64,000 nt of DNA, from positions 1 through 64,000 of the forward strand of contig NZ_UEGO01000002.1 of NCBI RefSeq assembly GCF_900465345.1, read 5' to 3'. This stretch comes from Asaia bogorensis. Lineage in GTDB: Bacteria; Pseudomonadota; Alphaproteobacteria; Acetobacterales; Acetobacteraceae. Positions 1 to 64,000 of this stretch are shown piece by piece; the first letter of the stretch is position 1, and each line of letters begins with the position of its first letter. The position numbers and the translations under genes were made by a program. Under the pieces are notes generated by a model that saw only the letters and a list, made by a program, of their open reading frames with translations, ran no database searches and had not been told where the DNA came from.

Positions 1-312
1 AGGTCAGGCAATCCTCGAGAGCCCCCTGGGCCGGTTTTATCCCGACGCCCGTTCTTAGTCCGAGGTAGGCCGCGACGACATGCGTTCCTGCGGTAATCAA
101 CCCGCGAATGGGAGAGTGATCGACCGTCGCCACCGCAGCTCCGTTCCCGACCCAACGGTATATCCCGATCCCGGTCACATAGCCCTGAAACCGCTATGTG
201 CTTTTACGCATCTTTTTGCTTGAAAAAGGTCATGGGGGGGCTCTACCCCATCCCCCGCCAAAGGGCGGTCGCCCTTTGGAAATCCTAAATTCGGAAGCGA
301 AGGGCGCCTCGC
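1..312. other. left-edge region without a confident gene
   Basis: Two short open stretches touch the window edge. On the plus strand a frame ending in TAG at 56-58 reads GQAILESPLGRFYPDARS and could be the C-terminus of a gene lying to the left. On the minus strand a frame is open from about 178 to the edge, with a possible GTG start. They overlap and cannot both be real; neither is recognised. The rest, to 312, is intergenic and holds the hairpin listed separately, which would suit a gene end here. Confidence 0.3.
234..279. terminator. GC hairpin, terminator-like repeat element
   Basis: A perfect 9-bp inverted repeat, CCAAAGGGC at 258-266 and GCCCTTTGG at 271-279, encloses a 4-nt loop. It follows a second G-run/C-run complement (G's around 234-240, C's around 252-256). 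It lies just downstream of the gamma-glutamyltransferase stop on the minus strand. Hairpins of this kind resemble intergenic repeats I recall from acetic acid bacteria; that family link is from memory and not checked. Confidence 0.5.
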
Positions 313-2109
313 TTATTCTCCTGTCGCGCCACCGCCTGCATGACGACGATCATAGCCGCCGTAGAATTGCCCGTCGGGATGCGATCCCAGCTTTGCGCCA
401 CCAGCGAGAACGCCTTCGGCTGAGCCCCATGGCTGATGCGTCTCAATCGTATAGCCATGAGCGCGCAGGGAGGCGATGACGGGTTCTGACAAGGCACCGG
501 GTTCGATCTCGACGGCTTCGGGCTGCCATTGCTCGTGAATGCGGGGCATGTCGACGGCTTCCTGAATGGTCATGCCGTAATCGACCACCCCCAGAATCGC
601 CGCGAGGGTAATGGTGGGAATGCGTGAACCGCCCGGGCTGCCAATGGCCATGATGGCCTTGCCATTTCTGGAGAGAATGGTGGGCGACATGGAAGAGAGC
701 GGTGTCTTGCCGGGGGCAATCGCATTGGCCTTGCTGCCGACAATGCCGAACATGTTCGGCTCACCGGCTTTGGACGAAAAATCATCCATCTCGTCATTCA
801 GGAAATAACCGGCGCTGCCTGCCATGACCTTCGCCCCGAACCAGCCATTGAGCGTATAGGTGACCGAGACAGCGTAGCCCGAATGATCCATGATCGAATA
901 TTGTGTGGTTTCGCGCTTTTCAGGCTGGGGGTCGCCCGCCACGAGGCTGGCAGAGGGTACAGCGTCTTCGGCTGGAATGGCGGCGCGGATTTTTGCGGCA
1001 TAAGCCGGGTCGATCAGATGGGCCACAGGGTTTTTGACGAAAGCCGGGTCGCCCAGATCGCGCCGGTCGGAATAGGTGTGACGCATCGCCTCGATTTCCT
1101 GATGTGTCGAGCGCGCGCTGTAGAGTCCCTCAGCTTTCAGGTCATAGCCTGACAGGATATTGAGCATTTCGCACAATGCCACACCGCCGCCACTCGGCGG
1201 GGGGGCGGTATCAATCTGATACCCACGATAGCTGCACCGTATGGGCGCCATGATGCGTGGCTTGTAGGCGGCGAAATCAGCCATGGTCAGCAAGCCACCA
1301 TTCGCCTTGCTGACACGCACCGTTTCTTCAGCAATCCAGCCACGATAAAAGACGTCCGGCCCCTTGTCGGCAATGGCCTGAAGCGAGCGGGCGAGGTCGG
1401 TCTGTCTGAAGCGCTCGCCAATCGTGAAGGGCTGGCGATCGGCGCGCAGAAAGATTTTCGAGGCGTAGGGATCGTTGATGAAGGCCTTGGTCGAGGTGTT
1501 CAGCAGGTGAACGTCATTCTCTTCGAGCGTGTAGCCTTCACCGGCCAGAGCGATGGCGGGTGCCATGACCTGAGCCCGTGTCAGATGGCCCCAGCGTTTC
1601 AACGCAAGATCGAGCCCGGCCACCGTGCCAGGCACGCCCACCGATTTCCATCCGATGGTCGAGAGCCCCTTGATGATCTTGCCGTCCTTGTCCTGATACA
1701 TCGTCTCGGTGGCGGCAAGCGGAGCATGTTCACGGAAATCGATGAAGAAGGCTTTGCCGTCTGGTGTGTGCAGGGTCATGAACCCGCCACCACCGATATT
1801 GCCTGCGGCCGGGTAGACCACGGCCAGCGCATAGCCCACGGCAACAGCTGCATCGACAGCATTCCCGCCGTCGCGCAGGATCTTTGCCCCGACATCAGAG
1901 GCCAGATGCTGCGCCGAGACCACCATGCCATGCGCACCCTGCGTCGAGGGAATAGGGGGGCGGCTGGCGGCGGCACCCCCAAAATTGAGCGCGTCGCCAC
2001 CCGGTGCCGCCTGGGCAGGGCTGAAGGCCGAGAGCGTGACGGCACAGGACAGGGCGGAAGCAGACAAAAGCTGACGCCAGCGGTCGGGCGTTGAGGCAGG
2101 GAAAGACAT
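313..2109 (-). CDS. ggt: gamma-glutamyltransferase, exported
   Basis: Cleaves or transfers the gamma-glutamyl group of glutathione and related peptides; acts in the periplasm. The 598-residue protein opens with a signal peptide (hydrophobic run ending in SPAQA at about residue 35). The autoprocessing Thr that becomes the N-terminal nucleophile of the small subunit is visible in ETTQYSI at about residue 400, followed by a conserved Gly/Ser block (NGWFGAKVMAGSAGYFLNDE) and a PGGSRIP motif near 490. Length fits the family. It starts 15 nt after the stop of the M1 peptidase gene and is probably the last gene of a receptor-peptidase-GGT operon. Confident on family; the physiological substrate is inferred. 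Confidence 0.93.
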   Translation of the reverse strand: MSFPASTPDRWRQLLSASALSCAVTLSAFSPAQAAPGGDALNFGGAAASRPPIPSTQGAHGMVVSAQHLASDVGAKILRDGGNAVDAAVAVGYALAVVYPAAGNIGGGGFMTLHTPDGKAFFIDFREHAPLAATETMYQDKDGKIIKGLSTIGWKSVGVPGTVAGLDLALKRWGHLTRAQVMAPAIALAGEGYTLEENDVHLLNTSTKAFINDPYASKIFLRADRQPFTIGERFRQTDLARSLQAIADKGPDVFYRGWIAEETVRVSKANGGLLTMADFAAYKPRIMAPIRCSYRGYQIDTAPPPSGGGVALCEMLNILSGYDLKAEGLYSARSTHQEIEAMRHTYSDRRDLGDPAFVKNPVAHLIDPAYAAKIRAAIPAEDAVPSASLVAGDPQPEKRETTQYSIMDHSGYAVSVTYTLNGWFGAKVMAGSAGYFLNDEMDDFSSKAGEPNMFGIVGSKANAIAPGKTPLSSMSPTILSRNGKAIMAIGSPGGSRIPTITLAAILGVVDYGMTIQEAVDMPRIHEQWQPEAVEIEPGALSEPVIASLRAHGYTIETHQPWGSAEGVLAGGAKLGSHPDGQFYGGYDRRHAGGGATGE

Positions 2110-2124
2110 AAGACGGTCCTGAAA

Positions 2125-4200
2125 TCAGTGAGAAGAAGCGGGCGAAGAAGGGCGTGGCACCGGGCTGAGCGCATCATTGCTGCGATCGATATCGGGAATG
2201 ACGTGATCCGGGTCGAGGATCGCGCGCCGTACGGGGCTGCCGCCCTTGAGCGTCACGACATGGGTATTGCCGCCGCTCCAGACTTCTGTCGGAATCACGA
2301 GGCGTTCGACGCTGCCATCGTCACGGGTGACGGCAAGAGTAACCGGCAAAGGCAGCCAACCCTTGTTGCTAATCGTCAGCGAGACGCCTTTTTTCGGGTC
2401 CTTATCGGGATACTCAATGGCATCGAGCGCATAATCGGGGCTGCGATTCTCGAAATACCAGCCGCGCCAGAACCAGGAGAGGTCTTCACCGGCATCGCTC
2501 TCCATCAGACGAAAGAAATCCGAAGGGGTCGGATGCTTGTAGGCCCATACGGCGATGTAATGGCGAAAGGCGCGGTCGAAGCGTTCCGGCCCCAGAATCT
2601 GGCTGCGCAGCAATTCGAGACCGTAGGCCGCCTTGAAATAGGCCATGGCATGGCGATTGCCATGACCCGGAATGGTTGATGAGGTCATGAGCGGGTCATA
2701 GACCGGGTCTTTCAGGATCTTGACGATATCATCCGCTGGCTTGCCCGTGTCGGGGGCATATTCGCCGTCCTGCTTGGGGGCGAACTCTCCCTTGTTGAAG
2801 TGTTGAGAGGCGAGGGAGTCAATGAAGGTGTTGAAGCCTTCATCCATGAAGCCATGGCGGCGCTCATTACTGCCAACAATCATGGGGAACCACCCATGGC
2901 CCAGCTCATGGGTGGTGATCCAGAACAGCTTGGCATCACGGTCCTGCATGCCGTCAAAAACGATACCGGGATATTCCATTCCAGCGCCATGACCACCGAC
3001 ATTGATCGCTGTGGCCCAGGGATAGGGGTACCAGCTCGACGAGAAATACTCGATGCTGTGCTTCACATATTCTGTCGATCGGTCCCAGGCCTGTGGGCCG
3101 ATACCCTCCACGGGGTAAACCGACATAGCCAGTCGTGGTGCTGGTTTCAGCCCAGGGGCTGGAGCAACAGGCGGCAGATCAAGCTTCGCCGCATCCCAGA
3201 GCAGGGCAGCAGAGGCAACAAAGGCCACATCGCGCGTATTGGGCATGAAAAAATGCCAGCGACGGGTGCCGTTTGCAGATATGCGGGAGGTGGCCTCGAT
3301 ATCGGCCTGATTGCGTATCAGCACGCGTTTTTCGCTCATGCGTGCCTGCTCCAGACGCTGGCGTTCCTGCGCCGTCAAAACGTCCTTCTCGTTGAGCAGC
3401 GCTCCCGATCCCATAACAAGGAAATTCGACGGCACCGTGACGCGATAATCAATATCGCCGTAATCGAGATAGAATTCGCCCCCCAGATAGGGCGCTGTGT
3501 CCCAGCCACGCAGATCGTCAAAAACGGCCATGCGTGGATAGAACTGCGCGATTTCAAAAATATCCCCATTCCGCGACGGGGTGACGGCCGTACGACCGCC
3601 CCAGGTTCCTGGGATCTCGTAATGCCATGATACGGTGAACTTCACGGTGCTGGCAGGTGCAAGCGGGGTAGGGAGGGAGATCTGCATCCGTGTGTCGGAA
3701 ATCAGCGGCGTGACAGCAATTTCCTTTCCATGTGCGTCAAGCAGAGCGACACGGTCGATCTGCATCCCCTCGGTGTGGCCATGTGCCTTGAAACGCGCTG
3801 GCATGGCGGCTGCGCCTCGTGAGGTCTCGCGGTAGATATTCTGTTCGAGCTGTAGCCAGAGCACGTTCAGGGTGCTGGGGCTGTTATTGCGGTAGGTGAT
3901 GGTCTCCTGCCCGGTCAGGCGATGGGTAGGGGCATCGAGCGCGACATCAATGCGGTAATCGGCCCGGTTATGCCAGTAATCGGGGCCAGGCGTCCCATCA
4001 GCGGAACGATAGCGATTGATCGCGGTCGGATAATCAATGGGCGCGAAAATATGAGTCGGCTCTGGCTCCGGCCTTGGCCCTGTCTGGGCCGGAGGGGGCG
4101 CTGCTGCGGCAAGGAGTATGGCCAGCCCTGTTGCAGCGCTGGCCTTGAGAAGGGGCTTTGTCGCAGCCCGACAAAGCGGCTCAGAAATTGGCATCGACAC
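2125..4200 (-). CDS. M1 family metallopeptidase (aminopeptidase-like), exported
   Basis: Zinc aminopeptidase family M1 protein of 691 residues with an N-terminal signal peptide (LLKASAATGLAILLAAAAPPP). The zinc site HELGH with the downstream glutamate in DEGFNTFID is intact, and a GAMEN-like substrate motif appears as GHGAGMEYPG about 50 residues upstream. The N-terminal beta domain (residues about 55-270) is of the usual M1 type. The start overlaps the last 20 nt of the upstream TonB-dependent receptor gene, implying translational coupling. Together with the GGT gene immediately downstream it suggests stepwise digestion of imported peptides in the periplasm. Exact peptide preference cannot be read from the sequence. 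Confidence 0.9.
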   Translation of the reverse strand: MSMPISEPLCRAATKPLLKASAATGLAILLAAAAPPPAQTGPRPEPEPTHIFAPIDYPTAINRYRSADGTPGPDYWHNRADYRIDVALDAPTHRLTGQETITYRNNSPSTLNVLWLQLEQNIYRETSRGAAAMPARFKAHGHTEGMQIDRVALLDAHGKEIAVTPLISDTRMQISLPTPLAPASTVKFTVSWHYEIPGTWGGRTAVTPSRNGDIFEIAQFYPRMAVFDDLRGWDTAPYLGGEFYLDYGDIDYRVTVPSNFLVMGSGALLNEKDVLTAQERQRLEQARMSEKRVLIRNQADIEATSRISANGTRRWHFFMPNTRDVAFVASAALLWDAAKLDLPPVAPAPGLKPAPRLAMSVYPVEGIGPQAWDRSTEYVKHSIEYFSSSWYPYPWATAINVGGHGAGMEYPGIVFDGMQDRDAKLFWITTHELGHGWFPMIVGSNERRHGFMDEGFNTFIDSLASQHFNKGEFAPKQDGEYAPDTGKPADDIVKILKDPVYDPLMTSSTIPGHGNRHAMAYFKAAYGLELLRSQILGPERFDRAFRHYIAVWAYKHPTPSDFFRLMESDAGEDLSWFWRGWYFENRSPDYALDAIEYPDKDPKKGVSLTISNKGWLPLPVTLAVTRDDGSVERLVIPTEVWSGGNTHVVTLKGGSPVRRAILDPDHVIPDIDRSNDALSPVPRPSSPASSH

Positions 4201-6706
4201 GACCGAAATAATAGGCGCCGGTCATGGAGAGCGGAGAGGCTGAATCATAGATCTTCGGCCCGAGATAATTCACCACAGCAGGCACCATGCGGGGACGCTG
4301 GTTGAAGATGTTGTTCGAGCCGATTGCCAGACGCCAGTGCTTGTTGACGCGATAGGCCACTTCGAGATCTGTGGTCCAGACAGGGGTGTTCTCGAAGGGC
4401 AGGAAGGTGGTGGTGGAATAGCGCACGGAAGACGGTGCGAGATCTTCATAGGTAAGCAGGGTCTTGTAGGAGCCAAAGCGCGTCTCGCGGATATTGACCC
4501 CCCATTTGCCGTAATCCCAATGCGCATTGAGGATGATCTTCGAGCGCGGCACGCCCTGTGCCGAAGCCTGTGTCTGGGCGTTGGCGAAAGGATTACCAAA
4601 GATATTGGTATTGAGATGAGTGACGACGGTGCGGTTCAGGTTGAGCAGCAGTGAGAGATCGAGCGAGCCGTAGCGATGCAGCAGGAAGCGGTAATCACTC
4701 TGGATATCCAGACCCTGCGTGCGGGTACTGGCTGCATTGGCGTAGTAATAGGCCTTGATATTGCTCAGGGAGACGCTGCCGCCTGTTGCGATATCAACCC
4801 CCGCCGCCTGAATGGCTTCGAGAGCCGATGTGCCTGCGATGCTGGATGCGGCCAGGATACGGTCACGGATGTTGATCTGATAGACATCGGCAGAGATGTG
4901 GAAGCGGTCGACCGGCTCAAGCACGATGCCGCCCTCGGCGCTGGTCGACCGCTCGGGCTTGAGCGATGACGCCCCGATGGAGCGCGCCGCCGTGCTGTTG
5001 GCCCCGAGCAGGCCGGAAGCACCTGTCGGAGAAACGCTGAGCGAGCTGTAATGCTCCTCGGCCAGTGTCGGCGCGCGGAAACCGGTGCTGATCGTACCGC
5101 GGACTGCGATACGGCGCGTGAAATCATAGCGCGTGGTGATTTTGCCGGTCTCGGTGTTGCCGGCATCTGTGTAGTGTTCGAAGCGACCGGCAAAATCGAG
5201 ATCCCAATGCTTCAGCGGGTGAAAATCGCCATCGAGATAGCCGGCCCAGACATTACGTTGCCATTGGCCCGCACTGACAGGCGAGATGCCAGCATAGCCG
5301 GATGTGCCGCCATAGAGATAGGAAGCGTCATTGCCTGCGCCCACATGATACGTTTCCAGACGATGTTCGGCGCCCATGGCAAACGTCATGGGTGTGGCCA
5401 TGCCGACATTGAAATTGCGACGCATGTCGAAATTGCTCGTCCACTGCGCCATGCTGTAGGTCGCTGCACGGGTGGTCGTCGGGGAATAGCCATACACATT
5501 GGCGTAGCTGGAATTATAGGTGTTCTTGACGCCGATATCATCGTCATCCTGTCCGTAAAGCGTGCTCAGATCCCAGCTGAAGCCGAAAAGATCATCACCC
5601 TTCAGGCCAAGATTGGCCTGGAAATTGTTTTCGTCGATCGTCTCCAGAGGGGAGAAACCATAGGGATAGATCGTGGTAGGCGCTGAGGCCCCGGGGAGGC
5701 GGTAGTTCTCATAGGCTTCGGCATGGCGATGGGCATAGGTGACCAGCCCATAGGTACGCAGGCCCTCGACGACATCCTTGCCCCATTCGATCGACAGATT
5801 CTCGCGTGTTTCCTCAGGCGTGCTTTCGATCTTGTTCGAATTGGCAGGCCAGCTCGAACTGGCGGTCCAGCGATGGTCGCGCGTGCTCTTGTTATCGGCC
5901 ACGAAATGATCGGTGTGGTAGATCTGGCCCGAAATATGAACGAAGCCGTCCTGTCCCCATTTGCGACCGCCATCGGCACCGATCAGATATTGCCACCCAT
6001 CGCCATTATAGGCGTTTGCGCCTGTCTGGGCGTAGGTATGGATGCCGTGATCACTTTTCTTGGTGATGATGTTCACCACGCCGGCGATGGCATCAGACCC
6101 ATACATGGCAGCCGCGCCATCGCGCAGCACTTCCATATGGTCGATGGCCCCGGCCGGGATCATGTTGAGATCAACCGGGGTGGTCCCGCCCGCCATGTTG
6201 CCGGTGATATTGCGCCGCTTGCCGTCAACCAGCACCAGAACCTCATTGGCCGAAAGCCCGCGCATGCGAATGGATGAGGTCAAGGCTGCCGTATCGTTGC
6301 CCAGTGCAGAGACGGTGATGGACGGGTCGAGACGTGACAGGACACTGGCGAGATTGAGTTCGCCAGTACGCTCCATCTGCGCCTGCGTGTAGAGGGTGAT
6401 CGGCGACGAGCTGTCACGCACCCGACGATTTGAGGAGCGTGTGCCGGTGACGATGATGGCTTCACTGCCGCCTTCCGTATGACTGCTCGCAGCCTTGCGA
6501 TGGCTGGGCGCAGGACGCGATACAGGGGTGGTTTGCCGGGCAGGGGAGGAAGCACCCGTAGAATGATGCTTATGGCGATTCTGGCCTTGCTGGATCGAGG
6601 AGGGGGACTCTGCAAGGGCAGAAGGTGATGAGACCTGGAAGAGGGCAGTTGACGAAATCAGTGCCACGACAAGATTTTTTTTATAAGCCGACCGGTGTTC
6701 TGGCAT
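4181..6706 (-). CDS. TonB-dependent outer membrane receptor
   Basis: Outer membrane beta-barrel transporter of about 841 residues. The ATG at 6706 (MPEHRSAYKK) is chosen because GAAGGG lies 8-9 nt upstream and the frame then starts directly with a signal peptide; an in-frame start 25 codons earlier has no such site. A plug domain lies at about residues 75-210, with EAIIVTGTRSSNRR resembling a TonB box and the typical LVLVDGKRR, GAIDHMEVLRDGAAAMYGSDAIAGVVNI. The C-terminus ends in aromatic F (FGRVDANF), as barrel proteins do. First gene of a receptor-M1 peptidase-GGT cluster, so peptides are a reasonable ligand guess; siderophore use cannot be excluded. Confidence 0.9.
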   Translation of the reverse strand: MPEHRSAYKKNLVVALISSTALFQVSSPSALAESPSSIQQGQNRHKHHSTGASSPARQTTPVSRPAPSHRKAASSHTEGGSEAIIVTGTRSSNRRVRDSSSPITLYTQAQMERTGELNLASVLSRLDPSITVSALGNDTAALTSSIRMRGLSANEVLVLVDGKRRNITGNMAGGTTPVDLNMIPAGAIDHMEVLRDGAAAMYGSDAIAGVVNIITKKSDHGIHTYAQTGANAYNGDGWQYLIGADGGRKWGQDGFVHISGQIYHTDHFVADNKSTRDHRWTASSSWPANSNKIESTPEETRENLSIEWGKDVVEGLRTYGLVTYAHRHAEAYENYRLPGASAPTTIYPYGFSPLETIDENNFQANLGLKGDDLFGFSWDLSTLYGQDDDDIGVKNTYNSSYANVYGYSPTTTRAATYSMAQWTSNFDMRRNFNVGMATPMTFAMGAEHRLETYHVGAGNDASYLYGGTSGYAGISPVSAGQWQRNVWAGYLDGDFHPLKHWDLDFAGRFEHYTDAGNTETGKITTRYDFTRRIAVRGTISTGFRAPTLAEEHYSSLSVSPTGASGLLGANSTAARSIGASSLKPERSTSAEGGIVLEPVDRFHISADVYQINIRDRILAASSIAGTSALEAIQAAGVDIATGGSVSLSNIKAYYYANAASTRTQGLDIQSDYRFLLHRYGSLDLSLLLNLNRTVVTHLNTNIFGNPFANAQTQASAQGVPRSKIILNAHWDYGKWGVNIRETRFGSYKTLLTYEDLAPSSVRYSTTTFLPFENTPVWTTDLEVAYRVNKHWRLAIGSNNIFNQRPRMVPAVVNYLGPKIYDSASPLSMTGAYYFGRVDANF

Positions 6707-7103
6707 GAATGACGCCCTTCGAGACGATTCCGATATGATACGAATAAGAAATATTCGATCACACCCCATGCTGTCGGGCAATAAATGAAAAGAAAAATTT
6801 ATGTAACATATAATTATATAATAATCTTATCGGATACTTCCGTTACATGATTGCAGAGACCAAGGAGATGCATCCCGGGTTCTTCAGCGCAGATAGGTTC
6901 GGGATAAGGTCATTTGTTGGGAGCGTTCATGGGTGAAAGAACGCAAACGAGGCCGGTCACTGGCAGCGACGGGAGATGAGCGTGTTTGGTGCCTGTGCCC
7001 TCCCGGCATTGTCTCGCAATTCATGGGGCCTGAGAGGGCAGACCCCATGAGCAGGAAGGTCCCTGCTTGTGTGAGCGAACCTCGTTCGAGATACCCCGCG
7101 GGC
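6707..7103. other. intergenic region, AT-rich promoter side of the receptor gene
   Basis: No gene is supported in this stretch. The part next to the receptor (6740-6830) is very AT-rich for this genome and contains the short inverted repeat CGAATA-AGAAA-TATTCG (6741-6757), a candidate operator, and several TATAAT-like strings suited to a minus-strand promoter. The part next to the dehydrogenase carries a 7-bp inverted repeat, CATGGGG and CCCCATG, around 7022-7048 that may act as a terminator for the minus-strand gene ending at 7104. Confidence 0.35.
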
Positions 7104-8141
7104 TCAGCCAGAAAGGCCGAGAAGGCGCTCGGTATCCGGATCAACCGGGATACCATTCAGCAAACGTTTCTGTGCCTCTTCCCACTCCTTGTCGCCCGGT
7201 GCGCATACCGGCACGTCTGGCTCTGCTGGCGGCGAATTGCGCAGCAGGTCGAGGTAGCGGGCCATTTCCGCTTCAAAAGCCTCCTGCCCGATAAATCTCG
7301 CCGGATCAAAGGCGACCATGATGTGACCGACATTCTGTGGTTTGTGACCTTCCTGCGCCTGGGCCGTCGTGGTCATGATGGGATCAGGGTCTGCGCCGGA
7401 GAGTACGGCGGAGAGAATCGTGACGAGCCCCGCCAACGCTGCGCCCTTATGGCCATAAGCCATCCCGCCAAGCGGCTGCAGAAACCGGGCCTGACTGGCA
7501 TCGAGCGTCGGGTGCCCCTGTTCGTTCAGCGCGACTTCGGGCGGTAAAGGCAGGCCCAGGCTCCGGTACAGTTTGACCCGGTTGAACGGGATGGAGGATG
7601 TCGCCATGTCGAGCAACCAGGGTTCCCGGTCACGGACAGGTGCCGCCATGGCGATGGGGTTGGTGCCATGAAAAGGGGTACGTCCTCCCGCCAGCGCGAC
7701 AGCGGGGTCGGAATTGCTCAGGACCAGCGATACAAAACCCTGTTCTGCTGCCGCCAGCGCATAAGCCCCGCCCGCGCCATAATGGGTGGAGTGATGCACC
7801 GTCACGGCACCAATGCCCGCATGGCGTGCCAGAGCGATCGCCTCATCCATGGCTTCATAGGATGCAGCATGGGCGAGGCCGAAATCGGCGTCCAGACGAC
7901 CGGTCGCCGGGGCTGTCTGGGTAAAGACGCGTTGTGGCTCCCTGTTCACCCCCCCTTTTTCCAGCATGTCAACGTAATAACCGATCAGCCGGACGCCGTG
8001 ACTGTCTGTCCCAAGGCGTGAGGCATGCATCATGGCGCGCACGGTCTGTTCAGCATCGTCTGGCCGTGCACCGGCAGCGACGAGTTTAGCCTGACAGGCT
8101 TCGGCCAGACGAAGGGCCGGATAACGATTGGCAGTGTCCAT
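7104..8141 (-). CDS. Ldh2 (malate/L-lactate dehydrogenase-like) family oxidoreductase
   Basis: NAD(P)-dependent oxidoreductase of the Ldh2/MdhII fold (not Rossmann), 345 residues, cytosolic. The family's signature stretches are visible: ASRLGTDSHGVRLIGYYVDML near residue 50, the conserved catalytic His in VHHSTHYGAGGAYALAA at about 115-130, and PFHGTNPIAMAAP at about 155. Members act on malate, 2-hydroxyacids, sulfolactate, ureidoglycolate or cyclic imines, so the substrate is open. It is 11 nt downstream of a dicarboxylate symporter gene that follows a TonB-dependent receptor, pointing to metabolism of an imported organic acid. Confidence 0.85.
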   Translation of the reverse strand: MDTANRYPALRLAEACQAKLVAAGARPDDAEQTVRAMMHASRLGTDSHGVRLIGYYVDMLEKGGVNREPQRVFTQTAPATGRLDADFGLAHAASYEAMDEAIALARHAGIGAVTVHHSTHYGAGGAYALAAAEQGFVSLVLSNSDPAVALAGGRTPFHGTNPIAMAAPVRDREPWLLDMATSSIPFNRVKLYRSLGLPLPPEVALNEQGHPTLDASQARFLQPLGGMAYGHKGAALAGLVTILSAVLSGADPDPIMTTTAQAQEGHKPQNVGHIMVAFDPARFIGQEAFEAEMARYLDLLRNSPPAEPDVPVCAPGDKEWEEAQKRLLNGIPVDPDTERLLGLSG

Positions 8142-8152
8142 GAGATCCCGTT

Positions 8153-9442
8153 TCAGCGGTTATGTGTACCGAGCATCTTGTGTGCCCGTTCGCGGTCCAG
8201 CGCGCCCTGCCATGCTGCAAGAACAACCGGCGCAACGCAATTGCCTGCAAGATTGCCTACCGCCCGGGCGATACCACTGAACCAGTCGACGGCAATCAGC
8301 AGGACAAGACTCGAAAGCGGGATGGATGGTGCGGCGGCAAGGGTTGCCGCCAGCACGACGATGGCAATTCCCGGCACGCCATGCGCACCTTTCGATGTGA
8401 TGAGGGCCGTCGCCAGCATCGAGAGAATCTGTGTGAGTGTAAGGGGTGTGTGGGTGACTTCGGCCAGAAAGACCACCGCAAAACCGAGATAGATCGACAG
8501 GGCATCGAGGTTGAGCGAATAGCCTGCCGGAACGACAAGCCCCACCACCTGTCGGGAAATACCCATGGCTTCAAGCTTGGTCATGATGCTGGGCAGCACG
8601 GAGTCAGAGCTGGTCGTAGCTGTGACGATAAGGATTTCCTCACGGAAATAACGCGCAAAATGCCAAGGGTTGATTTTGCAAAAAGCCAGCAGCCCACCCA
8701 GGATGAAGACGATGAAGAAAGCGATGGCGGTGAAATAGAGGATGACGAACACTGCCAGATGATTGATGGCATCCAGCCCGTACTCCGCCACCGTCATCGC
8801 CACAGCGCCAAACACCCCGAGCGGCGCAGTCGCGATGATCACACGCATCATGCGCGAGAAGAGTGAGGAGAAACTCTCGATCAGGCGCGTCACCGGAGCC
8901 CCTGCTTCGCCAAGTCGCGACAGGCAGCAGCCAAGCAATACGGCGAAAAACAGGATCTGAAGAATATTGCCTTCAGCAAAAGCGGCCACAGGGGAGCGGG
9001 GAATGAGGTTGAGAATGAACCCCGTTATGCCCTGACCGTGCAACGCATGGGCATTGGCGGCATAGCTGGCAACGGCGTGCGCATCTTCGGGGCTGGGCGT
9101 GTAGCTCATGCCGCGCCCTGGATGGAGCAGGAGTGCCGCCCCGACCGAAAGCAGCAGAACCAGTGTGGTCATGGCCTCGAAATAGATGAGCGCCCGGCTG
9201 CCAAGTTTCCCCACGGCGCCCAGAGATCCTGCGCCCGTGATGCCGCTCACGACAATGCAGAACAGAAGCGGCCCCACAATCATCAGGATCAGACGCAGGA
9301 AGAGATCGGTCAGCCACCGGCATTGATGGGCGAGCTGGGGCGCAAACAGACCGAGCGCTATGCCGGCCAGCGTGGCGATAATGACCTGAACGAAGATACC
9401 GGGGCGATAACGGGCGGATCGTTTCAGGTCATGGGTGCTCAA
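8153..9442 (-). CDS. dicarboxylate/cation symporter (DAACS family, DctA-like)
   Basis: Inner membrane sodium- or proton-coupled transporter, 429 residues, with about eight hydrophobic segments. Family landmarks are present: a serine-rich re-entrant loop ATTSSDSVLP (about residue 277), the cation/substrate segment VVPAGYSLNLDALSIYL (about 305) and LITSKGAHGVPGIA (about 350). The family carries C4-dicarboxylates or acidic amino acids. Position between a receptor gene (65 nt upstream) and an Ldh2-type dehydrogenase gene (11 nt downstream) suggests one uptake and oxidation unit. Whether the cargo is malate, succinate or another acid cannot be decided. Confidence 0.9.
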   Translation of the reverse strand: MSTHDLKRSARYRPGIFVQVIIATLAGIALGLFAPQLAHQCRWLTDLFLRLILMIVGPLLFCIVVSGITGAGSLGAVGKLGSRALIYFEAMTTLVLLLSVGAALLLHPGRGMSYTPSPEDAHAVASYAANAHALHGQGITGFILNLIPRSPVAAFAEGNILQILFFAVLLGCCLSRLGEAGAPVTRLIESFSSLFSRMMRVIIATAPLGVFGAVAMTVAEYGLDAINHLAVFVILYFTAIAFFIVFILGGLLAFCKINPWHFARYFREEILIVTATTSSDSVLPSIMTKLEAMGISRQVVGLVVPAGYSLNLDALSIYLGFAVVFLAEVTHTPLTLTQILSMLATALITSKGAHGVPGIAIVVLAATLAAAPSIPLSSLVLLIAVDWFSGIARAVGNLAGNCVAPVVLAAWQGALDRERAHKMLGTHNR

Positions 9443-9507
9443 ATCGGCTCTCCAGTCGGGTGGGGTGGGGCAAAGCGCCCCACCTCAATGGTGGTCGTAT
9501 CGTGCGA

Positions 9508-11841
9508 TCAATAGGTTACGTTGATCTTCGCACCGACGAAACGGGGCAGGCCAGGGATGACGCCATAGAACGTTGCCTGCGTACCGCCTGACAGCCAGTA
9601 GCGCCGGTCGGCCAGATTCTGCCCATAAACAGTGAGCGACCAGTGTTGCTTGGGCGCCGCAAAGGTCAGGAAGGAGTTGAGCAGGAAATAGGCCGGTGCA
9701 CGATAGATGCCGCTATCACCGATATGCTGTGGCTGTGTCTGCGCGCCACGATAGTTGTAGTCGACGTCGAAACTCATGCGATAATCGGCGAATACGTTCC
9801 AGCTATACACGGCAGCGCCGGACAGGGTGAGGTTGGCGAGCCCCATATTGTAGCCATTGTAGTTGGTATAGACGGGTGACCAGACACCGGTAGAAGCAAA
9901 TTGTGCCGTGGTGGCGCTACGGTTCAGGCTCTGGAACTGGGTGTACACACCATTCTGGTACCCAAAATTCTGGGTGAGCACGAGCCCGTGGAAGGGATGC
10001 GCCTCCATATCGAATTCGGCACCGTAGATATAGGAGCGCGGGGCGTTTACATAGCCGCCCAGCACGCCATAGGGGGGCACCAGAATACTGCCAAGGATCT
10101 GCTGGTCGCGGTAATCGTAATAGAACCCGGCCGCATTGAAGCGCAGACGGCGGTTGAACAGCATGGATTTGAAGCCGCCCTCATAGGTGAGCACGGATTC
10201 AGGCTTGAAGGGGCGAAGCTGGTTGGCGTTCTGGGTAATATTGGCCGAGAAGCCGCCGGGCTTGAACCCTTTGGAGAAGATGGCATAGCCCATGATATTG
10301 GGCGTAACCTGATACTGCGCCCCGACACGGCCGCCGAACTGGTTGGTGAGCGCGCCCGAATTGCCGAAATTGGTTTGCGAGGTGGCGAGTCCGGTATTCA
10401 GATTGACGTTGGTGCTCGTCAGATTGAGCATCTGGCGGTCGTCGGAATCGTGGTTGATTGCGCCGATCAGCGTGAGCTTGGGCAGGATGCGGTAGCTGAG
10501 CTGCACGTACTGGTTGAAGTTCTGCTGGTTCTGACGATAGGACGTCTCGTTCAGCGGCGTGGTGCCGGGACGATCAGAGCTGTCGTACCAGAAGCTCTGT
10601 GCCATGCGCGAGCGGCTGTAATACAGGCCGGTTTCCCAATGGAAGCGTGCTTTCGGGTCACGCGATTCCAGCTTTACTTCCTGCGAAAACACGTTGGTCT
10701 GGTTGTTGCGGAACATGTTGCCGTAGGATTTGACCGAGTTGGTCTGGTTCGTCAGCTCATGCTCGTCAACCATCTCATAGGCGCTTTGTGACCACAGACG
10801 TGCCCAGTTGAATTCCTTGGTGTAGCGTACATTCGCGCCCCAGAAGAGATTATCCTCACGCGGCTTGGTATTGTTGGGGTTGATGCCAATGATCTTGGCA
10901 AAACGCGGATCGAGACCCCATGCCGTCTGGTAGATATCCCCCGTGATGGGGACGCCGTAGGAATTGTAGAGATTGTGCCCCGAGGAGGATTCCGACTGGT
11001 CAGTTGTCCAGTGGCCCCCGATATCAAGGCGCGAGGTCTCGTCAATCTTCCAGCGCAGCTTGCCGCGCAGTGCGCCGATATTGCTGTTGCCGTAACCTGC
11101 GCCCTGCGCATTGTGCTGAAAGCCGCCACCCGTGAGGGACTGCCCGGCAATGCGATAGGACACGCTTTTTGACAGTGGCCCCGAAACGAAGCCCTCGACG
11201 CGATTGCGCCCGTAACTGGCGATATCCTCTGTCAGGCCCGCATGGAATTGCTGCGTCGGGTCGCCCGTGTGGAAATTGATCTCGCCGCCGGTGGTGGGCT
11301 GACCATGCGTGAAGCCTGAGGCACCAGGGGCGACGGACACGTCATCCATATCGAACAGGATACCCGTGGTCATGATGCTGACCGGATAGGCGATGCCATC
11401 GACATAGGGCATGACCGATGGGGTGTTGTTCTGGGTAAAATCCATCAGCCCCACGCCACGCAGGGCGAAATTGAGGGCGGCGCTGCCAAAGCTCGGCTGG
11501 ATAGTCAGGTTGGGTGCCACGCGCACGATATCTGTCAGCTGCCGAACGTTCCGGTTCTGCAATTCCTGACGAGACAGAACGGTTTCGGAATGAGCATCAT
11601 GCTGGCCTGCACTGGTCACGCCGCGCCGCGCCGAGACATGCACGGTTTCGCTGCTGCCATTGAGCGGCGCATGAGGACGGGCCTTGGCGTGACGCTCCGG
11701 TTTGGCGTGCGCGGATGAGGAAGCCGCCTGAGCCCCTGTTGCGACGACAGAGAGCAACGGCGAGGCGACAATGGTTGAGATGAGCAAAACTGTCCGACAG
11801 GATATCACACGCGGGGGGCGACGGGTCTTCAGAAGGGACAT
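9508..11841 (-). CDS. TonB-dependent outer membrane receptor
   Basis: Outer membrane transporter of 777 residues. ATG at 11841 (MSLLKTRRPP) is preferred because CGGAG sits 7 nt upstream; earlier ATGs in frame lack a ribosome site. After a signal peptide (residues about 15-40) comes the plug domain, with a TonB-box-like ETVHVSARRG, the plug hallmark LTDIVRVAPNLTIQPSFG and the receptor-specific PTTGGEINFHTGDP in place of the usual NxxGG string. The barrel ends in KINVTY with a terminal aromatic residue. Upstream of the symporter and dehydrogenase genes and facing a GntR-type regulator gene, so an organic-acid-related ligand is plausible, but this is inference. Confidence 0.9.
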   Translation of the reverse strand: MSLLKTRRPPRVISCRTVLLISTIVASPLLSVVATGAQAASSSAHAKPERHAKARPHAPLNGSSETVHVSARRGVTSAGQHDAHSETVLSRQELQNRNVRQLTDIVRVAPNLTIQPSFGSAALNFALRGVGLMDFTQNNTPSVMPYVDGIAYPVSIMTTGILFDMDDVSVAPGASGFTHGQPTTGGEINFHTGDPTQQFHAGLTEDIASYGRNRVEGFVSGPLSKSVSYRIAGQSLTGGGFQHNAQGAGYGNSNIGALRGKLRWKIDETSRLDIGGHWTTDQSESSSGHNLYNSYGVPITGDIYQTAWGLDPRFAKIIGINPNNTKPREDNLFWGANVRYTKEFNWARLWSQSAYEMVDEHELTNQTNSVKSYGNMFRNNQTNVFSQEVKLESRDPKARFHWETGLYYSRSRMAQSFWYDSSDRPGTTPLNETSYRQNQQNFNQYVQLSYRILPKLTLIGAINHDSDDRQMLNLTSTNVNLNTGLATSQTNFGNSGALTNQFGGRVGAQYQVTPNIMGYAIFSKGFKPGGFSANITQNANQLRPFKPESVLTYEGGFKSMLFNRRLRFNAAGFYYDYRDQQILGSILVPPYGVLGGYVNAPRSYIYGAEFDMEAHPFHGLVLTQNFGYQNGVYTQFQSLNRSATTAQFASTGVWSPVYTNYNGYNMGLANLTLSGAAVYSWNVFADYRMSFDVDYNYRGAQTQPQHIGDSGIYRAPAYFLLNSFLTFAAPKQHWSLTVYGQNLADRRYWLSGGTQATFYGVIPGLPRFVGAKINVTY

Positions 11842-11878
11842 GGACAGCTCCGGCAACATCAATTCGATCAACAAATTC

Positions 11879-11900
11879 TTGTATACTACCTAGAATACAA
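11879..11900. promoter_or_regulatory. candidate GntR/FCD operator TTGTAT-N10-ATACAA
   Basis: A perfect 6+6 inverted repeat, TTGTAT at 11879-11884 and ATACAA at 11895-11900, lies 38 nt upstream of the receptor start and about 115 nt upstream of the divergent regulator gene. TTGTATAC/GTATACAA-type half sites are common operators for the FCD branch of GntR regulators, so this is the most likely site for the neighbouring regulator. Seen in sequence; function inferred. Confidence 0.5.
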
Positions 11901-12015
11901 AACGGAACAGTTCCATAGCGAAATGAAAGATTTGTAAAATTCCAGGTGGGACATTGCTTGTTCGATACGATGCGGGGTGCTTGCCTTGAGGCCTCGCCCG
12001 GCGCATAAAACATTT

Positions 12016-12708
12016 ATGCTACACAAGAAAATCGACCCGGAACGTGCCAGCGGTTTAGTGATCGAAGAGCGGATCATTCATGCCGTGCTCTCAGGGCGAA
12101 TCGCACCAGGCGAACGCTTTGGAGAAAAAGAGGTCGGCGAGATCTTCGGGGTGTCACGCACGCTGGTGCGCGAGGCGATGATTCGCCTCAGCAGCAGGGG
12201 GCTGGTTGATGTTTCGCCGCGACGCGGCTGGTTCGTCATTGAACCGACCGTGGATGAAGCGCGTGAGATCATCGAGGCAAGACGGGCCGTCGAGACCGGA
12301 CTGATCATGGATCACGCGCTCGTTTCGCCAGAGGCAATCGCGCGGTTGCGGTCGCATCATGAGGCACAGCAGGCGGCCATCGCCGGGCAGGATCTGGCGA
12401 GGCGCTCCTATCTGCTCGGTCATTTTCACGTTCATATGGCCAATGTACTGGGTAATTCAGTCCTGGCCGATATCCTCGAAAACCTGACCGCGCGCACCGT
12501 GCTGATTTCTGCCCTGTACCAGTCAGAGGAAGATGCACAGCATTCCTGCAATGATCATGGAGAGCTGATTTCGGCTATGGAGCGTGGGGATCGTGAAGGG
12601 GCCATACGCATCACACAGGACCACCTCGTCCATCTTGAGAAAGCCTTGCGCAATCGTGCAAGGAGCAATCGTCATGCCGGGTTGAGCGGCGCGCTGGCCG
12701 ACTCATGA
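12016..12708 (+). CDS. GntR family transcriptional regulator, FCD domain
   Basis: DNA-binding regulator of 230 residues from ATG 12016 (MLHKKIDPE); a GTG 39 nt earlier is an alternative. The N-terminal winged helix (residues about 10-75: ERFGEKEVGEIFGVSRTLVREAMIRLSSRGLVDVSPRRGWFV) is of FadR/GntR type. The C-terminal all-helical FCD ligand domain carries the metal-ligand histidines in GHFHVHMANVLG, CNDHGELISAME and DHLVHLEKA. It is divergent from the receptor-symporter-dehydrogenase cluster and probably controls it in response to an organic acid. A strong inverted repeat in the shared region is its likely operator. Confidence 0.88.
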   Translation: MLHKKIDPERASGLVIEERIIHAVLSGRIAPGERFGEKEVGEIFGVSRTLVREAMIRLSSRGLVDVSPRRGWFVIEPTVDEAREIIEARRAVETGLIMDHALVSPEAIARLRSHHEAQQAAIAGQDLARRSYLLGHFHVHMANVLGNSVLADILENLTARTVLISALYQSEEDAQHSCNDHGELISAMERGDREGAIRITQDHLVHLEKALRNRARSNRHAGLSGALADS

Positions 12709-12753
12709 TCGATCCCGCCCTGTTATGGCAGGGCAGGTGATGTTAATGGCGAG

Positions 12754-14868
12754 TCAGAGTCGCCCGTCGATTGTAAAGCCGAAGGCGCGGGGCTGGCCGA
12801 TCTGGGCCTGAAGCCCAGCCCAGTTGGTACGCCCACTGAACAGGATGTTCTCATTGGTCAGGTTCTTGCTATAGAACCGGATCGTATAATGGCGCGTGCG
12901 ATAGCCTATATGGGCATTGAGAACATTGTAGTCTCCCGCTATCAGCCCCGTGCCGCTCTCCACCTGCGAGGTATAGCTGCCGACGCGGTTGAAATTCGCT
13001 CCCATGAACAGGCCGTTTCTGAAGCTTTTCTCGACACCGATATTGAGTGTTGCCGAGGGGGCGTTGCTGAATTTCTTACCCTCGACTGAACGATAGGCTG
13101 CAGGGGCATCAAGAATTTTGGTGTCCAGCAGACCAAGCCCACCGAAAAGCTCGAGCGTTTTTGTAACGTGGTAGATTGCCTCGAGCTCAAGGCCCAGACT
13201 GCGCCCATGCGGGATATTGATGAAGGTGTAGTTCAGCAGATCCTGATAATCGTGATAATCATTGTAGAACAGATTGGTGTTGAAGCTCAGCTTGCGGTCC
13301 AGCAGTTCTGTATGGCCGCCAAGCTCATAGGTCGTTACCGTTTCCTTGCCGTACTGGTAATAGGTGCCGTTATCCCAGTCGATGGCACCACCTCCCGGAT
13401 TGTAGCCGCGCCGTACGGTGAAACTGGTACTGGTGACCGGGGTAAATCTGTAGCTCAACCCACCCTTTGGCAGAAACATGGTCGTTCCGGCATTGAGCGC
13501 GACCTTACCCCATGAGAGTGCAACATTGCGCGCCTGTTCCTCTCGTTCGACGCGACCGCCCGCAATCAGGCTCAGCCCGCCGATAAGGTGAAATGTTCCG
13601 TCGATATAGGCTGCATAGGTGCGTTCGGCATCAGGGCCATTCACGCCCATATCCGATCGGATAGTCTGGTCGCGGTTGAAATAATAGAAGCCGGCAACAC
13701 CATTGAGGCGGCTGTAAGCCGGAGCAAGAACGAGCCTGTCCTCAACTGTATTATTCTGTTCGCTCAGGGCCAGATGGCCAAGACTGTTGGCGCTGCCGAT
13801 GGCATTCCCCTGATAAAACAGCGCATCATACCAGACGTGACCATAGGTCAGTTCATTGGTCAGAGAGGGGCTTATCCGATAGCTGGTACGCAGGCTCGCC
13901 TGATTGATACTTGAATCGGAGATACGTGTGTTCATGTCCGGGTTATCGAAGCGATAGCGAAACAGGTTGGGCCCCGTAGCAGTGTAGAGATATTCGCCAT
14001 GCTGCTCGCGATGCCAGCCCATGAGCGTGACCTTGAGCGCAGGCAGGATTTTCGGGGTCCAGAGCAGCTTGCCGCGTATCGAGGTCTGGCTCACCTCATG
14101 CGGGTTGAAAGGCCAGTCACTGCCTGGGTATCGAATATAGCTGTCACCGCGGGTTCCGTCTCCCGTGAGGCGAAAGGCAAGTTCATCCTTGATGATCGGA
14201 CCAGAGAGCACGCCAGCAAAAACACCCTTGCTGCCTGCGCTCTCATAGCCACCTCTCACTCCGACCTGCCAATACTGCGTTGGTGCTTTGGAATTGAGTG
14301 TGATAGCGCCGCCTATGGCGTTCCGTCCCTGCGTCGTGGCCTGCGGGCCGCGCAATATGCTGATCTGATCCATGTCCCAGGTACCCGCATCCACATAGCG
14401 TTGACCCGCATAGGTTTCGGGCAGACCATCAATGATGGTGGCTGTTCTGGGCCGGCTGCCTGACATCAGGCTGAAGATACCGCCCGCCGCGCCAGAGCCG
14501 GTCACCCCGCGTATGGTCGGGATATCGGCGGCATTACCAATCATGTTGGGCACGCGATTCACCACGTCGTAAAGCGATCGGTATTCGCTTGCGTCGAGAT
14601 GACGCAATACCGTTACGGCGCTGTTCGTGTTCTGCAGGTGGTCGAGCTTGTCTCCGACAACCAAGATCGTTTCGGTCGGGTTTCCACCCTCATTATTGCG
14701 CGGCGCTTCGTTTGCCTTGCCCTGTTTTGAGGTGGAAGCTGTTTTCCTGTTCTCTTCAGCCTGCGCCGTATCGGGAAAACAGAGTAATCCACTCATCAGG
14801 GCGAGCAGCAGGGTTCCAGTCAGCGGAAGATTCCGACCTTGTGAGAGAACAGCGGACGGGGAGGGCAT
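12754..14868 (-). CDS. TonB-dependent receptor under a Fur box (siderophore type)
   Basis: Outer membrane transporter of 704 residues from ATG 14868 (MPSPSAVLSQ), chosen because AAAGG lies close upstream and a signal peptide follows directly; further upstream codons run through the Fur operator and give a nonsense Ile/Met-rich tail. Plug landmarks: ETILVVGDKLDHLQ (TonB-box-like), YDVVNRVPNMIGNAADIPTIRGV, TATIIDGLPE, DMDQISILRGPQATTQGRNAIGGAI. The barrel ends GFTIDGRL. The near-consensus Fur operator about 23 nt upstream argues strongly for ferric-siderophore or heme-type cargo. It is divergent from hemC. Specific ligand unknown. Confidence 0.92.
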   Translation of the reverse strand: MPSPSAVLSQGRNLPLTGTLLLALMSGLLCFPDTAQAEENRKTASTSKQGKANEAPRNNEGGNPTETILVVGDKLDHLQNTNSAVTVLRHLDASEYRSLYDVVNRVPNMIGNAADIPTIRGVTGSGAAGGIFSLMSGSRPRTATIIDGLPETYAGQRYVDAGTWDMDQISILRGPQATTQGRNAIGGAITLNSKAPTQYWQVGVRGGYESAGSKGVFAGVLSGPIIKDELAFRLTGDGTRGDSYIRYPGSDWPFNPHEVSQTSIRGKLLWTPKILPALKVTLMGWHREQHGEYLYTATGPNLFRYRFDNPDMNTRISDSSINQASLRTSYRISPSLTNELTYGHVWYDALFYQGNAIGSANSLGHLALSEQNNTVEDRLVLAPAYSRLNGVAGFYYFNRDQTIRSDMGVNGPDAERTYAAYIDGTFHLIGGLSLIAGGRVEREEQARNVALSWGKVALNAGTTMFLPKGGLSYRFTPVTSTSFTVRRGYNPGGGAIDWDNGTYYQYGKETVTTYELGGHTELLDRKLSFNTNLFYNDYHDYQDLLNYTFINIPHGRSLGLELEAIYHVTKTLELFGGLGLLDTKILDAPAAYRSVEGKKFSNAPSATLNIGVEKSFRNGLFMGANFNRVGSYTSQVESGTGLIAGDYNVLNAHIGYRTRHYTIRFYSKNLTNENILFSGRTNWAGLQAQIGQPRAFGFTIDGRL

Positions 14869-14890
14869 ATGAAAGGGCCTTTCAATGAAG

Positions 14891-14931
14891 ATCTTTATAA
14901 TGATAATGAGAATCATTATCATTATAAAGAT
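14891..14931. promoter_or_regulatory. Fur box inside a 41-bp near-perfect palindrome
   Basis: GATAATGAGAATCATTATC at 14902-14920 matches the classic 19-bp Fur consensus at 18 of 19 positions. The symmetry extends further: 19-nt arms at 14891-14909 and 14913-14931 are exact reverse complements around a 3-nt centre (GAA). Overlapping Fur half-sites in such a run would allow two or more dimers to bind. It lies between the receptor start (14868) and hemC, close enough to cover the receptor promoter and 5' leader. Confidence 0.9.
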
Positions 14932-15053
14932 TGAGTCCCCTCCGAATTCCATTGTTTTGCCGCTCTGTCGTGACTTGTTGCGAAGAAGACACGAGGCGAG
15001 AGCGGCCACAAAAGAGGGAGATAGCCAGTATCCCGTGCGGGGCGATCGTGTGT

Positions 15054-15072
15054 TGACAGGTGAATCCTGTCA
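15054..15072. promoter_or_regulatory. 19-bp palindrome upstream of hemC, candidate operator
   Basis: TGACAGGTGAATCCTGTCA is a perfect 7-bp inverted repeat around a 5-nt centre, about 57 nt before the chosen hemC start. Its left end overlaps TTGACA (15053-15058), which could be a -35 element, though no good -10 sits at the usual distance. The binding protein is unknown; the shape suits a dimeric regulator. Confidence 0.4.
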
Positions 15073-15128
15073 CTGAGCGCGCAACAATCAATTACACCTC
15101 GAATAATAGGGGCACTAATCTCGAGGAT

Positions 15129-16181
15129 ATGACGATCCTGCCCGCCTCCCCCCTGATGACCGATCTGGATTTCGCTGCGACCTTGTTGTCTCGGCCGTTG
15201 CCGCATCCGGTTCTCGGGCGTGATCTGCGCGTCGGCACGCGTGCATCACCTCTGGCGCTGGTACAGACACGCAGCTTCATGGCGCAGCTGGGCGAGGCCT
15301 TTCCCTTTCTGGAAATCTTCGGCTCGGTAAAAGAGCATCCGATCTCGACCCGTGGTGACCGTGATCAGGCACGGCGTCTGGCCGAAATCGGTGGCAAGGG
15401 GCTGTTTTCCCGTGAAATCCATGAAGCGCTCAGGGCGGGCGACATCGATTTTGCCGTGCACAGCCTCAAGGATCTGGAAACCTTTCTGCCGGACGATCTG
15501 ATGCTGGGTTGCGTCCTGCGTCGTGAAGACCCCCGTGACGGGCTGGTTCTGCGTGATCGCGATGCTGTCCGCCCCGGTGGTGATCCACTGGACTGCCTGC
15601 CAAAAGGCGCCCTGATTGGCTGCGCTTCGGTAAGGCGTCAGGCACAGCTTCTCGCGCGCCGTCCCGATCTGCGTTTCTGCCTCATACGCGGCAACGTCCA
15701 GACGCGTCTGGCGAAGCTGGAGGCCGGGGCGTGCGACGCCACATTCCTGGCGCTCGCCGGAATGAAACGTCTGGGTATGGGGGCACGGGTCGATGTGATT
15801 TTCGAACCCGACGATATGCTCCCGGCTTGTGGTCAGGGGATTATCGGCATCACCTTGCGCCGCCGTGATTCGGGTGCCCGTGCGCTCATGCCTGCTCTGG
15901 AGGACCGCACGGCGCGTTATGCCGCAACGGCAGAGCGTGCATTGCTGGCCGGTCTGGACGGATCATGCCGGACGCCTGTGGGCGGTTATGCCACCATCGC
16001 CGGGCAGGTTCTGACCCTGCATGGGCTTGTGGCGTCTGAGGATGGCAGTTTCATGCTGCGTCGTTCCCTTAAAGGCAGCGTGGATGAGGCGGCCTTATTG
16101 GGAACCGAACTGGCCGGTATCCTGCGTCGTGATACACCAGCCCGGATATTCGATGCGTTGATTGGTCAACCCGGCTGGTAA
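15129..16181 (+). CDS. hemC: hydroxymethylbilane synthase (porphobilinogen deaminase)
   Basis: Polymerises four porphobilinogens into hydroxymethylbilane in heme biosynthesis; cytosolic, with a dipyrromethane cofactor. The family start LRVGTRASPLALVQT, the ISTRGDRDQ loop, GGKGLFSREIHEAL, DFAVHSLKDLETFLP and the cofactor-binding Cys in GLDGSCRTPVGGYA are all present. ATG at 15129 gives 350 residues and has GAGG just upstream, though the spacing is short; ATG 15156 is an alternative. It stands alone, not in a hem operon, divergent from a Fur-controlled receptor and upstream of a heme-dependent catalase-peroxidase gene. An intrinsic terminator follows. Confidence 0.92.
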   Translation: MTILPASPLMTDLDFAATLLSRPLPHPVLGRDLRVGTRASPLALVQTRSFMAQLGEAFPFLEIFGSVKEHPISTRGDRDQARRLAEIGGKGLFSREIHEALRAGDIDFAVHSLKDLETFLPDDLMLGCVLRREDPRDGLVLRDRDAVRPGGDPLDCLPKGALIGCASVRRQAQLLARRPDLRFCLIRGNVQTRLAKLEAGACDATFLALAGMKRLGMGARVDVIFEPDDMLPACGQGIIGITLRRRDSGARALMPALEDRTARYAATAERALLAGLDGSCRTPVGGYATIAGQVLTLHGLVASEDGSFMLRRSLKGSVDEAALLGTELAGILRRDTPARIFDALIGQPGW

Positions 16182-16217
16182 CACCCCTTCGAACTTTTCC
16201 TGATCTCTGATCACGGC

Positions 16218-16248
16218 GTGTCCTGTCTGGTGAGGCAGGGCACTTTTT
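16218..16248 (+). terminator. intrinsic terminator after hemC
   Basis: GTGTCCTGTC (16218-16227) pairs with GGCAGGGCAC (16234-16243), two positions being G-U pairs, and is followed directly by TTTTT. This separates hemC transcription from the catalase-peroxidase gene. Confidence 0.75.
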
Positions 16249-16427
16249 GTCGTGCGCAGACACGGTGGAAAAATCTCCTCGCCATGATGAACACAGAATC
16301 GGGGTTTTTCCTGTCAGAGATATAGAGACAAACGGTTGGATCAATAAGAATGAAGTCCATAGGACAGAAACAACAGTAATGACCCGGAACAGAAGCGGGT
16401 CATTCGTGATTGTTCTGGAGTCTGGAA

Positions 16428-18680
16428 ATGAGATTGCTGAAATTCGGTATGGCGGCCTTGATCGCAACCACAACCCTGACCGCCATGCCTCACGCAGCGC
16501 GGGCGGATGGGATCGAGAACCCGAATGAATTCTACTGGCCGACACGTCTGAATTTGTCGCCTTTGCGTGTGCATGACAGCGAGTCAAACCCCTATGGGCC
16601 GGATTTCGTCTATACGCGTGATTTCAGCAAGCTCGATCTGGCAGCCGTCAAGGCGGATATCCGCAAGACCCTGACCCAGTCTCAGCCCTGGTGGCCTGCC
16701 GATTACGGCACCTATGCTCCGTTCTTCGTTCGTATGGCCTGGCACGCAGCGGGCACCTATCGCGCCATGGACGGCCGAGGGGGTGAAGAAGGCGGCGAGC
16801 AGCGCTTTGAACAGCTGAATAGCTGGCCCGATAATGCGAGCCTCGACAAGGCGCGTCGCCTGCTGTGGCCAGTAAAGAAGAAATATGGCCGTGATCTCTC
16901 ATGGGGCGATCTGATGGTGCTGACGGGCAATGTCGCGCTTGAGTCCATGGGCTTCAAGACCCTTGGCTTCGCCGGCGGCCGTGCCGATGACTGGCAGAGC
17001 GAGCTGGTCTATTGGGGCCCCGGCACACAGTTCATGAGCTCGAACGTCGATTCACAGGTCAAGAAATCCAGCGTCGAGCCCGGAGGCCACCTGCCCAAGC
17101 CTCTGGCCTCGACCACCAAGGGCCTGATCTATGTAAATCCGGAAGGCCCGAATGGTGTGCCGGACCCGGCAGCTGCGGCACAGATGATCCGTCTCGCCTT
17201 TGGGCGCATGGCAATGAATGACGAGGAAACCGTTGCCCTGATTGCAGGCGGTCATACTTTCGGCAAGGCGCATGGTGCGGCCTCGGCCACCAAATGCGTG
17301 GGCGTTGCCCCTGCCGCGGCACCTGTCGAGCAGCAGGGTCTGGGCTGGGCCAATCACTGCGTACAAGGCAAGCTGAAGGCGACCGATGCCATCACCAGCG
17401 GGCTCGAGGGCGCATGGTCGGCTGATCCGATCCATTTCACCTCGCAATATCTCGACAATCTGCTGGGTCATGAATGGGTCAAGACCAAGAGCCCGGCCGG
17501 GGCCACGCAATGGGTTCCCAAGGACGCCGAGAATATCGTTCCGGATGCGAGCGATCCGAACAAGCTGCATCCGCTCATGATGTTCACGACCGATATCGCG
17601 CTGCGTACCGATCCGTCCTATCGTGCCATCATCACGCGCTGGGCCGCTCATCCCGAACAGTTTGCCGATGCATTTGCCCATGCGTGGTTCAAGTTGACCC
17701 ATCGCGATATGGGGCCGAAATCGCGCTATTTCGGGCCAGAAGTCCCGGCAGCCGATTTCCTGTGGCAGGACCCGCTTCCTGCGGCTCAGGGCGCGATGGT
17801 CAATGCGGCGGATATTCGCGAGCTGAAGAAGGCAATCGCGGCATCAGGCCTGACAGAGCGCGAGATGATCAAGACCGCCTGGGCCTCTGCCGCATCGTTC
17901 CGTGACTCCGATCATCGCGGCGGGGCCAATGGGGCCCGTATCCGTCTGGCGCCCGAGAATGACTGGGCCGTCAATGATCCGGCAGAACTGAAATCCGTTC
18001 TGCCGAAGCTCGAGGCGGTGCAGCAGCATTTCAATGGCGGCGCGCATCATGGGCGCAAGGTGTCGCTGGCCGATGTGATCGTGCTGGCGGGTAATGTGGG
18101 TGTCGAGCAGGCGGCGCATAAAGCCGGTGTCGCGCTGGATCTGCCTTTTGCCCCCGGCCGTGTGGATGCCGGTCCCGAGCAGACGGATAAGCAGAGCTTT
18201 GCCCTGCTGGACCTCAGCGCCGATGCCTTCCGCAACTATTATCGCGCCGAGCCGGATGAGAAATCACCCACACAGATGCTTGTCGATCGTGCCAGCAATC
18301 TCTCGTTGAGCGTACCGGAAATGACTGTACTTCTGGGCGGCCTGCGTGTTCTGGACATCAATACCGGCCATTCCGCACAGGGTGTTCTGACCACGCGTCC
18401 CGGGACACTGAGCAACGACTTCTTTGTCAATCTGCTCGATATGTCCACGCGCTGGGAGAAGTCGACGCAGCCGGGCGTGTATGATGGGCTGGATCGTGAG
18501 ACGAACAAGCCGCGCTGGACGGCCTCCTCGGTCGATCTGATCTTTGGTGCGAATGCCGAATTGCGCGCCGTTGTGGAGGTCTATGCCTCTGACGATGCCA
18601 AGGCGAAATTCGTGAAGGATTTCGCCAGCGCCTGGACCAAGGTCATGACGCTCGATCGCTTCGACCTGCACCGCCAGTAA
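16428..18680 (+). CDS. katG: catalase-peroxidase with signal peptide (periplasmic KatG)
   Basis: Bifunctional heme catalase-peroxidase that removes H2O2. ATG at 16428 follows a good CTGGAG site and begins a clear Sec signal peptide ([19 protein letters not shown], cleavage near ARA-DG), so the 750-residue enzyme is predicted to be exported, unlike the usual cytosolic KatG. Active-site parts are intact: distal Arg-Trp-His in [11 protein letters not shown] (about W105, H106), Tyr235 in LIYVNPEGP and Met261 in FGRMAMND for the Met-Tyr-Trp adduct, and proximal His276 in [10 protein letters not shown]. The duplicated C-terminal domain is complete. Genes for a blue copper protein and cytochrome b561 follow on the same strand. 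Confidence 0.94.
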
Positions 18681-18688
18681 TGACCGCA

Positions 18689-18721
18689 CATGGCCCCGTC
18701 TGGCATCCAGCCGGGGCCATG
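18689..18721 (+). terminator. hairpin between katG and the pseudoazurin gene
   Basis: CATGGCCCC (18689-18697) and GGGGCCATG (18713-18721) form a perfect 9-bp stem 8 nt after the katG stop. No T-run follows, so it may be a partial terminator or an mRNA-stabilising element that lowers expression of the genes behind it rather than a full stop. Confidence 0.45.
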
Positions 18722-18818
18722 AGCAGGGGCCGCAAGACATGAGCTGCAAGACAGGGGCCGTTCGCGGGATCCCAGCCCGATTGCCCCCTGCGCCTCTCAC
18801 TTCGGGGAGACCGTTCCG

Positions 18819-19319
18819 ATGACCCGTCTTTTTTCACGCCTGATTGCCCCGCCGCGCGTTCTTCAGGCCTTTTTTCCCTCATTCTTCATGGTCCTGACCG
18901 GTGCGACCCTGATCTGTGCCGCGTCGCTCAGCGCGGCTCATGCGGCGACGGTGGATGTCAGGATGCTAAGCCATGCGCCCGATGGTGGCCGTGGTTTTGA
19001 TCCTGCCATCGTCCACATCCATACGGGCGATACGGTGCATTTCATCGCTGCCGACCCCGGTCATAACGTGCAGTCGATTCCCGGTATGCTGCCTGAGGGT
19101 GCGGCCCCCTTCACCGGCCCCATGGGTCATGATCTGAACGTGACGTTCAGCAAGCCGGGCCTGTATGGTTATAAATGCCTGCCCCATTACTGGATGGGTA
19201 TGGTGGGTATGGTCGTGGTCGACAAACCGGAGAATGAAGCGGCGGCCAAGGCTGTGTCGCAGCCCGGTGCAGCGGCAATACGGTTCAGAAAGCTTTTCGA
19301 CACGCTCGATCGAGGTTGA
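18819..19319 (+). CDS. pseudoazurin-type blue copper protein
   Basis: Small periplasmic type-1 copper electron carrier, 166 residues. A signal peptide ends near SAAHA (about residue 42). The copper ligands of the cupredoxin fold are visible: His82 in DPGHNVQSIP and Cys120-x2-His123-x4-Met128 in YKCLPHYWMGMVGM. GHNV and GLYGYKC are characteristic of the pseudoazurin/amicyanin group. A C-terminal extension of about 30 residues follows the domain. It starts 138 nt after katG and ends 4 nt before a cytochrome b561 gene, so it probably passes electrons between that membrane protein and a periplasmic acceptor. Confidence 0.88.
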   Translation: MTRLFSRLIAPPRVLQAFFPSFFMVLTGATLICAASLSAAHAATVDVRMLSHAPDGGRGFDPAIVHIHTGDTVHFIAADPGHNVQSIPGMLPEGAAPFTGPMGHDLNVTFSKPGLYGYKCLPHYWMGMVGMVVVDKPENEAAAKAVSQPGAAAIRFRKLFDTLDRG

Positions 19320-19323
19320 CCCG

Positions 19324-19920
19324 ATGGCGGTCAGGCAGGGTGGCATGACGTATCATGCGTCAATGCGCGAAAGGCCACCGCACTATACCTTCGTGGCCAT
19401 TCTGCTGCACTGGTGCCTCGCCCTGCTCGTGACCGGGCAGATCCTGCTCGGGTTTGCGATGGATCGTGCGGGGTTGCCTGACACTGCGGCGTTTTCGGTT
19501 TTCCAGATTCATCGTGCTCTGGGTGTGGTCATCCTGCTGCTGGTCGCGCTGCGCGTGATCTGGCGCCTCAGGCACAAGCCGCCACCCCATCCCCTCGGGA
19601 CCAGTATCTGGCAGGCGCGGCTTGCCGATGCGATGCATGGGATGCTCTATATTTTGCAGCTTCTTGCCCCCGTTTCGGGTTGGGCCCTGGCTTCCTGCGC
19701 TACGCTGGAACTGCCGCTCTCGATTTTCGGGTGGTTCGACTGGCCACTCCTGCCTCTCGCTCACACTGACAAGAACGAAGTGGTATTCCGTAACCTGCAT
19801 CACGCCGTTGTCTGGGGTTTTGCGGCGATGATCCTGTTGCATGGTCTGGCGGCTCTGTATCACCTGATCCGGCGTGACGGGGTGGTGCGGCGTATTTTGT
19901 CTCCTTGGTCAGATTTATAG
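19324..19920 (+). CDS. cytochrome b561 family membrane protein
   Basis: Di-heme b-type membrane cytochrome, 198 residues from ATG 19324; internal ATGs at 19345 and 19363 are possible starts. Four hydrophobic segments (about residues 20-40, 55-75, 95-120, 155-180) carry the expected heme-ligand histidines: HWCLALLVTGQ, QIHRALGVVI, HHAVVWG and LLHGLAALYH. Such proteins oxidise quinol and reduce a periplasmic partner. The gene is 4 nt behind the pseudoazurin gene, so quinol to cytochrome b561 to pseudoazurin is the natural reading, with the exported KatG as possible end point. Confidence 0.88.
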   Translation: MAVRQGGMTYHASMRERPPHYTFVAILLHWCLALLVTGQILLGFAMDRAGLPDTAAFSVFQIHRALGVVILLLVALRVIWRLRHKPPPHPLGTSIWQARLADAMHGMLYILQLLAPVSGWALASCATLELPLSIFGWFDWPLLPLAHTDKNEVVFRNLHHAVVWGFAAMILLHGLAALYHLIRRDGVVRRILSPWSDL

Positions 19921-20061
19921 TTCTGCACCACAATATTATATGCCGCATATTGTATATATTTATTTGTAAAATAACATCTTGTTGTAGATAATGAATATTG
20001 TAATGTCAGAACAATGAAATTTTTATAAACGGATATTGCTGGCGCGTCTTATTTCATATCC
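19921..20061. other. AT-rich intergenic region upstream of a receptor gene
   Basis: A strongly AT-rich stretch (especially 19930-20035) with no gene. It probably holds the promoter of the downstream receptor gene; no single -35/-10 pair or Fur box stands out to my reading. Confidence 0.4.
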
Positions 20062-20094
20062 CGGACCATCTTCCCGCAACCCTCGGATGGTCCG
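20062..20094 (+). promoter_or_regulatory. hairpin abutting the receptor start codon
   Basis: CGGACCATC (20062-20070) and GATGGTCCG (20086-20094) are exact reverse complements with a 15-nt loop, and the right arm ends at the base before the ATG. No clear Shine-Dalgarno sequence exists outside the stem, so initiation would require opening of this stem. It could be a translational control element; chance is possible. Confidence 0.45.
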
Positions 20095-22419
20095 ATGAAA
20101 AAATCGCTTCTGTTTGCCGTATCACTGATGTGCCTCGACAGCGTCCGTGCGCAGGCTGAGCCTAAACCTGTCAAACCTTCGCCCCGTCCCGTAGGGACAG
20201 CGAAACCTGTAGTGGCAACCAAAGAAGAGCAGGTGAAAGTATCGGGGCATCATCGTGAGGGCGGGGGTGGCATGATGGTGAAGCACCTTACCCCCAGGAC
20301 AATCAGCACGCTCACGGCTGATTTCATCGAAAAACAATCGCCTATGTCCACGCCAACGGGTCTGATTGCCAATCTGCCGGGGGTGGTCGGATCGAGTCAG
20401 GGGCCACTGACGGCCTCCTTCGAATCCTTCCACATACGCGGTCTGGACCGGACGGAAATCGGGGTGACCTATGAGGGCATACCGGCCGCCAATCCGTTTA
20501 CCTACAGTGTTTACACCCCGTCGATGGTCGATACCGAAAACATGGGATCGATTTCCGTCATGCAGGGTTCGGCAGACGTCAACGCCCCCGTCTACAACGC
20601 GGTCGGGGCGCAACTCTCGATGACATTACGCAAGCCTGCCACCCATCAGAACCTGTTCGCACAGGCATCTGGCGGGACACATAGCCTGAACAAGGAATTC
20701 GTTCGTTACGACACCGGTGAGATCGGTCATAGCGGGGTTTATGGCTTTGCCTCCGGGTCCTATTCGAGCGGCAATCTCTGGCGCGGGCCCGGATCGGTCA
20801 GCCGCTGGCATGTGGATGCCGCCCTGACCAAAAGCTGGAATACGCACAGCGATTCCGAGGCGATATTCGGCTATACCAAGTCCGATCAGACCTCGTGGCT
20901 TTATCCGACACTCGGCCAGTGGCGGACTTATGGTGTGGGGTACAATACCACGAAGGATCCGAGCTCGCCGGGCTTTTATGAAATCAACAAGCGCAATACC
21001 GGCACGGTTTTCGGCGCGCTCAAGAACCATTTCGGCTTCGATCATGGGCTGTCGCTCGATGCCACAGCCTATGGGGTCGAATTCAACGGCCCCTATTTCT
21101 GGGGCGCCAATGTGCCGGTTTCGGGGGGCTATATCGGCACACAGCGCTACGATCATCTCGATGGCTACGCGCCCTCATCGGCAACGCTCCGTACGGCTGT
21201 CCATCAGCCTTGGTTTACCTTGTCATCGGGGCTGAATCTGGTGGGAAGCTGGAAGCGCTCCTTCAATACGCTGAGCGTTTCCTACTGGTATTCGTACGCG
21301 AATGAATCCTCGAACCAGCGCTATTATCCGATCAATGCGCAAGGGCAGTGGACGCGCTCAACCGGCTATCTCACCGCGTTTGGCGGTATGCCGATCAATG
21401 AGGACCCCGAGAACGCCCTGCAACAGGCCAACACACTGGCGATCAATGACAAGGTGAGCCTCCTGAACGATCGTCTTGTGCTTGAGGCAGGGCTCAAGAC
21501 GGCCATGTTCAACCGGCAGTACACGATGGATCTGCCCGGTGCCACGCCCTATAAATCCGTGCGCAATGCGTTCATACCGGCCCCGCAATTTCTGGCGAGC
21601 TACAGGTTCGATCAGGCTAACCAGGTCTATATCAACGGCACGACAGGCTATCGCATGCCAAGCAGCCTGAACTCACAGGTTTCGATGTACAGCCATCTGA
21701 ATGGGCAGCCCACTTCCACCCCGCTCGATCCCTATGAGCCGGAATACATGATCGGCGAGGAAATCGGTTATCGTTACAGCGGCGCGATGATGGCGAATAT
21801 CGCCTATTTTCACTACAATATGACTCATCATCAGATCACGAGCGCAACCTATCAGCCTGGATCGACCAATATCGTGGCGCAGGTGATTGATGCGGGCGGG
21901 CAGGAAGCCAATGGCGTGCAGCTCGAACTTGCGACTCATCCCTGGCACCATCTGAGCGCCTATGCGTCGGGCCAGTACATGATGACGCGTATCGGCAATA
22001 ATATCGCCTATCAGGGGGATTATCTGCCTACCAAGGGCAAGCAGGAACCCGGCGCGCCAAAATTCCTTGCCACGATGGGGCTGAGTTATGACGACGGGAC
22101 CAATTTCGGAACCTTCAACCTGCGCTATTCGGACGCGCAATATGCCACGTTGATGAACGATCAAAGCATCCCGTCCTATATGACGGCCGATATCTCGCTT
22201 GGTCGCAACCTGCCGAAATTCGGGCATGTGCTGCCCAAGCTCATGCTCAATCTCATCAATATTTCCGACCAGCATTATCTGTCCGGTGTCTATGGCTACA
22301 CTGCTGCTGCCACAGCCCATCGCGGTGTTTATGGGAGTGGTCTGACGGGTTCTCAGCCGACCTATGACATCGGTTCGGGCTTTGCAGCAGTGGTCAGTCT
22401 GTCAGGCAATTACAATTGA
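20095..22419 (+). CDS. TonB-dependent outer membrane receptor
   Basis: Outer membrane transporter of 774 residues. The start MKKSLLFAVSLMCLDSVRAQA is a textbook signal peptide, which fixes the ATG at 20095. Plug features include EEQVKVSGHHREGGG, SPMSTPTGLIANLPGVVGSSQGP, FHIRGLDRTEIGVTYEGIPA and MGSISVMQGSADVNAPVYNAVGA. The barrel ends in LSGNYN. The weak ribosome site is enclosed by a perfect inverted repeat (20062-20094). It stands alone, with an oppositely oriented hydrolase gene behind it, so nothing nearby names its cargo. Confidence 0.9.
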   Translation: MKKSLLFAVSLMCLDSVRAQAEPKPVKPSPRPVGTAKPVVATKEEQVKVSGHHREGGGGMMVKHLTPRTISTLTADFIEKQSPMSTPTGLIANLPGVVGSSQGPLTASFESFHIRGLDRTEIGVTYEGIPAANPFTYSVYTPSMVDTENMGSISVMQGSADVNAPVYNAVGAQLSMTLRKPATHQNLFAQASGGTHSLNKEFVRYDTGEIGHSGVYGFASGSYSSGNLWRGPGSVSRWHVDAALTKSWNTHSDSEAIFGYTKSDQTSWLYPTLGQWRTYGVGYNTTKDPSSPGFYEINKRNTGTVFGALKNHFGFDHGLSLDATAYGVEFNGPYFWGANVPVSGGYIGTQRYDHLDGYAPSSATLRTAVHQPWFTLSSGLNLVGSWKRSFNTLSVSYWYSYANESSNQRYYPINAQGQWTRSTGYLTAFGGMPINEDPENALQQANTLAINDKVSLLNDRLVLEAGLKTAMFNRQYTMDLPGATPYKSVRNAFIPAPQFLASYRFDQANQVYINGTTGYRMPSSLNSQVSMYSHLNGQPTSTPLDPYEPEYMIGEEIGYRYSGAMMANIAYFHYNMTHHQITSATYQPGSTNIVAQVIDAGGQEANGVQLELATHPWHHLSAYASGQYMMTRIGNNIAYQGDYLPTKGKQEPGAPKFLATMGLSYDDGTNFGTFNLRYSDAQYATLMNDQSIPSYMTADISLGRNLPKFGHVLPKLMLNLINISDQHYLSGVYGYTAAATAHRGVYGSGLTGSQPTYDIGSGFAAVVSLSGNYN

Positions 22420-22434
22420 GCCGGGCGGGTATTT

Positions 22435-22462
22435 CGGGTTGCGGCGGCACGGCTGCGACCCG
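22435..22462 (+). terminator. weak hairpin after the receptor gene
   Basis: CGGGTTGCGG (22435-22444) can pair with CTGCGACCCG (22453-22462), allowing G-U pairs. It lies between two converging genes and could end transcription from either side; no T-run is present. Confidence 0.35.
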
Positions 22463-22469
22463 TTGCCTG

Positions 22470-23867
22470 TCATGGATGGGTCTGCGTCCTTATCCATTCG
22501 CTTACCGCTTTCAGAGCGCCCGGGTCGATGTCGTTTTCGATCAGGGCGTATTCACTCACATCCCCCGTCCCGGCTTTCTGAAGCAGGTGATTGAGACCGG
22601 GGAACTCGACGATGCGGGCGTGCGGGTTGCGTGACAGGGCTTTTTGCAAGGCGGGCCGATTGAGGTCGGGAGGAACCTGCCTGTCCTTGCTGCCCAGGGT
22701 GGCCAGAACAGGACAGCTCACCTGCGACAGAGCCACGGCCGGATCGTAGCGGTCGTAAAAGCGTATGGCAGGCAGGGTGAGATCATGCAGACTGTCCGGC
22801 AGGCCGGATTGCGTCCCGTTCAGGCGATTCCATGCGCTGTTCGCAGCTTGCTCGGCGGCGTTCTGGGATTGCTGTGGTGTCATGGCATCGAGCACCGTTT
22901 CAACCAGGACGTCGCTCCGATGTGAAACAGCGTCTGGCACATGCCGGGCCGCAGCAGCCCAGTGCCTCTGGGCGAGCATGATCTCTCGCCCCGGTACGGC
23001 CGGGGCTTCCAGCATGACGATAAAGCTGATTTGTCTATCATGGGCAGCAATCATCGCCGCGATGACGCCGCCCTCACTATGCCCCATGAGGCCGGTTCTT
23101 AGCGGATCGATATCATGGCGATGGCGCATGAAGCGAAGTGCAGCCGCGATATCCGAGGCGAAATCTTCTGTGGTGGCGGTCGTGACTGGGCCGGTCGAGC
23201 CCCCTCTCTGTCGGTCATCCAGACGCAGGACAGCGATGCCCTGACGGGTGAGCGTGTCGGCCCAGAGCAGGAAGGGCTTATGCCCTGCGATCGTCTCGTC
23301 GCGGTCCTGCAAACCAGAGCCGGTAATAAGGATGACAGCCGGAAAGGGGCCCTTGCCCTGAGGCAAGGTCAGCGTGCCGGTGAGATGGGACGGACCGGAC
23401 GGATTATCGAAAGCGACATCTTCGCTGCGATAAGGGAAAGGGGGGTGCGGTGTCTGCGGTCGCGAAGGTGCCGCACTTTCGGTCGCCGTTGCCATGCCGG
23501 TCGCTCGGGTCATGCGCAGGGGAAAGGAGGAGGATCCCTGTGACCATGTCCCCGCAAGAATATTGTCCGGTCCGCTCAGGGTGCCAACATAGCGGGCGGA
23601 AAGTCCGGGCAGGTCCAGGGTGAGTGTCTGTCCTTCCAGCGTGGCACGTTGAACAGGCAGACCAAAAGCAGACTGCGCGGGGCTATCGAGTGTGGCTGAC
23701 CACTCGCCTTGTGGTGCGCCAGCCCGCGGCGAGAGGTGTAGCACAAGTGGAAGGGACTGCCCCTGGGGCAGGGCGAGGGTGCCCTGCCAGTCGCCGGCAG
23801 GCGAGGGCGCCGCCGCAAGGGCTGTGCCCATGCCGCAGAGCGTCAGAAGAAGTCTTGCCAGCGCCAT
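22470..23867 (-). CDS. alpha/beta hydrolase, probably exported esterase/peptidase-like
   Basis: Serine hydrolase of 465 residues with a signal peptide (LARLLLTLCGMGTALAAAPSP). An N-terminal beta domain of about 130 residues precedes the hydrolase domain. Nucleophile elbow GHSEGG (about residue 265), Asp in GSKDRQVPPD (about 393) and His in GLNHLLQ (about 427) make a full triad; TGSGLQDRDETIAGHKPF supplies the oxyanion region. This two-domain layout occurs in periplasmic alpha/beta hydrolases of unknown substrate. It is convergent with the preceding receptor gene and has no obvious operon partner. Confidence 0.85.
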   Translation of the reverse strand: MALARLLLTLCGMGTALAAAPSPAGDWQGTLALPQGQSLPLVLHLSPRAGAPQGEWSATLDSPAQSAFGLPVQRATLEGQTLTLDLPGLSARYVGTLSGPDNILAGTWSQGSSSFPLRMTRATGMATATESAAPSRPQTPHPPFPYRSEDVAFDNPSGPSHLTGTLTLPQGKGPFPAVILITGSGLQDRDETIAGHKPFLLWADTLTRQGIAVLRLDDRQRGGSTGPVTTATTEDFASDIAAALRFMRHRHDIDPLRTGLMGHSEGGVIAAMIAAHDRQISFIVMLEAPAVPGREIMLAQRHWAAAARHVPDAVSHRSDVLVETVLDAMTPQQSQNAAEQAANSAWNRLNGTQSGLPDSLHDLTLPAIRFYDRYDPAVALSQVSCPVLATLGSKDRQVPPDLNRPALQKALSRNPHARIVEFPGLNHLLQKAGTGDVSEYALIENDIDPGALKAVSEWIRTQTHP

Positions 23868-24089
23868 GACCTAATACACTCCATGCCCGAACCCGGCCGA
23901 TGGCGAAGCCCGCCGTTACAGGTCACATCATGGAGCGATCATGGTCTGATGCAACGCGTTTTCCGACAGGGCGGGGGTGCGTCACGGGGTTATGAATACA
24001 AAACCATCGTGACACCGGGGCAGGAATCGAGGGTAGGGGCGAAGGCGTTGAGAGCCAGCCCATAACGCCTGATATCATGCGGGCTGGGC
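23868..24089. other. intergenic region between hydrolase and pgm genes
   Basis: About 220 nt of GC-rich sequence containing the hydrolase gene's upstream region on the minus strand. No coding frame is convincing and no clear promoter was recognised. Confidence 0.4.
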
Positions 24090-24121
24090 CCTCTCCGGTC
24101 AGAGGGTCGGGACCGGAGAGG
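24090..24121 (-). terminator. hairpin after pgm
   Basis: CCTCTCCGGTC (24090-24100) and GACCGGAGAGG (24111-24121) form a perfect 11-bp stem with a 10-nt loop, 10 nt beyond the pgm stop codon on the minus strand. It lacks a T-run but is a strong structure. Confidence 0.6.
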
Positions 24122-24131
24122 AGAAGAGGCT

Positions 24132-25778
24132 TCAGGCGTCGAACAGGGCCGAGATGGCGCTTTGGGCGTCTTTCTGGATCTGCTTCAGGTGATCCTCGCT
24201 TACGAAGCTCTCGGCATAGATCTTGTAGACATCCTCGGTGCCGGACGGGCGGGCAGCGAACCAGCCATTTTCCGTCGTGACCTTCAGCCCGCCAATCGGC
24301 GCATCATTGCCGGGTGCACGGGTCAGCTTGGCCAGAACCGCGTCACCGGCCAGATGGGTCATGGGCAGCTGTTCCGGCGTCAGCTTGGAGAGGATGGCTT
24401 TTTGGGCGGCGTTCGCTGCGGCATCGATGCGCTGATAGAAGGGAGCACCGAGCTCCGCCGTCAGAGCCTTGTAATGCTCGGACGGGGTCTTGCCGGTCAC
24501 CGCCGTGATTTCGGCTGCCAACAGCCCCAGGATCAGCCCATCCTTGTCGGTGGACCAGACGCTGCCATCGCGACGAAGGAACGACGCACCGGCGCTCTCC
24601 TCGCCACCGAAGCCGAGCGTGCCGTTATAGAGCCCGTCCACAAACCATTTGAAGCCAACCGGAACCTCGACCACCTTGCGGCCGATCTTGGTGGCCACGC
24701 GGTCGATCAGGGCTGAGCTGACCAGCGTTTTGCCGATGCCGGCATCCTGGCTCCAACCGGGTCGGTTGTTGAACAGGTACCAGATGGCGACGGCCAGATA
24801 ATGGTTCGGGTTCATCAGCCCGTCGGGACGCGAGACGATGCCATGACGATCGGCATCGGTATCGGTCGCAAAAGCCACATCGAACTGCGAACCCATGCCG
24901 ATCAGACGGGCCATGGCGTAGGGCGAGGAGCAATCCATACGGATCTGCCCATCCCAGTCAGCCGTCATGAAACCGAAGGTCGGGTCGAGTTCCGTGCTGA
25001 CGATCGTGGCCTTGAGGTCATACCGCTTGATGATGGCCGGCCAGTAATCCAGCGCCGCCCCACCCAGCGGATCGATGCCGATACGGATGGTGGAATTGCG
25101 GATGGCCTCCATGTCGATCACGGCACCCAGATCATCCACATAAGGCGTGATGAAATCATGGCCGCGCACACAATCGGCCTTGCGGGCCTCCTCATAGGGC
25201 AGGCGGTGCACGTCCTTGAGCCCTGCGGTCAGGAAAGCGTTGGCCTGATCCTGGATCACCTTGGTGATGTCGGTGTCGGCCGGGCCACCATGAGGGGGAT
25301 TGTATTTGAAGCCGCCATCGATGGGCGGATTATGCGAAGGCGTGATGACCACACCATCGGCCAGCCCTTCGCTGCGTCCCTTGTTGTAGGTCAGGATGGC
25401 ATGCGAGACGACAGGCGTAGGGGTAAAGCGGCTGTTGCAGTCGATGCGGACTTCCACACCATGCGCGGCAAAGACTTCGATGGCGGAGCGCTGTGCCGGG
25501 TCGGACAGCGCATGGGAGTCGATGCCGATGAATAGCGGTCCCGTGATACCCTTGTCCTTGCGATAGCGGCAGATGGCTTCCGCAATGGCGAGGATGTGGT
25601 TCTCGTTGAAGCTGGTATGGAGCGACGACCCACGATGACCCGATGTGCCGAACGACACGCGCTGCGCGGCAATAGCCGGGTCAGGCTTGCGGTTATAGTA
25701 AGCCCCGATGAGCGCCGGAATATCGGCGAGGGCGGAGGGGTCCAGCGTCTTGCCGGCGAGAGGGCTGACAGCAGTCAT
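24132..25778 (-). CDS. pgm: phosphoglucomutase (alpha-D-glucose-phosphate-specific)
   Basis: Interconverts glucose-1-phosphate and glucose-6-phosphate for sugar-nucleotide, glycan and storage metabolism; cytosolic; 548 residues as in the Pgm family. The phosphoserine loop [20 protein letters not shown] (about residues 140-160), the metal loop [10 protein letters not shown] (about 305), the sugar-specificity loop [16 protein letters not shown] (about 395) and the phosphate-binding [16 protein letters not shown] (about 510) are all present. Monocistronic, with a strong hairpin directly after it. Confidence 0.95.
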
Positions 25779-26022
25779 GGGTATCCGGGTCCTTGATCTT
25801 GCAGACGGTTTTGACCTTTTCAGGTGACACCGCCCGATGGCACCGAGTCAATGCGGCGAAAGCCACACCTAGGCACTTCACATGGCCGTTATGAGGCAGG
25901 CGAGACCTTGATCGCACAACAAGGCGTGCTGACAATAACTTGATACAAAACTGTTCCCGTCCGGATTACGATGCGGAACGTTCCTGGGATGGCAACAGGA
26001 ACGGCAACGCTCACAGGACGAT

Positions 26023-27213
26023 ATGATGGAACTCAAGATGCCCCTCGCTCGCCGAGGGTTTCTGACGACGGCGCTGGGTGGCGCTGTCTGCGCTGCCCTG
26101 CCGGCACGCGCCGCCACGGATGTCACGGCATCACCGCCGAGCGTGATCAGCCAGCCGCCACGCCAATGGGGGGCGTCGGCAGGACCGGCCTATTTCCCGG
26201 ACCCGGATGTAATCGCGCTCGATCCGTCTTTCAGTAACCTCACCTATTTCGCAGCCCCCATACGGCGCATCTATGACGAGGGCGACTGGACCGAGGGCCC
26301 TGCATGGAGCAGCGAGGGGCGTTATCTGGTTTTCAGTGACGTCGTACAGTCCAAGGCACTGCGCTATATCTGGGAGACGGGCGAAGTCACCGAGTTCCGT
26401 CCTGACAGTTATGCAGCCAACGGCAATTGCTTCGATTTCCAGGGACGGTTGATCACCTGTCAGGACTTCTTCCGTCGCGTCGTTCGCTTCGAGCATGATG
26501 GCAGCGTGACCGTGCTTGCCGATAAGTTCGAGGGCAAGGGCCTCAACTCTCCCAACGATGTTGTACCTCACCCCGATGGCAGCATCTGGTTTACCGATCC
26601 GGGCTACGGAACCAACATTTCCGAAGGTCATGCCGACGAACCGGGTGGCCCCACCAATCCTGATGGCAAGATCAAGTGGAAGATCGGTCGTGAGCTGATT
26701 GGCGAGATCGGCGGTGTCAGGCGCCAGCAGGATCACGTGTTCCGCCTTGCCCCGGATGGCACGCTCAAGGCTGTGCTGATGGAAAAGGACGTGACCTGCC
26801 CGAATGGTCTGGCCTTCTCCCCCGATTTCAAGAAGCTCTATATCGCCTCGACCCCGGCTGGGCCGGGTCAGAAAAAGGGCGGTGACCAGGCTATTCACGT
26901 GTTCGATGTGCAGGGTGACAGTCTGGCCAATGGGCGTGTTTTTGCTGACATGCGCTTTCACGGCGCGCAAATGAACCCTGACGGGTTCAGGGCCGATGTT
27001 TTCGGCAATCTGTGGTGTGGCGTGACAGGGCCGCTTGGTCTGTGCGGTGTGTTCGTCTTCAGCCCGCAGGGCGTGCTGCTCGGCCGTATCCGCCTGCCGC
27101 AGGGCTGCTCGAACCTGACCTTTGCTGGTCCGAAGCGCGATCATATCGTGATGTGTGCGGGAAGCGCACTTTATATGCTTCAGGTTGGTGTGCAGGGCGC
27201 CGCTTCGTCCTGA
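26023..27213 (+). CDS. SMP-30/gluconolactonase family protein with TAT signal
   Basis: Six-bladed beta-propeller lactonase-like protein, 396 residues. The N-terminus holds a twin-arginine motif (LARRGFLTTALGGAVCAALPARA), so it is exported folded to the periplasm. Metal-site residues of the family appear as Glu in WTEGPAWSSEG, Asn in LNSPNDVVPHPDGSIWFTDPGYG and Asn/Asp in CPNGLAFSPDFKKLY. Acetic acid bacteria oxidise sugars to lactones in the periplasm, so hydrolysis of gluconolactone-like products is a good guess. Starts at 26026 or 26038 are also possible. Monocistronic. Confidence 0.85.
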   Translation: MMELKMPLARRGFLTTALGGAVCAALPARAATDVTASPPSVISQPPRQWGASAGPAYFPDPDVIALDPSFSNLTYFAAPIRRIYDEGDWTEGPAWSSEGRYLVFSDVVQSKALRYIWETGEVTEFRPDSYAANGNCFDFQGRLITCQDFFRRVVRFEHDGSVTVLADKFEGKGLNSPNDVVPHPDGSIWFTDPGYGTNISEGHADEPGGPTNPDGKIKWKIGRELIGEIGGVRRQQDHVFRLAPDGTLKAVLMEKDVTCPNGLAFSPDFKKLYIASTPAGPGQKKGGDQAIHVFDVQGDSLANGRVFADMRFHGAQMNPDGFRADVFGNLWCGVTGPLGLCGVFVFSPQGVLLGRIRLPQGCSNLTFAGPKRDHIVMCAGSALYMLQVGVQGAASS

Positions 27214-27258
27214 CTTCTTGTTTACAAAAAGAATAATATGATTGTTTTATAATAAAAA

Positions 27259-27321
27259 TATGACCTGACCAAAATATTGTGCTACTATAATGCAAACACA
27301 ATAAAAAACGGACAGGTCATA
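27259..27321 (+). promoter_or_regulatory. inverted repeat covering ribosome site and start codon
   Basis: TATGACCTG (27259-27267) is an exact reverse complement of CAGGTCATA (27313-27321). The right arm contains the AGG ribosome site and the first base of the ATG at 27321. Pairing would hide the start, with a 45-nt AT-rich loop between. Seen in sequence; a role in translation control is inferred. Confidence 0.4.
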
Positions 27322-29156
27322 TGGCTAGCGGAAATTTCGTCATCAAATCTGGTGTCATCGTACAGGTTGGATACAACAATTCGACCATATTGGTGCAACC
27401 GGGTGGTACGCTCCTGGGGCGTGCGCAAACGAACTGCGCGACGACGATCCAGGGGGGCGGTAACGCTAGCCAGACGACATTTGTGGGCGGTACGCTGACA
27501 ATGCAGGCAGGGGCGCTCGTTCAGAAATCAAATCTTACCGGTGGGGTGAACGCCGTCGCCCAGGCGCAGGCAACATTGCAGGACAGTTCTGTAGAGTTTG
27601 ATTCAACTCTCAACTGTCTAACCGGTGCCCGTTTGACAGGGACCACTGTCAATTACGGCCTCATATCAGGTGGTACTGTCTATGGTGTTGGTTCGGTAGA
27701 GAACGTGCAAGGCACTCTGGCTCGGGTTCAAAACCAGACGGTTGCATCCGGTGCCACGATCGTTGTGAGCAGCGGGGGCGGCATCAACGGCACCGTCTCG
27801 CTGCTTGCCGGGGCATCGGCACGATTGACCGGGAATGTGGGCGGCACTGTCAACCTTGCAGCTACCAGCTATGCAACCCTGACCCTCTCAGCCAATTCGC
27901 TCCCTTCCACCCTGATCACGGGGTTCAACGGCGCGAGCGAGAGCCTGTCGGATAAAATCAGGATTGAGGGTCTGACAAAGAGCCAGATAGCCTCGGTTAC
28001 GAAAAGCACAGACAAGCTGCTCCTCAGCCTCAAGGACGGTCGCACCCTGACACTGAATATCCAGAATGTTCAGAATGCTGGTTATTCCATTATAGATTCC
28101 GGCACGGGAATCTTGCTGGTCGTATGTTATCTTGCCGGGACTGGTATTGAGACCGCAGCAGGCGTCGTACCGGTTGAACAGATCCGGGTCGGTGATCGGA
28201 TCACGGCGATCGTCGACGGTAAGCCCCAGTTGCGTGAGGTGATCTGGACAGGCAGCGGTCATTGTAAGATCGATCGGACACTGCCGGATGATCTTGCGGG
28301 TTATCCTGTCTGCATCCGCAAGGATGCTCTGGGGGCCGGTATGCCTGTCCGTGATCTCTATGTAACCGCCGAGCATGGCTTGCTGCTGGACGGGCATTTT
28401 ATCCCCGCGCGTATGCTGGTGAATGGCCACTCCATCTTCTATGACAAGTCACGCGAAGATTATGCGTTCTACCATTTCGAGACGAAGGACCATTCGGTTG
28501 TCGTCGCTGATGGCGTGCTCTCTGAAAGCTATCTGGATACCGGTAACCGGGCCATGTTTACCATCCAGTCCTCACTTGTTGAACCCGCGACCGCTGCGTT
28601 GTGCTGGGAGCATGATGCGGCTGCGCCTCTCATGACAGATCGCGAGCGGGTAGAACCGATCTACCGCCGTATCGATATGAGCCAGCCCGGAGCTACGAAA
28701 CCGGAGCGTGCATTGACCGATCATGCTGATCTGCATCTGGTGACGGATAACGGGGTGATTGTTCGGCCGCTGCGTATTGCTGGCACGAAGCACATCTTCC
28801 AGATTCCTCCCTCGGCTCAGAGCGTGACCATTCGCTCACGGTCTGCGCGGCCTTGCGATATCATCGGTCCGTTCCACGATGACCGCCGTGAGCTTGGTGT
28901 GCTGGTGGGGCAGATCCTCCAATTCGTATCCGGCGAGATCGTTGATTATGACAGGCATCTCTCACCCTGCGAAATGAGCGGCTGGCATGACTATGCGGGG
29001 GGTGCATCGCGTTGGACCAGGGGAAATGGCTTCCTTTTCCTCGCGCATACGAGTGGCGTGGAACACAGGCTCGTCTCGCTCGAGATCCTCGCCGGAGGCC
29101 CCTATCACTGTGCCGATGAAAGCGCCGCAGATAATATGAGCGTCAGCGCAGGGTAG
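27321..29156 (+). CDS. beta-repeat protein with C-terminal Hint domain
   Basis: A 611-residue protein with no classical signal peptide. Residues about 10-200 are Gly/Thr/Asn-rich imperfect repeats (for example GGTLTMQAGALVQKSNLTGG), typical of a beta-solenoid adhesin passenger. A Hint (hedgehog/intein) domain begins at Cys269 in LLVVCYLAGTGIETAAG, followed by VPVEQIRVGDRITA and VTAEHGLLLDG, which carries the conserved His. Such proteins are frequent in acetic acid bacteria and are thought to be surface-associated. The Hint Cys and His suggest self-cleavage is possible. It is monocistronic, preceded by a very AT-rich promoter region and an inverted repeat over the start, and followed by a long hairpin. 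Confidence 0.85.
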   Translation: MASGNFVIKSGVIVQVGYNNSTILVQPGGTLLGRAQTNCATTIQGGGNASQTTFVGGTLTMQAGALVQKSNLTGGVNAVAQAQATLQDSSVEFDSTLNCLTGARLTGTTVNYGLISGGTVYGVGSVENVQGTLARVQNQTVASGATIVVSSGGGINGTVSLLAGASARLTGNVGGTVNLAATSYATLTLSANSLPSTLITGFNGASESLSDKIRIEGLTKSQIASVTKSTDKLLLSLKDGRTLTLNIQNVQNAGYSIIDSGTGILLVVCYLAGTGIETAAGVVPVEQIRVGDRITAIVDGKPQLREVIWTGSGHCKIDRTLPDDLAGYPVCIRKDALGAGMPVRDLYVTAEHGLLLDGHFIPARMLVNGHSIFYDKSREDYAFYHFETKDHSVVVADGVLSESYLDTGNRAMFTIQSSLVEPATAALCWEHDAAAPLMTDRERVEPIYRRIDMSQPGATKPERALTDHADLHLVTDNGVIVRPLRIAGTKHIFQIPPSAQSVTIRSRSARPCDIIGPFHDDRRELGVLVGQILQFVSGEIVDYDRHLSPCEMSGWHDYAGGASRWTRGNGFLFLAHTSGVEHRLVSLEILAGGPYHCADESAADNMSVSAG

Positions 29157-29164
29157 TTCTGCGG

Positions 29165-29203
29165 TCCCGGGTGGGGATTGGTTGGGCCAGTCCCCTTCCG
29201 GGA
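29165..29203 (+). terminator. long hairpin after the Hint-protein gene
   Basis: TCCCGG...GGGGATTGG (29165-29181) pairs with CCAGTCCCC...CCGGGA (29187-29203), one G-U pair and a small internal mismatch, 8 nt after the stop codon. No T-run. Probably limits read-through into the aldo/keto reductase gene. Confidence 0.5.
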
Positions 29204-29318
29204 TACCTCGTTCCAGAGGGGTCTTACGTGCGATGAAATGGAAGGGCAGGGCATTACTCCAAACCCGGCCGGGTCGGCCTGCGTTGATCAGGTATCCAGC
29301 CAATGAGGAGTCCACACG

Positions 29319-30203
29319 ATGCCATCCATTGATGCAGCACAATCCGGCGTTTTTGCCATAGGTGGTGATCTCGAAGTCGTCCGGCTCGGTTTTGGCGCCA
29401 TGCGTATCACCGGCAAAGGAGTATGGGGCGCGCCACAGAGCCCCGAACAGGCTGTTGCGACCTTGCGTCATACGCGCGATCTCGGAATTACCCTGATCGA
29501 CACGGCAGATTCCTATGGGCCTTTCGTCTCGGAAGATCTGATACGTGAGGCGCTCTTTCCCTATGGCGGGCAGGTTATTGCCACCAAGGGTGGCCTGACC
29601 CGTCACGGCCCCGATATCTGGCGTCCTGTTGGTCATCCTGATTATCTCCGTCAATGCGTGCTTATGTCGCTCCGTCGGCTGGGTGTGGAACGCATTGATC
29701 TGTGGCAGCTTCACCGTGTGGGGGCTGACTGCCCGCCGGAAACGCAGTTCGAGGCTATAGCCAAACTGCAGCAGGAGGGGCTGATCCGTCACGTTGGTCT
29801 GTCCGAAGTCGATGTGCCAATGATCGAGCGGGCGGGCGCTTTCTTCCCTGTGACCACTGTCCAGAACCGCTTCAATCTTGTCGATCGCAAATCTGAGGAT
29901 GTGCTCGATTACTGCGAGGCGCACCAGATTGGCTTCATTCCCTGGGCACCGCTGGCAGCCGGGTCTCTGGCTCGGCCCGGCACGGTGCTCGATGCCATAG
30001 CGAAAGACCGTGACGCCTCACCGGGACAGATTGCCCTGGCATGGCTTCTGCATCGTTCGCCGGTCATGCTGCCCATTCCCGGAACCGGCAGTCCCGCCCA
30101 CCTGGAAGAGAATGTCCGGGCTGCGTCCATCACCCTGAGCGAGGAGGAGTGCGCAGCTCTGGACAAGCAGGGCCGCGAGGCTTGGAAAAGTTCCGAAAAT
30201 TAA
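29319..30203 (+). CDS. aldo/keto reductase
   Basis: NAD(P)H-dependent carbonyl reductase, (beta/alpha)8 barrel, 294 residues, cytosolic. The catalytic tetrad is complete: Asp and Tyr in [14 protein letters not shown], Lys in VIATKGGL and His in WQLHRVG. The cofactor end shows [19 protein letters not shown]. It resembles the pyridoxal-reductase/YajO-like branch, but substrate cannot be inferred. GAGGAG sits 7-8 nt before the ATG. Monocistronic; the PBP1A gene follows within 65 nt. Confidence 0.9.
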
Positions 30204-30265
30204 GGCTTTTCCTGCCATGATTGCGGGGGGCGACGAGGGCGCTGGACAATGCTAGAACGCTTGCC

Positions 30266-33016
30266 ATGATCCACGCCACCACCGCCCTTTCCTCCACCGG
30301 GTTCCCCCTATTCTGGTTCTCGACTGCCCAAGGTGGCGGAGGCAGCGGGCGCGTCCCTATGGGGGGCGGGCAACGCGGTCCCGAAGGGGGACGCCAGCCG
30401 CCTCGTGGTCCGCGTTTCCGCCGCTGGCGTCAGGGCCTTGCAATCGCTGCCGGTATTGCTTTGGTGGGGGTGGCCGGATCGGGGCTGTTCGTCTGGCATC
30501 AGTATGAGCGCATCGCGTCTGATCTGCCGAGCGTCGATACGCTCAAGACCTATCAGCCGCCGACCGTCAGCCGCATCTATACGTCCGACGATCATATCAT
30601 GGCCGAGCTGGCAGCCGAACGCCGGATCTATATCCCGATCAATGCCATTCCGGAACGCGTGAAAAATGCCTTCATCGCGCCTGAGGATCAGAATTTCTAT
30701 ACCCATGCGGGCCTGGACCCTCTGGCCATCCTGCGTGCCGAGCTGACGAACCTGACCCATCGCGGCAAGCGGGCTCTGGGTGCTTCAACCATTACGCAGC
30801 AGGTCGCGCGCAACATGCTGCTCAACAGCAATGCCCGCACGCTGGAGCGCAAGGAGAAGGAAGCCCTTCTGGCGCTGCGCATCGAGCAGACGCTGAGCAA
30901 GGACAAGATCCTCGAAATCTATCTCAACGGGATCTATCTCGGTAATGGCGCCTATGGCGTGGCCGCCGCTGCGCAGACCTATTTCAACAAGCCGCTCGAT
31001 CAGCTGACCAATGCTGAGGCGGCTTTCCTGGGCGCGCTGCCGAAATCACCTGCCAATTACAACCCGTACCGCCATCCCGAGCGTGCCATCGAGCGCCGGA
31101 ACTGGGTGCTGGACCGCATGGCTGAAATCCATGCCATCTCACGCGAGGAGGCCGCAGTAGGGCAGAAAGAGCCCCTCATTCCGCATGATGCCGTGCGCTT
31201 TGGCCCACTGCCCAATGCCGAATGGTTCGGCAGCGAGGTACGCCGTCAGCTGATTGATCGTTACGGGCCTGACCGTGCCATGCAGGGCGGCCTTGAGGTG
31301 CATACGAGCCTTGATCGCAAGTTGCAGGATGCTGCGACTTTGAGCCTTCGTCAGGGGCTCATGGAGTACGACCGCAGCCATAGCCGCTGGCGTGGCCCTG
31401 TGACGAAGCTGCACGATGCTGTGGCCGGTGACGGCTGGGTTGAGGCGCTGAAAGACGTTACGCCTCCTGCCGGGATGATCGATCAGTGGCGTCTGGCAGT
31501 CGTGCTCAACCCTGCTCAGGGGCGCGTCGGTTGGCTCTCCCATGGAGAGAAGCAGGAAGGTCAGGTCATCCCCAAGGATCTGGGCTGGATGCGCAACGCT
31601 GGTGCTCTGGCTGCCGGCGATGTGATCATGATCGAGCCTCAGGCCGAGTCCGGTCGCGTGGCCGTGCGACAGGTTCCGAAGGTTGAAGGTGCGCTTGTCA
31701 GTCTCGATGCGCGCACCGGGCGTGTGCTGGCGATGGTGGGCGGCTGGTCGTTCAAAGAATCGCAGTTCAACCGTGCTACACAGGCGCTGCGTCAGCCCGG
31801 ATCATCGTTCAAGCCCTTCGTCTATCTTGATGCGATGGAGCAGGGCATACCGCCCTCCGAGAAGTTCGATGATGCACCGGTCTCCTATGGTGACTGGCAT
31901 CCCAAGAATTACGAGGAAGACAACTGGGGCCCGACAACCCTGCATGATGCCCTGCGTGAGAGCCGCAACCTTGTGACGATTCGCCTGGCAGCGCATCTGG
32001 GCATGAAATCCGTGGCCGATATGGCGATCTCCATCGGTCTGGTCGACCAGATGCCGCATGTGTTGCCAGCAGCCCTCGGTGCGGTCGAGACCACGGTGCT
32101 GCGCGAGGCGGGGGCCTATGCCACGATCGCTTCCGGCGGCAAGCTGGTGACACCCAGCCTGATCGATGAGGTGCTGGATCGCGATGGCAGCGTCCTGTGG
32201 AAGCCCGAGGGCCTCGCTCTTGGCACGACCATGCAGGCCCCTAACCAGACAGCAATCGTGACTACGGCCGGAGCCCCCGGCGCGACGCCCGCTGCTGCGC
32301 CCTCTGGCAACCCGGCGGATATGACGACACCAGCCACGCCGCCGCCTGTCGCCCCTGCGGGTCCGGCACCCGGCAGTGTTGAAGTGCCGCAGGTGCAGGA
32401 CAACCGTCGTCAGGTCGCGAGTGCCGCAAGCGCCTATCAGATTACGGCCATGATGCAGGACGTGATCAAGCGTGGCACAGGTACGATTGCCGGGCAGGGC
32501 ATTACGCGTGACATAGCGGGCAAGACGGGTACCAGCCAGGATTTCCGCGATGCGTGGTTTGCCGGTTTCACCCCCGATATCGTCACAGTGGTCTGGATCG
32601 GGTTCGACACCCCGCAATCGCTTGGCAAGAGCGAGACGGGCGGGCGTATTGCCGGGCCGATCTGGAACCGTTTCATGAAGGTGGCCCTCGAGGGGCGGCC
32701 GGAACTGCATTTCCGTGTGCCAGAAGGTGTGACTCTGGCCCGTTACGATACCGGCAGACTGATGGCGGTCGACGGTTTCAAGGCTGATCAGGTGCCAGGC
32801 ATGAGCATCGCCCTTCAAGGCTTCGGCGCGGGAACAGAAGCGCTCACTGCGGCCGATACCGGGACCGATCTGTATGATACGGAAACCGACATGGCAGGGG
32901 CATCGAGTCAGGCCGGGCTGAGCGAGCCGGGCGGTGAGAATTCAGGTGCCGCCAAAAAACAACAAGCCCCCAATGCCCAGCCACAGGGTGACATTGGCAT
33001 GGGCGGGCTTTATTGA
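30266..33016 (+). CDS. mrcA: penicillin-binding protein 1A (bifunctional transglycosylase/transpeptidase)
   Basis: Polymerises and cross-links peptidoglycan; inner membrane with a periplasmic catalytic body. After a Gly/Arg-rich cytosolic tail (residues about 20-60) comes one membrane helix (LAIAAGIALVGVAGSGLFVWH). The GT51 domain shows EDQNFYTHAG and GASTITQQVARN; the transpeptidase domain shows the SxxK Ser in QPGSSFKPF, SRN and KTGTSQDFRDAW. A Pro/Ala-rich insert (about residues 680-720) precedes the KTG motif, and the C-terminus is a disordered tail. The start is uncertain: ATG 30266 is used, while the open frame extends to a TTG at 30221 and a later ATG lies near 30358. Confidence 0.92.
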   Translation: MIHATTALSSTGFPLFWFSTAQGGGGSGRVPMGGGQRGPEGGRQPPRGPRFRRWRQGLAIAAGIALVGVAGSGLFVWHQYERIASDLPSVDTLKTYQPPTVSRIYTSDDHIMAELAAERRIYIPINAIPERVKNAFIAPEDQNFYTHAGLDPLAILRAELTNLTHRGKRALGASTITQQVARNMLLNSNARTLERKEKEALLALRIEQTLSKDKILEIYLNGIYLGNGAYGVAAAAQTYFNKPLDQLTNAEAAFLGALPKSPANYNPYRHPERAIERRNWVLDRMAEIHAISREEAAVGQKEPLIPHDAVRFGPLPNAEWFGSEVRRQLIDRYGPDRAMQGGLEVHTSLDRKLQDAATLSLRQGLMEYDRSHSRWRGPVTKLHDAVAGDGWVEALKDVTPPAGMIDQWRLAVVLNPAQGRVGWLSHGEKQEGQVIPKDLGWMRNAGALAAGDVIMIEPQAESGRVAVRQVPKVEGALVSLDARTGRVLAMVGGWSFKESQFNRATQALRQPGSSFKPFVYLDAMEQGIPPSEKFDDAPVSYGDWHPKNYEEDNWGPTTLHDALRESRNLVTIRLAAHLGMKSVADMAISIGLVDQMPHVLPAALGAVETTVLREAGAYATIASGGKLVTPSLIDEVLDRDGSVLWKPEGLALGTTMQAPNQTAIVTTAGAPGATPAAAPSGNPADMTTPATPPPVAPAGPAPGSVEVPQVQDNRRQVASAASAYQITAMMQDVIKRGTGTIAGQGITRDIAGKTGTSQDFRDAWFAGFTPDIVTVVWIGFDTPQSLGKSETGGRIAGPIWNRFMKVALEGRPELHFRVPEGVTLARYDTGRLMAVDGFKADQVPGMSIALQGFGAGTEALTAADTGTDLYDTETDMAGASSQAGLSEPGGENSGAAKKQQAPNAQPQGDIGMGGLY

Positions 33017-33045
33017 GACCCAACGAACACGCAGGAGCATGAATC

Positions 33046-34177
33046 ATGTCGGCCGAAACCGAGGCCCTATCGGAGCAGATCAAGCAGTCGGTGGCACTGC
33101 TGAGGAGGCATCTTTGACTGGGATGCTGCACAGACACGTCTCGCCGAACTCAATCACCGGGTAGAAGACCCCGATTTGTGGAATGATGCCGACGCCGCAC
33201 AGAAGCTGATGCGCGAGCGGACGCTTCTGGCGACACAGATCGAAGGTGTCGAGAAGATCGAGCAGGACACCGCCGATATGCTCGAGCTTGTCGAGCTGGC
33301 CGAGGACGAGCAGGATCAGGATACGGTTGCCGAAGCCGTTGCAACCCTGCGCAAGCTGGCCGAGCAGGCCAATGCACGCCAGATCGAGAGCCTGCTCTCG
33401 GGTGAGGCGGATAGCAATGACTGCTATATCGAGGTCAATGCCGGCGCCGGTGGCACGGAGGCTCAGGACTGGGCCGAAATGATGCTGCGCATGTATACGC
33501 GCTGGGCAGAGCAGCGCGGCTACAAGGTGACCATCATGGAAACCAGTGAGGGCGAGCAGGCTGGTATCAAGTCTGCCACGCTTCTGGTCACGGGTGCCAA
33601 TGCCTATGGCTGGCTCAAGACCGAGGCTGGCGTGCATCGACTCGTGCGCATCTCGCCGTTTGACGCCGCTGCCCGCCGCCAGACCTCTTTCGCTTCCGTC
33701 TGGGTCTATCCCGTCGTGGACGACACGATCGAGATCGAGGTGAATGACGGCGATCTCAAGGTCGACACGTTCCGGGCCTCCGGCGCAGGTGGGCAGCACG
33801 TTAACAAGACCGATTCGGCGATTCGCATCACGCATATCCCGACCGGTATTGTTGTCGCCTGTCAGACCGACCGCTCACAGCACCGCAACCGTGCAACGGC
33901 CATGCAGATGCTGAAGGCCCGCCTGTACGAGGCCGAGCTGCAGAAGCGCGAAGCTGCCGCAGCCCAGACCGAGGCAGCCAAGACCGATATTGGCTGGGGG
34001 CACCAGATTCGTTCATACGTTCTGGCGCCGTATCAATTGGTCAAGGATCTCCGTACCGGGGTGGAAAAAGGCAATCCCGATGCAGTGCTTGATGGCGCGC
34101 TGGACGATTTCATGTCCGCAGCACTTGCCCAACGCGTAGGCGCAACGCGTTCGGAGGCCAGCGCCAACGCCCAATAG
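33046..34177 (+). CDS. prfB: peptide chain release factor 2, programmed +1 frameshift
   Basis: Terminates translation at UGA and UAA. The gene is in two frames: codons 33046-33114 encode 23 residues ending at CTT, then in-frame TGA (33115-33117) followed by C, the canonical CTT TGA C slip site, with an internal Shine-Dalgarno-like AGGAGG (33103-33108) just before it. A +1 shift at CTT resumes at GAC (33116) and gives a 376-residue protein. The tripeptide anticodon-like SPF (VRISPFDAAARRQ) and the catalytic GGQ (SGAGGQHVNKTDSA) are present. A strong terminator follows. This is autoregulation, not a pseudogene. Confidence 0.96.
33103..33118 (+). promoter_or_regulatory. prfB recoding site
   Basis: AGGAGGCATCTTTGAC combines an internal Shine-Dalgarno-like hexamer with the slippery CTT TGA C at the spacing found in enterobacterial prfB. 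Low RF2 lets the ribosome pause at UGA and shift +1; high RF2 terminates and yields a 23-residue peptide. Confidence 0.93.
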
Positions 34178-34193
34178 ATGGCTTTGGCGACAA

Positions 34194-34235
34194 GGGGCTG
34201 AATCTCTTGCGGCGCAAGACTTTCAGCCTCTTTTT
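34194..34235 (+). terminator. intrinsic terminator after prfB
   Basis: A two-part stem: GGGGCTGAA (34194-34202) pairs with TTCAGCCTC (34222-34230) and, inside, TCTTGC pairs with GCAAGA around a 3-nt loop; TTTTT follows at 34231-34235. Confidence 0.85.
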
Positions 34236-34564
34236 GCGCGTTTCACAAATATTACTCTTGCAGTGAATTAATGTTCCGTTTCACTGTGTCTCAAAGTGTC
34301 GTGCCGCTGGTATGCAAAACCTTGCCTGTCGGAAAACGGTGCGATCGAAACGAAACTGACTTGACAGCAGTGCCTTACCTTTGCCCAATTTGCACGGGAG
34401 CCATGCGCTGGGAGCATGGTAAACATTTCGGGATGTGTCGGCCAGACTGACGCCTGACCGGAACGCAAGTCGCATGGGGCGGTTGCGATATTATCAAGTC
34501 GGTCCGCCCCTCTCGCCAAGAGAGGTGTGGGGCTCAGGACAGAGGGTTTGGAGTGACACAACCG
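34236..34564 (+). promoter_or_regulatory. upstream region of the tonB operon
   Basis: About 330 nt with no gene. TTGACA at 34361-34366 is a consensus -35; the matching -10 near 34384-34390 (CCCAATT) is weak. Two small perfect hairpins follow, CCATGC/GCATGG near 34402-34421 and CCTCTC/GAGAGG near 34510-34527, the latter close to the ribosome site. No Fur box of the type seen at 14902 was found here. Confidence 0.45.
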
Positions 34565-35224
34565 ATGAACTACGCCGAGCAGGAGCGACGCCCGACGAAG
34601 TACATCGTCGGCATCGCAATCGCTGTGCTTTTCCACGTCGTTGTGATCTACGCCTTGGTGAACGGGTTGGGTTCGAAAATCGTCGAACAGTTCCATCCGC
34701 CGATCAAGACGAAGATCATCACGGAGCCGAAGAAGCCGCCGCCGCCGCCGCCACCGCCGCCGCCGCCGCAGATGACGACGCCGCCGCCGCCGTACATACC
34801 GCCGCCGAAGATCCAGATTCAGCCGCCGCCACAGAAGCATGTGATCAAGCAGGTCACGCATGAAAAGCCGCCGGCACCTGTGCCGCCTGCCAATAATGCG
34901 CCGCCCGCTCCCGCAGCGCCGAAGGGCCCGCCTGTGCCGGATCACTCGGCTGGTGCCTCGCCGATCAACGGTGCTCGTCCGGTCTTCCCTGAGGAGATGC
35001 TGGAAGAAAACCGCGAAGGCAGCGTTACCGTGGCCTGTGACATCGGCACCGACGGTCGTACGTCAAACTGCCAGGTCACCAATTCGACGGGTGGTCATGC
35101 CTTCGTCGAGGCTGCCATGGAGTTCCTCCGCAAGGCCCGTTACCAGCCTGCGGTCACGAATGGACAGCCGGTGGTCGAGCATCACCACACCCTGCACATC
35201 AACTTCACCCTGGGTGATGACTGA
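34565..35224 (+). CDS. tonB: energy transducer TonB
   Basis: Links the ExbB-ExbD motor of the inner membrane to outer membrane receptors. ATG 34565 is preferred over a GTG at 34553 because GGAG lies 11 nt before it, though the spacing is long. Residues about 13-35 form the single membrane anchor (VGIAIAVLFHVVVIYALV). The periplasmic linker has 11 consecutive prolines and further PPPP and PPP runs, then the globular C-terminal domain (GARPVFPEEMLEENREGSVTVACDI through ARYQPAV). First gene of tonB-exbB-exbD-exbD-TPR. It probably serves the four receptors in this window. Confidence 0.93.
   Translation: MNYAEQERRPTKYIVGIAIAVLFHVVVIYALVNGLGSKIVEQFHPPIKTKIITEPKKPPPPPPPPPPPQMTTPPPPYIPPPKIQIQPPPQKHVIKQVTHEKPPAPVPPANNAPPAPAAPKGPPVPDHSAGASPINGARPVFPEEMLEENREGSVTVACDIGTDGRTSNCQVTNSTGGHAFVEAAMEFLRKARYQPAVTNGQPVVEHHHTLHINFTLGDD
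34736..34768 (+). repeat. CCG-repeat proline tract in tonB
   Basis: Eleven consecutive proline codons, ten CCG and one CCA. Runs like this stall ribosomes without elongation factor P and are prone to replication slippage in multiples of three. Confidence 0.85.
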
Positions 35225-35230
35225 GTGCAT

Positions 35231-35258
35231 GGCGACCGGCGTGAAAGCACCGGTCGCC
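35231..35258 (+). terminator. hairpin between tonB and exbB
   Basis: GGCGACCGG (35231-35239) and CCGGTCGCC (35250-35258) form a perfect 9-bp stem 6 nt after the tonB stop. With no T-run it is more likely a processing or attenuation element than a full terminator. The remaining 160 nt before exbB hold no gene. Confidence 0.5.
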
Positions 35259-35424
35259 TGACGGAATGACGGAAGAGAAGCCCCGGCTTCTTCTTCCGAC
35301 GGGGCAGGGGGCAGGCAGCCTCCGCGCCCCGGAAAGTGAGAAACCAAGCCGCGCCCGGCAGAGAACGGGGCGGCACTGCCAGAGTCCTTCTTGAAGGGGC
35401 TCTTTTTCAGAGGATTTGGAGTTA

Positions 35425-36483
35425 ATGACGAGACTGTTCCGCCTTCCCGCTCTCGCCGCCCCGGCCCTGGCAGTCACGCTTGCCGTGGCGCAAGGTGTGG
35501 TCGTGCCGGCCGTTGCTCTTGCCCAGGAAACCCCGGCTGCCCAGCCTGCGGCTCCTGCTCCCGACGCTGCAGCCCCGGCTCCCGCAGCGCCCGACGCCGC
35601 TGCTCCGGCTGCCCCCGGCGCCCCGGCTCCCGATGCGGCTGCGCCCGCTCCCGGCGCCCCGGCCCCTGACGCTGCTGCTCCGGCCGCTGGTGCCCCTGCA
35701 CCTGACGCCGCTGCCCCGGCTCCTGAAGCTCCTGCCGAGGCAACCGCGCCGAAGTCGCAGGAAAACCCGTATGGCCTGAGCGCGCTCTGGTCCAACGGTG
35801 ACGCCATTGCCCGTGGCGTTCTGCTGATCATGGTCATCATGTCCGCAGGCACCTGGATCATCATGGTCACCAAGTTCCTGGAACAGTCCAAGGTGTTCTC
35901 GGCTTCCAAGGAAGCTGCACGTGAATTCTGGACCAAGCCGACCGTTCAGGAAGGCGCTGCTGCCCTGAAGCCGGCTTCGCCGTTCCGCTACATCGCCGAG
36001 ACGGGCATTGTGGCTGCCGAGCACCATGAAGGCTCGATGCGCGACGCCATCGACCTGCATAGCTGGACCGCCATGTCCGTTCAGCGTTCGGTTGACACCA
36101 TCAACACGCGTCTGCAGGGCGGCCTCGCCTTCCTCGGCACCGTGGGTTCGACCTCGCCGTTCGTCGGTCTGTTCGGCACCGTCTGGGGTATCTATCACGC
36201 CCTGACCGCCATCGGCATTGCAGGCCAGGCCTCGATCGACAAGGTTGCCGGTCCGGTTGGTGAATCGCTCATCATGACGGCTATCGGTCTTGCCACCGCT
36301 GTTCCGGCCGTTCTGGGCTACAACCTGCTCGTCCGTCGCAACAAGGGCGCCATGGATCGCGTGCGCAACTTCGCCGCCGACGTCCAGTCCGTCCTGCTGG
36401 GTGGCTTCCGTCACGGTGTTGCCCCGACGGTCAGCCCTGACCACAGCCCGACGACCACGACCACCAGCTCGCGAGTTGCCTGA
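35425..36483 (+). CDS. exbB: ExbB/TolQ-type proton channel subunit with extended N-terminus
   Basis: Proton-motive-force motor subunit for TonB. The 352-residue protein is longer than enteric ExbB because a signal peptide (PALAAPALAVTLAVAQGVVVPAVALAQ) and an Ala/Pro linker of PDAAAP repeats (about residues 40-110) precede the channel domain. The domain has three membrane helices: GVLLIMVIMSAGTWIIMVT, FLGTVGSTSPFVGLFGTVWGIYHALT and ESLIMTAIGLATAVPAVLGYNLLV, the latter two with the family motifs. GGAG upstream of ATG 35425 fixes the start. It ends 2 nt before exbD. Confidence 0.93.
   Translation: MTRLFRLPALAAPALAVTLAVAQGVVVPAVALAQETPAAQPAAPAPDAAAPAPAAPDAAAPAAPGAPAPDAAAPAPGAPAPDAAAPAAGAPAPDAAAPAPEAPAEATAPKSQENPYGLSALWSNGDAIARGVLLIMVIMSAGTWIIMVTKFLEQSKVFSASKEAAREFWTKPTVQEGAAALKPASPFRYIAETGIVAAEHHEGSMRDAIDLHSWTAMSVQRSVDTINTRLQGGLAFLGTVGSTSPFVGLFGTVWGIYHALTAIGIAGQASIDKVAGPVGESLIMTAIGLATAVPAVLGYNLLVRRNKGAMDRVRNFAADVQSVLLGGFRHGVAPTVSPDHSPTTTTTSSRVA
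35545..35745 (+). repeat. Ala/Pro-coding imperfect tandem repeats in exbB
   Basis: Imperfect 12-residue units of the type GAPAPDAAAPAP, about three clear copies flanked by decayed ones, in the periplasmic linker of ExbB. The DNA is close to a 36-nt tandem repeat, so copy number may vary between strains. Confidence 0.75.
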
Positions 36484-36485
36484 TC

Positions 36486-36908
36486 ATGGCGATGAACGTC
36501 GGTGGGGGTGGTGAAGAAGACGAAGTCGTCTCGGCGATCAACACGACGCCGCTCGTTGACGTCATGCTTGTTCTTCTCATCATCTTCCTGATCACCATCC
36601 CGGTTGCGACGCATTCCGTGAAGGTGCAGCTGCCGCGCGACGCCAACCAGCCGACCCAGACCAAGCCAGGCAACATTGTCCTGGCGGTCACGGCGAATGG
36701 TCAGGCGTACTGGAACGAAGTTCCTCTGCGTGGTCATCAGGATCTGCTCGATCGTCTCGAGAAGGTCGCAGTCATCAAGCCCCAGCCCCAGATCCAGATC
36801 CGGGGTGACGGCAAGGCCCGTTACGAAGCTGTCGGCAAAATCGTCGCGACCTGCCAGGAAGCTGGCATCTATCGCATCGATTTCATCACCGAGCAGCCTC
36901 ACTCCTGA
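36486..36908 (+). CDS. exbD: ExbD/TolR family protein (first copy)
   Basis: Motor subunit with a single membrane helix, 140 residues. The cytosolic start holds EDEVVSAINTTPLVDVMLVLLIIFLI, with the essential membrane Asp in PLVDVMLVL; the periplasmic domain includes PRDANQPTQTKPGNIVLAV and IQIRGDGKARYEAVGKIVATCQEAGI. It starts 2 nt after exbB and is coupled to it. A second exbD follows after a 121-nt gap with two small hairpins (GGAGCC/GGCTCC at 36931-36969 and GCCGG/CCGGC near 36990-37005). Confidence 0.93.
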   Translation: MAMNVGGGGEEDEVVSAINTTPLVDVMLVLLIIFLITIPVATHSVKVQLPRDANQPTQTKPGNIVLAVTANGQAYWNEVPLRGHQDLLDRLEKVAVIKPQPQIQIRGDGKARYEAVGKIVATCQEAGIYRIDFITEQPHS

Positions 36909-37029
36909 TTTCGGTCAGGACCCCGCTTCAGGAGCCTTCTGCTGATCCCGCAGGGTCACAGGGGGCTCCGGCTCCGTTTTTTCCGGATGCCGGTCTTGGC
37001 CGGCTTTCCGCCTGTTGGAGAGTTCTCTC

Positions 37030-37464
37030 ATGGCCATGAGCGTCGGATCCGACAGCACGCATGAAGACGAGGGCATCGTCGATATCAACACGACGCCCCT
37101 GATTGACGTCATGCTCGTGCTGCTCATCATGCTGATCATCACCATTCCGCTTCAGACGCATTCGGTCGCGCTGGACCTGCCGCAGGGCAATCCGCCGCCG
37201 AGCACCGAAGAGCCCAAGGTTGTCACGGTTGCGGTCGATTTCGACAATTCCATCAGCTGGAATGGCGAACCCGTCTCCTCCGAAGCCGATCTTCAGGCGC
37301 GCTTCATGAACGCGGCAAACCTGCCCGATCAGCCCGAGATGCATATTCACCCCAATCGCCTGGCAGACTACAAGACGGTTGCCCATGTGCTTGCCGACGC
37401 CCAGCGTCTTGGCATCACCAAGCTCGGTATCGTCGGTCAAGACCAGTTCATGGAAGGACAGTAA
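37030..37464 (+). CDS. exbD: ExbD/TolR family protein (second copy)
   Basis: Second biopolymer-transport subunit, 144 residues from ATG 37030 (MAMSVGSDS), with TTGGAG 10-15 nt upstream. The membrane helix DINTTPLIDVMLVLLIMLIITIP keeps the proton-carrying Asp. The periplasmic half (DLPQGNPPPSTEEPKVVTVAVDFD) differs clearly from the first copy, so these are old paralogues rather than a recent duplication. Its TAA is followed directly by the GTG of the TPR gene. Two ExbDs may form a hetero-dimer plug in one motor, or serve two TonB systems. Confidence 0.92.
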   Translation: MAMSVGSDSTHEDEGIVDINTTPLIDVMLVLLIMLIITIPLQTHSVALDLPQGNPPPSTEEPKVVTVAVDFDNSISWNGEPVSSEADLQARFMNAANLPDQPEMHIHPNRLADYKTVAHVLADAQRLGITKLGIVGQDQFMEGQ

Positions 37465-38721
37465 GTGCGTTTTCCCCGTTGTTCTCGCGCCCTCCTGGTT
37501 GCCAGCTCGCTTCTGGCAGCCTCCTCTTTCGTTCCGGTCATCGGGTCTTCGCTCGTCACGATCGCTCATGCTGAAGATCAGCTGAGTGCCAAGGTCGGCA
37601 AACCCCTGCAGGAAGCGCAAACGGCTCTGGGCGCGAAAAACTACGCCAAGGCCATGAGCGCCGTGAACGCGGCTGATGCGATTCCGGGGAAAACCGAATA
37701 CGAGAAATATACCATTGCCCAGATGCGCGCGGCTGTTGCTGCCTCGTCGGGCGATGTGGCCGCGGCCTCGAAGGCCTATGACGTGCTGATCGCGTCACCG
37801 CGCACACCCGCTGCAGCCAAGCAGCAGATGCTGATGGCCAACGCGACCATGGCCTATAATGCCAAGGATTACGCGCACGCTGTCCCGGCTATCGAGCGCT
37901 ATCTCAAGATTGCTGGCCCGAACGCCCAGATGCAGACGCTTCTGGTCCAGTCCTACTACCTGCAGCAGGACTACAAGAACGCTGCGCGCGTGCAGCAGGA
38001 CCAGATCAACGACGAGATCAAGGCCAAGCGTATCCCGCCCGAGAACCAGCTTCAGTTCCTGGCGACCTGCTATCATCAGATGAAGGATTCGGCGAACGAG
38101 ACACATGCCTACGTGCTGCTCGCCAAATACTACTCCAAGCCTGATTACTGGGCGATGCTGATCCATAATCTGGCAGCCGACCCCCAGATGCCTGATGCCC
38201 TGCAGTTCAACCTCGAACGTCTGCGTATGACGACGGGTGTGCTCAAGGACCCGTCAGATTATATGGATATGGTCGAGCGCGCTGTTCAGGCCGGTCTGCC
38301 GCAGCTTGGACTCAACCTGATGAACCAGGCCTATGCCTCAGGGGCGCTGGGCAAGGACCAGGGCGCCGCGCGTGAGGCCCGCCTGAAGGCGATGGTGGTC
38401 AAGCGCGCCGCCGAGACCAAGGCCACGCTGGCTGCTGACGCTGCCGCCGCGCGCAAGATGCCCAATGCGGCGCCGTCGCTCACCGCGGGCTACAATCTCG
38501 TGCTGAATGGGCAGGTCGATGAAGGTCTGGCCTTGATGCGCGAAGGGCTCGGGAAGAATCCAACAGCACCCGAGGGTGCCAAGCTGCAATTCGGCATGGC
38601 GCAGATGGATGGCGGCCGAAAGGCGGACGCGGTCAAGACGTTTGCCGACGTCCATGGAGATCACGGGTCTCAGGATCTGGCCCAACTCTGGACCCTTTTG
38701 CTGACGAAACCATCAAAGTGA
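37465..38721 (+). CDS. tetratricopeptide-like periplasmic protein of the tonB operon
   Basis: 418-residue protein starting at GTG directly after the exbD stop, so tightly coupled. A signal peptide (LLVASSLLAASSFVPVIGSSLVTIAHA) predicts a periplasmic location. The body is all-helical with TPR-like units, such as LQEAQTALGAKNYAKAMSAVNAAD, YNAKDYAHAVPAIERYLKIAG and MQTLLVQSYYLQQDYKNAARVQ. No catalytic motif is visible. The position at the end of the tonB operon suggests a scaffold for the TonB system; that is inference. Confidence 0.8.
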   Translation: MRFPRCSRALLVASSLLAASSFVPVIGSSLVTIAHAEDQLSAKVGKPLQEAQTALGAKNYAKAMSAVNAADAIPGKTEYEKYTIAQMRAAVAASSGDVAAASKAYDVLIASPRTPAAAKQQMLMANATMAYNAKDYAHAVPAIERYLKIAGPNAQMQTLLVQSYYLQQDYKNAARVQQDQINDEIKAKRIPPENQLQFLATCYHQMKDSANETHAYVLLAKYYSKPDYWAMLIHNLAADPQMPDALQFNLERLRMTTGVLKDPSDYMDMVERAVQAGLPQLGLNLMNQAYASGALGKDQGAAREARLKAMVVKRAAETKATLAADAAAARKMPNAAPSLTAGYNLVLNGQVDEGLALMREGLGKNPTAPEGAKLQFGMAQMDGGRKADAVKTFADVHGDHGSQDLAQLWTLLLTKPSK

Positions 38722-38804
38722 GGTAAAACACGTCGTTTCCCATCGACACGGTTGTTCTTGCGCGAACACAGACATAGATTGTATCAAATCTCGTTTACCA
38801 CTGA

Positions 38805-39596
38805 ATGATCGATGGGATAATGACGACAGCTCCTACTGCTCCTTCCCCCGCAGCCGACCTGCCTGCGCGTATTCTCATCGTCGAAGATGATCCGGGCATG
38901 CGTACCCTGATCCAGCGCGCCCTGCAGGGTGATGGCTTTCGGGTCCGCAGCGTCGCATCAGGGGACGAGATGTGGGATGCCCTGGCAGTTGGTCCGGTTG
39001 ATCTCTTCGTCATGGACGTCATGCTGCCCAAAACCAGCGGCGTGGAACTATGCCGGGCAATTCGTAACGGTCAGGGTACGAATCATCCCGGTGAAGCACC
39101 CCTGGCACAAACGCCGATCATCATGGTTTCTGCTCGCGGGGAGGAACGCGACCGTGTTCTCGGTCTCGAGATCGGTGCTGACGACTACGTCGCCAAGCCG
39201 TTCGGCCAGCGCGAACTTCTGGCTCGCGTCCGAGCCGTTCTGCGCCGCGGCCAGAATACTGCTCCGGCCGAGGTCTCGCGCAAGGAAACGATCCTTTTTG
39301 CAGGCTGGAAACTCGACCTGCGTCGTCGTGAACTCACTGATCCGTCAGGTGCTGTGGTCGATATCTCGGGCGCCGAGCACGATCTGTTGACGAGCTTTCT
39401 GGATAATCCGCAGCGTGTGATTGCCCGTGATCGTCTTCTCGAACTCTCACGCACGCGTCTGGGAGACGTTTCCGACCGAAGCATCGATGTGCTGGTGAGC
39501 CGGCTCCGCCGCAAGCTCGGCGCTGATGCAGATGCGCTCATTCGTACAGTGCGCGGTCTGGGATATATTTTCGTAGCAGAAGTCGAGCGCGTCTAA
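38805..39596 (+). CDS. OmpR-family response regulator
   Basis: Two-component response regulator, 263 residues. The receiver domain (about 20-140) has the acidic pocket IVEDDPG, phospho-acceptor Asp in LFVMDVMLPKTSG, Ser in IMVSARGEERDRVLGLEIGADDYVAKPFGQREL with the conserved Lys. A winged-helix DNA-binding domain follows (VVDISGAEHDLLTSFLDNPQRVIARDRLLEL through LIRTVRGLGYIF). ATG 38805 and ATG 38820 are both possible. The sensor kinase gene begins 6 nt after the stop. The stimulus cannot be named from sequence. Confidence 0.92.
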   Translation: MIDGIMTTAPTAPSPAADLPARILIVEDDPGMRTLIQRALQGDGFRVRSVASGDEMWDALAVGPVDLFVMDVMLPKTSGVELCRAIRNGQGTNHPGEAPLAQTPIIMVSARGEERDRVLGLEIGADDYVAKPFGQRELLARVRAVLRRGQNTAPAEVSRKETILFAGWKLDLRRRELTDPSGAVVDISGAEHDLLTSFLDNPQRVIARDRLLELSRTRLGDVSDRSIDVLVSRLRRKLGADADALIRTVRGLGYIFVAEVERV

Positions 39597-39602
39597 AACC
39601 CC

Positions 39603-40964
39603 ATGCCGTTAAGTCTTGGAGGGGGAAACACGCCTCGCATCATCCGCCTCTGGCCGGTCGGCCTTGTCGGCCGGGTCAGCGTGGTTCTGCTGGCTGCCGT
39701 CATATTGGTCTTTGTGGCCAGCGCTTTCTTCTATGAAGAAGCGGAAACATACATTGACGACGATAGCCGCATCACCCAACTCGCAGAGGAGCTGAGCACT
39801 GATCTTCGTGTGTTGCGCACGACACCCATCAGTCAGCGCGGCCTGCTCGGGGCCCTCCTTTCGGATAATGGTATCAGTGTCAGCTGGCGGTCGGCCAATC
39901 AGCCGATCGACCTCGACCAACCACACAGGTTACGTCAGGTCGAAGACAGCCTGATTTCCAATGATCGCGATCTCGGAAAGGCCGATATTCGCGTCTGGGC
40001 AGACCGGGCAGATTCTTCAAGCATTCATGGCAGTCTGCAACTCGCTGATGGCAGCCGTCTCGCATTCAATGTGCCGGGTATTCTCAAACACAGGCACATG
40101 ACGGGCGGCTTGGCATCAGCGGCCATCACGGCAGGCGCAGTTGCCATCGCTGCTGCCATGATCGTACGTGCACTCAGCACCCCCCTGCGAGCCCTGGCTC
40201 AGGTGGCAGACAGCATAGCCAAATCTGACGACATGCAATGGGCCATGGTCGATGAGCGTGGCCCGCGAGAGGTTCGCGGGCTCGCCCAGGCGATCAACAA
40301 GATGCAGCACCGTATCCGTCGACTCATCAATGACCGGACCGAGATTCTCGCTGCCGTGTCGCATGATCTGCGTACGCCGCTCGCTCGCTTGCGGTTGCGT
40401 GCCGGTTTCATGGATGATGTGGAGACACAGCTCGCGATTGAAGCTGATATCGATGAGATGGAGGCAATGGTGACCGGCGTGCTGGCCTATCTTGCTGGTG
40501 ATCTGGATCCGGAGCCCATCAAGCAGGTTGATCTCGTAGCGACCCTGAACACCTTGCTTGACTCCCAAAGTGACCGGGGGCGCGAGACCAGCTACACGGG
40601 TCCTGATCGTTGCCAAGCGAAGGTTCGTCCTCTCGCTATCAAGCGTGTCTTTGCCAATCTGATCGACAATGCCTGCAATTACGGCGGTGACGCGCATGTC
40701 ACGCTCGAGACAGATGGCAAGGAAGTGGTGATTTCTGTCGTCGATGACGGGCCTGGAATCCCCGAGGCCGAACTCGAAAATGTTCTTTCAGCATTCTATC
40801 GGGTCGAAGGATCGCGCTCACGGGCTACAGGTGGCATGGGTCTTGGCCTCGCGATTGTGACGCGTGAGGTCGGGCGGGCAAAAGGTAAGGTCGATCTGCA
40901 TAATGTTCCGGGACGGGGGCTGTGCGTACAGATCATGCTGCCTCTTGAACCTGGAGTGAGTTGA
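39603..40964 (+). CDS. sensor histidine kinase (EnvZ-like)
   Basis: Membrane sensor kinase of 453 residues, partner of the preceding regulator gene. Two membrane helices (about residues 20-40 and 165-190) flank a periplasmic sensor of about 125 residues. Then a HAMP segment, the H-box AAVSHDLRTPLARLRLR with the phospho-accepting His, the N-box NLIDNACNYGG, G1 DDGPGIPEAE and G2 TGGMGLGLAIV. The order and spacing match OmpR-partner kinases. No ligand motif is recognisable. Confidence 0.92.
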   Translation: MPLSLGGGNTPRIIRLWPVGLVGRVSVVLLAAVILVFVASAFFYEEAETYIDDDSRITQLAEELSTDLRVLRTTPISQRGLLGALLSDNGISVSWRSANQPIDLDQPHRLRQVEDSLISNDRDLGKADIRVWADRADSSSIHGSLQLADGSRLAFNVPGILKHRHMTGGLASAAITAGAVAIAAAMIVRALSTPLRALAQVADSIAKSDDMQWAMVDERGPREVRGLAQAINKMQHRIRRLINDRTEILAAVSHDLRTPLARLRLRAGFMDDVETQLAIEADIDEMEAMVTGVLAYLAGDLDPEPIKQVDLVATLNTLLDSQSDRGRETSYTGPDRCQAKVRPLAIKRVFANLIDNACNYGGDAHVTLETDGKEVVISVVDDGPGIPEAELENVLSAFYRVEGSRSRATGGMGLGLAIVTREVGRAKGKVDLHNVPGRGLCVQIMLPLEPGVS

Positions 40965-41039
40965 TTCGAGGGATAGGGGACTTGCGGAGTCACGATTGAT
41001 GGCACATGTCACAGCGATAACTGCGATCCGAGAGTTGTG

Positions 41040-41603
41040 ATGTTCATCGAGACTGAAGACACCCCCAATCCCGCAACCCTGAAGTTTTTGCCTGGTCGAG
41101 CTGTTACCGGCCACCGTGGGACGGCTGATTTTGCTGATGCCAGCGCCGCTGCCGGTCGCTCGCCTCTCGCCGTCGCCCTATTCGATGTGCAGGGGGTTTG
41201 TGGCGTCTTCCTTGGCGGTGACTTCATCTCTGTTACCAAAACAGACGAATTCAGCTGGAATACGCTCAAGCCGCTTCTCCTGGCTGCCATTATCAGCCAT
41301 TTCGAATCGGGCGAGCCGAGCCTCGAATCAGTAGCCCAGACCGAGGAAGAAGCAATTGCTCCTGAGGACGAAGCTGTCGTTGCACAGATCCGGGAGCTTC
41401 TCGATACGCGTGTCCGTCCCGCCGTTGCAGGAGACGGGGGTGATATCGTATTCAGAGGATATCGCGACGGTGTCGTGCGCCTGACGATGCAGGGCGCCTG
41501 TGCAGGGTGCCCCTCGTCGCGTGCCACGCTGAAGCATGGTGTGGAAAACATGCTGCGTCACTATGTTCCTGAAGTCGTGGCCGTAGAGCAAGTCGAGGAT
41601 TGA
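41040..41603 (+). CDS. NifU family protein (Nfu-type Fe-S carrier)
   Basis: Fe-S cluster assembly and delivery protein, 187 residues. The N-terminal Nfu domain (MFIETEDTPNPATLKFLPGR) and the C-terminal NifU-like domain with cluster cysteines in MQGACAGCPSSRATLKHGVENML are both present. ATG 41040 begins the conserved start; a GTG directly before it is less likely. It is followed 4 nt later by a nitroreductase gene and then tsaB-rimI, apparently one transcript. Confidence 0.93.
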   Translation: MFIETEDTPNPATLKFLPGRAVTGHRGTADFADASAAAGRSPLAVALFDVQGVCGVFLGGDFISVTKTDEFSWNTLKPLLLAAIISHFESGEPSLESVAQTEEEAIAPEDEAVVAQIRELLDTRVRPAVAGDGGDIVFRGYRDGVVRLTMQGACAGCPSSRATLKHGVENMLRHYVPEVVAVEQVED

Positions 41604-41607
41604 AGCC

Positions 41608-42321
41608 GTGAGTGAGAGTCAGCCAGAGTCCCCTAGCCTGGTGTCGCTGGATGGCTCGAGCCCTGATCAGTCTGTTGTAGTTGGCAGTACCCGCCACGAT
41701 CGCGCACAAGGTGTGGCTGGCGGGAACCGCACGCCGACTTCCATTGATGCTGATGCGCTTGATCAGTTATTTCGTCTTGCGCGAACACCAACCGGATGGT
41801 CCAGTCGTCCTGTCGAGCGCGAAACGCTGGTTGCGCTCTATGATCTTGTCAAGCAGGGCCCTACCTCGGGCAATTGCTGCCCGGCACGTTTTGTTTTCCT
41901 GACATCCGAAGACATGAAGGAACGTCTGAGGCCAGCATTGTCTGCGGGCAATGTCGAGCGATGTCTTGCTGCGCCGGTGATTGTGCTGGTCTGTCATGAC
42001 CCTCTGTTCTTCGAACATCTGCCCCGGCTGAGCCGCGAGGAGAACCTGCGCAACTGGTTTGCCGCAGATGTTGGCCTGTCTGAGGAAACCGCGTTTCGTA
42101 ACGGGTCGCTCCAGGGGGGATACATGATCCTTGCCGCGCGTGCGCTGGGCCTGGATGTCGCGCCATTTTCGGGATTTGACAGTTATACGGTCGATGAGGA
42201 TTTCCTTTCAGATACGGGCTGGCGGGTCAACTTCATCGCCGGACTGGGCTATGCCGACGCACCGCCTTCAGCCGATCGTGCCATGCGTCTCGCTTTTGAC
42301 GAAACCTGCCTCGTGCTCTGA
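41608..42321 (+). CDS. nitroreductase family protein (malonic semialdehyde reductase-like)
   Basis: FMN-dependent reductase, 237 residues from GTG 41608. After a non-conserved, Ser-rich N-terminus of about 45 residues comes LDQLFRLARTPTGWSSRPVERETLVALYDLVKQGPTSGNCCPARFVFL, which matches the RutE/YdfG-like branch, and later QGGYMILAARALGLDVAPFSGFD. In the Rut pathway such enzymes reduce malonic semialdehyde, but no other rut genes are visible here, so the role is open. The stop overlaps the tsaB start by one base. Confidence 0.85.
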   Translation: MSESQPESPSLVSLDGSSPDQSVVVGSTRHDRAQGVAGGNRTPTSIDADALDQLFRLARTPTGWSSRPVERETLVALYDLVKQGPTSGNCCPARFVFLTSEDMKERLRPALSAGNVERCLAAPVIVLVCHDPLFFEHLPRLSREENLRNWFAADVGLSEETAFRNGSLQGGYMILAARALGLDVAPFSGFDSYTVDEDFLSDTGWRVNFIAGLGYADAPPSADRAMRLAFDETCLVL

Positions 42322-42971
42322 TGGCGACAGCAGTCGAAATGCGTTGCCTTGTGCTCAATGGCGCGACATTGGGTGCTTCCAGCGCAGGTGATGTGGCAGC
42401 GTTCGAGGGGCGTCGTTGTGTTGCCCATGTGGTCCTTCAGGATCTGGGAGCAACAGCGTCTCTCGCAGCACATTGCCGGGATTTTTTCCAGTTGCCCGGG
42501 TGGTCTGAAGGTCCCCAGCTTATCATAGCCGTGACGGGACCAGGGTCGTTTACGGGATTGCGGGCGAGTCTGGCGCTGGCCAATGGGCTCGCTCATGGTA
42601 CTGGTGCGCGGCTTCGCGGTGTCACCACTGGGGCCTGCTTTCGTACCAGGCCAGGGCTGGAATCCGCAATCTGCCTGACACGGGCGCGTCGCGATCGCCT
42701 GTTTGCAGAATGGGCTGATGGTAGCTTCTGGGCGGGATCACCAACCGAGGTTCAGACCGGAGGCAACGCACCCCTCGTGGGCAATGGGGTGAGTATGATG
42801 ACACCCGAAAAGCTCGGAAACAAAGAACTGGGTCCGAACGCTCTTGATATTCACATGATTTTGGCGGCGGGCCTGCAGGCGTCGGACAGTGGCATGCTTG
42901 AGCCGCTCTATATTGATGCGCCTGAGGCCAAGCTACCGGCCCGCGGCCTGCGTCCAGCGCCACAGGCATGA
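42321..42971 (+). CDS. tsaB: tRNA threonylcarbamoyladenosine biosynthesis protein TsaB
   Basis: Inactive ASKHA-fold partner that scaffolds TsaD and TsaE in making t6A37 of tRNAs. The N-terminus (MRCLVLNGATLGASSAGDVAAF) and the GPGSFTGLRASLALANGLAHGTGARLRGVTT motif identify it. 216 residues is normal. It overlaps the nitroreductase stop by 1 nt and the rimI start by 4 nt, the common tsaB-rimI arrangement. Confidence 0.92.
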   Translation: MATAVEMRCLVLNGATLGASSAGDVAAFEGRRCVAHVVLQDLGATASLAAHCRDFFQLPGWSEGPQLIIAVTGPGSFTGLRASLALANGLAHGTGARLRGVTTGACFRTRPGLESAICLTRARRDRLFAEWADGSFWAGSPTEVQTGGNAPLVGNGVSMMTPEKLGNKELGPNALDIHMILAAGLQASDSGMLEPLYIDAPEAKLPARGLRPAPQA

Positions 42972-43432
42972 AGTCTGAAATTTCGGTTCTCGCATTACAT
43001 TCTGCTCATGCACAAATCTGCGCTGCTCTGCACCGGGACGCTTTTGCGGAGCCTGAACAATGGAGCGCTGCGGCCTTTGGAGAGTTGCTGAGCACGCCCG
43101 GTATTATAGGCTGGATAATGACCGAAAATGCTGCGCCTGCAGGCATTCTGCTGGTGCGTCAGTGCCTTGATGAGGCCGAGATCCTGACAATTGCCGTTGC
43201 GCGGACTCATCAACGGAAGGGTCTTGCGCGCAGGATGATGCAAGAAAGCACGGAGCATCTCGTCAAGCGTGGTGCACGTTGTCTTTTTCTGGAAGTATCG
43301 GTTCGTAATGTCGCAGCGACTGCGCTTTACGAAGGCCAGGGATTTGTGGATTGCGGGCTGAGACGCTCTTATTATTCTGATGGAAGTGATGCATTGGTCA
43401 TGCGTTATGATTTACATAACGAGATGCGGTAA
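42968..43432 (+). CDS. rimI: ribosomal protein S18 alanine N-acetyltransferase-like (GNAT)
   Basis: GNAT acetyltransferase of 154 residues. The acetyl-CoA loop appears as TIAVARTHQRKGLARRMMQES (R/Q-x-x-G-x-G/A form), and VRNVAATALYEGQGFVDCGLRRSYYSDGSDALVMRYDL is characteristic of RimI. Overlaps tsaB by 4 nt (ATGA). The last 28 nt overlap the 3' end of a convergent TusA-family gene. Confidence 0.92.
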   Translation: MKSEISVLALHSAHAQICAALHRDAFAEPEQWSAAAFGELLSTPGIIGWIMTENAAPAGILLVRQCLDEAEILTIAVARTHQRKGLARRMMQESTEHLVKRGARCLFLEVSVRNVAATALYEGQGFVDCGLRRSYYSDGSDALVMRYDLHNEMR

Positions 43433-43638
43433 TCACCTTCATCAGGATTCTGAGCGGCTGTGCATTCGGCTTTCTGTCCCAGCGTTTGAAGCAGGGCGAG
43501 CACATTGCGGCGCGTTTCTTCCCCCTTTAGAAATATGGCCAGTGCATCTCCACTCCTTGCCCGGTCCAGCGCCAGACGCACATGGACCGTGGTCATGGGG
43601 CATGTCTTATTAGTGATATCAACAATTTGCATCGTCAT
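43405..43638 (-). CDS. TusA family sulfur carrier protein
   Basis: Small cytosolic sulfur carrier, 77 residues, SirA/TusA/YeeD fold. The signature Cys-Pro is in NKTCPMTTVHVRLALDRARSGDALAIFL; the Cys carries persulfide. ATG 43638 or the second ATG (43632) may start it; AAAGGA lies about 12 nt upstream of the first. Convergent with rimI, sharing 28 nt at the 3' ends, and divergent from mucR across a 100-nt AT-rich region. A role in tRNA thiolation or sulfur transfer is the family norm. Confidence 0.88.
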   Translation of the reverse strand: MTMQIVDITNKTCPMTTVHVRLALDRARSGDALAIFLKGEETRRNVLALLQTLGQKAECTAAQNPDEGDYRISLCKS

Positions 43639-43738
43639 TGTATTGTTGTCCTTTATCTAATTAATATATTTTCTTGAACTATATGTTTTATTCAGTGTAT
43701 TCGTTTTTGGTGCATGTATTGGACGGAAGGAAATTTAT

Positions 43739-44137
43739 ATGTCAAACGATTCAGATAACTTAATTTTGCAAAAGCTAACAACGCAGATCATTTCTGCCTA
43801 TGTGGCACATAATGAAGTTTCTGGTCAGGACCTGCCAAATCTCATTCGGATGATTCATCAGACTTTATCCAATGTTGCCAATACAAAGCCCGAAATTGTC
43901 AAACCGACACCCGCAGTGCCGCCAAAGAAATCAGTATTTCCGGATTATATCATCTGTCTCGAGGATGGCAAAAAGCTGAAGCTGCTGCGTCGCCATCTCC
44001 AGACCGTTTATGACATGACACCCCAGCAGTACCGTGAGCGCTGGGATCTGCCGCCAGAGTATCCCATGGTGGCACCCAACTACGCCAGCCATCGCTCGAA
44101 TCTCGCGCGCAAGATCGGTCTTGGCCACCGTCGATGA
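43739..44137 (+). CDS. MucR/Ros family transcriptional regulator
   Basis: 132-residue alphaproteobacterial zinc-finger regulator that binds AT-rich DNA and controls surface polysaccharide, motility and cell-cycle genes. The C-terminal zinc-finger region is intact: ICLEDGKKLKLLRRHLQTVYDMTPQQYRERWDLPPEYPMVAPNYASHRS, with the Cys and His ligands. GGAAGGA precedes the ATG. The upstream 100 nt are very AT-rich, consistent with autoregulation, which is usual for this family. Confidence 0.93.
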   Translation: MSNDSDNLILQKLTTQIISAYVAHNEVSGQDLPNLIRMIHQTLSNVANTKPEIVKPTPAVPPKKSVFPDYIICLEDGKKLKLLRRHLQTVYDMTPQQYRERWDLPPEYPMVAPNYASHRSNLARKIGLGHRR

Positions 44138-44203
44138 GAAAGGCACCCTTTGTCGGATACTTAACGTTGGCAAAGGGCAGTTTTTTCGGCTACGCCGTAT
44201 GCC

Positions 44204-44695
44204 ATGGTATCTGAAGCGAAAGCTGACGCGAAGCGAAGCGGGCGGGCTCAGGAAGAGTCGCGCATCGGGCAATTATGTATCGACCGAGGCCTCAAGATGA
44301 CGGGGCAGCGCCGCGTCATCGCGCGCGTCTTGTCCGAGGCTGAGGATCATCCGGATGTAGAGGAGCTTTATCGTCGCGCCTCGCAACTCGATGCACGGAT
44401 TTCCATCGCAACAGTCTATCGTACTGTTCGTCTGCTCGAGGAGAAAGGCATTCTCGAGCGTCGTGATTTCGGTGGCGGGCGTGCGCGATATGAGGCCAGC
44501 GAGCCAGGGCACCAGCACCATTATCATCTTATTGATGTCGATTCCGGCCATGTCGTCGAATTCGAAGACGAAGACCATGCAGCTTTGATGGAGGCTCTGG
44601 CCCGGCGTCTGGGCTTCGATCTGGTATCGCATCGTCTCGAACTTTTCGGTCGCCGTATGCCCCGGAAAGCGGACGGCTCGACAGGTCAGGATTGA
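44204..44695 (+). CDS. fur: ferric uptake regulator family protein (Fur)
   Basis: Metal-responsive repressor, 163 residues. Winged helix at about 30-105 (MTGQRRVIARVLSEAEDHPDVEELY through ISIATVYRTVRLLEEKGILERRD); then the metal-site cluster HQHHYHLIDVDSGHVVEFEDEDH. It lacks the C-terminal CxxC pairs, as most alphaproteobacterial Fur proteins do. It is the likely reader of the Fur box at 14902-14920. It overlaps the next gene by 4 nt and heads the fur-olsB-lnt run. A Mur-like manganese role is possible. Confidence 0.92.
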   Translation: MVSEAKADAKRSGRAQEESRIGQLCIDRGLKMTGQRRVIARVLSEAEDHPDVEELYRRASQLDARISIATVYRTVRLLEEKGILERRDFGGGRARYEASEPGHQHHYHLIDVDSGHVVEFEDEDHAALMEALARRLGFDLVSHRLELFGRRMPRKADGSTGQD

Positions 44696-45594
44696 TGAGC
44701 GCCAAACCTTCCCACGCCGACATACTGCGCCTTCTGGTTACGGATGGCGAGAACACACCCTCAGCCGGTCAGACGCTCTCAAGCCTCGATCTGTCCCGGG
44801 ATTCCTTCCCGGAACTACGGGGAGGGCAGCTTGGCGTGCGTATAGCTGCAACCGACGCTGAGCGCGAAGCCGCACAGGCCTTGCGCTATCGCGTATTTTT
44901 TGAGGAAATGGGCGCCCGTGCAGACGAACGCACAGCGCGTCTCAAGCGCGATATCGACGATTTCGACGAGGTGGCAGACCATCTTCTGGTAATTGACCAT
45001 GCCGTGTCATCTGGCGCCGAAGGTGTGGTGGGGACCTACCGTCTGCTCACGAGTGACAAGGCGGCTCAGCTCGGGCGTTTCTATACCTCAAGTGAATACG
45101 ACATCTCGACCCTCACCGAGTTTCCGGGTCGTTTGCTTGAGGTGGGTCGCTCCTGTGTAGATCAGCGTTACCGTGGTCGCTCGGCCATGCAATTATTGTG
45201 GCGCGGTATTGCTTCCTATATCTTCCTGCATCGCATTGATGTTCTGTTTGGCTGCGCAAGCCTGCCGGGAACAAACCCCGATCTCATGGCAGATGAACTG
45301 ACCTATCTTTATCACAACCATCTTGCGCCGCCGGCCCTTCGCATCCGCGCCCTGCCGGACCGGTATGTGGATATGCAGCGCAGTGATCCGCATCTGCTTG
45401 ATCATCGCAAATGCCTGTCAAAGCTGCCACCGCTCATCAAGGGATATCTGCGTCTTGGGGGGTTCATCGGCGATGGAGCTGTGGTGGATGAGCAATTCAA
45501 TACGACAGATGTGGCGGTCCTCGTCAAAAGCGAGCTTTTGGCTGACAAGTACTATCGTCATTATGAGCGTCGTCTGAGAGACGCTCTCGAATAA
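44692..45594 (+). CDS. olsB: ornithine-acyl-ACP N-acyltransferase-like (OlsB, GNAT)
   Basis: 300-residue GNAT-type acyltransferase of the OlsB family, which adds a 3-hydroxyacyl chain to ornithine, the first step to ornithine lipids. Family blocks: RVFFEEMGARADERTARLKRDIDDFDEVADHLLVID, LEVGRSCVDQRYRGRSAMQLLWRGIASYI, LFGCASLPGTNPD, and LPPLIKGYLRLGGFIGDGAVVDEQFNTTDVAVLV. Start overlaps the fur stop by 4 nt, so iron status may reach membrane lipid synthesis. OlsA is not in this window. Confidence 0.88.
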   Translation: MMSAKPSHADILRLLVTDGENTPSAGQTLSSLDLSRDSFPELRGGQLGVRIAATDAEREAAQALRYRVFFEEMGARADERTARLKRDIDDFDEVADHLLVIDHAVSSGAEGVVGTYRLLTSDKAAQLGRFYTSSEYDISTLTEFPGRLLEVGRSCVDQRYRGRSAMQLLWRGIASYIFLHRIDVLFGCASLPGTNPDLMADELTYLYHNHLAPPALRIRALPDRYVDMQRSDPHLLDHRKCLSKLPPLIKGYLRLGGFIGDGAVVDEQFNTTDVAVLVKSELLADKYYRHYERRLRDALE

Positions 45595-45609
45595 GATCTG
45601 GAGTAAACT

Positions 45610-47136
45610 GTGACTTTCCGGCTCTGGAAGTTTTCCCGCCCGCCGAGCCGGCTTCCATTTTCCACCGGGAAAATGATTCTGGCTGATCTCGTCGTCGGCG
45701 CACTCGCTTCGCTGGCGCTCCCGCCTCTATACTGCCTGCCGGCGCTTGCCCTGGGCCTTCTCTACCTCTATCGCTGCACCCAGGACGCGGCGAGCAATCG
45801 CCAGTTGGCCTTGCATGCCTTCCTCTTCGGGCTCGGTTATCACACGGCCGCCTTGTCATGGCTGACCAATGCCATACTGACCCGGGCACACGAATTCTGG
45901 TGGGCCGTACCCATTGCGGCACCGGGCTGTGCGCTCATCCTCGCGCCTTTCATCATGGTGCCCGTATTGCTATGCCGCCTCATGCCCGAAGGCCTATCGC
46001 GTATGGTCATGCTGGCGGCACTCTGGACGCTGGCCGACATGGCGCGCGTTTTCATTTTTACGGGTTTCCCCTGGAATCCGACTGGTAGCGTGTTCGAGCT
46101 TCCCGGTCTTGTGGGTGATGTCCTCATCCAGCCAGCTTCGATCATAGGCGTGGATGGCCTTACCCTGATTGCCGTTCTGATCGGGTTGCTGGTTTGGCAT
46201 GGGCAAAAGGCGCGGCTTTGCCTTTTGGGAGCGCTCTGCATGTGGGGTGCATGGGGCATGTATAGCCTGACGCATCCGCGACTTATGCCCGTCAAGAATC
46301 CTGTGGTGGCCCTGCTCCAGGGAAATGTGAGCGAACAGGATATCCTCTCGCGTGATGGTGCCATGAAGGCATTCAGGCTTTATCTGCGTCTGACGAATGA
46401 AGCCGTGGCGAGGGCCCGAGATCTCGGGGAAGATCGCAGTCTTGTCTATCTATGGCCGGAATCAGGCTTTCCCGGACTTCTCGACGAGGATGAGCCGGCA
46501 AGGCGCATGATTGCCCAGGCAGCGGATGGTGCATGGGGGATGATCGGCTCGGACCGGCGCGACGTAAATAACCGGTTTTACAACAGCATCTTCGCTCTCG
46601 ATGAAAGCGGGCGGATCAGGGCAGTCTATGACAAGTCTACTCTGGTGCCTTTTGGGGAATATCAGCCACGCTTCATACCGTTCAATCTTCTGCCGGATCA
46701 GCTCACGCCGGGCAAGGGTCTCACCACATGGTCACTTCCCGCTCTGGGGGCCGTCGGACCGCTGGTTTGCTACGAGATCATATTCTCAGCCCAGGTTGTG
46801 GGGGGCAAACGCCCGGACTGGCTGGCTAATATCACCAATGATGCATGGTTCGGGAACAGCGCTGGGCCGCGTCAGCATCTGGCTACAGTCAGAATCCGGG
46901 CTGTGGAGGAAGGTCTGCCTGTCGTCCAGTCTGCCAATATGGGCGTGACAGCTGCTTTTGACGGAGCTGGGCACGAATTGTCGCGCCTCCCCTGGGGCCA
47001 GGCTGGCAGTCTGGTGGTCGCCCTGCCTTCGCCGCACCAGCCTACGATCTTCTCGCGTTGCGGAAGAACTGTTCCGCTCGGCTTGTGTGCTCTTGCCGTG
47101 ATGGTGGCTGTTTTTCTTGGGTATCGTCGCAAATAG
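45610..47136 (+). CDS. lnt: apolipoprotein N-acyltransferase
   Basis: Inner membrane enzyme that adds the third acyl chain to lipoproteins, 508 residues. Five or more membrane helices (residues about 20-230) are followed by a nitrilase-type domain with the Glu-Lys-Cys triad: Glu in LVYLWPESGFPGL, Lys in VYDKSTLVPFGEY and Cys in GPLVCYEIIFS. A last helix closes the protein (GLCALAVMVAVFLGYRR). It begins 15 nt after olsB and appears co-transcribed. Confidence 0.93.
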   Translation: MTFRLWKFSRPPSRLPFSTGKMILADLVVGALASLALPPLYCLPALALGLLYLYRCTQDAASNRQLALHAFLFGLGYHTAALSWLTNAILTRAHEFWWAVPIAAPGCALILAPFIMVPVLLCRLMPEGLSRMVMLAALWTLADMARVFIFTGFPWNPTGSVFELPGLVGDVLIQPASIIGVDGLTLIAVLIGLLVWHGQKARLCLLGALCMWGAWGMYSLTHPRLMPVKNPVVALLQGNVSEQDILSRDGAMKAFRLYLRLTNEAVARARDLGEDRSLVYLWPESGFPGLLDEDEPARRMIAQAADGAWGMIGSDRRDVNNRFYNSIFALDESGRIRAVYDKSTLVPFGEYQPRFIPFNLLPDQLTPGKGLTTWSLPALGAVGPLVCYEIIFSAQVVGGKRPDWLANITNDAWFGNSAGPRQHLATVRIRAVEEGLPVVQSANMGVTAAFDGAGHELSRLPWGQAGSLVVALPSPHQPTIFSRCGRTVPLGLCALAVMVAVFLGYRRK

Positions 47137-47146
47137 ATAATAAAAA

Positions 47147-47179
47147 GTTAATCGGCGCCATTAGGTGCTTGTGATTAAC
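47147..47179. promoter_or_regulatory. inverted repeat upstream of the XRE regulator gene
   Basis: GTTAATC (47147-47153) and GATTAAC (47173-47179) are exact reverse complements, centre to centre 26 nt apart, ending 7 nt before the regulator's first ATG. It could be an autoregulatory operator or a hairpin at the end of lnt; no T-run follows. Confidence 0.35.
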
Positions 47180-47186
47180 CCCCAAT

Positions 47187-47702
47187 ATGAGTCCTTACTG
47201 CATGAGTAATACCGCGAAAAGCGCTTCGGCGGCTGGTCCAATAGATGCACTCGTCGGCGCACGGATCAGGTTGCGGCGGACATTGCTGGGCATGTCCCAG
47301 GAGAAGCTTGGCGCTGCACTTGGGCTGACGTTCCAGCAGGTGCAGAAATACGAGCGTGGGGCAAACAAGGTTGGAGCAAGCCGGCTTTACGAGATGTCAC
47401 GTGTCCTGAATGTACCAATCGGTTTTTTCTTCGATGATCTGGCGGGCGTGGCGAGCACACATAACGGACGCGGGAACCGGGTAGCCGCTTTTGCTCCCGG
47501 GTTTTCCGAGGCACCTTCCTCTTTCAATAATGATGACTCTCAGAGCAGCCTTGCTGCTGATGGCTCGATGCAAGGATCAGCGATGGGCCAGCAGCTTGAT
47601 ATGCTGTCTGCTGAACTCCTGCACGCTTTCCAGAACATCTCGGATGCCAAGGTAAGGCTTCAGCTGGTCAATCTGGTGAAAAGCATGGCATCCTTGGTCT
47701 GA
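47187..47702 (+). CDS. XRE-family helix-turn-helix regulator
   Basis: 171-residue DNA-binding protein. The HTH domain lies at about residues 22-85: LVGARIRLRRTLLGMSQEKLGAALGLTFQQVQKYERGANKVGASRLYEMSRVLNVPIGFFFDDL. A Ser/Asn-rich middle and a C-terminal helix (LLHAFQNISDAKVRLQLVNLVKSMASL) follow. This layout is common in Alphaproteobacteria. The ATG at 47202 is an equally possible start. An inverted repeat immediately upstream may be its own operator. Confidence 0.88.
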   Translation: MSPYCMSNTAKSASAAGPIDALVGARIRLRRTLLGMSQEKLGAALGLTFQQVQKYERGANKVGASRLYEMSRVLNVPIGFFFDDLAGVASTHNGRGNRVAAFAPGFSEAPSSFNNDDSQSSLAADGSMQGSAMGQQLDMLSAELLHAFQNISDAKVRLQLVNLVKSMASLV

Positions 47703-47735
47703 GGCGGGACCGCGGATTTTCTGCTGCACCATCAC

Positions 47736-48449
47736 CTACTCCCGACGCAAGACCTTGTCTGTCACGAAAGAGGCCAGTTTACCCGCGGTGAAATCCTTTT
47801 TCAGCCTGACCTCGTCATACTCATGCTCAACCCAATGCATAAAGGGGACGCGCCCTTCGGCCTCGGCCTGATAGCGCAGGACAAATGCGTCCAGAATGCC
47901 GGTACGCGCCCGGTTGAAATGCCCGAAACGCCAGTGCAACTGGCGCAGTGCCTGAGCAGCTGTCCCACCCTCGAACAGAATGACCAGTGCCGAGGCCAGG
48001 CCTGCACGGTCAGCGCCCGATTTGCAGTGCATGAGCATCGGGCGTTCGATCTGCGCATATAACCCGGCAAAGCGCAGGATCCTGTCCCGGTGCGGTGCGC
48101 CACGGCTTTCGAAAGCCATGTCGATATGATCGAGGCCCAGTGTCTGCGCGGCCTGCCGTGAGAGGGCATCGGAGCCGCAGCGCCGATGCCCGCGCAGATT
48201 AACCAGAGTGCGCAGGCCCAGCTTCCGCTTGAGCCGGGCCAGCCGCGCGGGTGTGGGGTGATTGCAGCGATAGACCTTGCCCGGCACGACGGTAGCGAGA
48301 TTGGTCCAAGGTAGACGGAAAATGGCATGATCGACGAAGAGACTGTCGATCCACGCCTTGCGTCGGCCTGTGGCAGTTGCCAGCGATCCATCAAACACGA
48401 AAAACTCTCCCCCGATTTGCTGTGCGATGCCTGCCGCACCCGACATCAT
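47736..48449 (-). CDS. dual-specificity/tyrosine phosphatase-like protein
   Basis: 237-residue protein of the cysteine-dependent phosphatase superfamily. The P-loop HCKSGADRAGLAS supplies catalytic Cys and Arg (C-x5-R), with the upstream RTLVNLRGHRRCGSD in the position of the general-acid region. The same family contains phosphatases acting on proteins, lipids or lipid A-linked phosphates. Divergent from a small lipoprotein gene with 43 nt between starts. No signal peptide was recognised. Substrate unknown. Confidence 0.82.
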   Translation of the reverse strand: MMSGAAGIAQQIGGEFFVFDGSLATATGRRKAWIDSLFVDHAIFRLPWTNLATVVPGKVYRCNHPTPARLARLKRKLGLRTLVNLRGHRRCGSDALSRQAAQTLGLDHIDMAFESRGAPHRDRILRFAGLYAQIERPMLMHCKSGADRAGLASALVILFEGGTAAQALRQLHWRFGHFNRARTGILDAFVLRYQAEAEGRVPFMHWVEHEYDEVRLKKDFTAGKLASFVTDKVLRRE

Positions 48450-48492
48450 CCGTCAATTGCCGCCAGTGAATGAGGTTGATACAAGATTCGTC

Positions 48493-48801
48493 ATGCGTTC
48501 AGCCTCGCTCCTCCTCTCTCTGATGGTTCTTGCCGGCTGCGCGGATAATACATTCGGCCCCCCGAAGCCGGATCTGGCCGTCAATGGTCCACCGGGCCAT
48601 CCGCCCGGTCAGCCACCCCATCGCGATCGCATGGCTCGCGCCTATGCTTCGCTGCCGGTTGCCATACCGGGCATGGATGGGGCGTCGGGTCCGCCGGTTC
48701 TGCCAGGCCTCGCTACCGAGACCGTGACGACCAGTGAGGTCAAACCGCAATATGCCGTGCCCGATGCCGAGGTCTCCTACGGCAAGAGAGGAAATCCATG
48801 A
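48493..48801 (+). CDS. small lipoprotein of unknown function
   Basis: 102-residue protein from ATG 48493. The N-terminus MRSASLLLSLMVLAGCADN is a type II signal peptide with lipobox LAGC, so it should be lipidated and acylated by Lnt. The rest is Pro/Gly-rich (for example GPPGHPPGQPPHRD) without a recognisable domain. Its stop overlaps the start of a methyltransferase gene by 4 nt. The open frame continues upstream across the phosphatase start, but the signal peptide fixes the real start. Confidence 0.78.
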   Translation: MRSASLLLSLMVLAGCADNTFGPPKPDLAVNGPPGHPPGQPPHRDRMARAYASLPVAIPGMDGASGPPVLPGLATETVTTSEVKPQYAVPDAEVSYGKRGNP

Positions 48802-49544
48802 GCGACTTCGTCACCGGGCATTATGGTCCTCGCGCCAATGATTATGTCAGCAGCCAGACTCATGCGGCTGGGGAGGATCTGGAGCGTCTCGTCGCCCTGC
48901 TGCGTGAAGAGCCCCCCGGTGTGGCCCTCGATCTCGGCTGTGGCGGCGGTCATGTGAGCTATGCCATGGCGCCGTTCTGCGGGCAGGTCGTGGCTTATGA
49001 CCCGACATTGAGCATGGCTCTTGCCGTCAGGAACGAGGCAGAGCGCCGTGGACTGACCCGGATTCGCCCTGTCGGAGGTTTTGCGGAATCCCTGCCCTTT
49101 GCAGAGGGCATTTTTGATGTGGTGGCCAGCCGCTTCAGTGCCCATCACTGGCGCGACCTGCAGGAGGGGCTCAATGAGGCGCGCCGCGTGCTGCGACGGG
49201 GCGGTCTGGGGATCTTTATCGACACGGTCGCCCCAGAGGCCCCTATGGCCGATTCCGTGCTGCAGGCGATCGAAACCCTGCGCGATCCCTCGCACATGCG
49301 CAATTATCGCGTCTCGGAGTGGAGACGCAGTCTTGAAAGCGCTGGATTTGCGCTGGAGGACTATCAGCCCTTGCGTCTGAAGCTCGACTTCACCTCATGG
49401 GTCGCGCGAACCCGGACGCCCGCCTTGCATCAGCAGGCCATCCTGTCGCTTCAGGAGGCGACGGATGCCGGAACCCGACAGCATTTTGCTGTCGAGGCTG
49501 ATGGAAGCTTTACACTCGATACGGCGCTTTTCACGGTACGTTAA
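48798..49544 (+). CDS. class I SAM-dependent methyltransferase
   Basis: 248-residue methyltransferase, Rossmann-type. SAM motif I VALDLGCGGGHVSYAMAPF, motif II VAYDPTLSMALAVRNEAER and a post-motif FDVVASRFSAHHWRDLQEGLNEARRVLRRGG resemble the UbiE/Methyltransf_11 group. Overlaps the lipoprotein gene by 4 nt. It converges on a Trm112-like gene, whose family members often act as methyltransferase partners. Substrate unknown. Confidence 0.87.
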   Translation: MSDFVTGHYGPRANDYVSSQTHAAGEDLERLVALLREEPPGVALDLGCGGGHVSYAMAPFCGQVVAYDPTLSMALAVRNEAERRGLTRIRPVGGFAESLPFAEGIFDVVASRFSAHHWRDLQEGLNEARRVLRRGGLGIFIDTVAPEAPMADSVLQAIETLRDPSHMRNYRVSEWRRSLESAGFALEDYQPLRLKLDFTSWVARTRTPALHQQAILSLQEATDAGTRQHFAVEADGSFTLDTALFTVR

Positions 49545-49567
49545 AGCGCGATGCCGGTCATGGCGTG

Positions 49568-49747
49568 TCAGTCTGACAGGGGGCGGGCTTCTTCCGGCAG
49601 CATCACCGGAATGCCGTCGCGCACAGGGTAAGCAAGGCGGGCCCCCTTGCTGACAAGCTCCTGAGCCTCGCGGTCATAGATGAGCGCTTCCTTCGTCACC
49701 GGGCAGACAAGCATGGAAAGAAGGCGGGGATCGAGATCCTGAGCCAT
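49568..49747 (-). CDS. Trm112 family protein (YcaR-like)
   Basis: 59-residue protein, ATG at 49747 and TGA at 49568. The translation starts [20 protein letters not shown] and continues through [20 protein letters not shown] to a [17 protein letters not shown] end, matching the bacterial Trm112/YcaR family. These small proteins bind and stabilise methyltransferases. It faces the methyltransferase gene tail to tail with 23 nt between, and lies downstream of the thioredoxin-like gene on the same strand, 109 nt away. Confidence 0.88.
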
Positions 49748-49795
49748 AGGTGAATCCTTCTGATGGATGGGAGAGGGGGTTGAATGGCCTCGACC

Positions 49796-49834
49796 CTGCC
49801 TTCGTCATTCCTCTTTTAAAGGGGAAGAAGGCAG
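49796..49834 (-). terminator. hairpin downstream of the thioredoxin-like gene
   Basis: CTGCCTT (49796-49802) and AAGGCAG (49828-49834) close a stem whose interior can pair further (CCTCTTT with AAAGGGG). It lies about 22 nt beyond the minus-strand thioredoxin-like gene and before the Trm112 gene. Confidence 0.45.
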
Positions 49835-49856
49835 GATGGCAGCCGCGAGGCGTGGC

Positions 49857-50822
49857 TCAGGAAAAGAGCAGGGCTGACAGCTTGCGTCGCGCGGGTAAGG
49901 TTGCCGGATCGGTATTGCCCCAGGCTTCGAAGAACCGCAGCAATTCGGCGCGCGCTGCGCCGTCATTCCACTCGCGGTCCTGTTTGATGATGGCAAGCAG
50001 CGTGTCTGCTGCCTCTGATTTATGACCCGCACCATTCAGGGCTCCAGCCAGACGAAAGCGCAAAGCAAGATCGTCTGGAGAAGCCGCACACTCTGCCCGG
50101 AGCCCGTCGAGCGCCGAGGCTGCCTGATGGCTCTCCTTATGCAGGGCCAGGGCCGCGCGTGCGCCTGTCACTGCCGGGTGCTCCGCCAGCTTGGGTGGTA
50201 CCTGACTCAGGGCTTCGTCCGCACCTTCATCATCACCCAGCGCCGTCAGCGCCCGGATCATGCCGCCCCAGCCCTCGGGGTTTTCCGGCTCGATCTCAAG
50301 CAGCGAGGCAAACAGCCCGGCGGCTTCCTCTGCCTGACCCTCCTGCAGGGCAGCCGAGGCCGCGGCAAGGATATCCGCGCTTGGCAGCGTGGCACCGGTC
50401 GCCTTGACGATCTGCTCGATAAAGCGGCGCACTTCGCTCTCGGGCTGGGCGCCCTGCAGGATGTCGACAATCTGGCCTTTATAGAAGGCCGCCACGAGCG
50501 GGATCGACTGGATGGGCAGGCCGACCTGAGCCAGTTGGGCAGCGAGAGCGGCATTGGCCTCGATATCGACCTTGACCAGCTTGACCCGACCGCCGGCCGC
50601 CGTCACGGCTCGCTCGAGCACGGGGGTCAGTTGCTTGCAGGGTCCGCACCAGGGCGCCCAGAAATCCACAAGTACGGGAAGCTGCCGGCTGGCTTCGAGC
50701 ACCTCAGGCATGAAGCTGCGTTGATCGGCATCGACGATGAGTGCACCCGGTGTGCCGGGAGACGAGGTCACGCCTGCGTCGTTTCCGGGCTGGGGGCGAT
50801 TCTGCCCAATGATATAGTCCAT
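49857..50822 (-). CDS. thioredoxin-like co-chaperone (YbbN/CnoX-like)
   Basis: 321-residue cytosolic protein from ATG 50822 (MDYIIGQ). The thioredoxin domain (about 30-135) has an intact WCGPC active site in VLVDFWAPWCGPCKQLTPVL and the cis-Pro in IQSIPLVAAFYKGQ. A helical TPR-like C-terminal domain follows (EGQAEEAAGLFASLLEIEPENPEGWGGMIRALTALGDDEGADEALSQV). This two-domain form is the YbbN/CnoX holdase, although enteric YbbN lacks the CGPC. An open frame extends upstream but is not protein-like. Confidence 0.9.
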   Translation of the reverse strand: MDYIIGQNRPQPGNDAGVTSSPGTPGALIVDADQRSFMPEVLEASRQLPVLVDFWAPWCGPCKQLTPVLERAVTAAGGRVKLVKVDIEANAALAAQLAQVGLPIQSIPLVAAFYKGQIVDILQGAQPESEVRRFIEQIVKATGATLPSADILAAASAALQEGQAEEAAGLFASLLEIEPENPEGWGGMIRALTALGDDEGADEALSQVPPKLAEHPAVTGARAALALHKESHQAASALDGLRAECAASPDDLALRFRLAGALNGAGHKSEAADTLLAIIKQDREWNDGAARAELLRFFEAWGNTDPATLPARRKLSALLFS

Positions 50823-51041
50823 GGAATCTCTCTGTCCCGATGATGCACGGCTTTTCGCTGGCATCACCTGTTGATCATCATGGCTACAAGATTGTTCTGA
50901 AGCGTGCAGGACGCAAGCCCAGGGCTGGGTACGCGGCGGCCTGAGAGGCCACCAAGAAAGAAAAGCAAAAAAAAAGCATGTTTTTTGAAAAACCCTCTTG
51001 CGCGCCACGGCCTCAGGCAGTAATTACCCGTCCAACGGAAC

Positions 51042-51116
51042 GCGGGCGTAGCTCAGGGGTAGAGCACAACCTTGCCAAGGTTGGGGTCGTGGGTTCGAAT
51101 CCCATCGCCCGCTCCA
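51042..51116 (+). tRNA. tRNA-Gly (GCC)
   Basis: 75 nt with a perfect 7-bp acceptor stem (GCGGGCG with CGCCCGC), D-arm TAGCTCAGGGGTAGAGCA, anticodon stem-loop CAACC-TTGCCAA-GGTTG reading GCC, T-arm GTGGGTTCGAATCCCAT and an encoded TCCA end. The neighbourhood changes from core to accessory genes after it. Confidence 0.97.
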
Positions 51117-51148
51117 GATTTTCCAAGGAAAATCAGACGGATACGAGG

Positions 51149-51168
51149 AAGCCGCCGCAAGGCGGCTT
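51149..51168 (+). terminator. terminator after tRNA-Gly
   Basis: AAGCCGCC-GCAA-GGCGGCTT is a perfect 8-bp stem with a GCAA tetraloop, followed by a T-containing stretch (TTCGTCGTTTT). It ends 52 nt after the tRNA. Confidence 0.75.
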
Positions 51169-51327
51169 TCGTCGTTTTGGGGTGTGGTGTCCACATGGTG
51201 TCCACCGCGAGGCTGAATCTGTGATGGCCTTAGCGGAGACACACACTTGTTTTGCGGTCCTGATCGCGCCGTCAATTCGTATCAATCGTTATTGTCGGTG
51301 TGCGCGGCTCACATCGGTACTCTGCGC
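51169..51327. other. junction region after tRNA-Gly
   Basis: About 160 nt with no gene. TGGTGTCCAC occurs twice in tandem at 51185-51194 and 51196-51205. Such repeats can mark integration sites beside tRNA genes, but no second copy of the tRNA 3' end was found further right, so an attachment site remains unproven. Confidence 0.35.
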
Positions 51328-51699
51328 TTATTGCCGTCGAGCAAGGCGCAGACCATCCCTGAAATTCAGGACCAGAAGAGTAAGATTGATAGAGCCGGCC
51401 AGAAGTTCGAGCGCCTGTATACTGTAGAATGGCCAACCGAATCGTGATGCCGCCGCGCGGGCGGCCAGAAACAGCGCACACGGTACGAGAACGCAAATCC
51501 CGTTGAGGCCGATGATCCGCATACGGCGGAGTTTCACGAGTGCCAGACCACGCGGAGCCCCACTTGTCGCGCGATAGCCCGAAAGCCCCGTTGTGGCGAG
51601 ACATGGGACCAGGACCAATAATCCCCAGAGGATCGCACGCTTGACTGTGCTGATAATCGAGGCGTCGCCATAGAGTTCTGCGACGACCGAGGCAGTCAT
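51328..51699 (-). CDS. small membrane protein of unknown function
   Basis: 123-residue protein with three likely membrane segments: AILWGLLVLVPCLATTGLSGY (about 23-43), IIGLNGICVLVPCALFLAARA (about 62-82) and IQALELLAGSINLTLLVLNF (about 94-113), ending in a basic tail. ATG 51699 is the first start after an in-frame stop. I do not recognise the family. It is divergent from a MarR regulator gene with 117 nt between, which suggests regulation by that protein. Confidence 0.6.
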   Translation of the reverse strand: MTASVVAELYGDASIISTVKRAILWGLLVLVPCLATTGLSGYRATSGAPRGLALVKLRRMRIIGLNGICVLVPCALFLAARAAASRFGWPFYSIQALELLAGSINLTLLVLNFRDGLRLARRQ

Positions 51700-51816
51700 G
51701 AAACTGCCAATACAAAGGATCGACAGGCTTTCCTGTCACACGATGGAGACGGCGGAGAAGCGTTGGCATGATATGATCCTTGCTTCCTGAAGAGAAGGTC
51801 TTTTACATAGCAAGCC

Positions 51817-52275
51817 ATGAAAGAAGATAGCAAGCCATATAAATGGCCGTCCCGAACCGACTCCCTTGGCTATATGGTCAACTGGGCCGCCCGGCTTTTT
51901 GCTCGTGAGATGGATGAAGCACTGCGGCCCTTTGGCCTCATGTCCGGTCAGCTACCGGTGATCTTCGCGTTGGCGGACGGCAAGACACGGAGCCAGCGTG
52001 AACTGGTGAACCTCGCGGCCGTCGAGCAATCCACGATGGCGAAGACCCTTTCACGAATGGAACGGGACGGGCTGATCGAACGCAAGCCGGATCCGAACGA
52101 TCGCAGAAGCACGACGATATCGCTATCGCCATTAATGTCTGTCAGGTTGCCGGAGGTTGCGGCAGCCGTGGCGGTCATCAACGCCCGGAGCCATACGCAT
52201 CTCTCGGAGGAGGAAGGTGAACGACTGCTTGATCTGCTTCACTGGGCGATCAAGGGTCTAGCAGAGAGGCCATGA
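51817..52275 (+). CDS. MarR family transcriptional regulator
   Basis: 152-residue winged-helix dimeric regulator. Helices and wing appear as LGYMVNWAARLFAREMDEALRPFGLMSGQLPVIFALADGKTRSQRELVNLAAVEQSTMAKTLSRMERDGLIERKPDPNDRRST, the last part being the MarR-typical DxRx wing. It is divergent from a membrane-protein gene and precedes the mutasome operon in the opposite orientation. No Cys-based redox sensor is obvious. The ligand is unknown. Confidence 0.9.
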   Translation: MKEDSKPYKWPSRTDSLGYMVNWAARLFAREMDEALRPFGLMSGQLPVIFALADGKTRSQRELVNLAAVEQSTMAKTLSRMERDGLIERKPDPNDRRSTTISLSPLMSVRLPEVAAAVAVINARSHTHLSEEEGERLLDLLHWAIKGLAERP

Positions 52276-52348
52276 CGCAGATTTCCGATAACCGATGCAC
52301 GCCTCTTACAATCATGGAAATGCGGCACAACACTCTGGACATCGCACA

Positions 52349-55300
52349 TCAATGGAAATTCCGCGATCGAACTATGATGACGTCATCCGGGTGATGTCTG
52401 TCGCTTGGGGTGCCACCATTTGAGCGGTTTCCAACATCGGCGAGTAGTCCCGACTGGTCGATGATCTCCAGAGCGATCAGATGAATCACCTCGCCCTCCT
52501 TCTGAAGCCTCCCCTTCACAGCCACCATGCTGGCGGACAGGACCACCGGCCGGAATTTCTCGAAGGTGTCTGCCCAAATGATGACATTCAGCGTCGCCGT
52601 CTCGTCCTCCAGCGTCATAAAAACCACGCCTTTTGAAGAACCCGGACGCTGACGCACCAGGACGATTCCGGCTGCCGTCAGCCGCTTGCCATCCCTGGCA
52701 TTGATTGCGTCCCGGCACGACAGGATGTCATCGCGCCTCAGATCATCCCGCAGAAAGGCAACCGGATGGTCCCGCAGGGTCAGGCCGATACGGTTATAGT
52801 CCCGTGCCACCTCGGCGCCGGCCCGCATGGGCTGGAGCAGGACATCCGGTTCCTTTGCTTCCCGGACGATCTCCGCAGCCGCGAACAAGGGCAACGGTTC
52901 ATCCCGTAGCGCCTTGATCGCCCACAGAGCCTCACGCCGTGCCAGCCCGAACCCCGCACGAAACGCATCCGCCTCGGCCAGGTGGGTCAGGGCAGCGGCC
53001 TTCACGCCGGATCGTCGCCACAGATCGTCTATCGACACGAAGGGCCGATTCCCACGGGCCGCCACGATCCGCGCGGCATCCTCATTGGCCAGTCCCTTCA
53101 CCAGGTTCATCCCGAGCCGCACCGCAAACAGGCCGTTCGCCCGTTCCGGCCCTTCAAGGATGGCCTCCCAGCGTGACCGGTTCACACAGATAGGCCGGAC
53201 TTCCACCCCATGCGCCTGGGCGTCGCGGACGAGTTGGGCCGGCGCGTAGAAGCCCATCGGCTGGCTGTTCAGCAATGAGGCCAGGAACACGTCCGGATGG
53301 CGGCATTTCATCCACGATGACGAATAGGCCAGGATGGCGAATGACGCGGCATGGCTCTCCGGGAAGCCATAGGAGCCGAAGCCCTCAAGCTGCTGGTAGA
53401 TACGCTCGGCGAATTCCTCCGGATATCCGTTCTCCCTCATGCCTTCGAGCAGGCGGGTCTGGAATTTCGAGACCGTCCCGGTGTTCTTGAAGGTCGCCAT
53501 CGCACGCCTGAGTTGATCGGCCTCGGCCGCCGTGAACCCGGCACATACCATGGCCACCTGCATGACCTGTTCCTGAAAAAGCGGCACGCCGAGGGTCCGC
53601 TTCAGGACTTCCTCCAGTTCCGGGGTCGGGTAATCGGGCTGCTCCAGGCCCTCCCGCCGGCGCAGATACGGATGAACCATATCGCCCTGGATCGGTCCGG
53701 GACGGACGATGGCGACCTCGATCACCAGGTCATAATAGGTCCGGGGCTTCAGGCGCGGCAGCATCGACATTTGCGCCCGGCTCTCGATCTGGAACACGCC
53801 GATCGTGTCTGCCTTGCGGATCATGGCGTAGGTCCGCGGGTCTTCGGCCGGAATGGTCTGGAGCGTGAAGCGCTGCCCCTTGTGTTCGGCGAGCAGGTCC
53901 AGTCCCTTCTTCATGCAGGTCAGCATGCCAAGCGCCAGCACATCAACCTTCATGAATTTCAGCGCGTCGATGTCGTCCTTGTCCCACTCGATGGTCTGGC
54001 GATTCTCCATCGCCGCCGGTTCGATCGGCACCAGTTCGTCCAGCCGGTCATGGGTCAGCACGAAGCCGCCCGGATGCTGGGACAGATGACGCGGCACGCC
54101 AATCAGGGCACGCGCCAGATCGAGCGTCAGACGGATACGCCGGTCAGTCAGGTCGATTCCGGTCTCGGCGAATTTCTCCGCATCGACCTCGCGCGACCAG
54201 CCCCATATCTGTTTCGACAGCAGGGTGATCAGGTCTTCCGGCAGCCCCATCACCTTGCCCACATCACGGAGAGCCCCCTTGGCCCGATACCGGGTGACCA
54301 CGGCGGTCAGTGCCGCGCGGGTGCGACCGTAATGGTCATAGATCCACTGGATGATTTCCTCGCGACGGGCATGCTCGAAATCCACGTCGATGTCCGGCGG
54401 CTCGCCCCGCTCTTCCGAGATGAACCGCTCGAACAGCAATGTCGTCCGCGACGGGTCGATCGCCGTGATGCCCAGCACGAAACAGACAGCGCTATTGGCC
54501 GCCGATCCGCGACCCTGGCACAGAATGCCCCGCCGCCTCGACTCGCGAACGATGCTGTTCACCGTCAGGAAGTAGGGCGCGTAGGACATGCGCCCGATCA
54601 GCGCCAGTTCATGGCGGAGAATTTCAGCCACGTCCTCGGGGATGCCATCCGTATAGAAGGCTCTCGCACCTTCCCACGTCAGGGCTTCCAGTGCTTCCTG
54701 GGGTGTCTGGCCCGGCGTCGTGATTTCATCGGGATATTGATACGCTAGATCGTCGAGGCTGAACCGGCAGCGTTCGACGATCTCCATGCTCCGGTCGATC
54801 GCTTCGGGATATCGCGAGAACAGGCGCGCGATTTCCTGGGGCGGCTTGAGATAGCGATCGGCATGACGCTCACGGACGAAGCCAGCCCGGTCTATGGTCG
54901 TATTATGCCGAACACAGGTGACGACATCCTGGAGAATGCGGCGGTCATGGATATCGAACAGCACGTCATTGGTGACGACGGTCTTCACCCGGCGCGCATG
55001 GGCCATATTCGCCAATTCATAGAGCCGCATCTGATCATTCGGCCGGCGGCGCAGGGTCAGTGCCATATAGGCCCGGTCCCCGAAGGCATCCCGCAGCTTC
55101 CGCAGATGCAGGGCGCAGTCCTCGCCGGCGACATCCGGCACCAGCACGGCCTGAAGTCCGTCGCCCCACTCGGCCAGATCGGCCCAGTTCAGCAGGCATT
55201 TCCCCTTGCCGGCGCGCGCCTTGCCGATCGACAGCAGCCGACATAAGCGGCCATAGGCGGCGCGGTCCATCGGATAGACCAGGACCGGCGGAAAGTCGGC

Positions 55301-55510
55301 GAGGTCGAGCCGGCATCCGACCACCAGCCGCATGCCGGTATCTTTCGCGGCGATGTGGGCCTGGACGATGCCGGCCAGTGTGTTGCGGTCGGTGATCCCG
55401 ATGGCGGAAAGTCCGAGACGTTTGGCCTGGGCAAACAGTTCGGCAGGCGCAGACACGCCCCGCAGGAACGAGAAATAGCTGGTGACCTGAAGCTCGGCAT
55501 AGCGGGTCAT
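52349..55510 (-). CDS. dnaE2: error-prone DNA polymerase DnaE2 (ImuC)
   Basis: Second C-family replicative-type polymerase that performs SOS-induced translesion synthesis with ImuA and ImuB. 1053 residues from ATG 55510 ([18 protein letters not shown]), overlapping the imuB stop by 4 nt. N-terminal PHP domain, then the catalytic core with [14 protein letters not shown] and the polymerase blocks ([31 protein letters not shown]), helix-hairpin-helix region and a C-terminal OB fold ([16 protein letters not shown]). The end RSRNFH is typical of the family. Last gene of imuA-imuB-dnaE2. Confidence 0.95.
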
Positions 55511-57051
55511 GCGAACAGCCCGTGCATGAACCATCTCTGCGAGCCGGTTTCTCCATGTTCGCCATCACCCTCGCGGAAGACCCAGAATCGGTCGCCGGCC
55601 GTGTCCTCGATCCGGAAATAATCCCGCGCGATCGTCAGTTCCGTATCACCCTTCCACCATTCGCCGAAGACGCGCTCAGGCCCGTCGGCGCAGCGCACGC
55701 GATGCCGGATACCGCGCCAGATAAAGAAGATCGGCGGCTGGTCCGGCAATTCGGCCATGGCCTGGACAGGTTCCGGCCGGGAAAGCAGCCGGGTCGGTCG
55801 TGGCCATCCGACCGGCCAGGTGGCGCCGTCATCCGGAGCCAGTGCCGGCACCCGGCAGACCGACCGCTCGGGAATGTCGCTCTCCACAGGGGCAAACCGG
55901 TAGAGCGATTCCCCACCGACGCGATTGGCCAGCGTGTCGATCAGGCCGGAGATGTCGGCTTCTTCCTCTTCGATCAGCGAGGAAACCCGCTGCCTGACCT
56001 CCATCGGCTCGGCCAGGACGGCGACCAGTTCCATGCGCTCAATGCCATAGCCCGGATCGATCGTCTCGATCTTCTCGCACAGCAGGCGCGTCAGATGCTT
56101 CGCGTCCCTTGCCGGCCGGGCCGTGGCGATCCGGATCGTCTGGGTTTGGCTGTCCAACCGGTGCAACAGGAGGTCGAGCAGCCGTATGCCGTCGCCCCTG
56201 GCATCCAGCCCTTCACACAGGACGGGAACCAGCTTGCCGATATAGCGGGCAATGGTCTCGGCCGCGCCGATGGGTTCGGCGAAGTTGCGCGCCACAGAAA
56301 CCGGATCGACCGGGCGCACGGCCAGGATCGGTTCGGCGATGCGCCCATAAGCCTGGTCCAGACGGCGTTCCAGTTCCGGCCCGAACCGCAAGGTCAGCGG
56401 CGCGCGCGGCATGGCGGCCAGCTTGCCGATCCGGGAGATACCCAGCGTCCGCAATCCTTCGATGACGGCAGCCGGAAGCCGCAATGCCTCGATCGGCAGG
56501 TTGGAGAGCGTGTCGGGGATGCCTCCGTCGGGCACGATGATGATCCGGCCACGTCCATATCTGGCCAGGGCATGAGCGGCACCCCAGGTTCCGGCGATCG
56601 TGACCTTGGCGGTAAAGCCTGAGTCAGCCAGGCGACGGACCACGGCGTCCAGCATCGCCGGCTCGCCACCATGGAGATGATCCGTGCCGGTCGTGTCCAT
56701 TACGATGCCATCAGGCAGTCCGCCGGATGCGTCCACGGCCACGATCGGCGCGATCCGCCGCTGGAACCAGAGAGCCAGAGCCTCCAGCCCGGCTCGGTCG
56801 CCGTCGGGGTCGGCATCCATGATGGTCAGATCGGGATAGAGCGCCTGGGCCTTGGCAACCGGAATGCCGGGCGTCACCCCGATCTTGCGGGCGGCAAGGT
56901 CGGCGGACATGACGACGCGACGGCTGCCTTCCCGGCCGGCCAGGGCCAGCGGTGTCTCAGGCGCGGCGTTGCCCAGCTTCTTCCTGATGCGCTCCGTCGG
57001 CCACAGAGGCAGGTAGAGCGACACCACACGATTCGATCCTCCCGTTGGCAT
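55507..57051 (-). CDS. imuB: Y-family polymerase-like protein ImuB
   Basis: 514-residue inactive Y-family polymerase homologue that bridges ImuA and DnaE2 to the beta clamp. The N-terminus [20 protein letters not shown] and [40 protein letters not shown] are typical; the catalytic acidic residues of true Y polymerases are not apparent. Its start lies inside imuA: the two frames overlap by 95 nt. Part of the SOS-controlled operon; overlaps dnaE2 by 4 nt. Confidence 0.93.
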
Positions 57052-57739
57052 CGCACCCCTCCACCTCGAAATCCGCGCATTCCCCCGATCGCGCGCGCAG
57101 CAATTCCAGCATCCACCGGGGCCGCTCCACGCCGGGCACGGGAAGCGGCGCGGATGGCAGGACAGAGACCCGCCAGCGTGTGGTGCTGGCTGTCGGCTGT
57201 CCGAAATCGGCGGCTTCCGTCTGGCGGCGCCATCTCCGGACAGCCAGGCCGATGGTCCCGGTTCCCTCGGCCGCGATCTGCAAGCGCCGCGAGGCCGTCA
57301 TCGTCAGTCGCCCGACCTCGGCGACCACGGACCCCAGCCCGCCATGTCGCAGACCTTCCTCGAAGCAGGCCAGGGCGTCGTTGTCCGAGGATGCTTCAAC
57401 GTGGATGACCCGGCGAGCGGCCAGTCCGGCCTGATCGAGAGCCGGCGCGAAGATGTCCTGCCGGGTGACGATCCACAGCACCTTGCCTCTGGTCCGGCCG
57501 GCAATCCCTGCGGCGAACAGGGCCGCAGCCGTGGCGTTGAGGGCGTCAGTCCCGCCACCGGCCACCTCATGAAGCGCGCCCAGGACCAGGCCGCCACCCG
57601 GTAACCTCGCGTCGATCTCCTTCACGCCGAATGGCAGGACGGCGCGTTTATGGCTTTTGTGTCCTTCGAGCCGGGCAATGGTCGCCTGAAGCGCTTCCAG
57701 GGCGGGCTTCTTCCGGGCTGGGCTCCCTTTCGTGGTCAT
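56957..57739 (-). CDS. imuA: ImuA, RecA-like SOS mutagenesis protein
   Basis: 260-residue RecA-fold protein of the mutasome. LPFGVKEIDARLPGGGLVLGALHEVAGGGTDALNATAAALFAAGIAG matches the ImuA/SulA-like start, and the degenerate Walker region and WIVTRQDIFAPALDQAGL follow. First gene of imuA-imuB-dnaE2, with a perfect LexA direct-repeat box 40 nt upstream of the ATG at 57739. The last 95 nt overlap imuB. Confidence 0.92.
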   Translation of the reverse strand: MTTKGSPARKKPALEALQATIARLEGHKSHKRAVLPFGVKEIDARLPGGGLVLGALHEVAGGGTDALNATAAALFAAGIAGRTRGKVLWIVTRQDIFAPALDQAGLAARRVIHVEASSDNDALACFEEGLRHGGLGSVVAEVGRLTMTASRRLQIAAEGTGTIGLAVRRWRRQTEAADFGQPTASTTRWRVSVLPSAPLPVPGVERPRWMLELLRARSGECADFEVEGCDANGRIESCGVALPASVADGAHQEEAGQRRA

Positions 57740-57778
57740 CTCGAATCCGTCCGATGCTGGCGGCGTCAGTAGCTATAT

Positions 57779-57793
57779 GTTCATGGTTTGTTC
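57779..57793. promoter_or_regulatory. LexA (SOS) box upstream of imuA
   Basis: GTTCATGGTTTGTTC is GTTC-N7-GTTC, the exact alphaproteobacterial LexA operator, 40 nt before imuA. It supports DNA-damage induction of the mutasome operon. Confidence 0.92.
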
Positions 57794-57936
57794 CTAACGC
57801 GCGATAAGAGTCAAGGCACGATTACCGGAGGTGTGACACAGTGCAGGGAATAGCTGAGGCCCAGCTATGTCTCTGATATCTGTAAAGCTTTGAGTCTCAG
57901 GGATTTTTTCTGGCCGACGACGGAAGGACGGCACCG

Positions 57937-58584
57937 ATGTGCAACCTCTACTCCGTAATGACGAACCAGGAGGCGATCAGGATGATCGCCAGGGTCATGA
58001 TCGATCATATCGGCAACCTGCAACCGTTGCCCGAGGTGTGGCCGAATACAATGGCCCCAATCATCCGCAATGCCGAGGGCGGCAGGGAACTGGTCATGGC
58101 CCGCTGGGGAATGCCGACGCCACCCGGCATGCTCAAGGGCAGGAAGGTGGATCGGGGCATAACCAATATCCGGCATATGGAATCGTCCTGGTGGCGGCGA
58201 TGGGAAGGCGTGGAACATCGCTGCCTGGTGCCGCTGACGGCGTTTGCCGAGCCCGAACATCTGCCCGAAGGTGGAAGTCGTCAGGTCTGGTTCGCCAGAG
58301 CGGATGGCGAGCCGCTGGCCTTCTTCGCCGGTCTGTGGTGCCGGTGGACGTCGGTCAGGAAACTGGCTGACGGCGAGACGACAAATAACCTGTATGGATT
58401 CCTGACCACTGAAGCCAACCGGGAGGTCGGTGCTATTCATCCTTGGGCCATGCCAGTTATCCTGACGCAGCAGGAAGATATGGATCTGTGGATGACAGCG
58501 CCGGCACCTGAGGCCTTGCAGGTGCAGCAGGCATTGCCGGACGGAGCGCTAATAGCGATTGCTCCACCCACGGGGGTTGCTTGA
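57937..58584 (+). CDS. SRAP (HMCES/YedK) family protein
   Basis: 215-residue SOS-response-associated peptidase that makes a thiazolidine crosslink with abasic sites in single-stranded DNA. The catalytic Cys2 follows the initiator (MCNLYSVMTNQEA), with the conserved NxRxE-like region represented by ITNIRHMESSWWRR, Glu in LTAFAEPE and His in IHPWAMPVIL. Divergent from imuA across 197 nt containing the LexA box, so both may respond to DNA damage. The TRC/NARSET block common in other SRAP proteins is altered here (NIRHMES). Confidence 0.9.
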   Translation: MCNLYSVMTNQEAIRMIARVMIDHIGNLQPLPEVWPNTMAPIIRNAEGGRELVMARWGMPTPPGMLKGRKVDRGITNIRHMESSWWRRWEGVEHRCLVPLTAFAEPEHLPEGGSRQVWFARADGEPLAFFAGLWCRWTSVRKLADGETTNNLYGFLTTEANREVGAIHPWAMPVILTQQEDMDLWMTAPAPEALQVQQALPDGALIAIAPPTGVA

Positions 58585-58842
58585 TGGCGCCTCTACGAGG
58601 CGCGCTATGCGCCGCCGATCCACCGCCCCGTAATGGTCGGACGTGTGGAACGCACTGACCAGAAATTCCTGAATGTCAGCACCAGCGTGGGTGATTTCCT
58701 AAGCCGCGCGGTCATCGGCGCCACCGGCACATGGTCTGCGCCCTTCATCCCCGATTATCCGGGCCGCGAATTGTTTGCCAGAACGCAAATCCACTCCTCC
58801 CATTCCGACCCGCGCTCTCCGCATTTGCGCCGCTCGACGTGA
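58585..58842 (+). pseudogene. unrecognised coding-like fragment
   Basis: An open frame running on from the SRAP stop reads WRLYEARYAPPIHRPV, then MVGRVERTDQKFLNVSTSVG and DFLSRAVIGATGTWSAPF through IPDYPGRELFAR, after which it loses protein-like character. A second frame around 58815-58920 reads LDVIEPDGLIRVNGQQVELP, also protein-like. Both look like pieces of larger genes joined here, but I do not recognise the families. The stretch up to 58957 holds nothing else. Confidence 0.35.
58587..58603 (+). terminator. short hairpin after the SRAP gene
   Basis: GCGCCTC-TAC-GAGGCGC is a perfect 7-bp stem with a 3-nt loop, 3 nt after the SRAP stop codon. It overlaps the start of an unrecognised open stretch and has no T-run. 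Confidence 0.4.
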
Positions 58843-58957
58843 TCGAGCCGGACGGGCTGATCCGCGTTAACGGGCAGCAGGTTGAACTGCCCCGGAGCTT
58901 TTGGGGCCGTTTACACCCTGCCCGGGCCGAGCCGGGGCTGGTACAGCCAGCGCCCGG

Positions 58958-60169
58958 TTATTTGTCGTGGGGCGTTATGGTGCCTATGACCAGTCCGGGC
59001 GTCAGTATCTGTGGCAACACCACTGCCGCGCCATGTGCGGGCACAAACAGGTAGAATGGCACGCCATCGCGCCCATGTTTGCGCAAAAACGCGGTTATGG
59101 CGGGGTTGCGCTGTGTCCAGTCCCCCCGGAGCGTTATTACGCCATAGCGTGCCATGGCTGCCTGTGTCGCCTGTGTGTTGAGCGCCATGCGCTCATTGAC
59201 AAGGCAGGTGATGCACCATGCCGCCGTCATGTCCACAAACACGGGTTTGCCCGCATTGTGCAGGGCGCGCAGTCGCTCCTCGGAAAAAGCCTCCGTGCCG
59301 GAGGGGAGGGCTGAAAGGCCCGGACCCGAGGCGGAGGGCGGGTTGGCGCCAGCCTGCGGCGCCTGCTCTAGCAGGGCGGGCAGCAGCGCCATGGCCGCCA
59401 AAAGCCCCAGCAGGGCCACGCCATACAGGGCCGTGCAGTCCCGGTCATGGCCCGCATGGAGCTGGCGCCTTTGGGTAATGCCGTAAACCCATGCCGCAAA
59501 GGCCAGGAACACCATGCCCGATGATACAAGCAAAACCGTTGTGGCCCCACCCTCCACCGCTGCGACCCACAGCAGCCACACGCAGGTGCCCAGTAACGGA
59601 AAAGCCAGAAACTGGCGCAGGTAGTCCATCCATGCGCCGGGGCGGGGCAGGCTTTTGGCCAGCGCGGGGCAAAAGGCCAGCAGCACGTAAGGGGCGGCAA
59701 GCCCGATGCCAAGTGCTGCGAAAATGACCAGTCCGGTTGCCGGGGGACCGGCCAGCGCCCCGGCAATGGCCACCCCCATGAACGGCGCGGTGCAGGGCGA
59801 GGCCACGGCCACGGCCAGCAGCCCGGTCAGCAGGTCATGCACCAGCCCGTGCCGGGGGGAGGAGGATAGGGCGAAGGCGGGCGGCAGGAAGACAAACACC
59901 CCCAGCAGGTTAAGCGCCATGGCGAAGATCAGCCATGTGATCATGCCCACGAACATCGTGGACTGGAACTGGAACCCCCAGCCAGTGGCGGCCCCGCCCA
60001 GGCGCAGCGCCATGACCAGCGCGCCAAGGGCGGTAAAGCCCAGAATAACCCCTGCGGCATAGCTGATGGCGCTTTGCTTTTGGTGCAGGCGCTCACTCTG
60101 GCCCATGCGGGCGACGGCCAGCGCCTTCATGGCCAGAATGGGAAAAACACAGGGCATCAGGTTCAGCAC
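58958..60169 (-). pseudogene. DsbD/ScsB-like protein, C-terminal membrane and thioredoxin part
   Basis: 403-residue frame that begins inside the first membrane helix (LNLMPCVFPIL) of a thiol:disulfide transporter. It carries about eight membrane helices with the redox cysteines in LMPCVFP and ASPCTAPFMG, and a C-terminal thioredoxin-like domain with AAWCITCLVNE. The natural start lies in the upstream frame: reading FRLVVLGFLGGLVLNLMPC in this frame joins it to the preceding half. A single missing G in a run of six at 60223-60228 explains the break; adding one G would give an 833-residue protein. Confidence 0.82.
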
Positions 60170-61458
60170 CAGCCCACCCAGGAACCCCAGTACAACAAGG
60201 CGGAACAGGCCAGACGCACTTTCCCCCCGCCATGGGGCGGCCCCGGCACGCCATTGCCGAGCGCTGCCAGATGGCCCGCCATCGGCTGCTCCCCTGCCGG
60301 ATAGTCCCCTGCCGGGTCTGGGCTGGTCGCCCCCATGGCGGTTCCCGTTGCGGTCCCCGCTGTGGTCCCTCCTGTGGCGGTTCCAGCGGCGGCTTCGGCA
60401 GCGGTCCCGGAGGTGGTTCCTGTGTTGGGCTCGGTGGCAGGCCGGGCCGATGGCGCAATGGAGGGCTCACTGGCCATTGGGGGGGGCAGCGGGGTGGCCC
60501 GCACGCTCAGCGCGCGCTCCGTCCCATCGGGGGCCTTGAGCACCAGAATACCCGACAACGGCTTTGCAGGCGTAAAGTCAGCCGTGGGGTCAAGGCGCAG
60601 GGCAAGGCCCTCGGGGCCAAAGAGCAGGGCTTGCGGTGCGGCTTCCCCAATCCGCCCGCGCTCTTGCGGCATGAACCAGGCTTGCGCGACGGACTGGCGG
60701 TTCAACTCCCTGCCCTGAGCGCCAAGTACCCCTGTGGGGCTGATGCTCACCGGGTAGGGCGAGGGCACGGGCGTATGCTGCTCCGCCTGTGTAAACAGCC
60801 CCACCTGCGCGGACGGGCGAGGCGCGCCCACGGGCAGGGTAAGCGTGAATGTTCCTTCCTCGGGAATACAGCTCTGTGCGCACACCAGCCAGTTGGCGTG
60901 GGCGCTAAGGGTTGTCAGCCCTTGCGCGCCCAGGCCGTCGGGCGTTTGCCCCGGCTGGGCCGCCGGTGGACGTCCCGCTGAAGGTTCCACAGGGCGCACC
61001 ATTGGGAGCACCACTGGCAGCACCACATCGCCCGTATAGGCATAGGACATCAGGGAGGCGTCCCTGATCCGCTGCGGCGTGGGCCAGACAATGGTTTGCG
61101 CCTCGCCCCTTAACGCGCCCGTTGCGGTTATGCGCAGGGTCGCGGGGTCTCCCGCATCACCGGGGTTGAGCCAGTATGTGTGCCAGCCGGGCTTGAGCCG
61201 CAGGCGCAGGGCCACATGGAGGGACGAGCCGGGGCTGGCGGTATCGGACGCGCTTATCAGGCTGGCCGTGCTGTGCGCGCTGATGGCGGGCGCGCTTTCC
61301 GCCCCCCAGGCGGCAGCAAGGGGAGGGAGCCCCGCGCACGCCAGCAGCCCTGCCAGCCCCTTGCCCAGCGCGCCCTGCCATCTCCTGCCCGCGCGGGCGC
61401 GGGTGGGGTGAGCTTTCTGGCTAGGTTGGCGCGAGGGAAAAGGGAGAGGGCCGCTCAT
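60163..61458 (-). pseudogene. DsbD/ScsB-like protein, N-terminal periplasmic part
   Basis: 431-residue frame holding a signal peptide (GLAGLLACAGLPPLAAAWG) and the periplasmic immunoglobulin-like domain of the DsbD family: LKPGWHTYWLNPGDAGDP, WPTPQRIRDASLMSYAYTGD, ANWLVCAQSCIPEEGTF with its Cys pair. A long Gly/Ala/Thr linker follows. After the G run at 60223-60228 the frame turns to nonsense (GKVRLACSALLYW) and stops at 60163. Such proteins pass reductant to periplasmic thiols and are linked to copper tolerance in the ScsB branch. Either a true frameshift or a homopolymer read error. Confidence 0.82.
60340..60430. repeat. low-complexity repeats in the DsbD-like linker
   Basis: Degenerate tandem units of about 12-15 nt (GCGGTTCC and GTGGTTCC types on the plus strand) code for the Gly/Ala/Thr-rich linker on the minus strand. 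Such runs change length easily. Confidence 0.6.
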
Positions 61459-61603
61459 GAGCGTCAGGCTTTCAACACGGTAGGGGCGGACACACCCAGC
61501 ATACGCGCAGCCGACGGATGGGGGAACAGGGCAGGCGGTTTCCTAGATGTTTAGTCCCGGGTTTTGATGGTGCATTATTTTCACGAGAGTGGAAGGATGC
61601 GCT

Positions 61604-62116
61604 ATGGGCCAGGTTCACCACGGATGCGCCACGACGACAACGGCAGTCCGTCGAGCGATACAGCATAGTCAAGAGAGCCTGAGAGCTCTGGCGGAACGCC
61701 ACGGGGTCAACCCGAAGACAGTCGCCAAATCGAAGGGACGGCCCGATACAGCGGATCGACGCACTGGCCCGAAGGCTCCTCTTTCGACGGTCCTGTCGAT
61801 CGAGGAGGAGGGCATCGTCGTGGCGTTCCGCCGCCATACATTATTGCCCCTGGACGACTGCCTTTACGCGCTACAGGCGACGATCCCGCATCTGACGCGC
61901 TCTTCATTGCATCGTTGTCTTCAGCGCCATGGAATCAGCCGTCTGCCCGACACCAAGGGCGACAAGCCCAGGCGCTCGAAGTTCAAGACTTATCCGGTCG
62001 GCTATTTTCATATCGACATCGCCGAAGTCCGCACCGCAATGGGGCGTCTCATCATCCTGAAAACAGCCGACTTGTATGGCCAGGCTTCCGAGCACCGCGC
62101 CGAAACAGAATTTTAA
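61604..62116 (+). pseudogene. truncated IS481-type transposase
   Basis: The first 145 or so residues match the N-terminus of IS481-family DDE transposases: MGQVHHGCATTTTAVRRAIQ, SQESLRALAERHGVNPKTVAK, FRRHTLLPLDDCLYALQ and RCLQRHGISRLPD, then YFHIDIAEVRTA with the first catalytic Asp. From about 62050 the sequence leaves the family (GRLIILKTADLYGQ) and stops, so the remaining DDE residues are missing. ATG 61604 is the usual start of these proteins. Terminal inverted repeats were not found with confidence. Confidence 0.8.
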
Positions 62117-62733
62117 GCTCCCGGGAGCCTACATCACGCGTCTCGACATTGATTAGATGCTATAATGTGAATACTCTCATTAGGTGAACTAATTAATTGA
62201 CGCGCGAATTAGACTGTTCGAGAGCTTATCCGCCCAAATAATGAGATTCAGCGTCGCGGTCTGTCGACGGTTACCCTGATTAGGACCGGGAGGTGAAATT
62301 CAATAAATGTCATATTGGTCGCGATATGTGCTCGCACGTCGTGGGCTTCGATCATTCACGATGCACTCTGTGCGATCGTCTATCCATCCTGTGACGGCTT
62401 CCTGCACGACATCGTATTCATGGCTGTTGCAGATTGCATCGGCTTTGAGTTTACAAGAATAGAAAGCAGACCAGTCATTGAATGGTGATTAGACAGTCTC
62501 TCCCGATGTCTTTCTTTACGGGTGGCTCTCCTTGTCGGACGACGCCTTGTCATCCCCAATGAGATTGCACGCGGCCACCGGCCGGCGATGATTCGCGTCC
62601 CCGTTAATGCAAAGCTCAAACGTATCGTGGCGCACCTGCTGCCCTGCTTTCGTCTTGAGGAAAAACGGAGCGAGTTGTTCAGCGCAATGGCCGCCGTCGC
62701 GAACATCCATATAATGCCCTGACCGGATCAAAG
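62117..62733. other. 617-nt region of decayed sequence
   Basis: No complete gene. It opens with the 12-bp palindrome GCTCCCGGGAGC (62117-62128), then AT-rich sequence with TATAATG-like strings, then a 32-nt block resembling dnaE2 (see separate entry). From about 62516 to 62731 both strands are open for 65-70 codons, but neither translation is recognised. GC content is lower here than in the flanks. Confidence 0.5.
62231..62262 (-). pseudogene. remnant resembling dnaE2 C-terminal OB fold
   Basis: The minus strand reads TATLNLIIWAD, against [11 protein letters not shown] in the intact DnaE2 of this window. At the DNA level 28 of 32 bases match 52571-52602 by eye. The frame is kept within the block and lost outside it, so this looks like a scrap of another dnaE2-type gene. 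Confidence 0.55.
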
Positions 62734-63186
62734 GTGAAGCTGGGGCGATGGGAGGAATATCTTGCCATGCGGCAGGGCATCCTGAAACTGAATGCGACCT
62801 ATCGTTCGCGGCTTTCCAATGATCTGGGTGGCTGCCTGTCGGTGTTGCCTGGGTTCACGACGGAAACGCAGGGAGCGGAATCCGTGCGTCTGATCGATGT
62901 TCTGTGGCTTGATCGGGAAAGCCACAGGGTTGTCGCAGCCTTCGAGGTTGAGCATTCAACGACCATCTATTCCGGCATCGTGCGGATGCTGGATCTTGCT
63001 CGCGGGTCAGAGGCGCAGGCTTTGGAGGGACTGCTCCTTGTCGCGCCGGATAAGCGGGAAGCCGATGTACGGGAACAACTGTGGCGGCCGGCTTTCAGTA
63101 GGATTGCTGACCTGAAAGTCCGGTATCTGCCTTACGGGCGCTTGAGAAGGATCGTAAGGCCATTGAGCGCTTTGGGCAGGGTATAA
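62734..63186 (+). CDS. nuclease-like fragment or hypothetical protein
   Basis: 150-residue frame from GTG 62734; ATG 62767 is an alternative. It reads VRLIDVLWLDRESHRVVAAFEVEHSTTIYSGIVRMLDLARGSEAQALEGLLLVAPDKREADVREQL. The spacing of Asp in IDVLW and Glu in FEVEHS recalls the PD-(D/E)XK nuclease fold; this block occurs at the C-terminus of longer restriction-like proteins I recall. Probably 5'-truncated. Not assigned with certainty. Confidence 0.5.
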   Translation: MKLGRWEEYLAMRQGILKLNATYRSRLSNDLGGCLSVLPGFTTETQGAESVRLIDVLWLDRESHRVVAAFEVEHSTTIYSGIVRMLDLARGSEAQALEGLLLVAPDKREADVREQLWRPAFSRIADLKVRYLPYGRLRRIVRPLSALGRV

Positions 63187-63319
63187 AACCAATTCAAGCT
63201 ATATCCCATCTGGCGACTCCTGCATGAAAATCTATGCTCCTGTAATGAACGGGTCTTCGCTTCGTGTGGGTTCCTGTCGCGGATAGGCATACCTTCCGAA
63301 CGAAATAGGCAATCTGCTT
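63187..63319. other. short intergenic region before the ATPase gene end
   Basis: About 130 nt between a plus-strand fragment and the 3' end of the minus-strand ATPase gene. No gene, and no clear hairpin was recognised. Confidence 0.4.
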
Positions 63320-64000
63320 TCACCGAAGTCTCAGGGCATTGAGCCGCAGTGCGTTTGTCACGACGGCCAGGGAGGACAGGGCCATCGCGCCTCCCGCGAA
63401 CATGGGCGACAGCGTAAGGCCAAAGACAGGATACAGTACGCCTGCGGCAAGTGGGATGCCGATCCCATTGAACAGGAAAGAAAATGCCAGATTCTGCCGG
63501 ATGTTGCGCATCGTCGCCTGTGCCAGGCGGCGGGCGCGTACCAATCCGGCGAGGCTGCCTTGTGCCAGTGTCATCCCGGCGCTTTCGATTGCGACATCGG
63601 TGCCTGTGCCCATGGCGATTCCGATATCGGCGGTGGCCAGGGCCGGCGCGTCGTTGACTCCGTCGCCCGCCATGGCGACACGGGCTCCCTTCTGTTGCAT
63701 GTCACGAATGATCGCGGCCTTGTCCTCAGGCTTGAGGTCGGCATGTACCTCGTCGATTCCCGCCTGCCGGGCGACGACTTCCGCAGTCCGGGCATTGTCG
63801 CCCGTCAGCATCACGATCCGCATGCCGGCTGCGTGCAGTGCCGCGATGGTCTCCTTCGCGTCGGTCTTCAGCGGATCGGCCACGACCAGCAGCCCAGCGG
63901 CCTGTCCGTCGACGCCGACGAACATGACGCCCGCGCCCTCCGCCCGGTGGGAATCCGCGACAGGGATCAATGCCGACGCATCGATGCCCTGCTGCCGCAT
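63320..64000 (-). CDS. copA: Cu(I)-type P-type ATPase, C-terminal part (runs off window)
   Basis: The last 226 or more residues of a P1B-type heavy-metal exporter; the 5' part lies beyond 64000. Visible: the end of the nucleotide domain with MLTGDNARTAEVVARQAGI, the hinge VAMAGDGVNDAPALATADIGIAMGTGTDVAIESAG, and the last two membrane helices with FLFNGIGIPLAAGVLYP and MALSSLAVVTNALRL. These helix motifs (Asn in TM7, Met-Ser-Ser in TM8) indicate copper(I). Together with the DsbD/ScsB-like gene it gives the island a copper and thiol-stress flavour. Confidence 0.9.
   Translation of the reverse strand: MRQQGIDASALIPVADSHRAEGAGVMFVGVDGQAAGLLVVADPLKTDAKETIAALHAAGMRIVMLTGDNARTAEVVARQAGIDEVHADLKPEDKAAIIRDMQQKGARVAMAGDGVNDAPALATADIGIAMGTGTDVAIESAGMTLAQGSLAGLVRARRLAQATMRNIRQNLAFSFLFNGIGIPLAAGVLYPVFGLTLSPMFAGGAMALSSLAVVTNALRLNALRLR

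Follow-up and report, generated by a model that had tools for sequence, protein, structure and literature searches.

The natural electron donor of catalase-peroxidases (KatG) has long been unclear, and a three-gene locus of Asaia bogorensis raises the question of whether an exported KatG can have one encoded at its side. In the 64,000-nucleotide stretch analyzed here (the window), the gene for an exported catalase-peroxidase (katG, 16428..18680, + strand, from the ATG at 16428 to the stop at 18680; 750 aa) is followed on the same strand by genes for an exported blue copper protein, pseudoazurin (18819..19319; 166 aa), and for a prokaryotic cytochrome b561 with conserved, presumably haem-binding histidines (19324..19920; 198 aa, with a possible alternative start at the ATG at 19345). 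We interpret these genes, with a probability of roughly 50%, as an operon-like unit for periplasmic peroxide defence, in which electrons would pass from quinol via b561 and pseudoazurin to KatG, mainly for the reductive upkeep of KatG.

Gene identities, export, and locus layout

KatG, the only KatG match in its own genome, scored 990.1 bits against TIGR00198 (curated cut-off 770.25) and matched PF00141 as its sole domain; the CCP_MauG domain of di-haem and tri-haem bacterial peroxidases was not found in it with Pfam profiles. The next two genes had been named pseudoazurin and cytochrome b561 from the sequence alone, and these names held: the former scored 120.3 bits against TIGR02375 (cut-off 109.85) and carries the His-Cys-His-Met copper-ligand pattern, and the latter reached 95.6 bits against PF01292 (cut-off 30.1).

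An exported KatG with a Sec signal had also been claimed, and here the evidence is of two kinds. By eye, the protein starts with a 26-aa Sec-type signal peptide (16428..16505, + strand) ending in AARA, consistent with its hydrophobicity, and a hydrophobic N-terminus was found in 30/30 compared KatGs of the exported clade. In addition, the window KatG has a cysteine pair, Cys290 (codon 17295..17297, + strand) and Cys311 (codon 17358..17360, + strand), which is restricted to KatGs with a hydrophobic N-terminus. Together, these features support export to the periplasm, where the two cysteines probably form a disulfide. Periplasmic KatGs include KatP of E. coli O157 and KatA of Legionella; the window KatG resembles them in bearing a signal, and its cysteine pair recurs in 24 of 80 named KatG loci, every one of them with a hydrophobic N-terminus.

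The residues that we take to be the distal triad (Arg-Trp-His), the adduct (Met-Tyr-Trp), the proximal triad (His-Trp-Asp), and the mobile Arg are intact in 22/22 KatGs from loci with all three genes (the trio). Since the adduct and distal residues are intact, a donor is not strictly needed for the catalase activity of KatG. The intact catalase residues also favor an alternative that we consider unlikely, namely that the trio is a co-regulated antioxidant set with no electron chain leading to KatG. In this case, KatG would be a plain catalase, and b561 and pseudoazurin would perform other protective redox work, for example, on another acceptor or in radical reduction.

The layout supports an operon-like unit: the three genes share the + strand with spacings of 138 bp (katG–pseudoazurin) and 4 bp (pseudoazurin–b561), from which co-transcription would be expected. 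No terminator site was detected by a terminator scan in the katG–pseudoazurin gap. The scan did identify an intrinsic-terminator-like stem with a T run 3′ of hemC (16218..16243, + strand) that would divide hemC from katG; as it returned 4 sites against 3.0 expected from shuffles, the scan constitutes weak evidence, and it is the placement of this site between hemC and katG that makes it plausible. A G+C-rich hairpin without a T run follows katG (18690..18720, + strand; z −2.29, 6/200 shuffles equally stable) and is possibly an mRNA stabiliser or partial attenuator; by eye, several relatives have hairpins of different sequence at the matching place.

Upstream of katG, two further elements were observed. 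A conserved block, AGAGATATANNNACAAWCGGTT (16316..16337, + strand), may be a promoter or regulator site: inspection by eye placed it upstream of katG in 8 loci of the window's genus and its sister genus and did not find it in the upstream sequences of 3 katG loci from the other two genera. Its CGGTT is invariant in 10/10 rows, and a search of its own genome gave an exact match and a second match with 3 mismatches, against 0 for the reversed control. Next, the katG leader contains a hairpin (16378..16404, + strand; 7 pairs counted; z −4.06, 0/200 shuffles equally stable) for which 92.1% of cells were paired in an alignment of 9 distinct rows, a level reached by 1/500 shuffles, and 4/7 pairs changed on both sides; the structure was derived from the window's own sequence, which favors the score.

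Conservation across the family

A genome search for the co-occurrence of signal-bearing katG, pseudoazurin, and b561, as suggested by the sequence-only reading, bore out the association. The three genes lie on one strand and in fixed order in 23 of the 31 family genomes that carry a KatG of the exported clade, including 9/9 genomes of the window's genus and members of three other genera (four genera in all). Its recurrence across 23 genomes and four genera takes the arrangement beyond what chance would produce. Position is retained even though the window b561 is just 37–40% identical to the b561s of g57 and g125. The set of 31 leaves out G157, whose katG is broken in two pieces and which shares its genus code with G078, while G001 is counted among the 23 with its split katG kept out of the KatG tree and residue counts; such broken copies were recognized among the matches listed, and more may exist.

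The flanking genes of the trio vary between genera, which bears on a second alternative, namely that b561 and pseudoazurin serve metal handling (ferric or cupric reduction) tied to a downstream TonB-dependent receptor, with katG a mere neighbor. TonB-dependent receptors do flank the trio in the window, and a receptor follows b561 in G005, G002, G001, and G016. Against this, a different gene follows b561 in G004, from the window's own genus, and katG is retained in G386, G149, and G188 (two other genera), where the neighbors are gyrA and a PLP enzyme, or an HbpS-like gene and a short-chain dehydrogenase, and where no TonB-dependent receptor was found near the trio across wide stretches. As the receptor is not always present, a metal-uptake role is lowered, and we regard it as very improbable.

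The remaining 8/31 genomes with an exported KatG lack pseudoazurin, b561, or both. Neither partner was found near exported katG in G247, G069, G078, G131, G187, and G229, with the G247 contig ending 755 bp downstream of katG, too short to judge b561, and G229 covered by 1.5 kb flanks only; G413 retains a pseudoazurin remnant near exported katG. These six relatives with katG alone are in line with an antioxidant set lacking an electron chain, while G278, with katG and pseudoazurin kept and no b561 beside them, speaks against it. For the quinol–b561–pseudoazurin–KatG system advanced by the sequence-only reading, export, co-conservation, and the operon-like layout all count in favor, but eight relatives have an exported KatG while missing one or both of the other two genes, so the chain is not obligatory.

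Viewed from pseudoazurin, 40 of 397 family genomes searched had a copy over cut-off, and 23 of those 40 had it beside exported katG; for the other 17, no katG or b561 was found within ~5 kb on each side, one of these stretches being cut by a contig end. The copper-ligand pattern is present in 22 of 23 KatG-linked pseudoazurins, a count that leaves out the G001 copy and whose exception is a split copy in G007.

In the KatG tree, trio genomes fall into two clades, the second of which also holds KatG-only or partial genomes, a pattern that would follow from one gain and several losses or from two gains. The two trio groups are not joined in the b561 tree, where 4% of bootstrap trees had one change; on this point, the tree for pseudoazurin is ambiguous (38%). 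A single origin of the trio is thus not established by the KatG tree with its two clades, nor do the b561 and pseudoazurin trees settle it.

Partners of pseudoazurin and cytochrome b561

We then considered which other clients pseudoazurin might have. NirK was over cut-off in 0/17 genomes, so that a role as NirK donor is rejected for the genomes tested. CCP/MauG matches numbered 2 in the window's own genome, 2 in G005, 2 in G016, and 1 in G386, and were absent in G188 and G358 (2/6 trio genomes tested); in these two, pseudoazurin has neither NirK nor CCP/MauG to serve, as neither was found, and a role as donor solely to CCP is ruled out there. The two CCP/MauG-type proteins elsewhere in the window's own genome could be pseudoazurin clients, as an antioxidant set without a chain to KatG would have it, yet in G188 and G358 pseudoazurin still lies beside exported katG.

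The four histidines 13, 45, 137, and 151 (CybB numbering), which we take to be the haem ligands of b561, are kept in 22/22 trio b561s, and the single solved structure matching the window b561 is 5oc0 (E 3e-05), presumably that of E. coli cytochrome b561. This match favors a third alternative, in which b561 would be a superoxide oxidase passing electrons inward from periplasmic superoxide to ubiquinone, pseudoazurin perhaps acting as a relay, and KatG would clear the H2O2. E. coli CybB is described as a superoxide oxidase in passages of PMC9113575 and PMC11869295, and the trio b561s share with it the b561 family and the matching aligned haem histidines. They differ at the superoxide-capture residues, given as R30, R35, R38, R108, and K134 in the relevant part of PMC11869295: at the first four positions, no aligned Arg or Lys was found in 22/22 trio b561s, with the loop alignment uncertain and an Arg two places off R30 in some b561s of the window's genus, and the K134 position is an Arg in 7/22. 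Against the CybB equivalog, moreover, the window b561 scored only 27.4 bits where 170 are required. With few of the basic residues for superoxide collection conserved, we give this role less weight and consider it improbable.

Returning to a b561 that would draw on quinol, cytochrome c1 was not found in the window's own genome, G005, and G016, and b561 may therefore stand in for bc1 there; in the trio genomes G188, G386, and G358, cytochrome c1 is present, so that b561 is not the sole possible donor. A mini-catalase, too, is paired with a b561 in the window's own genome, and another contig carries a YceI–b561 set. Counting KatG–pseudoazurin, this genome has three cases of a b561 beside a probably secreted protective protein, and the two other pairings are a point both for the proposed electron route and for the antioxidant set without a chain.

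Proposed electron route and related systems

In our preferred reading, exported KatG would remove H2O2 in the periplasm, chiefly as a catalase, while b561 would draw electrons from ubiquinol and deliver these to pseudoazurin at the periplasmic face of the membrane. Pseudoazurin would in turn dock on KatG and donate electrons, enabling its peroxidase activity and, probably the weightier role, rescuing it from oxidised off-pathway states, which would count in an acid periplasm without NADH. The sequence-level basis for this route comprises signal peptides read by eye, gene order, conservation, the intact catalytic, copper, and haem ligands, and the cysteine pair; on the other side, the net charges of KatG and pseudoazurin showed no clear complementarity. 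More tentatively, and with somewhat less confidence than in the unit itself, KatG may in effect act as a periplasmic peroxidase that depends on a cupredoxin and is linked to quinol, which would make it the first KatG known to have a donor of its own encoded in the genome. If true, this would show which kind of physiological donor a KatG can use. With an exported KatG, a copper carrier, and a membrane cytochrome encoded in one conserved, compact set, the donor question becomes directly testable on three genes.

The sequence-only reading knew of no description of such a trio, and our searches of open-licence PMC papers likewise turned up no account of such a system. Pseudoazurin is one cupredoxin donor of the classical di-haem bacterial peroxidase. 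Classical periplasmic peroxidases, fed by type I copper proteins or small cytochromes c according to a section of PMC10301912, resemble the proposed system in reducing H2O2 in the periplasm with a cupredoxin as possible donor, but the terminal enzyme here is a KatG of the PF00141 superfamily without a CCP/MauG domain. In the quinol peroxidases YhjA, PerC, and QPO, the quinol pool powers periplasmic peroxide removal (as outlined in PMC10301912), as it would here; theirs is a single three-haem c protein, in contrast to three separate proteins with a putative quinol step at b561. The related pairing of a b561 with a secreted protector is already published for a lipocalin: in LcoA–BcnA, a cytochrome b561 gene adjoins that of a secreted antioxidant YceI lipocalin (part of PMC9113575). 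The window b561 differs in its partners, KatG and pseudoazurin, with pseudoazurin on one side, a TonB-dependent receptor on the other, and no YceI beside or fused to it.

Outside the family, and unlike the trio, the 80 named KatG loci had no b561 or pseudoazurin beside katG (0/80, with mostly family-built profiles and some contigs ending near katG), which counts against the proposed electron route. A hydrophobic N-terminus was present in 37 of them; 15 of the 30 inspected had a same-strand gene ≤400 bp downstream, and by eye no b561 or cupredoxin was among these 15 genes. At one locus (L057), the gene after katG has two CxxCH motifs and is di-haem peroxidase-like. Likewise, katG was not seen in 3 annotated pseudoazurin neighborhoods on plasmids (4 opened, the fourth unannotated there), from the 80 listed among 373 and 342 matching records. 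In G621, a distant alphaproteobacterium, exported katG, hemA, and pseudoazurin lie in a row, a separate case in favor of the proposed route, and the link between pseudoazurin and exported katG may have arisen more than once, i.e., in acetic acid bacteria and in this lineage.

The trio and its conservation in the Acetobacteraceae

Profile scores bear out the gene trio described in the sequence-only reading, i.e., katG (window 16428-18680; TIGR00198, 990.1 bits versus a cut-off of 770.25) followed by a pseudoazurin gene (18819-19319; TIGR02375, 120.3 bits versus 109.85) and a cytochrome b561 gene (19324-19920; PF01292, 95.6 bits versus 30.1), all on the + strand and conserved among relatives. 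The Asaia bogorensis genome (3.38 Mb, 43 contigs) holds a single KatG match, a single pseudoazurin match and five PF01292 matches. Three TonB-dependent receptor genes lie around the locus, within 13 kb (9508-11874, 12754-15009 and 20095-22419).

To evaluate conservation, we sampled 397 family genomes, drawn evenly out of a larger group, 251 of which encode KatG. The KatG clade that we call the "exported clade" (≥64% identity) comprises 31 genomes, 30 of them in the KatG tree. The proposed co-occurrence holds for 23 of these 31 genomes: all nine of the window's genus, G016 of its sister genus, 11 of genus g57 and two of genus g125. Copies are flawed in three of the 23 (katG split in G001, pseudoazurin gene split in G007, pseudoazurin frame short in G006), which may reflect assembly errors. 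In the other eight, the trio is incomplete or katG stands alone: G278 has katG and the pseudoazurin gene without b561 there, G413 retains only a pseudoazurin remnant beside katG, and neither partner was seen beside katG in G247 (contig end 755 bp downstream), G069, G078 (one stop inside katG), G131, G187 and G229 (judged from 1.5 kb flanks alone). G157, with a broken katG, was kept outside these counts.

Genomic context differs between genera: hemC lies upstream of the trio in G016 and in the window's genus; the g57 trio has gyrA and a PLP enzyme gene as neighbors (wide stretches of G386 and G149, 2 of 11 genomes; Pfam on G386), and the g125 trio has HbpS-like and other genes (G188, one of two genomes). 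The window's b561 shares 50% identity with that of G016 and 37-40% with the g57 and g125 copies compared. In a quick KatG tree that includes 30 exported-clade genomes (SH-aLRT), the clade has a support of 97 and genus g124, with KatG only, is outermost; inside it, one side comprises 9 trio genomes and the other 13 trio genomes plus 5 with KatG only or a partial trio. Both one gain followed by losses and two gains fit this topology, and the b561 and pseudoazurin trees are not decisive.

Probable export of KatG and a cysteine pair

By eye, both KatG and pseudoazurin start with a signal peptide. Hydrophobic N-termini were found in 22/22 complete trio KatGs and in 8 more KatGs of the exported clade, and all 30 carry cysteines at positions 290 and 311 (codons at window 17295-17297 and 17358-17360); 5/5 other family KatGs compared have neither feature. 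Among named KatG loci of other organisms (the best 80 of 588 candidates, from which records close to the A. bogorensis genome may be missing), 24 carry the pair. Each of these 24 belongs to the 37 loci whose N-terminus is hydrophobic, and none of the remaining 43 loci has the pair; a few of the 37 may be false positives, since the hydrophobicity test takes in open frame upstream. A simple reading is that the pair would form a disulfide in the exported enzyme, and it could serve as a marker of exported KatGs. Taken together, the signal, the N-termini and the export-linked cysteines make the suggested export of KatG very probable. In G621, a distant alphaproteobacterium, two katG genes lie in tandem (contig C285, L203:4855-9883), of which, by eye, one encodes a KatG that has the cysteine pair and a signal like that of a lipoprotein, whereas the product of the second looks cytosolic.

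Partners of KatG and a putative electron route

Pseudoazurin scores over cut-off in 40 of the 397 family genomes, and exported katG adjoins it in 23 of the 40, i.e., 22 trio genomes and G278 (the G007 pseudoazurin is under cut-off, hence outside the 40). In the remaining 17, no katG or b561 was found within ~5 kb on either side, one side being cut by a contig end in G144. Pseudoazurin has two textbook clients, NirK and CCP/MauG. NirK was over cut-off in 0/17 genomes searched, and CCP_MauG, with two matches in the A. bogorensis genome, had none in G188 and G358 (two of six trio genomes tested), so that in two trio genomes neither textbook client was found.

Beyond the family, neither pseudoazurin nor b561 was found within 6 kb of katG (less where contigs end) among the best 80 of 588 named-locus candidates, using profiles built mostly from these trio proteins. 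A search of 385 genomes of the class gave 24 whose pseudoazurin passes the cut-off, one of them A. bogorensis itself; KatG occurs in 17 of the other 23, and the two lie together in one, G621, which belongs to another alphaproteobacterial family and is flagged as 10% contaminated. There, katG, a 5-aminolevulinate synthase gene (TIGR01821, 638.9 bits) and a pseudoazurin gene (111.4 bits versus 109.85) lie in a row on one strand (contig C256, L202:2193-7514) with gaps of 86 and 45 bp. By eye, this KatG is exported and has the cysteine pair; a divergent OxyR-like gene scores 261.5, below the OxyR cut-off of 329. Chance neighbors would be expected ~0.03 times in 17 genomes, by a hand estimate made after this case was seen. 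Among the open-licence PMC papers listed for the trio or its parts, no title or abstract opening describes the trio.

All four histidines regarded as haem ligands occur in 22/22 trio b561s. Most of the basic residues with which E. coli CybB gathers superoxide, as defined in PMC11869295, are not conserved in these 22. Elsewhere in the A. bogorensis genome, on contig C34 (L159:561-2687), a b561 gene lies between a YceI gene (Pfam) and another frame that by eye is YceI-like. This set resembles LcoA-BcnA, a system in which b561 has been suggested to return the quinone of a secreted partner to its reduced form (PMC9113575). The best explanation for the trio may follow the same logic, b561 serving a secreted partner, with KatG as the client. 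The most economical reading is the putative chain already proposed from sequence alone, in which electrons would pass from quinol through b561 and pseudoazurin to KatG.

Another b561 gene directly follows a mini-catalase gene (PF00199, 62.9 bits; hydrophobic N-terminus) on contig C17 (L178:401-2031); this pair also occurs in G005, G386, G358 and G188 and is absent from G016. Cytochrome c1 of bc1 was found in G188, G386 and G358, and not in A. bogorensis, G005 or G016. Monofunctional catalase was present in 12/12 genomes, hence KatG is not the sole peroxide defence.

The region upstream of katG

A terminator-like stem separates hemC from katG, and the terminator scan gave no site between katG and the pseudoazurin gene. 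Upstream of katG, a block conserved at 8 loci of the window's genus and G016, AGAGATATANNNACAAWCGGTT (window 16316-16337), has one exact copy in the A. bogorensis genome and another with 3 mismatches. The katG leader holds a 7-pair hairpin (16378-16404), for which 92.1% of cells are paired over 9 distinct sequences and 4 of the 7 pairs show compensatory changes on both sides, making it a possible RNA control element.
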